Notes under the pieces: generated by a model
What the model was told of the DNA's origin: nothing
The model's input: only the letters and a program-made list of their open reading frames with translations
The model's database searches: none
Shown: positions 1-35,694 of the stretch, one piece after another
How the letters are laid out: each line of letters begins with the position of its first letter
Position numbering within the stretch: the first letter of the stretch is position 1
IMG/VR virus record: IMGVR_UViG_3300024359_000338
Coordinates: 1 to 35,694 of that record
Length of the DNA: 35,694 nt
Reading direction: 5' to 3' (one strand)
Origin: a virus
Position numbers and translations under genes: made by a program

Positions 1-338
1 CCAATAAGTGTCACTCCAGCAGTTAATGGAACGACACAACTATCTTGTCCATAGACACTCATACTTGGTGCTGATGCACTATTGACTGCTGTTTTTTGAT
101 TCGTAGAATTATTAGTTTCGTTATTGGTCGTACTGTTAGAACTAGACCCTGATTGGTATGTCGTAGAACTTTCATATCCACCTGTGATTGCTGTATTACT
201 TCCAGCATTATTTGATTGAGTATTTGTGGTTGAGCCACTTGATGTGACATCAGCTAAAGCATCAGATATTCCATAAGCCAATATCATAAAGAATAAAACG
301 AGTAGACACTCTTTATAGAAAGTAGACATTATTCTCAT
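1..338 (-). CDS. Secreted Ser/Thr/Asn-rich protein, partial (left haplotype copy)
   Basis: This is the N-terminal 112 codons of the gene found complete at 34928-35536; the window start cuts it. The start ATG (336-338) overlaps the stop of the holin gene as ATGA. It encodes an N-terminal hydrophobic segment ending near ISDALA, a low-complexity Ser/Thr/Asn/Gly linker, and the beginning of the conserved domain (SVYGQDSCVVPLTAGVTLIG). Relative to the right-hand copy, the hydrophobic segment carries several conservative replacements, while the linker differs almost only by silent changes. Its function is unknown. Confidence 0.8.
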   Translation of the reverse strand, partial: MRIMSTFYKECLLVLFFMILAYGISDALADVTSSGSTTNTQSNNAGSNTAITGGYESSTTYQSGSSSNSTTNNETNNSTNQKTAVNSASAPSMSVYGQDSCVVPLTAGVTLI

Positions 339-496
339 CTCCTTACCAAACTACCACCAAAATATAATCCTACGATGCTAGAAACGACATGTGTATCTAA
401 TGGAGTTATAACTAGACCAGTCATTGGTTTCCATTGAGTTATGTCTGTGCTTGAGGCAAATATCCACCAACCTTGCATCACCGATTCTGTATAACC
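1..496. repeat. Left copy of 496-bp terminal repeat
   Basis: Bases 1-496 align without gaps to 35199-35694 (offset 35198). I count about 47 mismatches by eye, so about 90% identity, and the last 119 bases (378-496) are identical. Most mismatches fall at third codon positions of the two genes crossing the repeat. This indicates two natural variants of one locus rather than sequencing error. It most likely marks closure of a circular or circularly permuted genome assembled from mixed strains. Confidence 0.9.
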
Positions 497-769
497 AACA
501 TAAATTGGCATATCAGAATCAATGAATGGGGCTAACTTAGGCAATACCAAAATAGCAACCACACAAATTAATGCTATCCATCGCCTAGTATTCTTAGTGA
601 AAGGGTCATCAACTGCTCTCGCCTTATCTTTTTGTTTTGCATCAAAATTTGCTCTTTGCATAAGCATCTTTTGTTCATCTGCCTTATCTTTAGATTTCTG
701 TGCCATAATTGATAAGACACCACCGAGAACTGTAGATACGAGCATTGATATTAATTCTATTGGAAACAT
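335..769 (-). CDS. Holin-like three-TM protein, GTA holin type
   Basis: The product has 144 residues. Three hydrophobic segments are visible: near residues 3-22, 64-82 (WIALICVVAILVLP) and 125-141. Between the first two lies a charged stretch rich in Lys, Asp and Gln. The layout and length match the family called holin of three TMs for gene-transfer release. Such proteins permeabilise the inner membrane at the end of infection. The gene heads the minus-strand lysis cassette and its stop overlaps the next gene by ATGA. It lies just downstream of the terminator at 818-861, so it is probably separated from the early operon. Only a weak ribosome-binding site (GTGAGAAT) precedes the ATG. The last 54 codons recur at the right end of the window, with only silent differences. 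Confidence 0.75.
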   Translation of the reverse strand: MFPIELISMLVSTVLGGVLSIMAQKSKDKADEQKMLMQRANFDAKQKDKARAVDDPFTKNTRRWIALICVVAILVLPKLAPFIDSDMPIYVGYTESVMQGWWIFASSTDITQWKPMTGLVITPLDTHVVSSIVGLYFGGSLVRR

Positions 770-817
770 AATATTCTCACATAGTTTATATCATCAATCT
801 AACAGAAAAAAAGACAT

Positions 818-861
818 AAAAAAAGAGCCACTAAGTAAACGAGGGTGAACTTAGCGACTCT
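818..861 (-). terminator. Rho-independent terminator of the left early operon
   Basis: Arms at 824-836 and 849-861 form a 13-bp stem with a 12-nt loop. In the minus-strand transcript every pair is Watson-Crick or G-U, whereas the plus-strand version has two mismatches. On the minus strand the stem is followed by seven T (818-824) and a second T-rich run. It therefore terminates the operon running from 6534 towards 918. Confidence 0.8.
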
Positions 862-917
862 CAAGGGCAGATGAATGTCAAACTTATACTGTAGTACTCA
901 GTAATTTAAAAGATTGA

Positions 918-1022
918 CTACCCTAATACAAATATCCAAAATATAGAAATGACTGACATGACTATTATTGCTTGTGCAATATCAGGTATTGAATCCCATA
1001 TTTCATTGAACTTATCTATCAT
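918..1022 (-). CDS. 34-residue single-TM small membrane protein
   Basis: This small ORF starts at ATG 1020-1022 and stops at TAG 918-920. A strong site, AAAGAGGAGAAAAACA, precedes the start and lies inside the end of the upstream gene (11-nt overlap). A short amphipathic start (MIDKFNEIWDSIPDIAQ) is followed by one hydrophobic helix (AIIVMSVISIFWIFVLG) that runs to the C-terminus. It is the last gene before the terminator. No family is recognised. A small membrane protein of this kind could act in lysis or in superinfection exclusion, but nothing in the sequence decides this. Confidence 0.6.
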   Translation of the reverse strand: MIDKFNEIWDSIPDIAQAIIVMSVISIFWIFVLG

Positions 1023-1323
1023 TGTTTTTCTCCTCTTTGATTACATCACCATGTTCATTAATTTTTTCTTTTTTAGTATCGCCATATTCATCATAGATTA
1101 TTTCTTTAGCCATAGAATTTGCATATGACTTTTGCATAAATTTTATTTCATCTACATCAGACAACACTATTTCTTTAAATAATCTTTCTACTTCTTCGCA
1201 GTATGCTCTATGACTGTGAGAATATTTTGCTAGGTCAATAGTCTTAACTGCATCTTTAAACTCTATAATATCATCTAACCACACTTCGTTATCCTCGTAG
1301 TATTCATTACATTCTCTTTGCAT
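1012..1323 (-). CDS. Hypothetical protein, acidic, 103 residues
   Basis: I do not recognise a family. The protein is highly charged, with an acidic N-terminal third (YYEDNEVWLDDIIEF) and a Lys/Glu-rich C-terminal tail that is probably flexible. The start at 1323 is supported by AGAGGTGGGCAA before the ATG. The gene overlaps both neighbours (about 49 nt upstream, 11 nt downstream), as expected in a tightly packed early operon. Confidence 0.6.
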   Translation of the reverse strand: MQRECNEYYEDNEVWLDDIIEFKDAVKTIDLAKYSHSHRAYCEEVERLFKEIVLSDVDEIKFMQKSYANSMAKEIIYDEYGDTKKEKINEHGDVIKEEKNNDR

Positions 1324-1472
1324 TTGCCCACCTCTTTATCTTTTTTTACTCTTTTAAAATGTTGTAAAGTTTTACAGTTCATTTCATGTGATAAAAGAGT
1401 AATTTCTTTATCTCCATTATTATATCTTTTTATTTCATTTTCCAAGTTATTTATCGCCTTTTCTAAGTCCAT
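1275..1472 (-). CDS. Small hypothetical protein, helical
   Basis: The product has 65 residues from the ATG at 1470-1472, which follows a very good AAGGAG site eight bases upstream. An in-frame ATG at 1523 would add 17 residues and overlaps the upstream stop by eight bases, so it remains possible. The first half (DLEKAINNLENEIKRYNNGDKE) should be a coiled coil; the second is basic with two Cys. No family is recognised. Confidence 0.5.
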   Translation of the reverse strand: MDLEKAINNLENEIKRYNNGDKEITLLSHEMNCKTLQHFKRVKKDKEVGKCKENVMNTTRITKCG

Positions 1473-1515
1473 TTTTAATTCTCCTTTTCTTATAAAACTT
1501 GGTATTAGATAATCT

Positions 1516-1671
1516 TTATTCATAATTGTCCACCATATCCTTTGCTTGTTCTTCTGTTAATTGATATTTATTTTGTATGTTATTGAGCAACTCTTTTTTA
1601 GCAAGTGTATCTCTAAACTTTTGTATATACTCTAAAGTACTAAAGAATTGCTCGTTATATGTTCTACTCAT
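1516..1671 (-). CDS. 51-residue hypothetical protein
   Basis: This short ORF fills the otherwise empty space between two early genes. It starts at ATG 1669-1671, overlapping the upstream stop by eight bases (ATGAGTAG), and ends at TAA 1516-1518, where the following ORF's alternative ATG overlaps in the same way. The predicted protein is helical and charged, starts MSRTYNEQFFSTLEYIQ and ends QAKDMVDNYE. Only a weak ribosome-binding site is present. The call rests on coding continuity and the overlap pattern. No family is recognised. Confidence 0.5.
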   Translation of the reverse strand: MSRTYNEQFFSTLEYIQKFRDTLAKKELLNNIQNKYQLTEEQAKDMVDNYE

Positions 1672-1894
1672 TTCTTAGTTTTTTAGATTCGATAATTAAT
1701 TTTTTAACCATATCTAGTTTTATCAAAATCATTGAGTCAAAACTATCTATATCGGTGGCATCTACTTTATCTATAAAAAGACTTATGTCATAGATTGCTG
1801 AACCTATGTCACTCTTTCTTTTAGACATTGCACTTTTTTTTATGCAACCTAAAAACTTTGTTAAAGTAATCCCACTTTTTAATGTATTCTTCAT
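1664..1894 (-). CDS. Hypothetical protein, 76 residues
   Basis: The start at 1894 follows GAGGAATAAATAAA, which sits in the last codons of the preceding gene. The N-terminal third is basic (KNTLKSGITLTKFLGCIKKS) and the remainder is a helical region with Asp-rich turns. No motif or family is recognised. It belongs to the minus-strand run of small early genes. Confidence 0.5.
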   Translation of the reverse strand: MKNTLKSGITLTKFLGCIKKSAMSKRKSDIGSAIYDISLFIDKVDATDIDSFDSMILIKLDMVKKLIIESKKLRNE

Positions 1895-1899
1895 TTTAT

Positions 1900-2202
1900 T
1901 TATTCCTCAAACAATCCACCCAATCTACAATTTTCTGAAAAATGAAAGTGTAGAGTTCCATCATCTAGGTAGTATTTATCGAGATACCCAGCATCAGTCA
2001 ATAATTTAAGATATCCTTTAGGTAGCTTGTATGCTTTCCTAAATCTCTCGTAACAGTCTTCAGGGTATTTATCATTTGGATAACTATCAAATGGTTTCTC
2101 TGTAGTAGAATAAAGATACCAATGACCTCTTTGTTCTTCACAAGTTCCATCTTCACAAGCAAATTCTAGTTTCTCCAAAAGTTGTTCTGTTGTTAGTTTC
2201 AT
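1900..2202 (-). CDS. Hypothetical protein, 100 residues
   Basis: The product is aromatic-rich and acidic, with four Cys (CEDGTCEEQRGHWYLY and SENCRLGG) and a C-terminal GGLFEE. No family is recognised. The CGAGGAT site before the ATG is the typical leader of this phage's early genes. Two perfect TATACT-N3-AGTATA dyads lie at 2228-2265, directly upstream. It is therefore the first gene of a sub-operon running through 1664, 1516, 1275, 1012 and 918. Confidence 0.6.
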   Translation of the reverse strand: MKLTTEQLLEKLEFACEDGTCEEQRGHWYLYSTTEKPFDSYPNDKYPEDCYERFRKAYKLPKGYLKLLTDAGYLDKYYLDDGTLHFHFSENCRLGGLFEE

Positions 2203-2227
2203 ATTTATATCCTCGTTTTTTATTGTT

Positions 2228-2265
2228 TATACTACCAGTATATATTAATTTATACTGATAGTATA
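2228..2265. promoter_or_regulatory. Tandem operator dyads (site A)
   Basis: Two perfect 15-bp dyads, TATACTACCAGTATA at 2228-2242 and TATACTGATAGTATA at 2251-2265, lie 23 bp apart. The nearer one ends 26 bases from the start codon at 2202. The same motif recurs upstream of other early genes. Its half sites resemble a -10 box, so operator and promoter probably coincide. Confidence 0.7.
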
Positions 2266-2277
2266 GTTTTATTTTTA

Positions 2278-2688
2278 CTATTTAGTAATATATTTAGCAT
2301 GTTCCCAGTTAATCATATCTTCTGAATAACCTTTCCTGACCCTATAACCTCTACCAACCATTGATTGAGGTGCAACATATTCAAGTTTTATTGCAGTATG
2401 TTTCCAGCGTGATTCAGCAAGATTATATGTATGACTAATAGCCAAATCTCTTTCTTCTTTAGAATCAAATCCAGTATACCACCACATATGATTTGCACCT
2501 CTAGCATCTTTTCTAGTAGAAAATAATATAGCATTAGGTCTATCACATGATGTATCTTCGTATGCAACTATATTTAGTTCTTCAAGACTTATATTATCTA
2601 TTTTTTTAAAGTATTCATTGTTTCCATCTTTGATATCTCTCATATCTGATTTTTCCCAATACATACTTCCATCTTTTCGTAGTTCCAT
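2278..2688 (-). CDS. Hypothetical protein, 136 residues
   Basis: I do not recognise a family. The protein has a charged N-terminus and a middle part rich in aromatic residues (ANHMWWYTGFDSKEERDLA). It ends in a basic, Tyr/Gly-containing segment (GRGYRVRKGYSEDM). There is no signal peptide or membrane segment. The start at 2688 is fixed by a CGAGGATATTTAA leader. The tandem operator at 2736-2773 lies upstream, so it begins its own transcription unit in the early region. Confidence 0.65.
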   Translation of the reverse strand: MELRKDGSMYWEKSDMRDIKDGNNEYFKKIDNISLEELNIVAYEDTSCDRPNAILFSTRKDARGANHMWWYTGFDSKEERDLAISHTYNLAESRWKHTAIKLEYVAPQSMVGRGYRVRKGYSEDMINWEHAKYITK

Positions 2689-2715
2689 TTAAATATCCTC
2701 GTTTTATGTTAAATT

Positions 2716-2739
2716 TATAAGCTGTTTTATTAGCTTATA
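2716..2739. repeat. Perfect 8-bp inverted repeat next to an operator
   Basis: TATAAGCT (2716-2723) and AGCTTATA (2732-2739) are perfect inverted arms separated by eight bases. They lie between operator site B and the CGAGGA leader of the gene starting at 2688. The transcript could fold here, or the element could bind a protein. Confidence 0.4.
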
Positions 2740-2773
2740 CATACAGTATAAACTAACTTATACTAAAAGTATA
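2736..2773. promoter_or_regulatory. Tandem operator dyads (site B)
   Basis: TATACATACAGTATA at 2736-2750 (one mismatch from a perfect dyad) and TATACTAAAAGTATA at 2759-2773 (perfect) have the same 23-bp spacing as site A. They fill the gap between the gene ending at 2777 and the gene starting at 2688 on the minus strand. Confidence 0.7.
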
Positions 2774-2776
2774 CAT

Positions 2777-3058
2777 TTATTTTGAGTTATTTTGATGTTT
2801 TTTTTGAGCTAATAAAGGGTCAATTATACCATTGTCTACATATCTTAAATGGTCATTTGACTTGGTTATAGCATCAATACTGGTACATATTTCATCAATA
2901 TTATATCTGTCAAAATTATCAGATATGAGCTGATTTATAATATTTATTCCATGATAATTGGTTCTTTCTCTGACTACTTTACCAACTTCTTGCACTCTTC
3001 TTTTTAGTTCTTCTTCACCAAGTTTATTTAATTTTTCTTGATATTCATTATTGTTCAT
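2777..3058 (-). CDS. Hypothetical helical protein, 93 residues
   Basis: The sequence is charged and mostly helical (EYQEKLNKLGEEELKRRVQE). No motif is recognised. The start follows GGAGATAAATA and lies three bases after the stop of the 2OG-Fe(II) hydroxylase gene, so the two are co-transcribed. A role linked to the hydroxylase is possible from position only. Confidence 0.6.
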   Translation of the reverse strand: MNNNEYQEKLNKLGEEELKRRVQEVGKVVRERTNYHGINIINQLISDNFDRYNIDEICTSIDAITKSNDHLRYVDNGIIDPLLAQKKHQNNSK

Positions 3059-3061
3059 TAT

Positions 3062-3652
3062 TTATCTCCAGCTTTCGCCATTTACCCAGCAAACTAAAAC
3101 TTTACGAGTTCCTTTGGTCACTGGTGTGACACAATGATTCATAAAACTTGTAAATGCTACTAATTCATTATCATTATTTTTTATAACTACTTCTTCACCA
3201 CCACTCATTATTTTTAATTCTCCACCCTCAAAATTATCATCTAATATCCAAGAGATTGATATTTTTCTAGTAGAGCCTATCTCACAATTTATATCGGTAT
3301 GAGTTTTATAAAAATCTCCAACACTATATTCTAAATATTGAATATCTTGTATAGCTGATATTCTATAATTAAATATTTTATTAAGCTCAACTGCATAAAC
3401 ATGAAACAAACCACCTATCTTAGAATCTAAAGGTATTCTCCACATCTTGACTTTTCTAGTGAGTTTATCATCAACACCATAATTAACTTTAGCATCTTGT
3501 TGAACTCCAACACCACTCGATAATTCCACTCTTGCTGAAACTAAATCTGCACGATTGATAGGAAGTTTGACAACACCATAGTTTGGTATCTTATCCATAT
3601 CAGGATTACCATGTGATTGAAAAAAACTAGTTTTTAGAATTGTTAAAGACAT
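3062..3652 (-). CDS. 2OG-Fe(II) oxygenase, prolyl-hydroxylase/PKHD type
   Basis: The product has 196 residues. The double-stranded beta-helix signature is complete: iron ligands H118-x-D120 (KTHTDIN), distal H173 (MNHCVTPV) and the 2-oxoglutarate-binding R183 (KGTRKVLVCW). The core FEGGELKI, typical of prolyl-4-hydroxylase-like enzymes, precedes the distal His. Enzymes of this family hydroxylate protein side chains or small molecules. Similar genes are common in marine phages, with unknown targets. It is clearly different from the TET/JBP-type enzyme at 8719-9645. The start is supported by AAAAGGAGTTTAATT. A 9-bp hairpin (3672-3699) lies immediately upstream of this site. Confidence 0.85.
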   Translation of the reverse strand: MSLTILKTSFFQSHGNPDMDKIPNYGVVKLPINRADLVSARVELSSGVGVQQDAKVNYGVDDKLTRKVKMWRIPLDSKIGGLFHVYAVELNKIFNYRISAIQDIQYLEYSVGDFYKTHTDINCEIGSTRKISISWILDDNFEGGELKIMSGGEEVVIKNNDNELVAFTSFMNHCVTPVTKGTRKVLVCWVNGESWR

Positions 3653-3671
3653 AATTAAACTCCTTTTGGTC

Positions 3672-3699
3672 GTGGGTAGTCAAAGCTACAACTACCCAC
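3672..3699. promoter_or_regulatory. Perfect stem-loop upstream of the hydroxylase ribosome-binding site
   Basis: GTGGGTAGT (3672-3680) and ACTACCCAC (3691-3699) form a perfect 9-bp stem with a 10-nt loop. No T run follows on either strand, so it is not a standard terminator. It sits between the SSB-like gene upstream and the hydroxylase gene downstream on the minus strand, just before the AAGGAG site. A role in processing or translational control is inferred. Confidence 0.5.
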
Positions 3700-3736
3700 T
3701 TGATGAAAAGCACCGAATGTCTATATGAGGAAAACA

Positions 3737-4165
3737 TTAGAATGGTGTGCTATCATCTTTTTCTCTTATCTCTAATCCATAGTATGATTCATTATCATAT
3801 ACATTCAAAGTTTTATCTTTGCCATCTATATTAATAAATCCAGTTTTGACTGTTTTAGAGTCAGGACTTTTTGGGTCGAACAAACAACCCACCTCTGCAT
3901 ATACAGTAAAATATTCTGTTCCTTTGGAAGATAATGCCTTTGTGACAATTACTTTTTTAGGAAACCTGTCAGGTATTCTACTACCATCTTCATTGGTATA
4001 TGGTTTACTATCTTTAAGACTTCCTTTCTTAAATAACTCTAAACCATCAGGGTCAGATAATGAGCCTTTACAAAACAAACTATCTAAGTCCATTTCTTCT
4101 TTAGGTGTTTGATTATCTGATTCAGATAGTTCATTTTCGATATCAGTTCTATCCCATTCACTCAT
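3737..4165 (-). CDS. Possible single-stranded DNA-binding protein
   Basis: The 142-residue product ends in REKDDSTPF, an acidic tail with terminal Pro-Phe that closely resembles the conserved DDDIPF tip of bacterial and phage SSBs. The N-terminal half is acidic and low in complexity. The C-terminal half (KKVIVTKALSSKGTEYFTVY onwards) looks like alternating beta strands, compatible with a small OB fold. It lies beside the ERF annealing protein and exonuclease genes, where phage SSBs are often found. Its start overlaps the upstream stop as ATGA. The assignment rests on the tail and the context, not on a recognised SSB core. Confidence 0.5.
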   Translation of the reverse strand: MSEWDRTDIENELSESDNQTPKEEMDLDSLFCKGSLSDPDGLELFKKGSLKDSKPYTNEDGSRIPDRFPKKVIVTKALSSKGTEYFTVYAEVGCLFDPKSPDSKTVKTGFINIDGKDKTLNVYDNESYYGLEIREKDDSTPF

Positions 4166-4338
4166 TTTACCACCTCCAAATTTTCTTCTTCTAAAATAGA
4201 CACAGTTTGATATTTTCTATGTGGATTACATTCTCTTTGTAAGTCCAACATCATGTGTGCCTGTTTTTCTGTATCAAATGGTGTATTACCTACCAAATAA
4301 TAAGAATTATTAATTTTTTCTATTACTAAATATTGCAT
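4162..4338 (-). CDS. 58-residue hypothetical protein
   Basis: The ORF starts at ATG 4336-4338 after an AGGAG site and stops at TGA 4162-4164, overlapping the next ATG as ATGA. The product begins MQYLVIEKINNSYYLVGNTP, continues with a helical stretch and ends in an acidic EEENLEVVK. Tight packing on both sides makes it a real gene. No family is recognised. Confidence 0.6.
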   Translation of the reverse strand: MQYLVIEKINNSYYLVGNTPFDTEKQAHMMLDLQRECNPHRKYQTVSILEEENLEVVK

Positions 4339-4346
4339 ATCATCTC

Positions 4347-4841
4347 CTAAAATTTATTTGTTTGATTATTATTAGTTGCCTTAACAGGACTTGCTACATT
4401 CCCATCATCATCATCTGAAATAATACTTCCGAACCCAAATAACATATGCAAAGAATATCTTTTAGCATATGTAACTGTAGAGGCGAATGCCTGTGGGTTT
4501 TCTTTATTATTTACAAATAATGGGTATTTACATTGTAAAGTTTCAGTATCATTTATATGTCTTACCACAGTATGTAAATACTGCTGACTATCTTCGCAAA
4601 TAACACTTTGTGTGAATATTAGACCAAATTTCAAACCCTCATTAGCACATTCAATAGCATCTTCTAATGTAGAGTATGGAGTACCTTTAGGATTTTCTTC
4701 TGATTTAAACCGACTATTTCTACCAGTAGCATCTGATTTTAGTTTTAATTGCTGATATTCGTGCATAGCAGTAATTAAACCAAGCTCATTATGTTCTTTT
4801 CTTTTTTCCTCATTATGAGATTTTAAGTGTTTACTTTCCAT
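4347..4841 (-). CDS. erf: ERF-family single-strand annealing recombinase
   Basis: The product has 164 residues. The middle part reads like the ERF superfamily core: EGLKFGLIFTQSV, YLHTVVRHI, and the characteristic QAFASTVTYAKRYSL followed by LFGFG and an Asp-rich DDDDGN. ERF proteins anneal complementary single strands during phage recombination and genome circularisation. The PD-(D/E)XK nuclease at 5289-5954 would supply resected ends, so the pair forms an exonuclease/annealase system. A TGAGGAAAATCAA leader sets the start, and an imperfect operator (4880-4909) lies upstream. The C-terminal Asn/Gln-rich tail is probably flexible. Confidence 0.85.
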   Translation of the reverse strand: MESKHLKSHNEEKRKEHNELGLITAMHEYQQLKLKSDATGRNSRFKSEENPKGTPYSTLEDAIECANEGLKFGLIFTQSVICEDSQQYLHTVVRHINDTETLQCKYPLFVNNKENPQAFASTVTYAKRYSLHMLFGFGSIISDDDDGNVASPVKATNNNQTNKF

Positions 4842-4879
4842 TTGATTTTCCTCATTATCATTGTTTAATATTACAACTA

Positions 4880-4909
4880 TATACTATAAATATATATAAA
4901 TATAGTATT
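4880..4909. promoter_or_regulatory. Operator-like dyad (site C)
   Basis: TATACTATAAATATA (4880-4894) is an imperfect copy of the TATACT-N3-AGTATA dyad. A weaker copy ending AGTATT follows at 4895-4909, giving the compact two-copy 30-bp arrangement also seen at 6571-6600. It lies 39 bases upstream of the ERF start codon. The surroundings are extremely AT-rich, so this is less certain than sites A and B. Confidence 0.45.
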
Positions 4910-5099
4910 ATTTATCTATTTCTATATTATTTCTTTTTAAAGTATCTTTGACAGAATCTTTTACAAGTTTCTTTTTTAATGCTTTTTCAAATTTAGGACT
5001 CATTCCACTAAATATAAAATGTTCATTAACAAGTTCTCCGATTCTTTTCTCAATACCTTTAACATTTTTATTATCTTTTTTTACTTTTATTTTTGTCAT
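4908..5099 (-). CDS. Small basic hypothetical protein
   Basis: The product has 63 residues and is very Lys-rich (MTKIKVKKDNKNVKGIEKRI), with no recognisable family. AGGAGTATGGGAAA precedes the ATG at 5099. Its beginning overlaps the end of the DUF3310 gene. A nucleic-acid-binding role is conceivable from charge alone. Confidence 0.5.
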   Translation of the reverse strand: MTKIKVKKDNKNVKGIEKRIGELVNEHFIFSGMSPKFEKALKKKLVKDSVKDTLKRNNIEIDK

Positions 5100-5292
5100 T
5101 TTCCCATACTCCTATAAGTTTACTTAGATACCAAAGTGCTTTTTTCAAATCTTCAATACCATTCTTGTGTTTATACCTAGAAATATATTTGACTATATTT
5201 CCCTCTAGATAATTCATTTGTTGGTCAAGTATAAAGTCAATTACTTCTATCTTGCCTTGTTTGTAGTGTTTTGGATTTATATTATCTTTCAA
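5071..5292 (-). CDS. DUF3310 family protein
   Basis: The core INPKHYKQGKIEVIDFI followed by EGNIVKYISRYKHKNGIEDLKKALWYL matches the short DUF3310 family common in phage nucleotide-metabolism and replication regions. Its function is unknown. The start is uncertain. A GTG at 5302-5304 would give 77 residues but is only about two bases from GAGGA. A TTG at 5290-5292 overlaps the upstream stop as TTGA, is better spaced from GAGGAGTGGGTGG and keeps the whole domain (73 residues). I prefer the TTG. Confidence 0.75.
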   Translation of the reverse strand: MKDNINPKHYKQGKIEVIDFILDQQMNYLEGNIVKYISRYKHKNGIEDLKKALWYLSKLIGVWENDKNKSKKR

Positions 5293-5954
5293 AATACCAC
5301 CCACTCCTCGAATGTAGGCATAAACTTCTTAACATCTCGCCTTATCATTTGTGAGCCACCTGTTTCATCAGCACTTATCAATACAACATTTTCTATGTTC
5401 TCGTTGAACATCTCGTTATACATAACTGCATAGGCACATAATTGCACACCATAATTATCTTTTATGCTTTGCTTGGGTTTATTAGAAGTCTTAAAATCTA
5501 TTACAGCTAAATATCCCTCATCATGATTGTATCCTTTAATTTTAGCGATACAATCTACTCGACCATGAATTTTATAAGTGTCAGAATAAAGTTCAGTTTC
5601 TATAAAAACAATATCATCAATCATTTCTAGATAGCCAAGCATATTCATGAATAAGCCATTTGCTAAAACACTATCGCATCTGTGTGATGTAGGCATAGAC
5701 TCTTCAGAACTGCTATAAAGGTGTTTATATTCGGTTGTAAAATATTCTTGTATCATTGAGTGTACTTTTAAACCTCTTTCAGCACATCTTTTCATTTCAA
5801 AGTTAGCAACATCTTCACCCAATTCTTTTCTCCACTTTTCCAAACTACGATTTGGTCTAGCATTTATTATGCTAGTGATACTTTGATAACCGAGATTCTT
5901 TTTTTTAAGTATCTCGGCACTTGCTATCGTTTTCCATTTTTCTTGCTTAGTCAT
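5289..5954 (-). CDS. PD-(D/E)XK exonuclease, RecB/Cas4/MGME1-like
   Basis: The product has 221 residues. H65 in RGLKVHSMI, an acidic patch near E120, D134 in HGRVDCIA, the D153-x-K155 pair in AVIDFKTS and the later QLCAYAVMY motif match the metal site and Q-x3-Y element of RecB-family nucleases. Such single-domain enzymes act as phage recombination exonucleases alongside ERF or RecT annealases, and an ERF gene lies downstream in the same operon. The start ATG overlaps the DUF2958 stop as ATGA and is preceded by GGTGGTAG. Confidence 0.85.
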   Translation of the reverse strand: MTKQEKWKTIASAEILKKKNLGYQSITSIINARPNRSLEKWRKELGEDVANFEMKRCAERGLKVHSMIQEYFTTEYKHLYSSSEESMPTSHRCDSVLANGLFMNMLGYLEMIDDIVFIETELYSDTYKIHGRVDCIAKIKGYNHDEGYLAVIDFKTSNKPKQSIKDNYGVQLCAYAVMYNEMFNENIENVVLISADETGGSQMIRRDVKKFMPTFEEWVVF

Positions 5955-6292
5955 AGAACACTACCACCATTTAGAATATCCTCGATAGTATGTTTGTTGC
6001 TTTCAAAATACATATCTCGTTCTATTGGTAAACCCATAACACCTTTAAACTCTTTAAGTTCATTAAGGTCAATATAACCAGCCTCTCTTTCGTGTAATTG
6101 TGCAACACCGAAAGCTATATTTGTTTCAGGGTCTAACTCAGTTAGCCACCAAGTGCCAATACCAGTAGGATTAAATAATTTAACAACTATTTTGAAATCA
6201 ACACTTGTGGGATGTTCAGAATTCCATTCTTTTTTGTGGGCTATGTGATTTTTTATTAATCTATCTCTTTGTGCTTTTAAAAATAATTTCAT
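5951..6292 (-). CDS. DUF2958-like protein
   Basis: The product has 113 residues. The pattern VVKLFNPTGIGTWWLTELDP, FGVAQLHEREAGYIDLNELKE, then GLPIERDMYF follows the DUF2958 family of small proteins found on plasmids and phages. Its function is unknown. The gene is joined to its neighbours by ATGA overlaps at both ends and has an AGGAGAGATGTC leader. Confidence 0.7.
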   Translation of the reverse strand: MKLFLKAQRDRLIKNHIAHKKEWNSEHPTSVDFKIVVKLFNPTGIGTWWLTELDPETNIAFGVAQLHEREAGYIDLNELKEFKGVMGLPIERDMYFESNKHTIEDILNGGSVL

Positions 6293-6534
6293 GACATCTC
6301 TCCTCTATAAACATAAGTTGTAAAATGTTTATTGTTTATTGTTGTGTCGATAGACTCAATATTAAAATGACATCTAAGATTAAATATAATTGCCGATAAT
6401 CTTGTGATTCTGAAAGTTTCTATAGCATCCCAAGATGTGATTGCTTTCTTTTTTAATAAATGCACTAACACTTTCTCGGCTTGAGTTTTAGGGTTAGAGA
6501 TATTATAACCATTTAAAAATTTATCTTTTTTCAT
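6289..6534 (-). CDS. HTH_39-like DNA-binding protein
   Basis: The 81-residue product has the short phage helix-turn-helix pattern: KTQAEKVLVHLLKKKAITSWDAIE, then FRITRLSAIIFNLRCHFNIES, then a beta wing ending YVYRGEMS. This matches the HTH_39 family. It is the first gene of the leftward early operon, with an AACGAGGAAAATATT leader and the 30-bp operator at 6571-6600 upstream. A role in DNA binding or early regulation is inferred. Confidence 0.7.
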   Translation of the reverse strand: MKKDKFLNGYNISNPKTQAEKVLVHLLKKKAITSWDAIETFRITRLSAIIFNLRCHFNIESIDTTINNKHFTTYVYRGEMS

Positions 6535-6570
6535 AATATTTTCCTCGTTAAGTTAATATGATTACAACCT

Positions 6571-6600
6571 TATACTTTAAATATTAATAAGTAAAGTATT
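6571..6600. promoter_or_regulatory. 30-bp operator element (site D) in the divergent early promoter region
   Basis: TATACTTTAAATATT is followed directly by AATAAGTAAAGTATT, with outer inverted arms ATACTTTA and TAAAGTAT. The element lies between the leftward gene starting at 6534 and the rightward gene at 6674. Its reverse complement matches 7214-7243 at 27 of 30 positions, so two inverted copies flank the Cro-like/replication HTH operon. Confidence 0.65.
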
Positions 6601-6673
6601 AAAATACTTTTTTTATATTTACTTTTAATATAAAATAATCCATAATGGCATAACAAACATGGAGATAAATTAA

Positions 6674-6856
6674 ATGAATTTTAAAGAATACCTTAAAAAT
6701 CAATCACTTAGCGTTAGCAAGGTAGCTAAAGTATTAGATGTCCCTGAGGTCACAGTCAATTCTTGGAAGTATGGTCAGAAGATTCCTACTAAAAAAAACA
6801 TGGAAAAAATCGTTGAGTTCACTAATAGTGAAGTTCAACCAAATGATTTTTATTAA
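6674..6856 (+). CDS. Cro-like helix-turn-helix regulator
   Basis: The 60-residue product is a minimal XRE/Cro domain: MNFKEYLKNQSLSVSKVAK, then LDVPEVTVNSWKYGQKIPTKKNMEKIVEFT, with the recognition helix around VTVNSWKYG. No other domain is present. GGAGATAAATTAA sets the start. The gene lies in the divergent early region between two inverted copies of a 30-bp operator, which makes it the best candidate for the protein that binds the phage-wide TATACT-N3-AGTATA sites. That link is inference. The next gene overlaps by TAATG. Confidence 0.75.
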   Translation: MNFKEYLKNQSLSVSKVAKVLDVPEVTVNSWKYGQKIPTKKNMEKIVEFTNSEVQPNDFY

Positions 6857-7215
6857 TGAGTTTTTCAGCATTATCATGGGCGACTAAACAGAAAACACAA
6901 TGTGGTGGTAGTAAATTATTATTGCTTATGCTTTCTAATTATGCTGATGATGAAAATAAATGTTATCCGAGCCTGAGTCATTTAGCAACAATATGTTGTT
7001 GTTCTGAGAGTAGTGTTCAAAGATACATAAAAAAACTCATTAATTCTAAATTGATAAAAGTTTTTAAAACAGGAAAAGGCATTAGAAAAAATAACAATTA
7101 TATTATTCAATGCCCTAAAAATGATATAGTCAATATGACTGGTAATACTAATATAACAAATAATAAAAAATTTGTTAGACAAAAGACTAGGAATAAAAAT
7201 TTCATTGCTGGTTGA
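6856..7215 (+). CDS. HTH_36-type DNA-binding protein, probable replication initiator
   Basis: The product has 119 residues. The N-terminal region (FSALSWATKQKT, KLLLLMLSNYADDENKCYPS, LSHLATICCCSESSVQRYIKKLINSKLI) is the winged HTH_36 domain found at the N-terminus of phage replication proteins. The C-terminal third is basic and Asn/Lys-rich, without an added domain. It precedes the DnaB-like helicase gene, the usual place for an origin-binding or helicase-loading protein. Three consecutive Cys in the domain are unusual. It could also be a transcription factor. Confidence 0.65.
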   Translation: MSFSALSWATKQKTQCGGSKLLLLMLSNYADDENKCYPSLSHLATICCCSESSVQRYIKKLINSKLIKVFKTGKGIRKNNNYIIQCPKNDIVNMTGNTNITNNKKFVRQKTRNKNFIAG

Positions 7216-7243
7216 TACTTTACTTATTAATATCAAAAGTATA
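7214..7243. promoter_or_regulatory. 30-bp operator element (site E), inverted copy of site D
   Basis: On the reverse strand this element matches 6571-6600 at 27 of 30 positions, with arms built from ATACTTT and AAAGTAT. It lies 33 bases upstream of the helicase start codon, after the preceding ORF ends, and is followed by a TGAGGA leader. It probably controls the helicase, ParB, TET and glycosyltransferase operon. Confidence 0.65.
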
Positions 7244-7275
7244 GTATTGTATTTTAACAATGAGGACTAAAAACA

Positions 7276-8130
7276 ATGAATGAAAAAATTGATGGTATTC
7301 ATACTGCCAAAAGTTTGTATGATGATTTATGGGAACTGTATGAGGGAAAGACTTGCAAAAGATATTCGACAGGGTTCAAAGATTTAGACCCTATCATGCA
7401 GTTAGTGAAACCAAGTTTCATATTGATGACTGGAACACCAAACTGTGGTAAGTCTAGTTTGACATACGATATCATAATGAGAACTGCTAAAGAGCATGGT
7501 TTTAAATACATGATTTATTCGCCTGAACATTCTTTGGCAGTCAATCTTAAAAGACTCATAGAAAAGTATGTGCATAAACCTTTTGATGCTATGTTTCAGA
7601 ATAGATGTACGATAGATGAAGTTCAAGAGGCAGTTAGTTTTATCAATGAGCATTTTTATTTCATAGATAAAAAAGGTGATTCACCTGATATAGATTGGAT
7701 ATTAGATAGAGCCAAATACTGTGTAGATAATTATCAAATAGATGGTATTGTCACTGACCCATATAATGAAATAAATCCAGCTAGAGCCAATTTAAGAGAA
7801 GATGAGCATATATCAGTTCTTATTTCTAAGATTAAAAGATTCAATCGTGAGAATGATGTAATCAGTTTCATGGTTGCACACCCTACAAAACAAATCAGAA
7901 ATGCTGATGGATTATTTGAGGTCAAGTCTTTGTATGATGTGAGTGGTTCAAGTCATTGGAATAATAAAGCTGATATCGGTGTTATAGTCACAAGGGATTT
8001 TGAGAGAGGTCAAACTAAGGTCAGAGTTGCTAAAGTTAGGGAAGTAGATGTTCAAGGAAACATAGGAGAAATAACACTTCGTTGGAATAATGACACAAAG
8101 TGTTATGATTCATTAATGAATAAATTTTAG
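7276..8130 (+). CDS. DnaB-like replicative helicase, RecA-fold core
   Basis: The product has 284 residues. The sequence STGFKDLDPIM precedes a Walker A G53-TPNCGK-S60. The YSPE motif around 81-84, DGIVTDPYNE (Walker B region) and SFMVAHPTKQIR follow in the order seen in DnaB/Twinkle-like cores. The protein lacks the DnaB N-terminal domain and any primase domain. It presumably unwinds phage DNA and recruits host primase and polymerase, since neither is encoded here. It starts the rightward early operon continuing into the DNA-modification genes, under operator site E with a TGAGGACTAAAAACA leader. Confidence 0.8.
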   Translation: MNEKIDGIHTAKSLYDDLWELYEGKTCKRYSTGFKDLDPIMQLVKPSFILMTGTPNCGKSSLTYDIIMRTAKEHGFKYMIYSPEHSLAVNLKRLIEKYVHKPFDAMFQNRCTIDEVQEAVSFINEHFYFIDKKGDSPDIDWILDRAKYCVDNYQIDGIVTDPYNEINPARANLREDEHISVLISKIKRFNRENDVISFMVAHPTKQIRNADGLFEVKSLYDVSGSSHWNNKADIGVIVTRDFERGQTKVRVAKVREVDVQGNIGEITLRWNNDTKCYDSLMNKF

Positions 8131-8138
8131 GAGTCAAT

Positions 8139-8744
8139 ATGAAAGTAGTAGAAAAAAATGTAGCTGACATCATACCAGCTAATTACAATCCAAGAGAAAT
8201 AACCAAGAAACAGTTCGCTGAAATCAAAGAAAGTGTTGATAAATTCGGTCTTGTAGACCCATTGATAGTTAATATACACCCAAACAGGAAAAACATATTG
8301 GTTGGTGGTCATCAAAGACTACAAGTTATTATTGATATGGGTTTGAAAACTGCGCCCTGTGTAGAAGTTAATCTTGATGAAAAACAAGAGAAAGAATTGA
8401 ATGTAAGACTTAATAAAAATCAAGGTCAATGGAATTTTGATAACCTTGCAAACTTTTTTGATGTTGATAATTTGGTCGACTGGGGATTTGATTCTAAAGA
8501 ATTAAATTTTTCTAATGTTGCAGAGTTAAACGAAACAATGAGTGCTGTTGATAATGAGTTCACAGGTGAGGGAGATGATTTTTTACCATCACAAGTAAGA
8601 ATGATACAATTATTTCTTAGTTCAGAAACAGAGCCAATATTTAGAACACAAATAGAAAAATTGAAACAGGTTTATAATTCTGAAAATATAACAGATGCAG
8701 TTATGACAGCTGTTAAAAATGAATATGAAAGTAATAACAGTTAA
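8139..8744 (+). CDS. ParB-like nuclease-fold protein
   Basis: The product has 201 residues. The N-terminal ParB/sulfiredoxin-type domain is clear: NVADIIPANYNPREITKKQ, ESVDKFGLVDPLIVN, then ILVGGHQRLQVIIDMG, followed by LNVRLNKNQGQWNFD. The C-terminal third (VRMIQLFLSSETEPIF) has no recognised family. Free-standing ParB-like proteins are frequent partners of phage DNA-modification enzymes, and here the gene overlaps the TET/JBP-type dioxygenase gene. A role in targeting or assisting base modification is inferred; there is no ParA partner to suggest partition. TAGGAGTCAAT precedes the start. Confidence 0.75.
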   Translation: MKVVEKNVADIIPANYNPREITKKQFAEIKESVDKFGLVDPLIVNIHPNRKNILVGGHQRLQVIIDMGLKTAPCVEVNLDEKQEKELNVRLNKNQGQWNFDNLANFFDVDNLVDWGFDSKELNFSNVAELNETMSAVDNEFTGEGDDFLPSQVRMIQLFLSSETEPIFRTQIEKLKQVYNSENITDAVMTAVKNEYESNNS

Positions 8745-9645
8745 AGAGCATAAAACAAAAGAAGAATTAGATGAGATAAAAGGCACATATCTTGATGAGT
8801 CTTATATAAAATATCCTATTCCTAAAGATGATACTACTTTCAAGAATGAGAAAGGAGATATTGTTGCAGTCTATCTGAACAAAATAGTTCCATTTGAACT
8901 TTGTAAAAAAGCATTTCCATTTCTGAGAAAAGCATCACTCAGGGAATCTAATAACAGAGGAATGGCATCAGGTCAAACTGATGAAATGAAAGTGGGCATG
9001 AAAATTAATGGTATGTATGTTGGTAAAGTTCTTAGTGGTGGGAGATTTATACCTTTAAAAAAAGATGGCACTTTATCTAATTCGCCTAAAGCAATAGCAG
9101 TAAATTCATCTGTGATAGGTTATATGGACAGATATGCTAGGATTCCATATTGTAGAATGACAGAGTTTAGCCAAAGATTTTTTGATGAGTATAAACAAAC
9201 ATTGCCATACATTAGATATATTTCTAAACTTTATGAAACATTTGTTCCTGAAAAATATAATTTGCAAAAAACATACTGGGAAAAAATACACAAAGATTTT
9301 AAAATAGACAATACAGCATTCACGACAGTTACCCTGAATAATAACTTCAGAACTGCTTGTCATACTGATAAAGGAGATTTTAAAGATGGCATTGGTAATT
9401 TAGCAGTCTTAGAAAAAGGAAGATATGATGGTGCTTATACTGTTATCCCTAAATATGGAATTGGTTTAAATGTAAGAAATACTGATGTTGGGTTCTTTGA
9501 TGTTCATGAGATTCATGGAAATACTGAGATAGTAAAACATGGTGATTGTGAAAGAATCTCAGCAGTATGTTATGTAAGAGAAAAAATGATTAAATGTGGA
9601 AGTGCCAAAGAAGAATTAAACATAGCCTTAGAGAGAGATAAATGA
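8719..9645 (+). CDS. TET/JBP-type 2OG-Fe(II) DNA base dioxygenase
   Basis: The 308-residue product carries the phage TET/JBP signature in its C-terminal half. Iron ligands H215-x-D217 lie in FRTACHTDKGDF. GIGNLAVLEKGRYDGAYTV and PKYGIGLNVRNTDVGFFDV follow. The distal His lies in VHEIHGNT (H263 or H266), and the 2-oxoglutarate Arg in ERISAVCYVREKM. These enzymes oxidise the methyl group of 5-methylcytosine or, in JBP, of thymine in DNA, producing a hydroxyl for later glycosylation. The next gene is a glycosyltransferase joined by an ATGA overlap. No cytosine methyltransferase is visible in the window, so the substrate is open. The N-terminal 190 residues are unassigned. Confidence 0.85.
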   Translation: MNMKVITVKEHKTKEELDEIKGTYLDESYIKYPIPKDDTTFKNEKGDIVAVYLNKIVPFELCKKAFPFLRKASLRESNNRGMASGQTDEMKVGMKINGMYVGKVLSGGRFIPLKKDGTLSNSPKAIAVNSSVIGYMDRYARIPYCRMTEFSQRFFDEYKQTLPYIRYISKLYETFVPEKYNLQKTYWEKIHKDFKIDNTAFTTVTLNNNFRTACHTDKGDFKDGIGNLAVLEKGRYDGAYTVIPKYGIGLNVRNTDVGFFDVHEIHGNTEIVKHGDCERISAVCYVREKMIKCGSAKEELNIALERDK

Positions 9646-10415
9646 ATTTTAGAATAGCGATACCCAGTTGTGGTAGGTCAGATACATTGTTAAATAAAAG
9701 TATAAAATATCTATCTACTACTAATATTGATTTTAAAAATGTTGATGTTTTTTTAAGCAGAGCAGATGAGCTTGAAGAATATACTGATAAATTAAAAAAT
9801 TATCCTTTGAATATTATTGTAGCAAATAACAATAGTATCAATGCTCAAAGAAATTTTATGATAGATTATTACCCAGTAGGTCAATTTGTTATGGGTATTG
9901 ATGATGATATCATGAGTCTTGAAAGCAAAATGAATGACAAAAAAACTTTCCCTGTGACAGATTTGGTCGGACTAGGTGAACAAGCTTTTTCATTATGTAC
10001 TGAGCATAAATTAGATTTATGGGGAATCAATGCATCATTTAATCCATTTTTTATGAAAACGACCATCTCATTTAATTTGAAATTTGTTATTGCTTGTTTT
10101 TATGGGTGGGTTAATCGACATGAGGATAAAGCATATGTTCTCAATGAAAGATATCATACAAAAGAAGATTACGAGAGAACCATCAAATATTATAAAAAAG
10201 ATGGTGGTATAATTAGATTTAATTATTTAGCACCTAAAACCAAGATATATACAGAAAAAGGTGGCATACAAGAATATAGAACACCTGATTCTGAAAAAGA
10301 TTCAGCACAGTATATGCTTGAAACTTATCCAATGTTTTGCAAAATAAATAATGCTAGGAAAGGTAAATTTGCACAAATCAGGTTGACTGACCAAAGAAAA
10401 AGAATTAAACAATAA
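9642..10415 (+). CDS. GT-A glycosyltransferase associated with the TET-type enzyme
   Basis: The product has 257 residues. The N-terminal nucleotide-sugar-binding strand IAIPSCGRSDTL, the INAQRNFMID helix and the metal-binding triad D87-D88-D89 (MGIDDDIM) define a GT-A fold. The pattern fits the TET-associated glycosyltransferase group described in phages, which transfers sugar to hydroxymethylated bases in DNA. The gene overlaps the dioxygenase gene by four bases, so the two should act in sequence: oxidation of a base methyl, then glycosylation. The sugar donor and base cannot be read from the sequence. The C-terminus is basic (KGKFAQIRLTDQRKRIKQ), compatible with DNA contact. Confidence 0.75.
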   Translation: MNFRIAIPSCGRSDTLLNKSIKYLSTTNIDFKNVDVFLSRADELEEYTDKLKNYPLNIIVANNNSINAQRNFMIDYYPVGQFVMGIDDDIMSLESKMNDKKTFPVTDLVGLGEQAFSLCTEHKLDLWGINASFNPFFMKTTISFNLKFVIACFYGWVNRHEDKAYVLNERYHTKEDYERTIKYYKKDGGIIRFNYLAPKTKIYTEKGGIQEYRTPDSEKDSAQYMLETYPMFCKINNARKGKFAQIRLTDQRKRIKQ

Positions 10416-10417
10416 AT

Positions 10418-10618
10418 TTATTTATAATTATCTTTTTTAAATTTAGTTTCAATAGCTGATACTCTCTCTTTCATCATCATATATCGAACTTTGTCTGCTG
10501 TTTCTAAATCGCTTGATTTACTACAATTATGATTACCTAAGAAAGATTTCAAATCACATTCAATATTGCTTTTTTCTACCCTAAGTTCCCAGTTGTGAGA
10601 TTTGTTTAATGGTTTCAT
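10418..10618 (-). CDS. Small hypothetical protein on the opposite strand
   Basis: The product has 66 residues, is basic and helical, with two Cys, and has no recognised family. It is a single minus-strand gene between the rightward modification operon and the rightward packaging operon. It has its own GAGGGTATT leader and the operator pair at 10638-10670 upstream, so it behaves like an independently controlled accessory gene. Confidence 0.55.
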   Translation of the reverse strand: MKPLNKSHNWELRVEKSNIECDLKSFLGNHNCSKSSDLETADKVRYMMMKERVSAIETKFKKDNYK

Positions 10619-10637
10619 AATACCCTCATTTATTTAA

Positions 10638-10670
10638 TATACTATAAGTATATATTATACTAATAATATA
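10638..10670. promoter_or_regulatory. Operator dyads (site F) between divergent genes
   Basis: TATACTATAAGTATA (10638-10652) is a perfect dyad and TATACTAATAATATA (10656-10670) is a partial one. The pair lies between the leftward small gene (start 10618) and the rightward terminase small subunit (start 10733). It could serve one or both. Confidence 0.6.
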
Positions 10671-10732
10671 ATAAAGTGATTTGATTAAATATCTTGCTTT
10701 TATTTTATTTTTACTCTATAAAAAGAGTATAT

Positions 10733-11116
10733 ATGCCAAAAATAGTAAAGAAAACAGATGAGATAGCAAAGATGGTTAAACAACTATCAGGGATTGGTAT
10801 AACTCATGACATGATTTGTTCCATAGCTGGTATATCAAAACCTACCTTATACAAATACTATGATTCTGAATTAAAACTAGGCAAGGCATCATCAACAGCA
10901 ACTATCGCTAATAATTTATATCGTATGGCAACAGGAACAGGTAGAGAGGCTTTAACTGCATCTATTTTTTGGCTTAAAACTCAAGCTGGTTGGAAAGAAA
11001 CTGATGTTGTGGAGATAAACAATGTATCAGATGAAAAAGAACGATTCGAGAGTTTGCTCAAATCACTTCGACAAACTAAATCCATTAAATCAGATAGCAA
11101 CGAATCTACTCATTGA
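10733..11116 (+). CDS. terS: Terminase small subunit
   Basis: The 127-residue product has an N-terminal helix-turn-helix (DMICSIAGISKPTLYKYYDSEL) followed by ANNLYRMATGTGREALTASIFWLKTQAGWKE, the usual small-terminase arrangement. The small subunit recognises phage DNA and regulates the packaging motor. The start at 10733 (MPKIVKKTDE) follows AAAAAGAGTATAT and is preferred to an ATG further upstream without a site. The gene overlaps the large subunit by 95 nt, which is unusually long. Confidence 0.8.
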   Translation: MPKIVKKTDEIAKMVKQLSGIGITHDMICSIAGISKPTLYKYYDSELKLGKASSTATIANNLYRMATGTGREALTASIFWLKTQAGWKETDVVEINNVSDEKERFESLLKSLRQTKSIKSDSNESTH

Positions 11117-12311
11117 TTGGTACGATAAAGCAAGACCAACACAATTAGTAGAGGACACTAATGAATTTAATATACATTTATTCCTTGCTGGTCGTGGTTG
11201 GGGTAAAACCTTAACAGGTGCATACGACATTGTAGAATACTGTTTAAGAAATGATAATGTAGTTTGTGGTGTAGTCGCACCAACATATGGAGATTTAAAA
11301 AGAGTTGTATTTGCTGGTGATTCAGGTTTTATAAATATAATTGATAAAAGATTACTCAGTAACATTGGATATAATAAATCAGATAATGAAATACATTTCT
11401 ATAATGGTTCAAAGATAATTGGATTCCCAGCAATAGAGCCTGACAGACTTCGTGGTGTTCAGTTTCATAGGGTTTGGTGTGATGAGTTAGCCTCTTGGAG
11501 ATACACAGAAACTTTCGATAACTTAATGATGGCATTAAGATTAGGTCAAAATCCTAAGTGCATTATTACCACAACACCTAGACCGACCAAGATAATAAAG
11601 ACTCTTGCTAAAAGAAGTGATACCAAGTTAATCACAGGCTCAACATTTGAGAACATTGACAACCTTGCAGAATCATCTATCCAAATGTTAAAAGAAAGAT
11701 ATGAGGGTACTCGCATGGGTAGACAAGAACTCTATGCAGAAATCCTAGAAGATATTGAGGGTGCATTATTTAATTATAAAAACATTGAAGAAAATAGATT
11801 AACAAACTATCCAATAGACTTACAAAGAATTGTTGTTGCTATTGACCCAGCAGTTACCAGTAACGAGAACTCAGATGAAACAGGAATGATAGTTGCTGGT
11901 CGTGATATTAATAATCATTACTACATATTGCATGATGGTAGCCAAGTGAGTTCGCCTGATGTATGGGTTAAGAAAGCCATATCACTTTATAAACAATATG
12001 AATGTGATAGGATTGTAGCAGAGGTTAATAATGGTGGCGATTTGATTGAGAGATTATTAAGAACACAGAATCAATCAATTCCTTATACAAGTGTTAGAGC
12101 AAGTAGAGGAAAAATTGTTAGAGCCGAGCCGATATCAGCACTGTATGAGCAGAATCGGATTCACCATGTAGGAGTATTCAAGGATTTAGAAGAACAGATG
12201 TGCCAGTTTACAGGAAATGGGGTACAATATCATGATGATAGGGTTGATGCCTTAGTTTGGGCAATAACATCACTACAGAATAGTGGTCAAGCAATATTTA
12301 AGATTAGTTAG
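11022..12311 (+). CDS. terL: Terminase large subunit
   Basis: The product has 429 residues. The ATPase domain has Walker A L55-AGRGWGK-T63, Walker B ending in D154-E155 (HRVWCDELASW) and the coupling motif IITTTPRP. The nuclease domain has D275 in VAIDPAVTS and the acidic DDRVDALVWA near the C-terminus. It belongs to the HK97/gene-transfer-agent-like group and drives DNA into the prohead. The N-terminal NLLIDWYDKARPTQL is the usual conserved beginning. The start at 11022 is supported by GGAGATAAACA despite the 95-nt overlap with the small subunit. Confidence 0.93.
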   Translation: MYQMKKNDSRVCSNHFDKLNPLNQIATNLLIDWYDKARPTQLVEDTNEFNIHLFLAGRGWGKTLTGAYDIVEYCLRNDNVVCGVVAPTYGDLKRVVFAGDSGFINIIDKRLLSNIGYNKSDNEIHFYNGSKIIGFPAIEPDRLRGVQFHRVWCDELASWRYTETFDNLMMALRLGQNPKCIITTTPRPTKIIKTLAKRSDTKLITGSTFENIDNLAESSIQMLKERYEGTRMGRQELYAEILEDIEGALFNYKNIEENRLTNYPIDLQRIVVAIDPAVTSNENSDETGMIVAGRDINNHYYILHDGSQVSSPDVWVKKAISLYKQYECDRIVAEVNNGGDLIERLLRTQNQSIPYTSVRASRGKIVRAEPISALYEQNRIHHVGVFKDLEEQMCQFTGNGVQYHDDRVDALVWAITSLQNSGQAIFKIS

Positions 12312-12319
12312 GAGTTGTA

Positions 12320-14368
12320 ATGGGTATATTTGATAAATTTTTTAAAGGAAGTATTCAGAAAAAAGAATCGCCAACAGTTATGATTAATCGACTAGAGGCA
12401 TACATGGGTAAGTCTGCTAGAAGATATAAAGATTATGCCAAAGAGGGTTATCAAGACAATGCAATCGTACATAGATGTGTAAAATTAATTGCTGATTCAG
12501 CAAGTGCAGTAAAAATAAAAGTATTTGATGGCGATATTGAATTAGAAAACCATGAGCTAATATCTCTACTAGAAAGACCCAATCCCTTGCAAAGTGGTGG
12601 TGAATACTTTGCCTCATTATATTCTTACTTACTTATTTCAGGAAACTCATATCTTTTAAGAGATACAGAAAACGATACACCACCAAGAGAATTATATTTA
12701 TTAAGACCTGACAGAATTAAAATTAAATCAAGTTCTTCAATGATTCCTGATTATTATTGCTACTTAGTAGATGGTCAAATTATTAAAGAATATCCTGTAG
12801 ACCAAGACAATGGTCGTTCACAATTAAAACAAATTAAATTATGGAATCCTTTAGATGACTTTTATGGATTAAGTCCAATATTGGCAAGTGCTTACAATAT
12901 TGACCAACATAATCTTGCTGGTTTACATAATGTTGCATTATTAAAAAATGGTTGCACTCCAAGTGGTATGTTAAAGTTTGAGCCAAAAGATGAAACAGGA
13001 ATGTCTGCTACTTTAACAGATGACCAAAGAGCAAGACTGTTAGAAGATTTAGAAATGAGATTTCAAGGTAGTTCAAATTCAGGCAGACCCATGTTGCTAG
13101 AGGGTAATTTTGAATATAAACAATTAGGATTAAACCCAAAAGACATGGACTTCTTAGAACTTCTTAACTTATCTGCAAGGGAAATAGCATTATGTTTCGG
13201 AGTTCCAGCACAATTAATTGGTATTCCTGAGGCTAATACTTACAGCAATATGGAAACTGCAAAATTAGCATTATATGAAGAAACAGTAATTCCTCTATTG
13301 ACTAGAGTTCAATCTGACTTAAATGAGTTCTTATCGCCTCTTTATAATGGCGATATTAGAATTGAATATGATTTAACCAGCATACCAGCTATGGCAGAAA
13401 AGACTAAACAAGTTTATCTCAATGTTTCACAAGCAGTACAGAATGGTATTATGACTCGTAATGAGGCAAGAGAGAAGTTAGGACTTGAAGAAATAGAGGG
13501 TGCTGATGAGTTATATATACCAAGCAACTTATTCCCTATTGGCGAAGTAGATGCCTCTAGTGTTCAGGATAATGACCAACCTGTAGATGCAGAGGGAAAT
13601 GAAAAAGACTTTGAGTTAGCTTATGGTAAAAAAGAGGCAGTTGATGTCGATACCTTTACTACTGAAGAAGAGGCACAAGAAAGAGCCGAAGAAATAGGTT
13701 GTGTTGGTATTCATTCACATACAGAAGATGGTCAGACAGTTTATATGCCTTGTGAAACTCATGAGGAGTATGAATCTTTGTTAGCAGATAGTAAAGCATT
13801 AAGCGATTTGAAATTAGTGCCGACAGATACTATGGCTAACAATGCGAAAAGAGGATTAGAGTTAAGAAAAGAATTTAATCGTGGTGGCACACAAGTAGGA
13901 GTCACGAGAGCCAATCAGTTAGTTAATAAACAAAGACTATCTCCTGATACTGTTTTAAGAATGTATAGTTTCTTCAGTAGACACGAAGTAGATAAGCAAG
14001 GTCGTGGATTTAATTCAGGTTCTGAGGGATATCCAAGTGCTGGTAAAATAGCATGGTTGCTTTGGGGTGGTGATGCTGGTTTTAGTTGGTCAAAATCTAA
14101 AAGAAACCAAATAATGAAAGAAAGAGAAAGTAAAGCAGAATCAGATGCTTTAAAAGTAGGCGATATGGTTTCTTGGGATTCATCAGGTGGTAGAGCCAAA
14201 GGGAAAATAACAAGAATAGTTAGGTCAGGTAAACTAGCTGTACCTAAAACAAGTTTCACTTTAAATGCTACAGAAGATAATCCAGCTTGTTTGATTAAGG
14301 TTTATCGTGGAGATGAGCCGACAGATACAATAGTTGGACATAGGTTTAAAACTTTAAGAAAGTTATAA
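12320..14368 (+). CDS. Portal protein with a long multi-domain C-terminal extension
   Basis: Residues 1 to about 400 are an HK97-type portal (YQDNAIVHRCVKLIADSAS; NPLQSGGEYF; LLNLSAREIALCFGVPAQLIG). The total of 682 residues is far longer than usual for this family. Beyond an acidic linker there is a segment near 430-490 (FTTEEEAQERAEEIGCVGIHSH) and a basic helical region near 505-600 (KRGLELRKEFNRGG). The last 70 residues (KVGDMVSWDSSGGRAKGKI) resemble the HVA1/DUF2945 Tudor-like domain. The portal forms the dodecameric DNA channel at the capsid vertex. The added domains may bind scaffold, nucleic acid or partners. TAGGAGTTGTA sets the start, and the next gene overlaps by TAATG. Confidence 0.9.
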   Translation: MGIFDKFFKGSIQKKESPTVMINRLEAYMGKSARRYKDYAKEGYQDNAIVHRCVKLIADSASAVKIKVFDGDIELENHELISLLERPNPLQSGGEYFASLYSYLLISGNSYLLRDTENDTPPRELYLLRPDRIKIKSSSSMIPDYYCYLVDGQIIKEYPVDQDNGRSQLKQIKLWNPLDDFYGLSPILASAYNIDQHNLAGLHNVALLKNGCTPSGMLKFEPKDETGMSATLTDDQRARLLEDLEMRFQGSSNSGRPMLLEGNFEYKQLGLNPKDMDFLELLNLSAREIALCFGVPAQLIGIPEANTYSNMETAKLALYEETVIPLLTRVQSDLNEFLSPLYNGDIRIEYDLTSIPAMAEKTKQVYLNVSQAVQNGIMTRNEAREKLGLEEIEGADELYIPSNLFPIGEVDASSVQDNDQPVDAEGNEKDFELAYGKKEAVDVDTFTTEEEAQERAEEIGCVGIHSHTEDGQTVYMPCETHEEYESLLADSKALSDLKLVPTDTMANNAKRGLELRKEFNRGGTQVGVTRANQLVNKQRLSPDTVLRMYSFFSRHEVDKQGRGFNSGSEGYPSAGKIAWLLWGGDAGFSWSKSKRNQIMKERESKAESDALKVGDMVSWDSSGGRAKGKITRIVRSGKLAVPKTSFTLNATEDNPACLIKVYRGDEPTDTIVGHRFKTLRKL

Positions 14369-14649
14369 TGAAGTCAAAAACATTGGCTGAGAAGAAACAT
14401 ATGCAAAAAGTTGCAGAATTAGGTTGTATTGCTTGTCGAAAGCTCGGTTTCTATGATACACCAGCAGAACTGCATCATATTAAGAAAGGAATGATGGGTA
14501 AACGAGCATCTAACTATGAGGTCATACCTTTATGCCCACATCATCATAGAACATCAAATGAGTCTTATCATCAGAACCCTTTATGGTTTACAGAAACTTT
14601 TGGTACACAAACTGAACTCTTACAGGAAACTCTAGAATGGCTAGATTAA
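14368..14649 (+). CDS. HNH endonuclease, Ref/DUF968-like
   Basis: The 93-residue product has a zinc-type Cys pair (GCIACRK), the catalytic LHHIKKG and the closing VIPLCPHHHR, then SYHQNPLWFTETFG. This is a compact HNH nuclease of the type often annotated as Ref-like or DUF968. HNH proteins encoded beside terminase in HK97-like phages support cleavage at packaging sites, and the location between portal and MuF fits. It overlaps the portal stop and extends 13 nt into the next gene. Confidence 0.8.
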   Translation: MKSKTLAEKKHMQKVAELGCIACRKLGFYDTPAELHHIKKGMMGKRASNYEVIPLCPHHHRTSNESYHQNPLWFTETFGTQTELLQETLEWLD

Positions 14650-15413
14650 GAATAAATCGTAGAAAAGAATATAGACAAGCATTAAGGATATATATCACAT
14701 TGACTAGAGCCTTAATTAAAAAACTAGATAAATTCTTTGATAAATATAAACGATATGCTTTTAAAAATTATGCAGAACTCGGAGAGATACCTGATAAATA
14801 TTATGATGACCATTGGCAAGATTTATATAAGTTGTTAGAAATAAATGCTAAAAGAGTGATTGAAGAATCATCAAGAACTATTAAGACATCTAAACTATTA
14901 CAGAAAGCAGAAGATGAAGTAGCACAAGTCACTTATGATTATGTCACTACTAATACTGCACAAAATGTTACTTACATAACAGAAACTACTAGAAAAAAAA
15001 TACAGTCTGCTATCGCTTATTCAGTCAGCGAGGGATTCGGACAAGATGATACTGCTAAACAAATAGCCAAGTCTACAGCATTTAGTACAGGAAGAAGTAA
15101 AGTAATAGCAAGGACAGAAACTCATCAAGCATATAATTATGGTAATAATAAAATTGCTAGAAGATTAGCATTGAAGAAACCTAGAAAAGAATGGTTAAGT
15201 GCGATAGATGAAAGAACGAGGTCGTGGCACACTAGCATGAATGGTACTAACATACCTATTGAAGATGATTTTCAAGTCTTTGCACCAAGTAAAGTAGACC
15301 CAATACCACAGCTCATGCAATATACAGGTGATTCAAATGGTGGTGCTAGTAATGTTGTTAATTGTCGTTGCTTTACTATGTACTATGATGAAGATGATGT
15401 AATTGTAGATTAA
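14637..15413 (+). CDS. MuF-like head morphogenesis protein
   Basis: The 258-residue product has a basic helical N-terminal half and a C-terminal MuF module: IARTETHQAYNYGNNKIA, then KEWLSAIDERTRSWHTSMNG, then GASNVVNCRCFTMYY. MuF proteins are minor head proteins carried near the portal. Its position immediately after portal and HNH matches HK97-like and GTA-like head operons. It ends at a bidirectional terminator (15417-15442). Confidence 0.85.
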   Translation: MARLRINRRKEYRQALRIYITLTRALIKKLDKFFDKYKRYAFKNYAELGEIPDKYYDDHWQDLYKLLEINAKRVIEESSRTIKTSKLLQKAEDEVAQVTYDYVTTNTAQNVTYITETTRKKIQSAIAYSVSEGFGQDDTAKQIAKSTAFSTGRSKVIARTETHQAYNYGNNKIARRLALKKPRKEWLSAIDERTRSWHTSMNGTNIPIEDDFQVFAPSKVDPIPQLMQYTGDSNGGASNVVNCRCFTMYYDEDDVIVD

Positions 15414-15458
15414 AAAAAAGAGCCATATTGCTATGACTCTTTCTTTTGGTTTTTTTAT
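15412..15458. terminator. Bidirectional Rho-independent terminator
   Basis: AAAGAG (15417-15422) pairs with CTCTTT (15437-15442), with an inner CATA/TATG helix across one mismatch and a 4-nt loop. An A8 run precedes it and T-rich sequence with T7 follows, so it can stop transcripts from the plus-strand head operon and the minus-strand small-gene cassette. Confidence 0.8.
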
Positions 15459-15463
15459 TTAGA

Positions 15464-15631
15464 TTAACACTTTTCTACTGTATCGACTCTAACTTTTCTA
15501 ACACACTCACCATGATGATGACTACTATAACCCTCTTCTATTGCTTGTGCTTTTGCATCATTAATGTTTTCTGCCTCAACAGTTATTGGAACAACCAATG
15601 TTATTTCTGTATCTACTCTATATTCTTTCAT
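15464..15631 (-). CDS. 55-residue hypothetical protein, possibly DpnD/PcfM-like
   Basis: ATG 15629-15631 follows GAGGAGAGGAAAAT and the stop is TAA 15464-15466. The product begins MKEYRVDTEITLVVPITVEA, continues ENINDAKAQAIEEG and has a His-rich SSHHHGECVRKVR. The strand-strand-helix pattern with VEAENINDAKAQA resembles small DpnD/PcfM-like proteins, but I hold this loosely. It overlaps the upstream gene as ATGA and is the last gene of a three-gene minus-strand insert. Confidence 0.6.
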   Translation of the reverse strand: MKEYRVDTEITLVVPITVEAENINDAKAQAIEEGYSSHHHGECVRKVRVDTVEKC

Positions 15632-15894
15632 ATTTTCCTCTCCTCTAAAGTCTGCATCAAATTATTGAAATCTGTAACAGTTCTTATATTTGTAATTGCC
15701 CATAACTTATTATATGCCTTAGCAATCCTTATATTGCTTGTTTCAGTTTTCATTTGTAAACTGAACAAATCTTTAGGTGTCATATCTTTTATGATATCCT
15801 GAGTTAAAGTTTTTCCACCTTTTTGTCTACATATTGCCCTTTTATCTGTTAAAGCTATTCTTAAATCCTTAACTACTTTTATTATTTCTTTCAT
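15628..15894 (-). CDS. Hypothetical protein, 88 residues
   Basis: The start at ATG 15892-15894 is fixed by the AAACGAGGAAAAT leader. An in-frame upstream ATG would place this leader inside the gene and is rejected. The product is basic and helical (MKEIIKVVKDLRIALTDKRA; then QDIIKDMTPKDLFSLQMKTE). No family is recognised. It is the middle gene of the small minus-strand cassette. Confidence 0.55.
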   Translation of the reverse strand: MKEIIKVVKDLRIALTDKRAICRQKGGKTLTQDIIKDMTPKDLFSLQMKTETSNIRIAKAYNKLWAITNIRTVTDFNNLMQTLEERKI

Positions 15895-15954
15895 ATTTTC
15901 CTCGTTTGTTTTGTTAATTGTTTTGGGTAGTTTAGGTGATACCCACACCATTCA

Positions 15955-16266
15955 TTATTTTTTAAGTTTAAGTAAATCTTCCCAAGACATATCCTCTACC
16001 ATCTCAAATAATCCCTCTTCAACCATGTATTGACTAACAAATAGTTGTAGTGAATATGAGTTATCAATAGAACCACCATCAGTGAAACCATTATTTAACA
16101 ACATTTGTTTTTTAATTAAAGATGAAATAACACCTCTTGCTTGTTTTTCAGTTAAATCAATATCTTTTAAAAATGGTTTAATAGCATCTAAACTAATTCC
16201 ACAAAAGTCATGCTCATCATTCATTAGTTTTAAAAGGTTAGTTTCATTGTTTGTTAAGTTTTTCAT
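15955..16266 (-). CDS. Hypothetical protein, possible winged helix
   Basis: The product has 103 residues. DEHDFCGISLDAIKPFLKDI then LTEKQARGVISSLIKKQMLLNNG has the helix spacing of a small winged helix-turn-helix. The C-terminal half is acidic. This is a shape argument only. The AAACGAGGAAAAAT leader and the operator pair at 16289-16319 mark it as first gene of the insert between the MuF and protease genes. Confidence 0.55.
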   Translation of the reverse strand: MKNLTNNETNLLKLMNDEHDFCGISLDAIKPFLKDIDLTEKQARGVISSLIKKQMLLNNGFTDGGSIDNSYSLQLFVSQYMVEEGLFEMVEDMSWEDLLKLKK

Positions 16267-16288
16267 ATTTTTCCTCGTTTCATTAACT

Positions 16289-16319
16289 TATATATACAGT
16301 ATATTATACTTAAAGTATA
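16289..16319. promoter_or_regulatory. Operator dyads (site G)
   Basis: TATATATACAGTATA (16289-16303) and TATACTTAAAGTATA (16305-16319, perfect) lie 23 bases upstream of the leftward gene starting at 16266 and 88 bases upstream of the rightward protease gene. They probably control the leftward cassette and may also affect the head genes. Confidence 0.6.
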
Positions 16320-16406
16320 AAGTAAAGTCTTTTTTAATAAATATAGACTTATTTTATAAAATATGGTTAAAATACTCGTATATTTACTAACTTTTTGGGT
16401 GGTTGA

Positions 16407-17084
16407 ATGGATAATAGTCAAATACAAGAGGATTTAGAGCAATTAAAAGAGATGATTACAGATGTACCCTGTGATTTTAAACAGCTAGATACAGAAGAAG
16501 ATGGTACATTCGAGGGCTATGGCTCGGTATTTAACAACAAAGATTTAGGAAATGATGTCATTCGTAAGGGTGCATTTGCTAACACACTCAAATATAGAAA
16601 ACCAAAACAAGTAAAATTATTATATCAACACAAAACAGATGAGCCGATAGGTGTCATTGATTCTTTAGAAGAAGATAATAAAGGGTTATACATCAAAGGC
16701 AGATTAGCAATGGGTACACAAAAAGGTCGTGAAGTTTATGAGCTTATGAAAATGGGTGCTTTAGATTCTATGTCAATAGGATATAGACTATCGCCTGATG
16801 ATTATAAATATGACCCAAAGCAGAAGAAAAGAATAATTAAATCTGTAGACTTAATGGAAATATCATTAGTCACATTCCCAATGAATCCGAAAGCGAAGAT
16901 AACAAAAGTTAAACTTGCTGAAATGAATGTAAGAGAGATAGAGGAACACTTGCGAGATGCTGGTTGTGAATCTGTAGCTGTTGCAAAACATACTGCACAA
17001 GTGCTTTACAAATCATATCGGAGTGATGAGCAACGAGATGTTGTTGAAAGCATGAATCAGTTAATTAACACAATTAAACCATAA
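16407..17084 (+). CDS. HK97-type prohead protease (S78)
   Basis: The product has 225 residues. The N-terminal EGYGSVFNNKDLGNDVIRKGAFANT, catalytic H75 in LLYQHKTDEPIG and catalytic S123 in ALDSMSIGYRL match the S78 fold. The third member of the catalytic triad lies in the later ISLVTFPMNPKA region. It processes the capsid proteins during prohead maturation. The start is preceded by GGGTGGTTGA. It begins a new plus-strand block after the minus-strand insert and sits directly before the capsid gene. Confidence 0.9.
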   Translation: MDNSQIQEDLEQLKEMITDVPCDFKQLDTEEDGTFEGYGSVFNNKDLGNDVIRKGAFANTLKYRKPKQVKLLYQHKTDEPIGVIDSLEEDNKGLYIKGRLAMGTQKGREVYELMKMGALDSMSIGYRLSPDDYKYDPKQKKRIIKSVDLMEISLVTFPMNPKAKITKVKLAEMNVREIEEHLRDAGCESVAVAKHTAQVLYKSYRSDEQRDVVESMNQLINTIKP

Positions 17085-17093
17085 GAGGTTATT

Positions 17094-18308
17094 ATGTCTG
17101 AAGAAATTAATGATGTAATTGATAATCTAGGTAAATCTTTTGAAGATTTTAAAAGTGAAAACCAAAAGAATATTGATGAAATCAAAAAAAATGGTGTCGC
17201 TGACCCTATTCTTCAAGCAAAGGTAGATAAACTTGCAGATGATGTTGCTACGAAAGCAGAACTGAAACAAGATGCCGAGCTTAAAGAACAAGGATTAGAA
17301 GATGCAAAAAAAAGATTAGATGCTTTAGAAACTAAATTAGCAAGACCTGAAACAGGTAATTCTGCTAAAGAAGTGGACTTACAAATGAAAGCATTTGGTA
17401 AATATTTAAGGTCACAAGAGTTAGACCCTGAAGAAACAAAAGCACTTTATGAGTCAGATGATTCTTTAGGTGGCTACTATTGCCCCACTGAATATGTTGC
17501 AGAACTTATTAAGTCTGTGACTGAGTTCTCACCAATGAGGTCTATTGTCAAAGTTAGAAGTACCGATAAGAGAGGGATTGAAGTTCCAAAAAGAACAGGT
17601 CAATTCTCAGCTCAATGGGTAAGTGAAACTGCGACTCGTTCAGAAACAACTGGGTATACAACAGGCTTGATGTCTATTGATGCTCATGAGTGTTATGCAC
17701 TTGTTGATATGTCACAAGCAATGTTAGAAGATTCTGCTTTTAATATGGAAAGTGAAATGGCTACTGAGTTTGCAGAACAGTTCGCTGTTGCTGAGGGAAC
17801 TGCTGTCGTATCAGGAAATGGAGTTGGTAAACCTTTAGGACTTACTGATTCTACTGCTGGTGTGGGTGCAACTAACTCAGGTAATGCAAATACACTAACT
17901 GCTAATGGTCTTTATGACTTAATCTATGCACTTAAATCAGATTATTTAAGAAATGCAAGATTTGTTATGAATAGAGGCACTTTTGCTAAAGTTCTTCAAT
18001 TAGAAGATACTGCTGGACAAAAAGTGTTCCATGTTGGCTTGAACTTAGTAAGTGGTGCTCCAAGCACTATCGCTGGTTATGGTTATACCCTAGCCAAAGA
18101 TATGCCTGATGTATCTGCTGGAACTAAACCTGTTGCTTTTGGAGATTTCTCAAGAGCATACACTTTAGTAGACAGAGTTAATATGTCAATAGTTCGTGAC
18201 CCATTTACACAACAACATTTGGGCAATGTTCGTTATACTGCTAGGCGAAGAGTTGGTGGTACTGTAGTTCTTGCAGAGGCAATTAGACTACAAAACATAT
18301 CTACATAA
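17094..18308 (+). CDS. Major capsid protein, HK97 fold
   Basis: The product has 404 residues. The first ~95 form a charged coiled-coil delta domain that acts as scaffold and is presumably removed by the protease. The mature part then shows the family features: FGKYLRSQELDPEETKALYE, GGYYCPTEYVAELIKSV, SPMRSIVKV, AEQFAVAEGTAVVSGNG, and a C-terminal region with PVAFGDFSRAYTLVDR. AAGAGGTTATT precedes the start. It follows the protease by nine bases. Confidence 0.93.
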   Translation: MSEEINDVIDNLGKSFEDFKSENQKNIDEIKKNGVADPILQAKVDKLADDVATKAELKQDAELKEQGLEDAKKRLDALETKLARPETGNSAKEVDLQMKAFGKYLRSQELDPEETKALYESDDSLGGYYCPTEYVAELIKSVTEFSPMRSIVKVRSTDKRGIEVPKRTGQFSAQWVSETATRSETTGYTTGLMSIDAHECYALVDMSQAMLEDSAFNMESEMATEFAEQFAVAEGTAVVSGNGVGKPLGLTDSTAGVGATNSGNANTLTANGLYDLIYALKSDYLRNARFVMNRGTFAKVLQLEDTAGQKVFHVGLNLVSGAPSTIAGYGYTLAKDMPDVSAGTKPVAFGDFSRAYTLVDRVNMSIVRDPFTQQHLGNVRYTARRRVGGTVVLAEAIRLQNIST

Positions 18309-18324
18309 GATAGGAGTTATTATA

Positions 18325-18756
18325 ATGAGAGATATTTCAAATAATACTAAATCTGTGACTTGCCAAGATGCAAAAGTATTTACTGCTGATGCAAATGGTA
18401 CAACAGTAGACATACAGGGTTTTGAGTCTTGCATGTTTATTGTGAATAGTGGTATTGAAGGAGATACATTATCAGGTAGTGTGAAATTTGATTTCATATT
18501 AGAAGATTCTGATGATGACTCTAGTTTCAGTGCTGTTACTTCAAGTAAAAGTGTTACAGAGGGAAGTGTTGATTCTTCAGGTATATTCTTAACTTTAGAT
18601 GCGAATGGAGAAACTCCACAAACATCTCAAATAGGATATATCGGTGGGAAAAGATATGCGAGAGTAAAAGTTGATGCGACAGGAACTCACAGTAATGGAA
18701 CACCAATAAGTGTTCAAGCTGTTTTGGGTAATCCTCAAGACTCAACAGATGCTTAA
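18325..18756 (+). CDS. Candidate capsid decoration or minor structural protein
   Basis: The product has 143 residues from the ATG at 18325, which follows TAGGAGTTATTATA. A longer in-frame start inside the capsid gene is rejected. The sequence MRDISNNTKSVTCQDAKVFT, then TVDIQGFESCMFIVNSG, FDFILEDSDDDSSFSAV and YARVKVDATG is an all-beta pattern. It matches a protein type commonly found right after the capsid gene in marine siphoviruses. A role on the outer shell is inferred from position and fold. Confidence 0.65.
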   Translation: MRDISNNTKSVTCQDAKVFTADANGTTVDIQGFESCMFIVNSGIEGDTLSGSVKFDFILEDSDDDSSFSAVTSSKSVTEGSVDSSGIFLTLDANGETPQTSQIGYIGGKRYARVKVDATGTHSNGTPISVQAVLGNPQDSTDA

Positions 18757-18763
18757 ATAAACT

Positions 18764-18818
18764 GACACTTTATGTGTCTTAGAATGTGGGAGTGCCTCAT
18801 TATCATTGTTTCACTCCC
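18764..18818. promoter_or_regulatory. Two stem-loops in the gap after the decoration gene
   Basis: GACAC/GTGTC (18764-18778, 5-nt loop) and GGGAGTG/CACTCCC (18788-18818, 17-nt loop) fill most of the 84-nt gap. No T run follows either one. They could attenuate or protect the abundant head-gene mRNA before the tail-tip genes. Confidence 0.4.
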
Positions 18819-18840
18819 CATTCGCTAAAGGAGATAAACT

Positions 18841-19068
18841 ATGCAAATAAAAATGACTCAAAATGCTTTTGGTACTGCCAATCAAAGTGGTAATGCTAGT
18901 AAAGAATACAAAGAGGGAGATATAATTGATTGTAAAGAACAATGGCAAGTCAATTTAGGTAACTCTTTTGTATCATCAGGTTTTGCTATGGAAGTTAAAA
19001 TTACTGAGCCAACTGAAAAGAAAGCAAGTAAAAAAGTAGCAAAGAAAAAAGCAACTAAAAAGAAATAA
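18841..19068 (+). CDS. Small structural-region protein with a Lys/Ala tail
   Basis: The product has 75 residues. The N-terminal two thirds (MTQNAFGTANQSGN; EYKEGDIIDCKEQWQVNLGN; GFAMEVKI) form a short beta-rich domain often seen just after capsid genes. The C-terminus is a repeated KKASKKVAKKK-type basic tail that may contact DNA or the capsid interior. AAAGGAGATAAACT sets the start. The exact function is not known. Confidence 0.65.
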   Translation: MQIKMTQNAFGTANQSGNASKEYKEGDIIDCKEQWQVNLGNSFVSSGFAMEVKITEPTEKKASKKVAKKKATKKK

Positions 19069-19074
19069 TGAACT

Positions 19075-19665
19075 ATGTCAAGAAGTATTGGCTCGACATT
19101 TGGTACACAGCTTACTAGTGGAAGTCTAAGACCATTTTATGCTATTAAAATGAATTTCACTAGTGGCACTTTATTGTTAGCCACCACATATGCTGATTTA
19201 ATTATAGGTGGAAACACTTATTTAGGCACAGGAAATATTATAGGAGTTTCTCCTATCACAGAAACATCAGATACAAGAGCCAGTGGTCTTGAAATAGTTT
19301 TAAATGGATTAGACACATCAATACTATCTGCTGGTTTAACAGAAGATACTCAAGGCATGGTTGTTGAAGTTTATTTTGGTGTCTTAACTACAACGAATAA
19401 TGCTGATGCTGTAGTAGATACACCATATCAGATATTTTCAGGTTTTATAGATTCAATGGTTTTAGAAGAAAATGGTGAGGAATCTTCTTTGAAATTTACA
19501 GTAGAAAATAAATTAATAACTTTAGAAATTCCAACAGACAGAAGATACACAGACCAAGACCAACAAAATTTTTTCTCAGGAGATAAAGGTTGTAATTTTG
19601 TAACATCACTTCAAGACAAATCAGTTGCTTGGGGTGCTGGTGTAGAAATTCCAGTTGAGCAATAA
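19075..19665 (+). CDS. DUF2163-like tail-tip (hub) protein
   Basis: The product has 196 residues. The N-terminal FGTQLTSGSLRPFYAIKMNF, the GNIIGVSPITETSDTRASGL stretch, LEIVLNGLDTSILSAGL and the later YQIFSGFIDSM match the DUF2163 family found at the GTA and siphovirus tail tip, between distal-tail and receptor-binding components. It is shorter than full-length members and ends after the NFFSGDKGCNFV / VAWG motif. It is followed by the HlyC-like and J-like genes. Confidence 0.75.
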   Translation: MSRSIGSTFGTQLTSGSLRPFYAIKMNFTSGTLLLATTYADLIIGGNTYLGTGNIIGVSPITETSDTRASGLEIVLNGLDTSILSAGLTEDTQGMVVEVYFGVLTTTNNADAVVDTPYQIFSGFIDSMVLEENGEESSLKFTVENKLITLEIPTDRRYTDQDQQNFFSGDKGCNFVTSLQDKSVAWGAGVEIPVEQ

Positions 19666-20084
19666 TGAGTTTACAAGATGAAATTATTGAATTTTATCAA
19701 CGATTTGATAAATATAAAATACATTCAAAGTCACAACTTTTATGTCATATAGAAAAATCATTTAATTTAAATCAATATAAAATAGAAAGAGTTGATAATC
19801 ATATAGTTTCATTTACTAACTGGGCATTTATGAGTGAAAAGCATGAAGAACATTATAGAAAAACAGGTCAAATGTTATTTAATTTTTGGGATAGTGGAGA
19901 TAAATGTTGGGTAATAGATTCAATCACAGAAGAAAATAATTTTAAAAATGTTTTGTCATGGGGAAAAAAATACTTCGCTGGAGAATTAGGTTTAGAATAC
20001 ATTAGCTGGTTAAGAGTTAGCAATGATTGTAGAGTGAAAAAGTGTAGTGTTAAATATAAAAAAGAGGAATGGTTAAATGGGTAG
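19665..20084 (+). CDS. HlyC-like toxin-activating lysine acyltransferase homologue
   Basis: The 139-residue product follows the HlyC pattern: H28 at the position of the catalytic His; VSFTNWAFMSEKHEEHY, corresponding to CSWANLS...Y in HlyC; FWDSGDKCWVID with D85 at the position of the catalytic Asp; then KKYFAGELGLEY and LRVSNDCRVKKCSV. HlyC transfers a fatty acyl chain from acyl-ACP to lysines of RTX toxins. Here the gene lies between two tail-tip genes, where GTA-like clusters usually carry an NlpC/P60 peptidase. It overlaps the J-like gene by eight bases. Lipidation of a tail protein is an attractive but unproven role. Confidence 0.75.
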   Translation: MSLQDEIIEFYQRFDKYKIHSKSQLLCHIEKSFNLNQYKIERVDNHIVSFTNWAFMSEKHEEHYRKTGQMLFNFWDSGDKCWVIDSITEENNFKNVLSWGKKYFAGELGLEYISWLRVSNDCRVKKCSVKYKKEEWLNG

Positions 20085-23001
20085 TACAGTAAATAGTCTT
20101 GTTCAAGTAGTAACAATGGCAGTGATTATGATAACTGTTGGTGCTTATACTGCTGGAACTATTGGATTTTGGACAGCAATGGCATATTTAACAGCTACAG
20201 CAGTTGTTTCATCTGCTTTGACAGTAGCACCTAAACTAAGAAATTCATCATTACAACAAGCATCTTATCAATCTGAAACATCTAATCGTTCATTAATGGT
20301 AAGACAACCAATAATTAATAGAGATACAGTTTTTGGTACTACTAAAAAATCAGGTGGTATGTTATTCATGGAAACTGATGATAATAATAAATATCTACAT
20401 TTAGTTGTTCAATTAGCCAGTCACGAGATAGAAGAATTTACAGAAATATATTTTAACGAAAATGCTTTGACACTTTCTAGTAGTGGGAATGATGCCAATG
20501 GTATTGCTAGATTTGATGTAACTGCACCCTCACAATTTTCTACATCATCAAAATTTGAAGATGGAAGAAATACAGTAAGAATTAAATTACATAAAGGATT
20601 AGATAATCAATTAGCAGATGCAGATTTAGTTTCTGAAACAGAAAAATGGACTGAAGAACATAGACTAAGAGGTATTGCTTATATTTATGTAAGATTAGCC
20701 TATGACCCTGATGCTTTCCCAAATGGTCTGCCTAATGTTAGTGCCATAATAAAAGGAAAAAAAATATTAGATATAAGAGATTCAAGCACTGCTTATTCTG
20801 CAAACCCAGCATTAATTTTACATGATTATTTAACTGATACGAAATTAGGTTTAGGAGTAGCAACATCTAATATTGATACAGCATCATTCACAACATTGGC
20901 AAACTTATGTGATACAAATGTTTCATTATCTGCTGGTGGTACTGAAAAAAGATATGAGGCTCATGGGATAGCCTATTCTGACATTGCCCCTATGGAAATT
21001 ATTGATGATATTTTAACATCATGTGTTGGAACTTTATCTTATACGAATGGTAAATTTAGAGTAACTGGTGGTCAGTATGTATCTCCTAGTCTTTCACTTG
21101 ATGAAAGTGATTTTGTAGGTGGCATAAGTTTAGTAGCAAAACAATCAAGAAAAGATATGTTTAATACTGTCAAAGGATTATTCACAAGTGATGAATCTAA
21201 TTGGCAACCTACAGATTATCCTATGGTTACATCTTCAACTTTTGTAGAGGGTGATGGAGAAGTTATTTTTGCTGATATTGATTTACCCTTTACAAAATCA
21301 AGCACTATGGCTCAAAGACTTGCAAAAATTGTTTTATTTAAAAACAGACAACAAATGCAATTAAGCTGTAATGTAAATTTAAAAGGATTTACTTTACAAG
21401 TTGGCGATACTGTAAATGTATCTAACACAAGATTTGGATTTAGCAATAAAGTTTTTGAAGTTGCAGACTGGAGTTTTAATCTTAGCGAAGAAACTTCTAT
21501 TGCTTTAGTTTTAAAAGAAACCTCATCAGCAGTCTATGATTGGAATGCAGAAGAAACTTCTTTTTCTTTGGACAATACAATTTTAACTGATGCAACAGAT
21601 GTATCTCCACCAAGTATTACTGCTACAGATGAATTAAGAGCCTATGCTGAAACACCGATTGCTGTATTAATTGTAAATTGCTCATCTAATCAGGGAACAA
21701 CAAATGAGTTTGAAGTAGAGGCACAAAACACTAATGAGGCTGGTGGACAATTTATTAATCTGGGAAAATCTCGTGGAAATATATTTGAATTAGTAAATGC
21801 TCAAGATGGCTCTATATATAACATAAGAGCAAGGTCTGTTAATGCTTTCAATGTTTATTCTAGCTATACAACTATTCAGCATACTGTAGTTGGTAAAACT
21901 GCACCACCATCAGATGTAACTAATTTCTCAGTTAATATTATTAATGGTCAAGCAGAATTATCTTGGACTCCTATAACTGACTTGGATTTATCTCATTATG
22001 TTGTAAGACATACTCCTGACACAGCATCTCCGACTTTTGAAGAGGGAATGATTTTAGCTCAGAAAGTTTCTAAACCAGCATCAACAATATCTTTACCAGC
22101 AAAAAATGGTACATATATGATAAAAGCTATTGATGTGCTAGGAATACCAAGTATTAATTCTACAAAGTCGGTAGTCATATTGAATCAGATTGATTATAAC
22201 TTTAATGTTGTAACAACCTCAACTCAATCTCCAAACTTTACTGCTGGTGTTAAAAATGAGGTTGAAGTATTTACGAGAGAGGGTGTTAATTATTTACAAC
22301 TCTTAACAGGAGAATTATTTGATGATGCTAGTGGGAACTTTGACTCACAATCAGGCAACTTTGATGATGGTGGCAGTACAGCAGACAATATCGAGGGTTT
22401 CTATGATTTTCCAGTAATAGATACAGGTGGCATATTTACATCAAGAGTAACTGTTAATTGTGCCTTTACTAGGTTTGACCCAACAAGTTTATTTGATGCT
22501 TTTGGGGGCAATTTCGATTCGAGAGAGGGTCTTTTTGATGGTTCTTATACAGAGTTTGATGATGTTAATGTGCAAATAAAAATATCTTTGAGTAATGATA
22601 ATAGTTCATACACAGATTATCGAAATTATATACTGGGAGATTATAAAGCTAGATATATTAAACTGAGAGCAGTTTTAACAACAACAACTGTTACTTCAGC
22701 ACCAGCAATAACTGAATTATCGGCAACAGTAGATATGCCTGATAGAACTTATGGTCAGGGAGATATAGCCAGTGGAACAGCTAGTGGTGGGAAAGCAATT
22801 ATTTATTCACCAGCATTTAAAGAGGTTCAAGCACTAGGAATCTCAGCTAGTAATTTAGACCAAAACGAAAGATATGTAATAACTAATAAATCGGCAACAG
22901 GATTTACTATAACTTTTTATCAAGGAAGTGGCACTGGTAGTGTTGTTGATAGAACATTCGATTATGTTGCAAAAGGTTATGGAAACCTTGAAAGCAGTTA
23001 G
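20077..23001 (+). CDS. Tail tip attachment protein, J-like
   Basis: The product has 974 residues. A hydrophobic N-terminal segment (residues about 8-50) is followed by the conserved MVRQPIINRDTVFGTTKKSGG and the tail-protein core found in lambda J and GTA host-specificity proteins. A fibronectin type III-like domain lies near 607-690 (PPSDVTNFSVNIINGQAELSW). Short LFDDASGNFDSQSGNFDDGG-like repeats, again near LFDAFGGNFDSREGLFDG, probably form beta-rich adhesin elements. It forms the central tip that contacts the host and anchors the fibres encoded next. Confidence 0.88.
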   Translation: MGSTVNSLVQVVTMAVIMITVGAYTAGTIGFWTAMAYLTATAVVSSALTVAPKLRNSSLQQASYQSETSNRSLMVRQPIINRDTVFGTTKKSGGMLFMETDDNNKYLHLVVQLASHEIEEFTEIYFNENALTLSSSGNDANGIARFDVTAPSQFSTSSKFEDGRNTVRIKLHKGLDNQLADADLVSETEKWTEEHRLRGIAYIYVRLAYDPDAFPNGLPNVSAIIKGKKILDIRDSSTAYSANPALILHDYLTDTKLGLGVATSNIDTASFTTLANLCDTNVSLSAGGTEKRYEAHGIAYSDIAPMEIIDDILTSCVGTLSYTNGKFRVTGGQYVSPSLSLDESDFVGGISLVAKQSRKDMFNTVKGLFTSDESNWQPTDYPMVTSSTFVEGDGEVIFADIDLPFTKSSTMAQRLAKIVLFKNRQQMQLSCNVNLKGFTLQVGDTVNVSNTRFGFSNKVFEVADWSFNLSEETSIALVLKETSSAVYDWNAEETSFSLDNTILTDATDVSPPSITATDELRAYAETPIAVLIVNCSSNQGTTNEFEVEAQNTNEAGGQFINLGKSRGNIFELVNAQDGSIYNIRARSVNAFNVYSSYTTIQHTVVGKTAPPSDVTNFSVNIINGQAELSWTPITDLDLSHYVVRHTPDTASPTFEEGMILAQKVSKPASTISLPAKNGTYMIKAIDVLGIPSINSTKSVVILNQIDYNFNVVTTSTQSPNFTAGVKNEVEVFTREGVNYLQLLTGELFDDASGNFDSQSGNFDDGGSTADNIEGFYDFPVIDTGGIFTSRVTVNCAFTRFDPTSLFDAFGGNFDSREGLFDGSYTEFDDVNVQIKISLSNDNSSYTDYRNYILGDYKARYIKLRAVLTTTTVTSAPAITELSATVDMPDRTYGQGDIASGTASGGKAIIYSPAFKEVQALGISASNLDQNERYVITNKSATGFTITFYQGSGTGSVVDRTFDYVAKGYGNLESS

Positions 23002-23041
23002 TAAGTATGCAAAAATTAAACAAATTGGAGTTTATAAATAA

Positions 23042-24139
23042 ATGAGCCAACACGATTATGATATAGCAAATCAGACATTTCCTAATACAAGGTCTGACTT
23101 AAATCTCGCACTCAAAGCATTAGCAAGTACATCAAGTGGAACATCTGCACCGAGTACGACTTATGCCAATCAATTATGGTATGACAGTTCTGCTAATATT
23201 CTTTATATAAGAAATGAAGATAATGATGCAAACATAACCATCATGGCATTAGACCAAGCGAATGATACTGTAGAATATTTTAAAGCTGATTCTATAAGAA
23301 CAGCATTAATTGAGTTTACAGATGGTGATGATGCTTTAAGTATTGCTGATGGTGGTGCTTTAACTACTGCTGGTAATTTATCTATTGGTGGCTCTAATAA
23401 CGAATTAAGATTTTATGAGGGTGGAAACTATGTAGGTTTTGAAGCTCCAGCTTTGACAGGCGATAAAATTTGGGTTTTACCAAGTGCTGATGGCTCGGCT
23501 AATCAAGTCTTACAAACTAATGGTTCAGGTACTTTAAGTTTCACAGACCAAGCAACAACCACGAATCCCACAGTTTCTAGTATATCTCCAAGCACAATTA
23601 CTAATAGTGCAACGAATATAACGATAACAGGTAGTCAATTTGTAAGTGTTCCACAGGTAGAGGCAATATCATCAACAGGTGCTATCACTTCTGCTAATTC
23701 AGTTTCATTTACAAATGCGACAACTCTTGTTGCAAACTTTACTTTGACAACTGATGGCACATATTTTTTAAGAATAGAAAACAATGATGGATTAGCTGTT
23801 CGTAGCTCATCAGCATTGCTAACAGTGTCAGATGCTCCCACATGGAATACTGCATCAGGAACTCTTGGTACTTTTTCTGCTGGGGGAAGTATCTCAGCAA
23901 CGATATCTGCATCAGGAGATTCTACGATTGCATACTCAATCGCTAGTGGCTCATTAGCTGGTGGGGCATCTTTAAATACATCAACAGGTGCGATTACTGG
24001 TACAGAAAGTGGTGCGAGTGCTACAACCACATACACATTCACAGCTCGTGCCACAGATGCAGAGGGTCAAACAGCAGACAGAAGTTTTAGTATTACCATA
24101 GAAGTAGGAATGCAAAACTCAGGACAATGGAATCCATAG
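23042..24139 (+). CDS. Tail fibre with TIG and putative Ig domains
   Basis: The product has 365 residues. The N-terminal HDYDIANQTFPNTRSDLNLAL and YANQLWYDSSANILYIRN are typical of marine phage fibre attachment domains. Residues about 170-260 form an IPT/TIG domain (NPTVSSISPSTITNSATNIT), and about 262-355 a putative Ig (He_PIG) domain (TAPTWN-type start, SLNTSTGAITGTESG). These domains bind surface glycans or stiffen the fibre. It is the first of three adhesin genes after J. Confidence 0.8.
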   Translation: MSQHDYDIANQTFPNTRSDLNLALKALASTSSGTSAPSTTYANQLWYDSSANILYIRNEDNDANITIMALDQANDTVEYFKADSIRTALIEFTDGDDALSIADGGALTTAGNLSIGGSNNELRFYEGGNYVGFEAPALTGDKIWVLPSADGSANQVLQTNGSGTLSFTDQATTTNPTVSSISPSTITNSATNITITGSQFVSVPQVEAISSTGAITSANSVSFTNATTLVANFTLTTDGTYFLRIENNDGLAVRSSSALLTVSDAPTWNTASGTLGTFSAGGSISATISASGDSTIAYSIASGSLAGGASLNTSTGAITGTESGASATTTYTFTARATDAEGQTADRSFSITIEVGMQNSGQWNP

Positions 24140-24148
24140 GAGAATATA

Positions 24149-25561
24149 ATGGCATCATATTTAAGTAAAGATTTCACGAGTACACCAACTAATGCAAAAA
24201 AGTTTACTGTATCTATGTGGTTTAAATTAAACAGAACAAATGCAAGTCAGAGTTTATTATCAAACACCAATACTGGTGGTAATCAATTTAGTATTGACTA
24301 CAGGTCAGATAAAAAAATAGGAGTTATTGGATTTATAGGAGGTGCAGTAACCTCTAACCATGAAACAAGTCGATTGCTTTTAGATTGCACATCTTGGTAT
24401 CATCTTGTTGTTGCTGGTGATAGCACACTATCTACTTCTACAGATAGATTAAAAATTTATATAAATGGTGAAAGACTAACAAGTTTTTCTAGTGCTACAG
24501 CTATAACTCAAAATAATGATTATGAGCTTAACAAAGAAATGTCAGGTACATCTAATGGTTGGCATGTTGGTATAAATGCTAGTAGCAACCAATTCTTAGG
24601 TGTTATGACTCATGTTCATAATGTAGATGGCTCGGCTTTAGCTCCAACAGTATTCGGTGAAACTGATAGCTCCACTGGTGGTTGGAAAGCAATATTATCT
24701 CCCTCATATACTGTGGGCACGAATGGCTGGTTTTTGAAAATGGAAAATGCTGGAGCTATGGGTACAGACTCATCAGGAAATGGCACTACCTTTACAGTTA
24801 ATGGCGATTTAAAACAATCACCTGATACACCTAGCAATAACTTTTGTCAGTTAGATGGAAACCAATCATATGATATTGGTGCTTTAGAATATGCTGGAAC
24901 ATCACTTAATAATTACAATACAAATGCTAGTGGGTGTATTAGTACACAAATGGTAAAGAATGGTAAGTGGTATTATGAGGTTAAGATAGGAACAGATAGA
25001 ACTCAAGCAAATGGAGCAACTCTTGGCATAGTAAAAAATGGTACTTATGCATCATCTTTCTTCAAGTCAACAGGCTCAACTGCTGTTGCTGGTAATAGCT
25101 CAAGTTCAAATGGTTGCGAGGGTATTAGTTATCAACCAATGCCTAGCACACCAAACATTTTAGATACTGGTGGTGGTGGAACTGTAAACTATGGTTCACA
25201 AGCAAGTCTTAACGATATCATTATGTGTGCTTTTGATTTAGATAATGGCAAGATATGGTTTGGAAAAAATGGCACATGGTTTAATGCACCTGGCACTTCA
25301 AATGCTGGAGTACCTAACACAGGAGCTAATGCTGGATTATCTTTTGCCAAAGGAGATGACTTTTGGGGTGTTACTGTTACAGCAGTGAGTAATAATGCTG
25401 GAGCAACAGCTAGAATGTTATGTAATTTCGGTAATGGGTATTTTGGAGCAACAGCAGTAGCTAGTGGAAATGCAGATGATAATGGAGTCGGTATATTTGA
25501 ATATGATGTACCAGCTGGATTCTATGCAATCTGCACAAAGAACATTAAGGATTATGGATAG
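24149..25561 (+). CDS. Tail adhesin with LamG-like and SPRY-like domains
   Basis: The product has 470 residues. The first ~210 form a concanavalin/LamG-like jelly roll (TVSMWFKLN; STSTDRLKIYINGERLTSF; FLGVMTHVHNVDGSALAPTVFG). Residues about 229-460 form a SPRY-like domain (KNGKWYYEVKIG; IIMCAFDLDNGKIWFGKNGTW). This pairing is a typical carbohydrate-binding fibre tip in marine phages. A TAGGAGAATATA leader shares 15 identical bases with the leader of the next gene. Confidence 0.8.
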   Translation: MASYLSKDFTSTPTNAKKFTVSMWFKLNRTNASQSLLSNTNTGGNQFSIDYRSDKKIGVIGFIGGAVTSNHETSRLLLDCTSWYHLVVAGDSTLSTSTDRLKIYINGERLTSFSSATAITQNNDYELNKEMSGTSNGWHVGINASSNQFLGVMTHVHNVDGSALAPTVFGETDSSTGGWKAILSPSYTVGTNGWFLKMENAGAMGTDSSGNGTTFTVNGDLKQSPDTPSNNFCQLDGNQSYDIGALEYAGTSLNNYNTNASGCISTQMVKNGKWYYEVKIGTDRTQANGATLGIVKNGTYASSFFKSTGSTAVAGNSSSSNGCEGISYQPMPSTPNILDTGGGGTVNYGSQASLNDIIMCAFDLDNGKIWFGKNGTWFNAPGTSNAGVPNTGANAGLSFAKGDDFWGVTVTAVSNNAGATARMLCNFGNGYFGATAVASGNADDNGVGIFEYDVPAGFYAICTKNIKDYG

Positions 25562-25572
25562 GAGAATATAAT

Positions 25573-26625
25573 ATGGCATTTACAACAATAGCAAAAGTAT
25601 CAGACCACTTTGATTGCCCTACATGGGACGGAAGTGATAGCACAAAAACAATTACTGGTATGGGTTTCAAACCTGATGCTCTTTTGATTAAAAGATATAA
25701 TGGTAATGGACACCCAGTCTTAAATAATTCTACAGAGGGTACAGCAAAAAACTGGGTTCCAAGTGGCTCATCTGCCTATGATACAACAACTTATGTAGCA
25801 AGTTATACCTCAGATGGATTTACTTTAACTGGCAATATAGAAAATACAAACAATGATGGTGATGATTATGTAGGTGCTTGTTGGAAAGCTAATGGTGGAA
25901 CAACCAGCTCGAATACAGATGGCTCTATAACATCAACACTACAAGTAAATACAACTGCTGGAATTTCTATTGGCACTTATACAGGTACAGGTGCTAATGG
26001 CACAATCGGACATGGATTAGGAGCAGTTCCAAAAGTAATAATAGCAAAATCTACTACTGTTGCAGATAATGGAGATATATTTAATGGTGGCACAACTATA
26101 TATTCTGATACTGAAACAGACTTAATACAGTTTGCTGGTACAGGTGCTTTTCAAGATGATGCTGGTGGTTGGAATGACACAAAACCTACAAGCTCAGTAT
26201 GGTCTATAGGAAATAAAACACATCACAATACTAGTGGAGTGGCAAGTATCGCTTATTGTTTTGCAGAAAAACAAGGATTTTCTAAGTTTGGATTTTATAT
26301 AGGTAATGGTAATGCCATAGGAGTTAGAATTTATTGTGGATTTAGACCAAAATGGATAATGGTTAAAAACTGGGGTCAAACTGAGGATTGGTTTACAAAA
26401 GTATCAGGATTAACAGGTTTTGGTCTTGGTGGTACAAGAACAAGAACAGTTAAAGTTAGTGATAACACCTCATCAACAAACTGTACTGTAAACTTTGAAA
26501 GCAATGGATTTAGAATTACAACTAGCGATGGTAAAGCAAATACAGATGGTGGCAAATATATTTACATGGCTTTTGCTGAGATGCCCATGGTCGGAACTAA
26601 TGGAACAATATCACTAGCAACATGA
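25573..26625 (+). CDS. Tail adhesin, DUF7483-like repeats
   Basis: The product has 350 residues. A repeated unit with a G-x-P core is visible three times: GFKPDALLIKRY (about 31-42), GLGAVPKVIIAKS (about 147-159) and GFRPKWIMVKNW (about 256-267). Each is followed by turn-rich Thr/Asn/Gly sequence and Trp-containing segments. This is the pattern of fibre proteins carrying DUF7483-like domains. It is probably the outermost receptor-binding part of the fibre set. The stop overlaps the next gene as ATGA. Confidence 0.75.
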   Translation: MAFTTIAKVSDHFDCPTWDGSDSTKTITGMGFKPDALLIKRYNGNGHPVLNNSTEGTAKNWVPSGSSAYDTTTYVASYTSDGFTLTGNIENTNNDGDDYVGACWKANGGTTSSNTDGSITSTLQVNTTAGISIGTYTGTGANGTIGHGLGAVPKVIIAKSTTVADNGDIFNGGTTIYSDTETDLIQFAGTGAFQDDAGGWNDTKPTSSVWSIGNKTHHNTSGVASIAYCFAEKQGFSKFGFYIGNGNAIGVRIYCGFRPKWIMVKNWGQTEDWFTKVSGLTGFGLGGTRTRTVKVSDNTSSTNCTVNFESNGFRITTSDGKANTDGGKYIYMAFAEMPMVGTNGTISLAT

Positions 26626-26804
26626 AAGTTACTAACGAACAGTTGTTTGACATGATGGTCAAACTAGATAATAAAATGACAGCTTTAGAAGATAGAATAA
26701 TGGTCGTAGAGGCAGTCATGAATCGAGGTCGTGGTGCTGTAACATTGTTAGCATGGCTCGGTGGCATTGTTGCTATCATAATAGGATATTTTTATCAGAG
26801 GTAA
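26622..26804 (+). CDS. Small coiled-coil protein with a C-terminal TM, XhlA/holin-like
   Basis: The 60-residue product has a coiled coil (EQLFDMMVKLDNKMTALEDRI) followed by one hydrophobic helix (AVTLLAWLGGIVAIIIGYF) and a basic tail. This is the layout of XhlA-type membrane proteins that assist lysis. It overlaps the last fibre gene by four bases and precedes the connector gene by three, so it is expressed late. Lysis accessory is the best guess. Confidence 0.6.
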   Translation: MKVTNEQLFDMMVKLDNKMTALEDRIMVVEAVMNRGRGAVTLLAWLGGIVAIIIGYFYQR

Positions 26805-26807
26805 AAT

Positions 26808-27482
26808 ATGGCTGGACTTAAAATACACACAGCTCAAACTGATTCTGCAATTACTTTAGCTGAACTAAAAGCATATTTGAAAGTAGATTCATCAGATGAT
26901 GATGTAGTTTTAAATATTATTAAGCAAACAGTAGATTCATGGGCAAAAGAATACACTCATAGAACTTTATGTACTACTACTTATCAATTATTTATTGATG
27001 ATTTATCAGATTCTAATGTTCCAATACAAGAGGGAATGTATGATGGGATTGATTTAGTTTATAATAAAAGACCGATACTTCTACCTTTCTCTCCTGTCGC
27101 ATCAATAACTCATGCTAAATATTATTCAGATGATGACACAGCGACAACATGGGCGACATCAAATTACAGATTAGATAATGCAAGTGTTCCAAGTAGATTC
27201 ACATTACAAACAGGAAAAACATATCCAACAGGACTCAGACCAGTCAATGGGTTTGAAATACAATATGTTGCTGGTTATGGAGATAATACTGCTGTTCCTA
27301 TGCAAATTAAACAAGCATGTCTTATTTATGGTAGTTATCTATTTGAAAATAGAGGCGATAATGAAAAATCAGTCAAAGCACCATATTCTGCTACAGCATT
27401 ATTACAACCTTTCGTAGTCACTCAATTATCTACGAATCCTTATAAAACGAATAAAACATATAGATATGGAGTTATCGGCTAA
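26808..27482 (+). CDS. Head-tail connector, HK97 gp6-like
   Basis: The product has 224 residues. ITLAELKAYLKVDSSDDDVVLNIIKQTV then the conserved RTLCTTTYQLFIDD, LLPFSPVASITHAKYY and GFEIQYVAGYG define the gp6-like / phiE125 gp8 connector family. It forms a ring under the portal. It is the first gene of a compact head-completion and tail block. Confidence 0.85.
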   Translation: MAGLKIHTAQTDSAITLAELKAYLKVDSSDDDVVLNIIKQTVDSWAKEYTHRTLCTTTYQLFIDDLSDSNVPIQEGMYDGIDLVYNKRPILLPFSPVASITHAKYYSDDDTATTWATSNYRLDNASVPSRFTLQTGKTYPTGLRPVNGFEIQYVAGYGDNTAVPMQIKQACLIYGSYLFENRGDNEKSVKAPYSATALLQPFVVTQLSTNPYKTNKTYRYGVIG

Positions 27483-27484
27483 TC

Positions 27485-27817
27485 ATGTATCTCGGCGAGT
27501 TTAGAAACAGAGTCGCTTTACAAACTCTCGGTGGTAGTATTGATGCTGGTGGTGGTACATCAACAACATGGTCTACTGCTACAACAGTTTGGAGCAAAGT
27601 AGAGAACACAACAGGTTCAGAGGGTTTATTTGGCGACCAAGTAAGAGCCACAGGAACTTTTAAATTCACAATAAGATATTACTCGGCACTCACAACCAAG
27701 TACAGACTTCTCTATCGTTCTAAAACATTTGACATCACAAACATAAAAATATTAGATGAAGGTAAAGAAAGATATCAAGAGATAACCGCAACAGAAGGTG
27801 TAGCATTTGGGAATTAG
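27485..27817 (+). CDS. Head-tail joining protein
   Basis: The product has 110 residues. YLGEFRNRVALQTLGGSIDAG, then TVWSKVENTTGSEGLFGDQ, then FKFTIRYYSALTTKYRLLYRSKTFDI matches the Phage_H_T_join family, the adaptor or stopper between connector and tail. It ends 11 bases inside the next gene. Confidence 0.88.
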   Translation: MYLGEFRNRVALQTLGGSIDAGGGTSTTWSTATTVWSKVENTTGSEGLFGDQVRATGTFKFTIRYYSALTTKYRLLYRSKTFDITNIKILDEGKERYQEITATEGVAFGN

Positions 27818-28223
27818 AGTAGAAATAAAATCTGATATTCGTAAGAGAGTTAATGCTGTCAGCAAAAAATATAATGCTAGACAGAATCGCTGGGTAGATG
27901 CTACAGGCAGTTATTTTAGAAATCAAATAGCATTAGAAATGACATTATCACCAGCGACTGGTAAAACTAGAACAAAAGAAAATGGTGTTAGACATACTTC
28001 ATCATCAGTAGGAAATCCACCAAGAGTAGATACAGGAATGTTAAGAAGTAGCATACAGTATAAAAGAATTAGACAGGGTCTAGGTTTAGTCAGCACTAAT
28101 ATGGATTATGCTGAAGATTTAGAAACTAAATTTAAAAGATATTTTATGGGTAAACAAAGTAAAGCATACAGAAATACAAAGATATTCGGTAAGATGTTTG
28201 CTAAGAACTTAGGAATTAAATAA
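27807..28223 (+). CDS. HK97 gp10-like tail/neck protein
   Basis: The product has 138 residues from a TTG start; no better ATG is available. GNPPRVDTGMLRSSIQYKRI followed by DYAEDLETKFKRYFMG is the characteristic core of the gp10-like minor tail family that completes the neck. The gene overlaps its neighbours at both ends. Confidence 0.78.
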   Translation: MGIRVEIKSDIRKRVNAVSKKYNARQNRWVDATGSYFRNQIALEMTLSPATGKTRTKENGVRHTSSSVGNPPRVDTGMLRSSIQYKRIRQGLGLVSTNMDYAEDLETKFKRYFMGKQSKAYRNTKIFGKMFAKNLGIK

Positions 28224-28633
28224 TGGGATTTCACTCTTTTGACTTACAGACTGCGATTTTTAGTTTACTTTCAGGAGATAGTACATTAGATGGTTTAGTA
28301 GGAAATAATAAAATATTTGATTCTACAGCACCCCAAGATACAGCATATCCTTATGTAATTATTGGAACTGAATCAATAACTAATGTCGGAACTACAACTT
28401 TAGATGGCAATATATATAACATAAATATAGAAGTTTGGTCACAATATCGTGGTCAAAAGCAAATCAAAGAGGTTATGGAAAGAATTTACAATTTAGTCAA
28501 TAATGCTACAATATCTGTAAGTGGGGCATCATCTGTTATGAGTTATGTAAATAATGCAACAACAATGACAGAGGTTGATGGTATCACAAGACATGGTATA
28601 GTGAATATAGACTTTACTGTATATGACAACTAA
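28223..28633 (+). CDS. Tail completion protein, DUF3168
   Basis: The product has 136 residues. DLQTAIFSLLSGDSTLDGLVG, then IFDSTAPQDTAYPYVIIGTE and NIEVWSQYRGQKQIKEVMERIY match DUF3168 tail terminators. It caps the tail tube where it joins the head. It starts on the last base of the preceding stop (TAATG). Confidence 0.88.
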   Translation: MGFHSFDLQTAIFSLLSGDSTLDGLVGNNKIFDSTAPQDTAYPYVIIGTESITNVGTTTLDGNIYNINIEVWSQYRGQKQIKEVMERIYNLVNNATISVSGASSVMSYVNNATTMTEVDGITRHGIVNIDFTVYDN

Positions 28634-28647
28634 ATAGGAGTAATAAA

Positions 28648-29061
28648 ATGGCAGTCCAAAAAGGTAGTGCAGTTTTAATGAAGATAGGTAATGCTGGTAG
28701 TCCAGAAACATTTACTACCATTGGTGCTTTAAGAAGTACATCTATCACAATTAATTCTGAACAAATAGACATAACAAACAAAGACTCATCAAGAGTAAGA
28801 ACATTATTAGCTGGTGCTGGTATCAAATCATTTAGTATTTCAGGAAGTGGAATATTTGATGATGGTGCTACACATCAATCAGTATTGACTGCTTTTAGTG
28901 CCTCAACATTTTCAAATTTTCAATTCCTTGTTCCTGACTACAACACCTTTACTGGTGCTTTTCAGATAACAAGTATGGAATATTCAGGTGAATACAATGA
29001 TTCAGCTCAATATTCTTTATCATTTGAATCTGCTGGTGCAATAACTATAGCAACAGTCTAG
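28648..29061 (+). CDS. Major tail tube protein
   Basis: The product has 137 residues. MAVQKGSAVLMKIGNAGSPETF and STSITINSEQIDITNKDSS, then KSFSISGSGIFDDGA and YSGEYNDSAQYSLSFESAG, match the TP901-1/GTA-type tube protein. It polymerises around the tape measure into the flexible tail. TAGGAGTAATAAA precedes the start. Confidence 0.9.
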   Translation: MAVQKGSAVLMKIGNAGSPETFTTIGALRSTSITINSEQIDITNKDSSRVRTLLAGAGIKSFSISGSGIFDDGATHQSVLTAFSASTFSNFQFLVPDYNTFTGAFQITSMEYSGEYNDSAQYSLSFESAGAITIATV

Positions 29062-29071
29062 GAGTAATGTA

Positions 29072-29332
29072 ATGTGGAAAGAAACTGAAATTACTATAAA
29101 TGGTAAGAAAGTTAATGCACAAGTTAATAAGTCAAACGACATGATAGAAATAGAAATGATGTTTGACTTGAAACTTCTTAAATCTACTAATGTTACGATA
29201 GATTCAAAAGATTATAAAATTGAATCTATAGAAGATGTAGGAGAAAGAGAAGAAACTTTAAAAATAACAATCGAGGATAAAAACAATGACAAACCTATTA
29301 AAAGCAGAAACGACACTAAAATTTCCAAATGA
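29072..29332 (+). CDS. Hypothetical tail-region protein, 86 residues
   Basis: The product has a short beta-rich N-terminal part (ETEITINGKKVNAQVNKS) and a charged C-terminus. It lies between tube and chaperone genes and overlaps the chaperone by 47 nt, with that gene's ribosome-binding site inside it. A tail-assembly role is inferred from position only. No family is recognised. Confidence 0.6.
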   Translation: MWKETEITINGKKVNAQVNKSNDMIEIEMMFDLKLLKSTNVTIDSKDYKIESIEDVGEREETLKITIEDKNNDKPIKSRNDTKISK

Positions 29333-29627
29333 TGTAAGTTATAAAGCGAAAATGTCGCTTGATACTATCATGGGGATTGAGAGTGCTTTAGGAACTTCTA
29401 TACTTAAAGTAGCTAATAAATTATCTACTGGTGAATTAAGTCTTATGGAAATTATAACTATAATGACTTTAAGCATTCGTGCTGGTGGAAATGATATAAA
29501 AGATTCAGATGTAAAAAAATTAGTTTCTGATTTAGGACTTATAGAATCTATTAAAACTGCTGGAGATTTACTTACATTAGCCTTAGACACTGGCGAAAAG
29601 GAAGATGAAAAAAAAAGCGAGTCATAA
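29286..29627 (+). CDS. Tail assembly chaperone, zero-frame product (GTA gp10-like)
   Basis: The 113-residue product contains TTLKFPNDVSYKAKMSLDTIMGIESALG and LSLMEIITIMTLSIRAGG, the pattern of the GTA-type tail assembly chaperone. It coats the tape measure during tail assembly. GAGGATAAAAACA precedes the start. It ends EDEKKSES just after nine A (29608-29616), where a -1 frameshift would make a longer form. Confidence 0.85.
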   Translation: MTNLLKAETTLKFPNDVSYKAKMSLDTIMGIESALGTSILKVANKLSTGELSLMEIITIMTLSIRAGGNDIKDSDVKKLVSDLGLIESIKTAGDLLTLALDTGEKEDEKKSES

Positions 29628-29830
29628 AAGGAAGTGAAGTTCTTCCTGTAGAAAGATGGTTTGAAGTCTGTGTTGGAATGATGCACTTATCTCCTAAGTG
29701 CTTTTGGAATATGTCAATTAAAGAAATCACTATGGCAATCAATGGTTTTAAAGAATATAATGGAAATAATGACAAACCTATGGAGAAGTCAGAACTAGAA
29801 GAATTGAAAGAAATGTACCCTGATTACTAA
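29286..29830 (+). CDS. Tail assembly chaperone, predicted -1 frameshift product
   Basis: Slipping back one base on A-AAA-AAA (29609-29615) lets translation continue from the 113-residue frame to TAA 29828-29830, giving about 181 residues. The extension reads KRVIKGSEVLPVERWFEV, then HLSPKCFWNMSIKEITMAINGFKEY, then a Glu/Lys-rich end. It resembles the second GTA chaperone part (DUF2376-like), which usually follows the first. The extension has no ribosome-binding site and no early ATG of its own. This is the lambda G/GT arrangement. Confidence 0.75.
29608..29616 (+). promoter_or_regulatory. Programmed -1 frameshift slippery site
   Basis: Nine consecutive A overlap codons 109-111 of the chaperone, read as GAA-AAA-AAA-AGC. 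The heptamer A-AAA-AAA is one of the efficient bacterial -1 slip sites. The zero frame stops 11 bases after the run, while the -1 frame stays open for over 200 bases with family-like content. Confidence 0.75.
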
Positions 29831-29895
29831 CTCTAGTGTTAATCTGTCAAGGTAATTACCCAGTAAATTTTATAGAAATGAACGAAAACTAAGAT

Positions 29896-31863
29896 ATGGC
29901 AACAGAATTAGATAAGTTAATTGTAAAAGTCCAAGCTGACATCAGCGATTTACAAAGAGGATTAGCAAAGGCAAATACTGCTGTCACAGGTGCATCTAAA
30001 AAAATGTCAGGTGGCTTTGACAGAGCCAATAAATCTTTAGATAAATTCGCAATGACTGCTTTAAAGGTTGGCTCAGTAGTTGCTGGTGCTATTGGTGTTA
30101 TCGCTGTTAAAGGTTTTGTAGATGTTGCAGTTCAAATAGAAAATCTGAATGTAAGATTAAAAGCATTATTTGGTAGTGCAGAAGAGGGAGCTAGAGCCTT
30201 TGATAACATGGCAACATTCGCATCTAAAGTGCCTTTCAGTCTAGCAGAAATACAAAGAGGGTCAGGTTCGTTAGCTGTAGTATCAGATGATGCTGACCAT
30301 TTAGCTGAACTCATGGAAATAACAGGTAATGTTGCCTCAATCACAGGATTATCTTTTCAAGCAACAGCAGAACAAATACAAAGGTCATTCGCTGGTGGTA
30401 TCGCATCTGCTGATATGTTTAGAGAAAAAGGTGTTCGACAAATGCTGGGTTTCCAAATGGGTGCTACTGTGAGTATTGAGGAAACTGCCGAGGCATTCTC
30501 AAAAGTTTTCGGCAAGGGTGGTAAGTTTGGTAATGCTACAGATGAATTAGCAAAGACATTGACTGGTACAGTATCAATGATTGGTGATAAGTTTTTTATT
30601 TTTCAAAGAGCAGTAGGCGATGGTTTCTTCGCACAGTTAAAAGATAAGATGAATGACTTTAATAAAGCATTAGAAGAAAACGAACACAAAATAAAAGCAT
30701 TCGCAAGTGATATCGGAAGTGTATTAGCATCAGCAGTAGAGGGTTTCGGAACTGCATTATCTTTTTTAGGCACAACTTTAAAAGCTGTATTTTCTTTAAT
30801 GATTGCCACCTTTGGTGTAAAAATGGTAGTTGCATTATTTAAAATAAAACAAGGAGTCATGAGTGTGACTAAATCATTGATTGCTCTAAAAACTGCTTTG
30901 ATTGCGACTGGTATTGGTGGTATCGCTATGTTGATTGCAAAATTAGCAACTGCAATAGCAGTATTCGTAGGCATTGACATGGCATTAGATAAATACAACA
31001 ACACATTAGATGAAAATGCTAAACAACTTGAATTACAAGAATCTTTAGTTAAAGGTGTTACGAGTGCTTATAATTTAAAAAGCATAGCAGTCAGAGAAAG
31101 TGCTGAAGAAATGAGTGAGAATAAAAAGAAAGCTATGGCACTAGCTGAAACTATGAAAAAAGTAGAAGATATATTAATAGAAGTTAAAAAATCATTCGAA
31201 GATGCTGGTAAATCAATATCAGATGCTTTTGCTACAGCAATCGTTTCAGGTGGTAGTTTTAGAGATGCAATGAAAGATATATTTAGAAGTGTTATCACAC
31301 AAATAGTTTCAACAATTACTCATGTATTGATTATAGAACCATTGATTATAGGTTTAACAAAAAAATTACAAGCTATGAAATCAGAGATGGCGCAGTTAGT
31401 TCAAATGGGTGGTGGTGGAGGTGGTGGTAGTTTTTTAGATACAATTTTAGGTAGTGCAGTGACATTATTTACTGCTGGACTTGGTACACCATCTACTGCT
31501 GGAGCTGGTTCATCAGTTAGTATGGGAGCTCAAAATCAAAGTTTTGGTTGGTCACAAAGTGCAAGAACAGCATTAATGGGTAGAGCCAGTGGTGGTTTTG
31601 TATCTCCTAATGTTCCTTATATGGTAGGAGAAAAAGGTGCAGAGATGTTTATGCCTAAGTCTGCTGGTACAATTATTCCAAACGATAAGATGGGTAGTGG
31701 TGGTGTCACCATTAATCAATCATTAAATTTTTCAACAGGAATCGTACCCACAGTTAGAGCAGAAGTACAGAACCTAATGCCACAAATTAAAAAAGAAACA
31801 GTAGGTGCAGTAGCAGAGGCTAAATCTCGCGGTGGTGCATTTGCTAGGACATTCGGCTCATGA
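29896..31863 (+). CDS. Tape measure protein
   Basis: The product has 655 residues. The N-terminal LDKLIVKVQADISDLQRGLAK and the helical region up to about 250 (GLSFQATAEQIQRSFAGGIAS) are typical. Hydrophobic segments lie near 50-75 and 290-360, followed by a coiled coil. A Gly-rich turn (about 505) is followed by the common C-terminal GGFVSPNVPYMVGEKGAEMF. It sets tail length; the size predicts a moderate tail. Only a weak ribosome-binding site precedes the start, so coupling from upstream genes may matter. The stop overlaps the next gene as ATGA. Confidence 0.9.
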   Translation: MATELDKLIVKVQADISDLQRGLAKANTAVTGASKKMSGGFDRANKSLDKFAMTALKVGSVVAGAIGVIAVKGFVDVAVQIENLNVRLKALFGSAEEGARAFDNMATFASKVPFSLAEIQRGSGSLAVVSDDADHLAELMEITGNVASITGLSFQATAEQIQRSFAGGIASADMFREKGVRQMLGFQMGATVSIEETAEAFSKVFGKGGKFGNATDELAKTLTGTVSMIGDKFFIFQRAVGDGFFAQLKDKMNDFNKALEENEHKIKAFASDIGSVLASAVEGFGTALSFLGTTLKAVFSLMIATFGVKMVVALFKIKQGVMSVTKSLIALKTALIATGIGGIAMLIAKLATAIAVFVGIDMALDKYNNTLDENAKQLELQESLVKGVTSAYNLKSIAVRESAEEMSENKKKAMALAETMKKVEDILIEVKKSFEDAGKSISDAFATAIVSGGSFRDAMKDIFRSVITQIVSTITHVLIIEPLIIGLTKKLQAMKSEMAQLVQMGGGGGGGSFLDTILGSAVTLFTAGLGTPSTAGAGSSVSMGAQNQSFGWSQSARTALMGRASGGFVSPNVPYMVGEKGAEMFMPKSAGTIIPNDKMGSGGVTINQSLNFSTGIVPTVRAEVQNLMPQIKKETVGAVAEAKSRGGAFARTFGS

Positions 31864-32486
31864 CAGCACCAAGTTATCCTTTAACCATGCCAACCAGTCC
31901 GAGTAATTTTAGAACTTCAGAATGGAGAATAGTAAGAACTGTAGCTGTAAGCACATCTCCTTTCAATTATTCTAGTCAGAGTGCAGATTATGGTGGTGCG
32001 ATGTGGACTACTACTGTAGAACTTCCACCCATGAAAAGAGATGAGGCATATGCTTGGCAAGTATTTTTTATGCAACTTCATGGTCGTGCTGGAACATTTT
32101 TATTGGGCGACCCTGATTCAAAAACAATTCGTGGTGGATTAAATTCAGTAATTAATGTCAATGGAGTTCATTCGGTTGGTGCTTATTCGATATCGGTAGA
32201 AAATGCTACTGCGAGTACAGTCATTTTTAAAGCTGGTGATTACATACAGTTCGGTTCAGGTGCTACTCAAAAACTTCATATGATAACTGCTGATTGCACT
32301 TCTAATGGAAGTGGTCAAGCTACAGTAGAAATTGAGCCACCTTTAAAAACAGCATTAGCAAATGATTCTTCAATAGCTTATGCAAATACAAAAGCTGTTA
32401 TGAGAATGGACTCTAACGAATTATCTTGGACAGCAGACCAAATCTCTGTATATGGCATTTCTTTTAGCTGTAGCGAAGTTATATAG
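31860..32486 (+). CDS. Distal tail (Dit-like) protein
   Basis: The product has 208 residues. FRTSEWRIVRTVAVSTSPF, ELPPMKRDEAYAWQVFFMQLHGRAGTFLLGDPDS and a beta-rich remainder with a C-terminal WTADQISVYGISFSCSE match small distal-tail or baseplate hub proteins in marine siphoviruses. It would form the ring between tube end and tip. In most relatives the DUF2163 and J genes follow directly; here they lie at 19075-23001. Confidence 0.7.
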   Translation: MTAPSYPLTMPTSPSNFRTSEWRIVRTVAVSTSPFNYSSQSADYGGAMWTTTVELPPMKRDEAYAWQVFFMQLHGRAGTFLLGDPDSKTIRGGLNSVINVNGVHSVGAYSISVENATASTVIFKAGDYIQFGSGATQKLHMITADCTSNGSGQATVEIEPPLKTALANDSSIAYANTKAVMRMDSNELSWTADQISVYGISFSCSEVI

Positions 32487-32596
32487 TATATTCATACTAA
32501 TTTAAGATAAAACAGTCAAAATGAGTCTATTAAGAGCCTCACACACGATATTAATTCTAAATTAACACCTCAAATCTAACCCAATAAAAATAACTA

Positions 32597-32611
32597 TATA
32601 CTTTTAGTATA
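32597..32611. promoter_or_regulatory. Operator dyad (site H)
   Basis: TATACTTTTAGTATA is a perfect dyad 50 bases upstream of the small rightward gene at 32661. TATGAT at 32615-32620 could be its -10 box. The rest of the gap 32487-32660 shows nothing else that I can support. Confidence 0.6.
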
Positions 32612-32660
32612 AAGTATGATATGATTGTATTGTAAACTAAATAAAACGAGGATAAATAAA

Positions 32661-32954
32661 ATGGAAAAAAATAAAAAATATATAATAACCAAACTTATGT
32701 ATAGAGATAGGAAAGGAAGAAATGCTGTATCAAATTGTGTGTACGATAACAGAGATGAGGCAGTAGAGCAGTTAAAAGCTTGGTACATAAATAACTACGA
32801 GGAAATATACTTAGGAGCAAATCCAAATCATCTACCTATTGAGATATATGCATGGAATACATATCAAGTATTGATAGAGGAGTATGATTCATGGAATAAA
32901 CTTCATAAAGATGGCTCATTTGATGGAGATTGGGTAGGCAAAAAAGTAAACTAA
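32661..32954 (+). CDS. Hypothetical protein, 97 residues, separate transcription unit
   Basis: The start at 32661 follows the AACGAGGATAAATAAA leader; a longer in-frame start lacks a site. The product starts MEKNKKYIITKLMYRDRKGR and has an aromatic, acidic middle (EAVEQLKAWYINNYEEIY). No family is recognised. It has its own operator (32597-32611) and terminator (32969-32991), so it is an independent early-type gene behind the tail operon. Confidence 0.65.
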   Translation: MEKNKKYIITKLMYRDRKGRNAVSNCVYDNRDEAVEQLKAWYINNYEEIYLGANPNHLPIEIYAWNTYQVLIEEYDSWNKLHKDGSFDGDWVGKKVN

Positions 32955-32964
32955 TAAATAATAG

Positions 32965-33192
32965 TTATTGGGATAATGGATTATCCCTTTTTGCTTTCAT
33001 CTCCGATACTATCGCATTGAGGACTTTAATTTCTGCCTCATTGATAGCGATTTGTTGTTCTAATGGTTTAATATCAGGTGCTGATTTAGATTCAAGTACA
33101 TCAATCCTTTGTATTAGTTGCCCTTGAAATACGAACAAACCAGCAAATGTAATTACTAATCCTATCCCTGTTGCTATTGTTTTAATATCCAC
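32965..33192 (-). CDS. Membrane-anchored coiled-coil protein, possible inner-membrane spanin
   Basis: The 75-residue product has an N-terminal TM helix (TIATGIGLVITFAGLFVFQG) followed by a coiled coil (RIDVLESKSAPDIKPLEQQI onwards). This is the layout of inner-membrane spanins, which pair with a small outer-membrane lipoprotein, and one is encoded at 34813-34935 in the same cassette. The start lies within the end of the large secreted-protein gene (11-nt overlap). The separation of the two candidate subunits is unusual, so the spanin role is tentative. Confidence 0.6.
   Translation of the reverse strand: MDIKTIATGIGLVITFAGLFVFQGQLIQRIDVLESKSAPDIKPLEQQIAINEAEIKVLNAIVSEMKAKRDNPLSQ
32969..32991 (+). 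terminator. Rho-independent terminator of the small rightward gene
   Basis: GGGATAAT (32969-32976) and ATTATCCC (32979-32986) form the stem, realistically seven pairs with a 4-nt loop, followed by T5 on the plus strand. It lies inside the last codons of the convergent minus-strand gene, so one sequence serves both as terminator and as coding end. Confidence 0.75.
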
Positions 33193-34816
33193 GAATCTTC
33201 CTCAAATGTTCAACTGCTCTTATGGTGTTTGCTTTAGCCTCATCAATCTTTTCTTGATACTGGCTAAATTCATCATTATAAATGACTTGGCTTTGTTGAT
33301 ATATATTTCTGTTATCAACATATTCTCTGAACTCATCATAACTTCCACCATTCATAATAGTTTGATTATTAAATAAATTATTATTGATAGAACTGTAACT
33401 GTCAATATTTATCTTTGATTGCATAGCTTTAGCAACAATAATATTAGTCACAACTAATTGCTTATCAATTTCTTTAACCACTTCGGCAACTTTTGTTGCA
33501 ATTTTTTCCACTGAAATAGATTCGATAGTTTGTTCAGAAACTTCTGTGCTGTTAGTATCAGTTTCACTATCCACATTGCTTTCTGATACTTCTTGTTCGC
33601 TTTCGTTATCGCTTGAGTTAGATTCTTCACTTCCTGTTCTTGTTTCGTTACTAGATTCGGATTGAGCTGTTTCTGTTTCTTGAACATCTGTTTCTTCAAC
33701 TGATTCTCTAGCATTATTTTCTGATGGCTCATTTGACTCGTTGGTTTCTTCGGCAACAACTTCTTCTTCTGTTGATTCACTATTTGCTGTGCTAACTTCT
33801 TCTCGAACAGGTTGTCGTTCAGTGACTCTTTCAGAGTTTGGGGTTTCTGTAATTTCTTCTGCGAGAGCAACGACTTCTGTTCCTTTAGGTTCTTCTTCAA
33901 CGATTTCGACTTCTGTTGTGAACGATTCGAGGGTCTTTGGTTCTTCATATACTTCTATTATACTCTCCATTGATATTTCTTCAAAACTTTCTATTGATGG
34001 TATCTCAGTTGTTGTTTCTACAGGCTCAAAAAATAAACTTATTATCCCTGTATTTATTTCTTCCTTTTTAATTTCTTCAATAAATATTTCTTCAAATACT
34101 TCTAAAATTATTTCAGGCTCTTCATAAACTTCAAAAGTAAATTCTTTTATAGGGATAAACTCTACTGTTTCAACACTGCTAAATAATACTTCTTCTATCT
34201 CTTGAAAGGTTGTAGCGATGTGAGTAGTTTGTGTAGTCGATAAGACAACAGGGTCGTAAGTCATTCTGACTACTATATCATCAACATTAGCACCACCAAG
34301 ACCACCAGCAACACCATTAGTATCGGAACCACTAATATGAATATTTCCAATGTTCGAGCTAGAACCATTATGTGTGACACTATTTTCAAAAATTTTGCCA
34401 TTAATTCCTGTGACATTATATCTCTCCTGTGTTGTCGTAGATAATATATTATTATCAGAGTCTTTTATTTGTAATCTGATTGTAAAAGAATCAGCACCAC
34501 CTTGACCACCCCAACAACCTGATACACCACATTCACCATTCTGCATTAAGACAGAACTGTTTAAAGTAATGCCATTATCTAGCATAGACTGATTTATATT
34601 GTTGCTTGTTAAATTAAAGTCTTGCTCGATACTTCCTTGCAGACCAAACTCCAAATCATAGTTTGAGCCACAACAATCATTTAGAACTTGGACTTCGCCT
34701 GATGTAGTCCAATTATTAGAATTGTTATTTTCAAAATCTCCATTAATAACCAAGTTCCCTGTCTGCTCGGCAAACAGGGTTATAGGAAAACAAATGAATA
34801 TAAATAAGTATCTCAT
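33182..34816 (-). CDS. Large secreted protein with Glu-rich disordered region
   Basis: The product has 544 residues from the ATG at 34814-34816, which overlaps the lipoprotein stop as ATGA. An upstream TTG would add eight residues. A signal peptide (MRYLFIFICFPITLFA, cleavage before EQ) leads to a Cys-containing beta-rich domain of about 170 residues (GNLVINGDFENNNSNNWTTSG; Cys in NDCCGSN and CGVSGCWGG). A long Glu/Thr/Ser-rich region of about 260 residues and a helical C-terminus follow. The NGDFE...NNWT opening resembles carbohydrate-binding beta-sandwich domains. It may act in the periplasm or at the surface at lysis, or be a virion component. The function is not established. Confidence 0.7.
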   Translation of the reverse strand: MRYLFIFICFPITLFAEQTGNLVINGDFENNNSNNWTTSGEVQVLNDCCGSNYDLEFGLQGSIEQDFNLTSNNINQSMLDNGITLNSSVLMQNGECGVSGCWGGQGGADSFTIRLQIKDSDNNILSTTTQERYNVTGINGKIFENSVTHNGSSSNIGNIHISGSDTNGVAGGLGGANVDDIVVRMTYDPVVLSTTQTTHIATTFQEIEEVLFSSVETVEFIPIKEFTFEVYEEPEIILEVFEEIFIEEIKKEEINTGIISLFFEPVETTTEIPSIESFEEISMESIIEVYEEPKTLESFTTEVEIVEEEPKGTEVVALAEEITETPNSERVTERQPVREEVSTANSESTEEEVVAEETNESNEPSENNARESVEETDVQETETAQSESSNETRTGSEESNSSDNESEQEVSESNVDSETDTNSTEVSEQTIESISVEKIATKVAEVVKEIDKQLVVTNIIVAKAMQSKINIDSYSSINNNLFNNQTIMNGGSYDEFREYVDNRNIYQQSQVIYNDEFSQYQEKIDEAKANTIRAVEHLRKIRGY

Positions 34817-34935
34817 TCTTTTGTTGGTTCGTAAACCCAATTCTCGTTACTCCCATACACTTTCATCTCGCCTAAAGTCACAGAATGACTCGCACAGCTA
34901 GATAATATCAATGATAATAGCAATATTCTAATCAT
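34813..34935 (-). CDS. 40-residue lipoprotein, possible outer-membrane spanin
   Basis: ATG 34933-34935 overlaps the upstream stop and TGA 34813-34815 overlaps the next ATG. The sequence MIRILLLSLILSSCASHSVT has a hydrophobic core and lipobox LSSC. The mature part is only about 26 residues (GEMKVYGSNENWVYEPTKE). Tiny lipoproteins of this type are outer-membrane spanin subunits in many phages of Gram-negative hosts. The candidate partner is the TM/coiled-coil gene at 32965-33192. Confidence 0.7.
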   Translation of the reverse strand: MIRILLLSLILSSCASHSVTLGEMKVYGSNENWVYEPTKE

Positions 34936-35536
34936 TCCAAGTCATACTGGTTTTATTATCGCCAGTATTTTTTAGTTCAGTTTTTCTTTTTTCAATCCAC
35001 CTTGCTTTTGCTTTATCGCCAATTAATCCATCAACAGGACAAGGTGTTCCAGCATTCATCATGGCTTTCCAAATATTTTCATCTTGACAGGCAAGACTAA
35101 TTGATGCCACTTTCATGCCCAAACGAAAAAGCATATTGACTGATTTTCTTCTTTGACAATCTAAGTCCAAATGGTAAGAGCCAAAACTTCCTGAGAATCC
35201 AATCAGTGTAACTCCAGCAGTTAGAGGAACGACACAACTATCCTGACCATAAACACTCATGCTTGGTGCTGATGCACTATTGACTGCTGTTTTTTGATTC
35301 GTAGAATTATTAGTTTCATTATTCGTTGTACTGTTAGAACTAGACCCTGATTGATAGGTGGTCGAACTTTCATAGCCACCAGTTATGGCAGTATTTGAAC
35401 CAGCATTATTAGATTGAGTATTGGTTGTTGAGCCACTCGATGTGACATCAGCTAAAGCATCAGATATGCCATAAGCCAATATTATAAATAACATAATGAG
35501 AATAACCTCTTTGTAAAAAGCGAACATTGTTCTCAT
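34928..35536 (-). CDS. Secreted protein with Ser/Asn-rich linker and conserved C-terminal domain
   Basis: The product has 202 residues. A hydrophobic N-terminus (EVILIMLFIILAYGISDALA) acts as signal or anchor. A Ser/Thr/Asn/Gly-rich linker (about 30-85) follows, then a compact domain (SVYGQDSCVVPLTAGVTLIG; LDLDCQRRKSVNMLFRLGMK; SLACQDENIWKAMMNAGTPCP) with four Cys. The domain looks conserved in phages, and I recall similar sequences in marine phages, but its function is unknown. It follows the holin gene across the contig junction (ATGA overlap), so lysis or envelope action is plausible. The gene appears again, partial and diverged, at 1-338. Confidence 0.75.
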   Translation of the reverse strand: MRTMFAFYKEVILIMLFIILAYGISDALADVTSSGSTTNTQSNNAGSNTAITGGYESSTTYQSGSSSNSTTNNETNNSTNQKTAVNSASAPSMSVYGQDSCVVPLTAGVTLIGFSGSFGSYHLDLDCQRRKSVNMLFRLGMKVASISLACQDENIWKAMMNAGTPCPVDGLIGDKAKARWIEKRKTELKNTGDNKTSMTWND

Positions 35537-35694
35537 CTCCTTACCAAACTACCACCAAAATACAAACCTACGATACTAGAAACGACATGTGTATCTAATG
35601 GAGTTATAACTAGACCAGTCATTGGTTTCCATTGAGTTATGTCTGTGCTTGAGGCAAATATCCACCAACCTTGCATCACCGATTCTGTATAACC
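35199..35694. repeat. Right copy of 496-bp terminal repeat
   Basis: The segment aligns without gaps to 1-496. Bases 35576-35694 (119 nt) are identical to 378-496, and all mismatches lie before that. The copy ends in the middle of the holin gene exactly where the left copy continues. Confidence 0.9.
35533..35694 (-). CDS. Holin-like protein, partial (right haplotype copy)
   Basis: This fragment carries the C-terminal 53 codons and stop of the holin gene found complete at 335-769; the window end cuts it. The encoded residues (ending VGLYFGGSLVRR) are the same as in the left copy, with only silent base changes. The stop overlaps the start of the 202-residue gene as ATGA. Confidence 0.8.
   Translation of the reverse strand, partial: GYTESVMQGWWIFASSTDITQWKPMTGLVITPLDTHVVSSIVGLYFGGSLVRR

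Follow-up and report, generated by a model that had tools for sequence, protein, structure and literature searches.

Between the genes for the MuF protein and the prohead protease of an uncultured ocean phage lies a cassette of three small genes that runs against the head operon. Its presence raises the question of how such genes can be held, expressed and replaced at this position, which bears on how mosaic phage genomes keep expression ordered under gene turnover.

Genome context and layout of the cassette

The source record, IMGVR_UViG_3300024359_000338, is a sequence of 35,694 nt, the full length of which is referred to as the window. It features a siphovirus-like gene set with terminase, portal, MuF, S78 protease, HK97-type capsid and tail genes; the families found are Phage_portal, S78 protease, Phage_capsid and a central tail fibre J-like protein. 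The early region encodes an Erf-like annealing protein, a PD-(D/E)XK exonuclease, a replication protein and a helicase. The window ends (1-496 and 35199-35694) form an imperfect, gapless direct repeat with 90.5% identity over 496 nt, perhaps because the genome is complete and the population was mixed where the ends overlap. At 8139-9645 there is a ParB/methyltransferase-like gene, and the gene behind it has a queuine tRNA-ribosyltransferase-like match (phrog_6059); the two are possibly a DNA-modification pair.

Among named phages, the capsid protein has its best match at 46% (a Rhizobium phage), with the next among the matches listed at about 30-34%, while bacterial genomes yielded one 35% match, in a MAG. 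Since these matches are only distant, the host could not be named. A nucleotide search of the cassette region against named phages gave no match.

Gene calls and Pfam flanks agree with the initial annotation of three minus-strand genes between MuF (14637-15413, plus strand, 258 aa; Phage_Mu_F, E 1.9e-16) and the prohead protease (16407-17084, plus strand; Peptidase_S78, E 1.1e-37). The first cistron (15955-16266) encodes a predicted winged-helix protein of 103 aa, the second (15628-15894) a protein of 88 aa that matches no family, and the third (15464-15631), which overlaps the end of the second, a protein of 55 aa. On the plus strand, a promoter-like site for the protease-capsid operon was found by promoter scan at 16344-16373 and is retained in the empty site of one relative (L015).

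The cassette ends at a hairpin terminator (15412-15447; inverted repeat I5). It had been described as bidirectional, and a hairpin is indeed formed both ways, but it is much stronger in the direction of the cassette (minus strand; -17.4 kcal/mol, z -6.4) than when read by the MuF transcript (plus strand; -10.4 kcal/mol, z -2.8). A simple terminator scan of the window did not flag this hairpin.

Gene content of the site in related phages

Of 240 relatives of the protease in IMG/VR, the 80 best were retained and, with the window (L001), made up a sample of 81 loci. Both the MuF end and the protease are held by 63 of these; the other 18, in which the MuF end was not found, were dropped. The gap between the two genes measures 65-3860 nt, with a median of 876 nt. 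The initial annotation had proposed that presence or absence of the cassette be checked in relatives at this site, and had named conserved structural parts in all of them as the result that would speak against a moron. Counting the empty class, 38 gene contents were found among the 63 loci, i.e. at least 37 filled contents, at least 36 of them other than that of the window, beside five empty loci (L015, L016, L060, L062 and L074); slot ORFs were called mechanically and many of the loci repeat one phage from separate assemblies, so that these locus counts are not event counts. Conserved structural parts in all relatives were looked for at the slot and not found. L065, returned by the ORF filter as a sixth empty locus, was rejected; its gap of 580 nt holds plausible small ORFs.

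The slot ORFs fall into 63 plausible families, nine spurious-looking clusters having been left out of 72. Forty-five of the families occur in a single content and five in both orientations. L006 and L007 encode a protease identical to that of the window and carry different cassettes. Of three named distant phages, one has a single small forward gene at the site and another has two; the third, in which no MuF is annotated from portal to protease, lacks small genes there. Judged by this comparison, the site between MuF and protease is an accessory-gene slot.

Because the slot lies behind MuF, the cassette could also encode immunity or partner proteins for a polymorphic toxin of the MuF type. Toxins of this type that bear a metallopeptidase domain, and the small ORFs that follow them, have been described (PMC5576092, in excerpt). 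Among the 54 loci with a start-complete MuF frame, eight (L033, L034, L035, L036, L046, L069, L070 and L075) have a MuF that extends into a C-terminal HExxH domain (561-640 aa in total), and a reverse-strand gene of 69-91 aa stands behind the extended MuF. However, the MuF of the window, at 258 aa, is without a C-terminal toxin domain, and the three genes of the window are not homologous to the partners of the fused MuF proteins (clusters 5 and 9 versus 3, 7 and 8). For the cassette studied here we consider a role as toxin partner extremely improbable.

Operator, promoter and leaders

The palindrome TATACTnnnAGTATA occurs in six exact copies in the window (2228, 2251, 2759, 10638, 16305 and 32597), whereas 20 Markov sequences contained 0.00 on average. 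If one mismatch is allowed, the count rises to ten, against an average of 0.55. Eleven of the 12 operator sites tested are intergenic, in a window of which ORFs of at least 70 aa cover 89%. The operator repeats are not due to chance. They define seven operator units: A (32597), B (2228/2251), C (2736/2759), D (4880), E (6571), F (10638/10656) and G (16289/16305). The start-associated sequence AACGAGGA opens the leading gene in units A, B, C, E and G, and units D and F have variants of it. When window and relatives are taken together, there are 31 distinct exact operators; 28 of them lie within 110 nt of an RBS-like motif and an ATG, in 27 cases on one side only; around random positions of the same sequences the proportion is 23%.

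Operator G (TATACTTAAAGTATA, 16305-16319, both strands) is located at the cassette border, as had been claimed, and sits inside the spacer of a promoter-like site on the minus strand (TTTACT-17-TATACT, 16298-16326). A degenerate copy with two mismatches (16289-16303, both strands) overlaps the -10 element. Since the promoter scan of the window returned 12 sites compared to 15.5 in shuffles, i.e. no excess, the call of the cassette promoter rests on its geometry, which is the same in relatives. The palindrome of many relatives is placed between a TTTACt/TTGACa-like -35 and a TATAcT/TATAAT-like -10 element, a geometry to which units A to F of the window show a poorer fit.

The leader A[AT]ACGAGGA...ATG was found five times in the window, against a mean of 0.03 in 30 shuffles. 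Leaders of the CGAGGA type had been assigned to the whole cassette. They precede the 103-aa gene (16267-16280, minus strand) and the 88-aa gene, but not the 55-aa gene, which has GAGGAGAGGAAAATATG. Based on the promoter, operator and leader shared with early-type units, expression of the cassette would be early.

The five empty loci lack the operator too, which therefore travels with the cassette and does not mark the site. More distant relatives often lack an exact copy of the operator. In the slots of L055, L066 and L079, which belong to one subclade, the promoter within the first 90 nt has a different palindromic sequence (TATAC...GTATA) in its -35/-10 spacer; this is perhaps an operator with another specificity.

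Predicted products of the cassette

Searches with the cassette proteins against Pfam, PHROGs, NCBIfam and PADLOC gave nothing above the cut-off or at a convincing E-value. The 55-aa protein has a weak DpnD/PcfM-like resemblance below the cut-off (E 0.0057). PADLOC profiles, a library not aimed at anti-defence proteins, matched none of the three at E values up to 0.1; one of the 63 slot representatives matches PADLOC PDC-S09 (E 4.7e-5).

For the 103-aa protein, AlphaFold2 yielded a confident model with a pLDDT of 84.8. Its best VIA-align hit has a Z score of 9.3, and many winged-helix regulators follow at Z 7.5-8.5. This range of 7.5-9.3 is the level of a common arrangement. Foldseek returned no match at E 0.001, and the best PDB match by sequence reached an E-value of only 0.098. 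A winged helix is the predicted fold. Homologues of the protein were found at eight viral loci, confined to this phage group, and in none of the named phages. The model of the 88-aa protein is of low confidence (pLDDT 68), with other models under 50.

The dN/dS values are 0.19-0.62 for the 55-aa gene (four comparisons), 0.43 for the 88-aa gene and 0.17-0.65 over seven comparisons of the three cassette genes, in which the numbers of changes are small. They indicate that the genes encode real, moderately constrained proteins. The products are probably small host-interaction or regulatory proteins used in some conditions only, while anti-defence or host takeover, functions for which the cassette had been recommended as a place to look, are a guess.

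The predicted winged helix is encoded next to an operator, as would be expected if the 103-aa protein were a repressor and the cassette served lysogeny, either by superinfection immunity or by lysogenic conversion. However, the operator is retained in slots that do not contain the 103-aa gene (L006, L007, L008, L010, L012, L014 and L020), so that the protein is unlikely to be a general repressor. Again pointing away from lysogeny, no integrase or CI-like match was obtained among the scanned part of the window proteins. We regard a lysogeny function as very improbable. The HTH_39 protein encoded at 6289-6534 is only a candidate for the repressor.

Shared parts and exchange of slot genes

The nine slots of the closest clade share 75 DNA blocks, of which 68 are mostly noncoding in both slots, three lie in homologous genes, four are mixed and none connects unrelated genes. 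In comparison, 69% of the DNA of these slots is coding. All four mixed blocks correspond to the pseudoknot region described below, which is coding only if a 107-aa start is used. The noncoding blocks comprise the terminator, the operator-promoter flank and the intercistronic stretch. Relatives whose slots contain other genes have a terminator of almost identical sequence, which is inverted in L084/L069. From these alignments it appears that terminator, operator-promoter and leaders stay while the slot genes change.

Several joints are sharp and are located in such parts. An 18-nt repeat (family D11) is present in two identical minus-strand copies, one at the start of the 55-aa gene (15623-15640) and one at the start of the 88-aa gene (15886-15903), where it comprises the 3' part of the leader and the ATG. 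L019 is without the 88-aa gene, the stretch missing in the alignment being exactly that between the two repeats. In L007 the 55-aa gene is absent and another gene replaces the 103-aa gene, with joints at the leaders. In L084-L087 and L080, the unit corresponding to 15892-16279 is about 96% identical, compared to about 77% for the protease-capsid flank; here the 103-aa unit is in plus orientation and is followed by the same terminator sequence, also inverted.

Relatives of slot genes were also observed in operator units elsewhere. A slot gene of L035/L036 shares 53% identity with the gene of unit B in the window (1900-2202). Slot genes of L023, L038 and L073 resemble two genes of unit E, one for the HTH_39 protein (6289-6534; 41-42% identity) and one for a DUF2958 protein (5951-6292; 39-44%). 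A relative of the 55-aa gene (about 60%) precedes the small terminase gene in L095/L096, behind an operator, and its neighbour in L095 is a 62% relative of a slot gene of L061. These homologues in operator units argue that slot genes belong to the operator regulon and that genes move between slots.

The reverse orientation of the cassette, its own promoter and terminator, and a G + C content of 0.286 compared to 0.331 for the genome would suit an ordinary foreign insert, acquired in a single nonhomologous gain and independent of any slot or shared parts. However, 11% of equal-size windows are as low in G + C, and the early region has a value of 0.305, so that base composition does not set the cassette apart from the phage. 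In addition, relatives fill the site with other genes behind the same parts, and these phages carry the parts, and homologues of the genes, at other positions as well. Such a classic moron is improbable in our view, though it keeps a small share of our confidence. In the broader sense of the initial annotation, a moron under a phage-wide operator, the proposal is supported at the sequence level by contents that vary between near-identical phages, by empty sites, by the operator in the promoter spacer and by the homologues in operator units.

The intercistronic element

A 25-nt candidate RNA pseudoknot, GGTGTGGGTATCACCTAAACTACCC (15925-15949, minus strand), which the initial annotation had not noted, is placed after the stop codon of the 103-aa gene and before the 88-aa leader. 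Its stem 1 (GGTG/CACC) and stem 2 (GGGTA/TACCC) are interleaved as in an H-type pseudoknot. A reading of the 88-aa gene as a 107-aa gene starting at the ATG at 15951, which would make the element coding, was rejected. In other contexts the ATG is found in each of the three frames relative to the element, which counts against the longer form, and the homologue in L007 starts at the 88-aa ATG; the leader also supports 88 aa.

IMG/VR was scanned twice for the element. The pattern of the first scan, which allowed R/Y and W/W at three pairs and was therefore biased, yielded 66 stretches and, together with the loci in the sample, 46 distinct contexts, 36 of which have an RBS and a start codon within 70 nt. 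The three free pairs were all paired in the 46 contexts, one by G-U. Because of this bias, both sides of four pairs were left free in the second scan. All four pairs were formed in 43 of its 59 distinct contexts, and 34 of the 43 have an RBS and ATG; the other 16, none of which has them, were read as background. For the covariation analysis, 26 cores with 8 distinct sequences were taken from the 46 contexts; in this alignment, which has few independent changes, 72 of 72 cells were paired and three pairs had changed on both sides. The score of 0.306, compared to 0.140 for shuffled alignments, was reached by none of 500 shuffles. Six combinations of S1 and S2 stem types were seen. The alignment thus points to two interleaved stems with compensatory change, as in an H-type pseudoknot. 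Minimum free energy folding gave stem 2 only and was not better than shuffles (z -0.6, 0.0 and -1.3), with a program that cannot form pseudoknots.

The element is intercistronic. A same-strand ORF ends 5-23 nt upstream in 40 of the 41 contexts that had sufficient upstream sequence (5-15 nt in 37), and the start codon, where found, is located 18-37 nt downstream. The 34 ORFs downstream of the element represent 22 unrelated families. An operator-like site was found in the 150 nt before the element in none of the 41 contexts.

A dyad-symmetric DNA binding site would give the same covariation, and mycobacteriophage ESAS repeats in a similar position have been read as DNA sites (PMC3203893, in the excerpted text). 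However, the element consists of two interleaved dyads with a fixed sense, and it is tied to an upstream ORF end and, where found, a downstream start codon at the distances given above, with no operator-like site preceding it. A DNA site is therefore the less favoured interpretation, unlikely but of some weight, and we continue with that of an RNA pseudoknot.

No Rfam match above gathering or at a convincing E-value was obtained in the window or in nine element-bearing loci; a weak match (E 4.2) lies elsewhere in the cassette region, on the other strand. Comparison of the element with 50,697 named phage records gave short chance matches only, none covering 80% of the query. In the open-licence literature, searched for such an intercistronic element, slot or shuffling, no description of the element was found. 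The contigs with the element mostly carry relatives of this phage's genes, and some are without them, among 18 proteins tested. The early region of the window contains a 2OG-Fe(II) oxygenase-like gene (3062-3652; phrog_61, E 6e-26), relatives of which are frequent in contigs bearing the element.

Another subclade features a GAAA-loop hairpin at the same position (20 distinct contexts, 18 with RBS and ATG), which speaks for a generic structural role and not for ligand binding. The hairpin GGGAGCA-GAAA-TGCTCCC and its variants were observed between unrelated genes in the slots of L039, L043, L046, L066, L067, L073 and L079.

Proposed model

Taken together, we consider it likely that the cassette occupies a plug-in slot that is insulated and belongs to an operator-controlled early regulon, and that its genes are shuffled by recombination in shared parts. 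This slot would lie, transcriptionally insulated, at the border between the portal-MuF operon and the protease-capsid operon. A phage-encoded repressor may bind the palindrome in the -35/-10 spacer and thereby switch the cassette together with the early regulon. Early in infection, or on release of the repressor, the promoter at 16298-16326 would fire; the transcript would run against the head operon and end at the terminator, leaving the late portal-MuF and capsid operons undisturbed. The capsid operon would use its own promoter-like site at 16344-16373, which is present even in an empty site. Gene exchange would come about by homologous recombination, for which the common leaders, intercistronic elements and terminators would supply the homology; the Erf-like annealing protein and the PD-(D/E)XK exonuclease of the phage would aid this process. 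The 25-nt element would act in RNA, folded as a pseudoknot right after one stop codon and right before the next ribosome-binding site, where it could keep the unrelated neighbouring cistrons 1 and 2 independent by protecting mRNA ends or by decoupling translation.

A wider form of this model, which we put forward tentatively and hold to be possible though somewhat doubtful, is that the accessory genes of these phages are built from interchangeable parts, namely an operator-promoter, a start leader, an intercistronic pseudoknot that would represent a new class, and a terminator. Such parts would both insulate the genes and serve as homology for swaps, in either orientation and in several slots, the pseudoknot being RNA insulator and recombination joint at once.

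The model suggests how phages may swap small genes without breaking regulation, and it marks the MuF-protease interval of marine contigs as a place to collect small genes. The 25-nt element is a new RNA candidate, being short, covarying and placed from stop to start ahead of unrelated genes.

Comparison with known systems

The comparisons drawn here follow excerpts of the cited papers. In T4-type phages, promoter early stem-loops (PeSLs) mediate gene shuffling (PMC4503421, citing Arbiol 2010 and Comeau 2014). By analogy, early-promoter and stem-loop parts are repeated here between genes that are shuffled among related phages. The present system differs in belonging to an uncultured siphovirus-like group and not to a T4-type genome, and in having a palindromic operator in the promoter, a pseudoknot-like separator of cistrons and a fixed slot at an operon border.

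Small pseudoknots and other structures near phage genes are known from STAXI and manA, structured RNAs of phages and marine metagenomes (PMC2864571). The 25-nt element resembles them in being a small pseudoknot or structured RNA near phage genes. Unlike them, as far as the excerpt describes them, it stands in single copy between cistrons, and it is without an Rfam match.

For lambdoid phages, morons are defined as extra ORFs with their own promoter and terminator that are absent from relatives (PMC1524935, in excerpt). The cassette likewise consists of extra ORFs between its own promoter and terminator, as far as sequence signals tell, and is absent from relatives. Compared to the lambdoid morons of that definition, it comprises several genes, shows exchange between slots within a phage family, uses the regulatory parts of early genes and has no marked difference in G + C content.

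In cluster K mycobacteriophages, start-associated sequences (SAS) are found at the RBS of nonstructural genes from different families, often with an inverted repeat just upstream (PMC3203893, PMC12699233). A repeated start-associated sequence at the RBS of genes from different families is shared with the phage described here. However, the sequence AACGAGGA does not conform to that of the ESAS (GGGATAGGAGCCC), the inverted repeat is located in the spacer of the promoter, and a stop codon is followed by a distinct RNA-like element. The ESAS repeats are said not to support RNA pairing (PMC3203893, in the same excerpt), whereas the 25-nt element does. By analogy with the excerpted descriptions, the cassette works like the PeSL and SAS/ESAS systems and is a member of neither.
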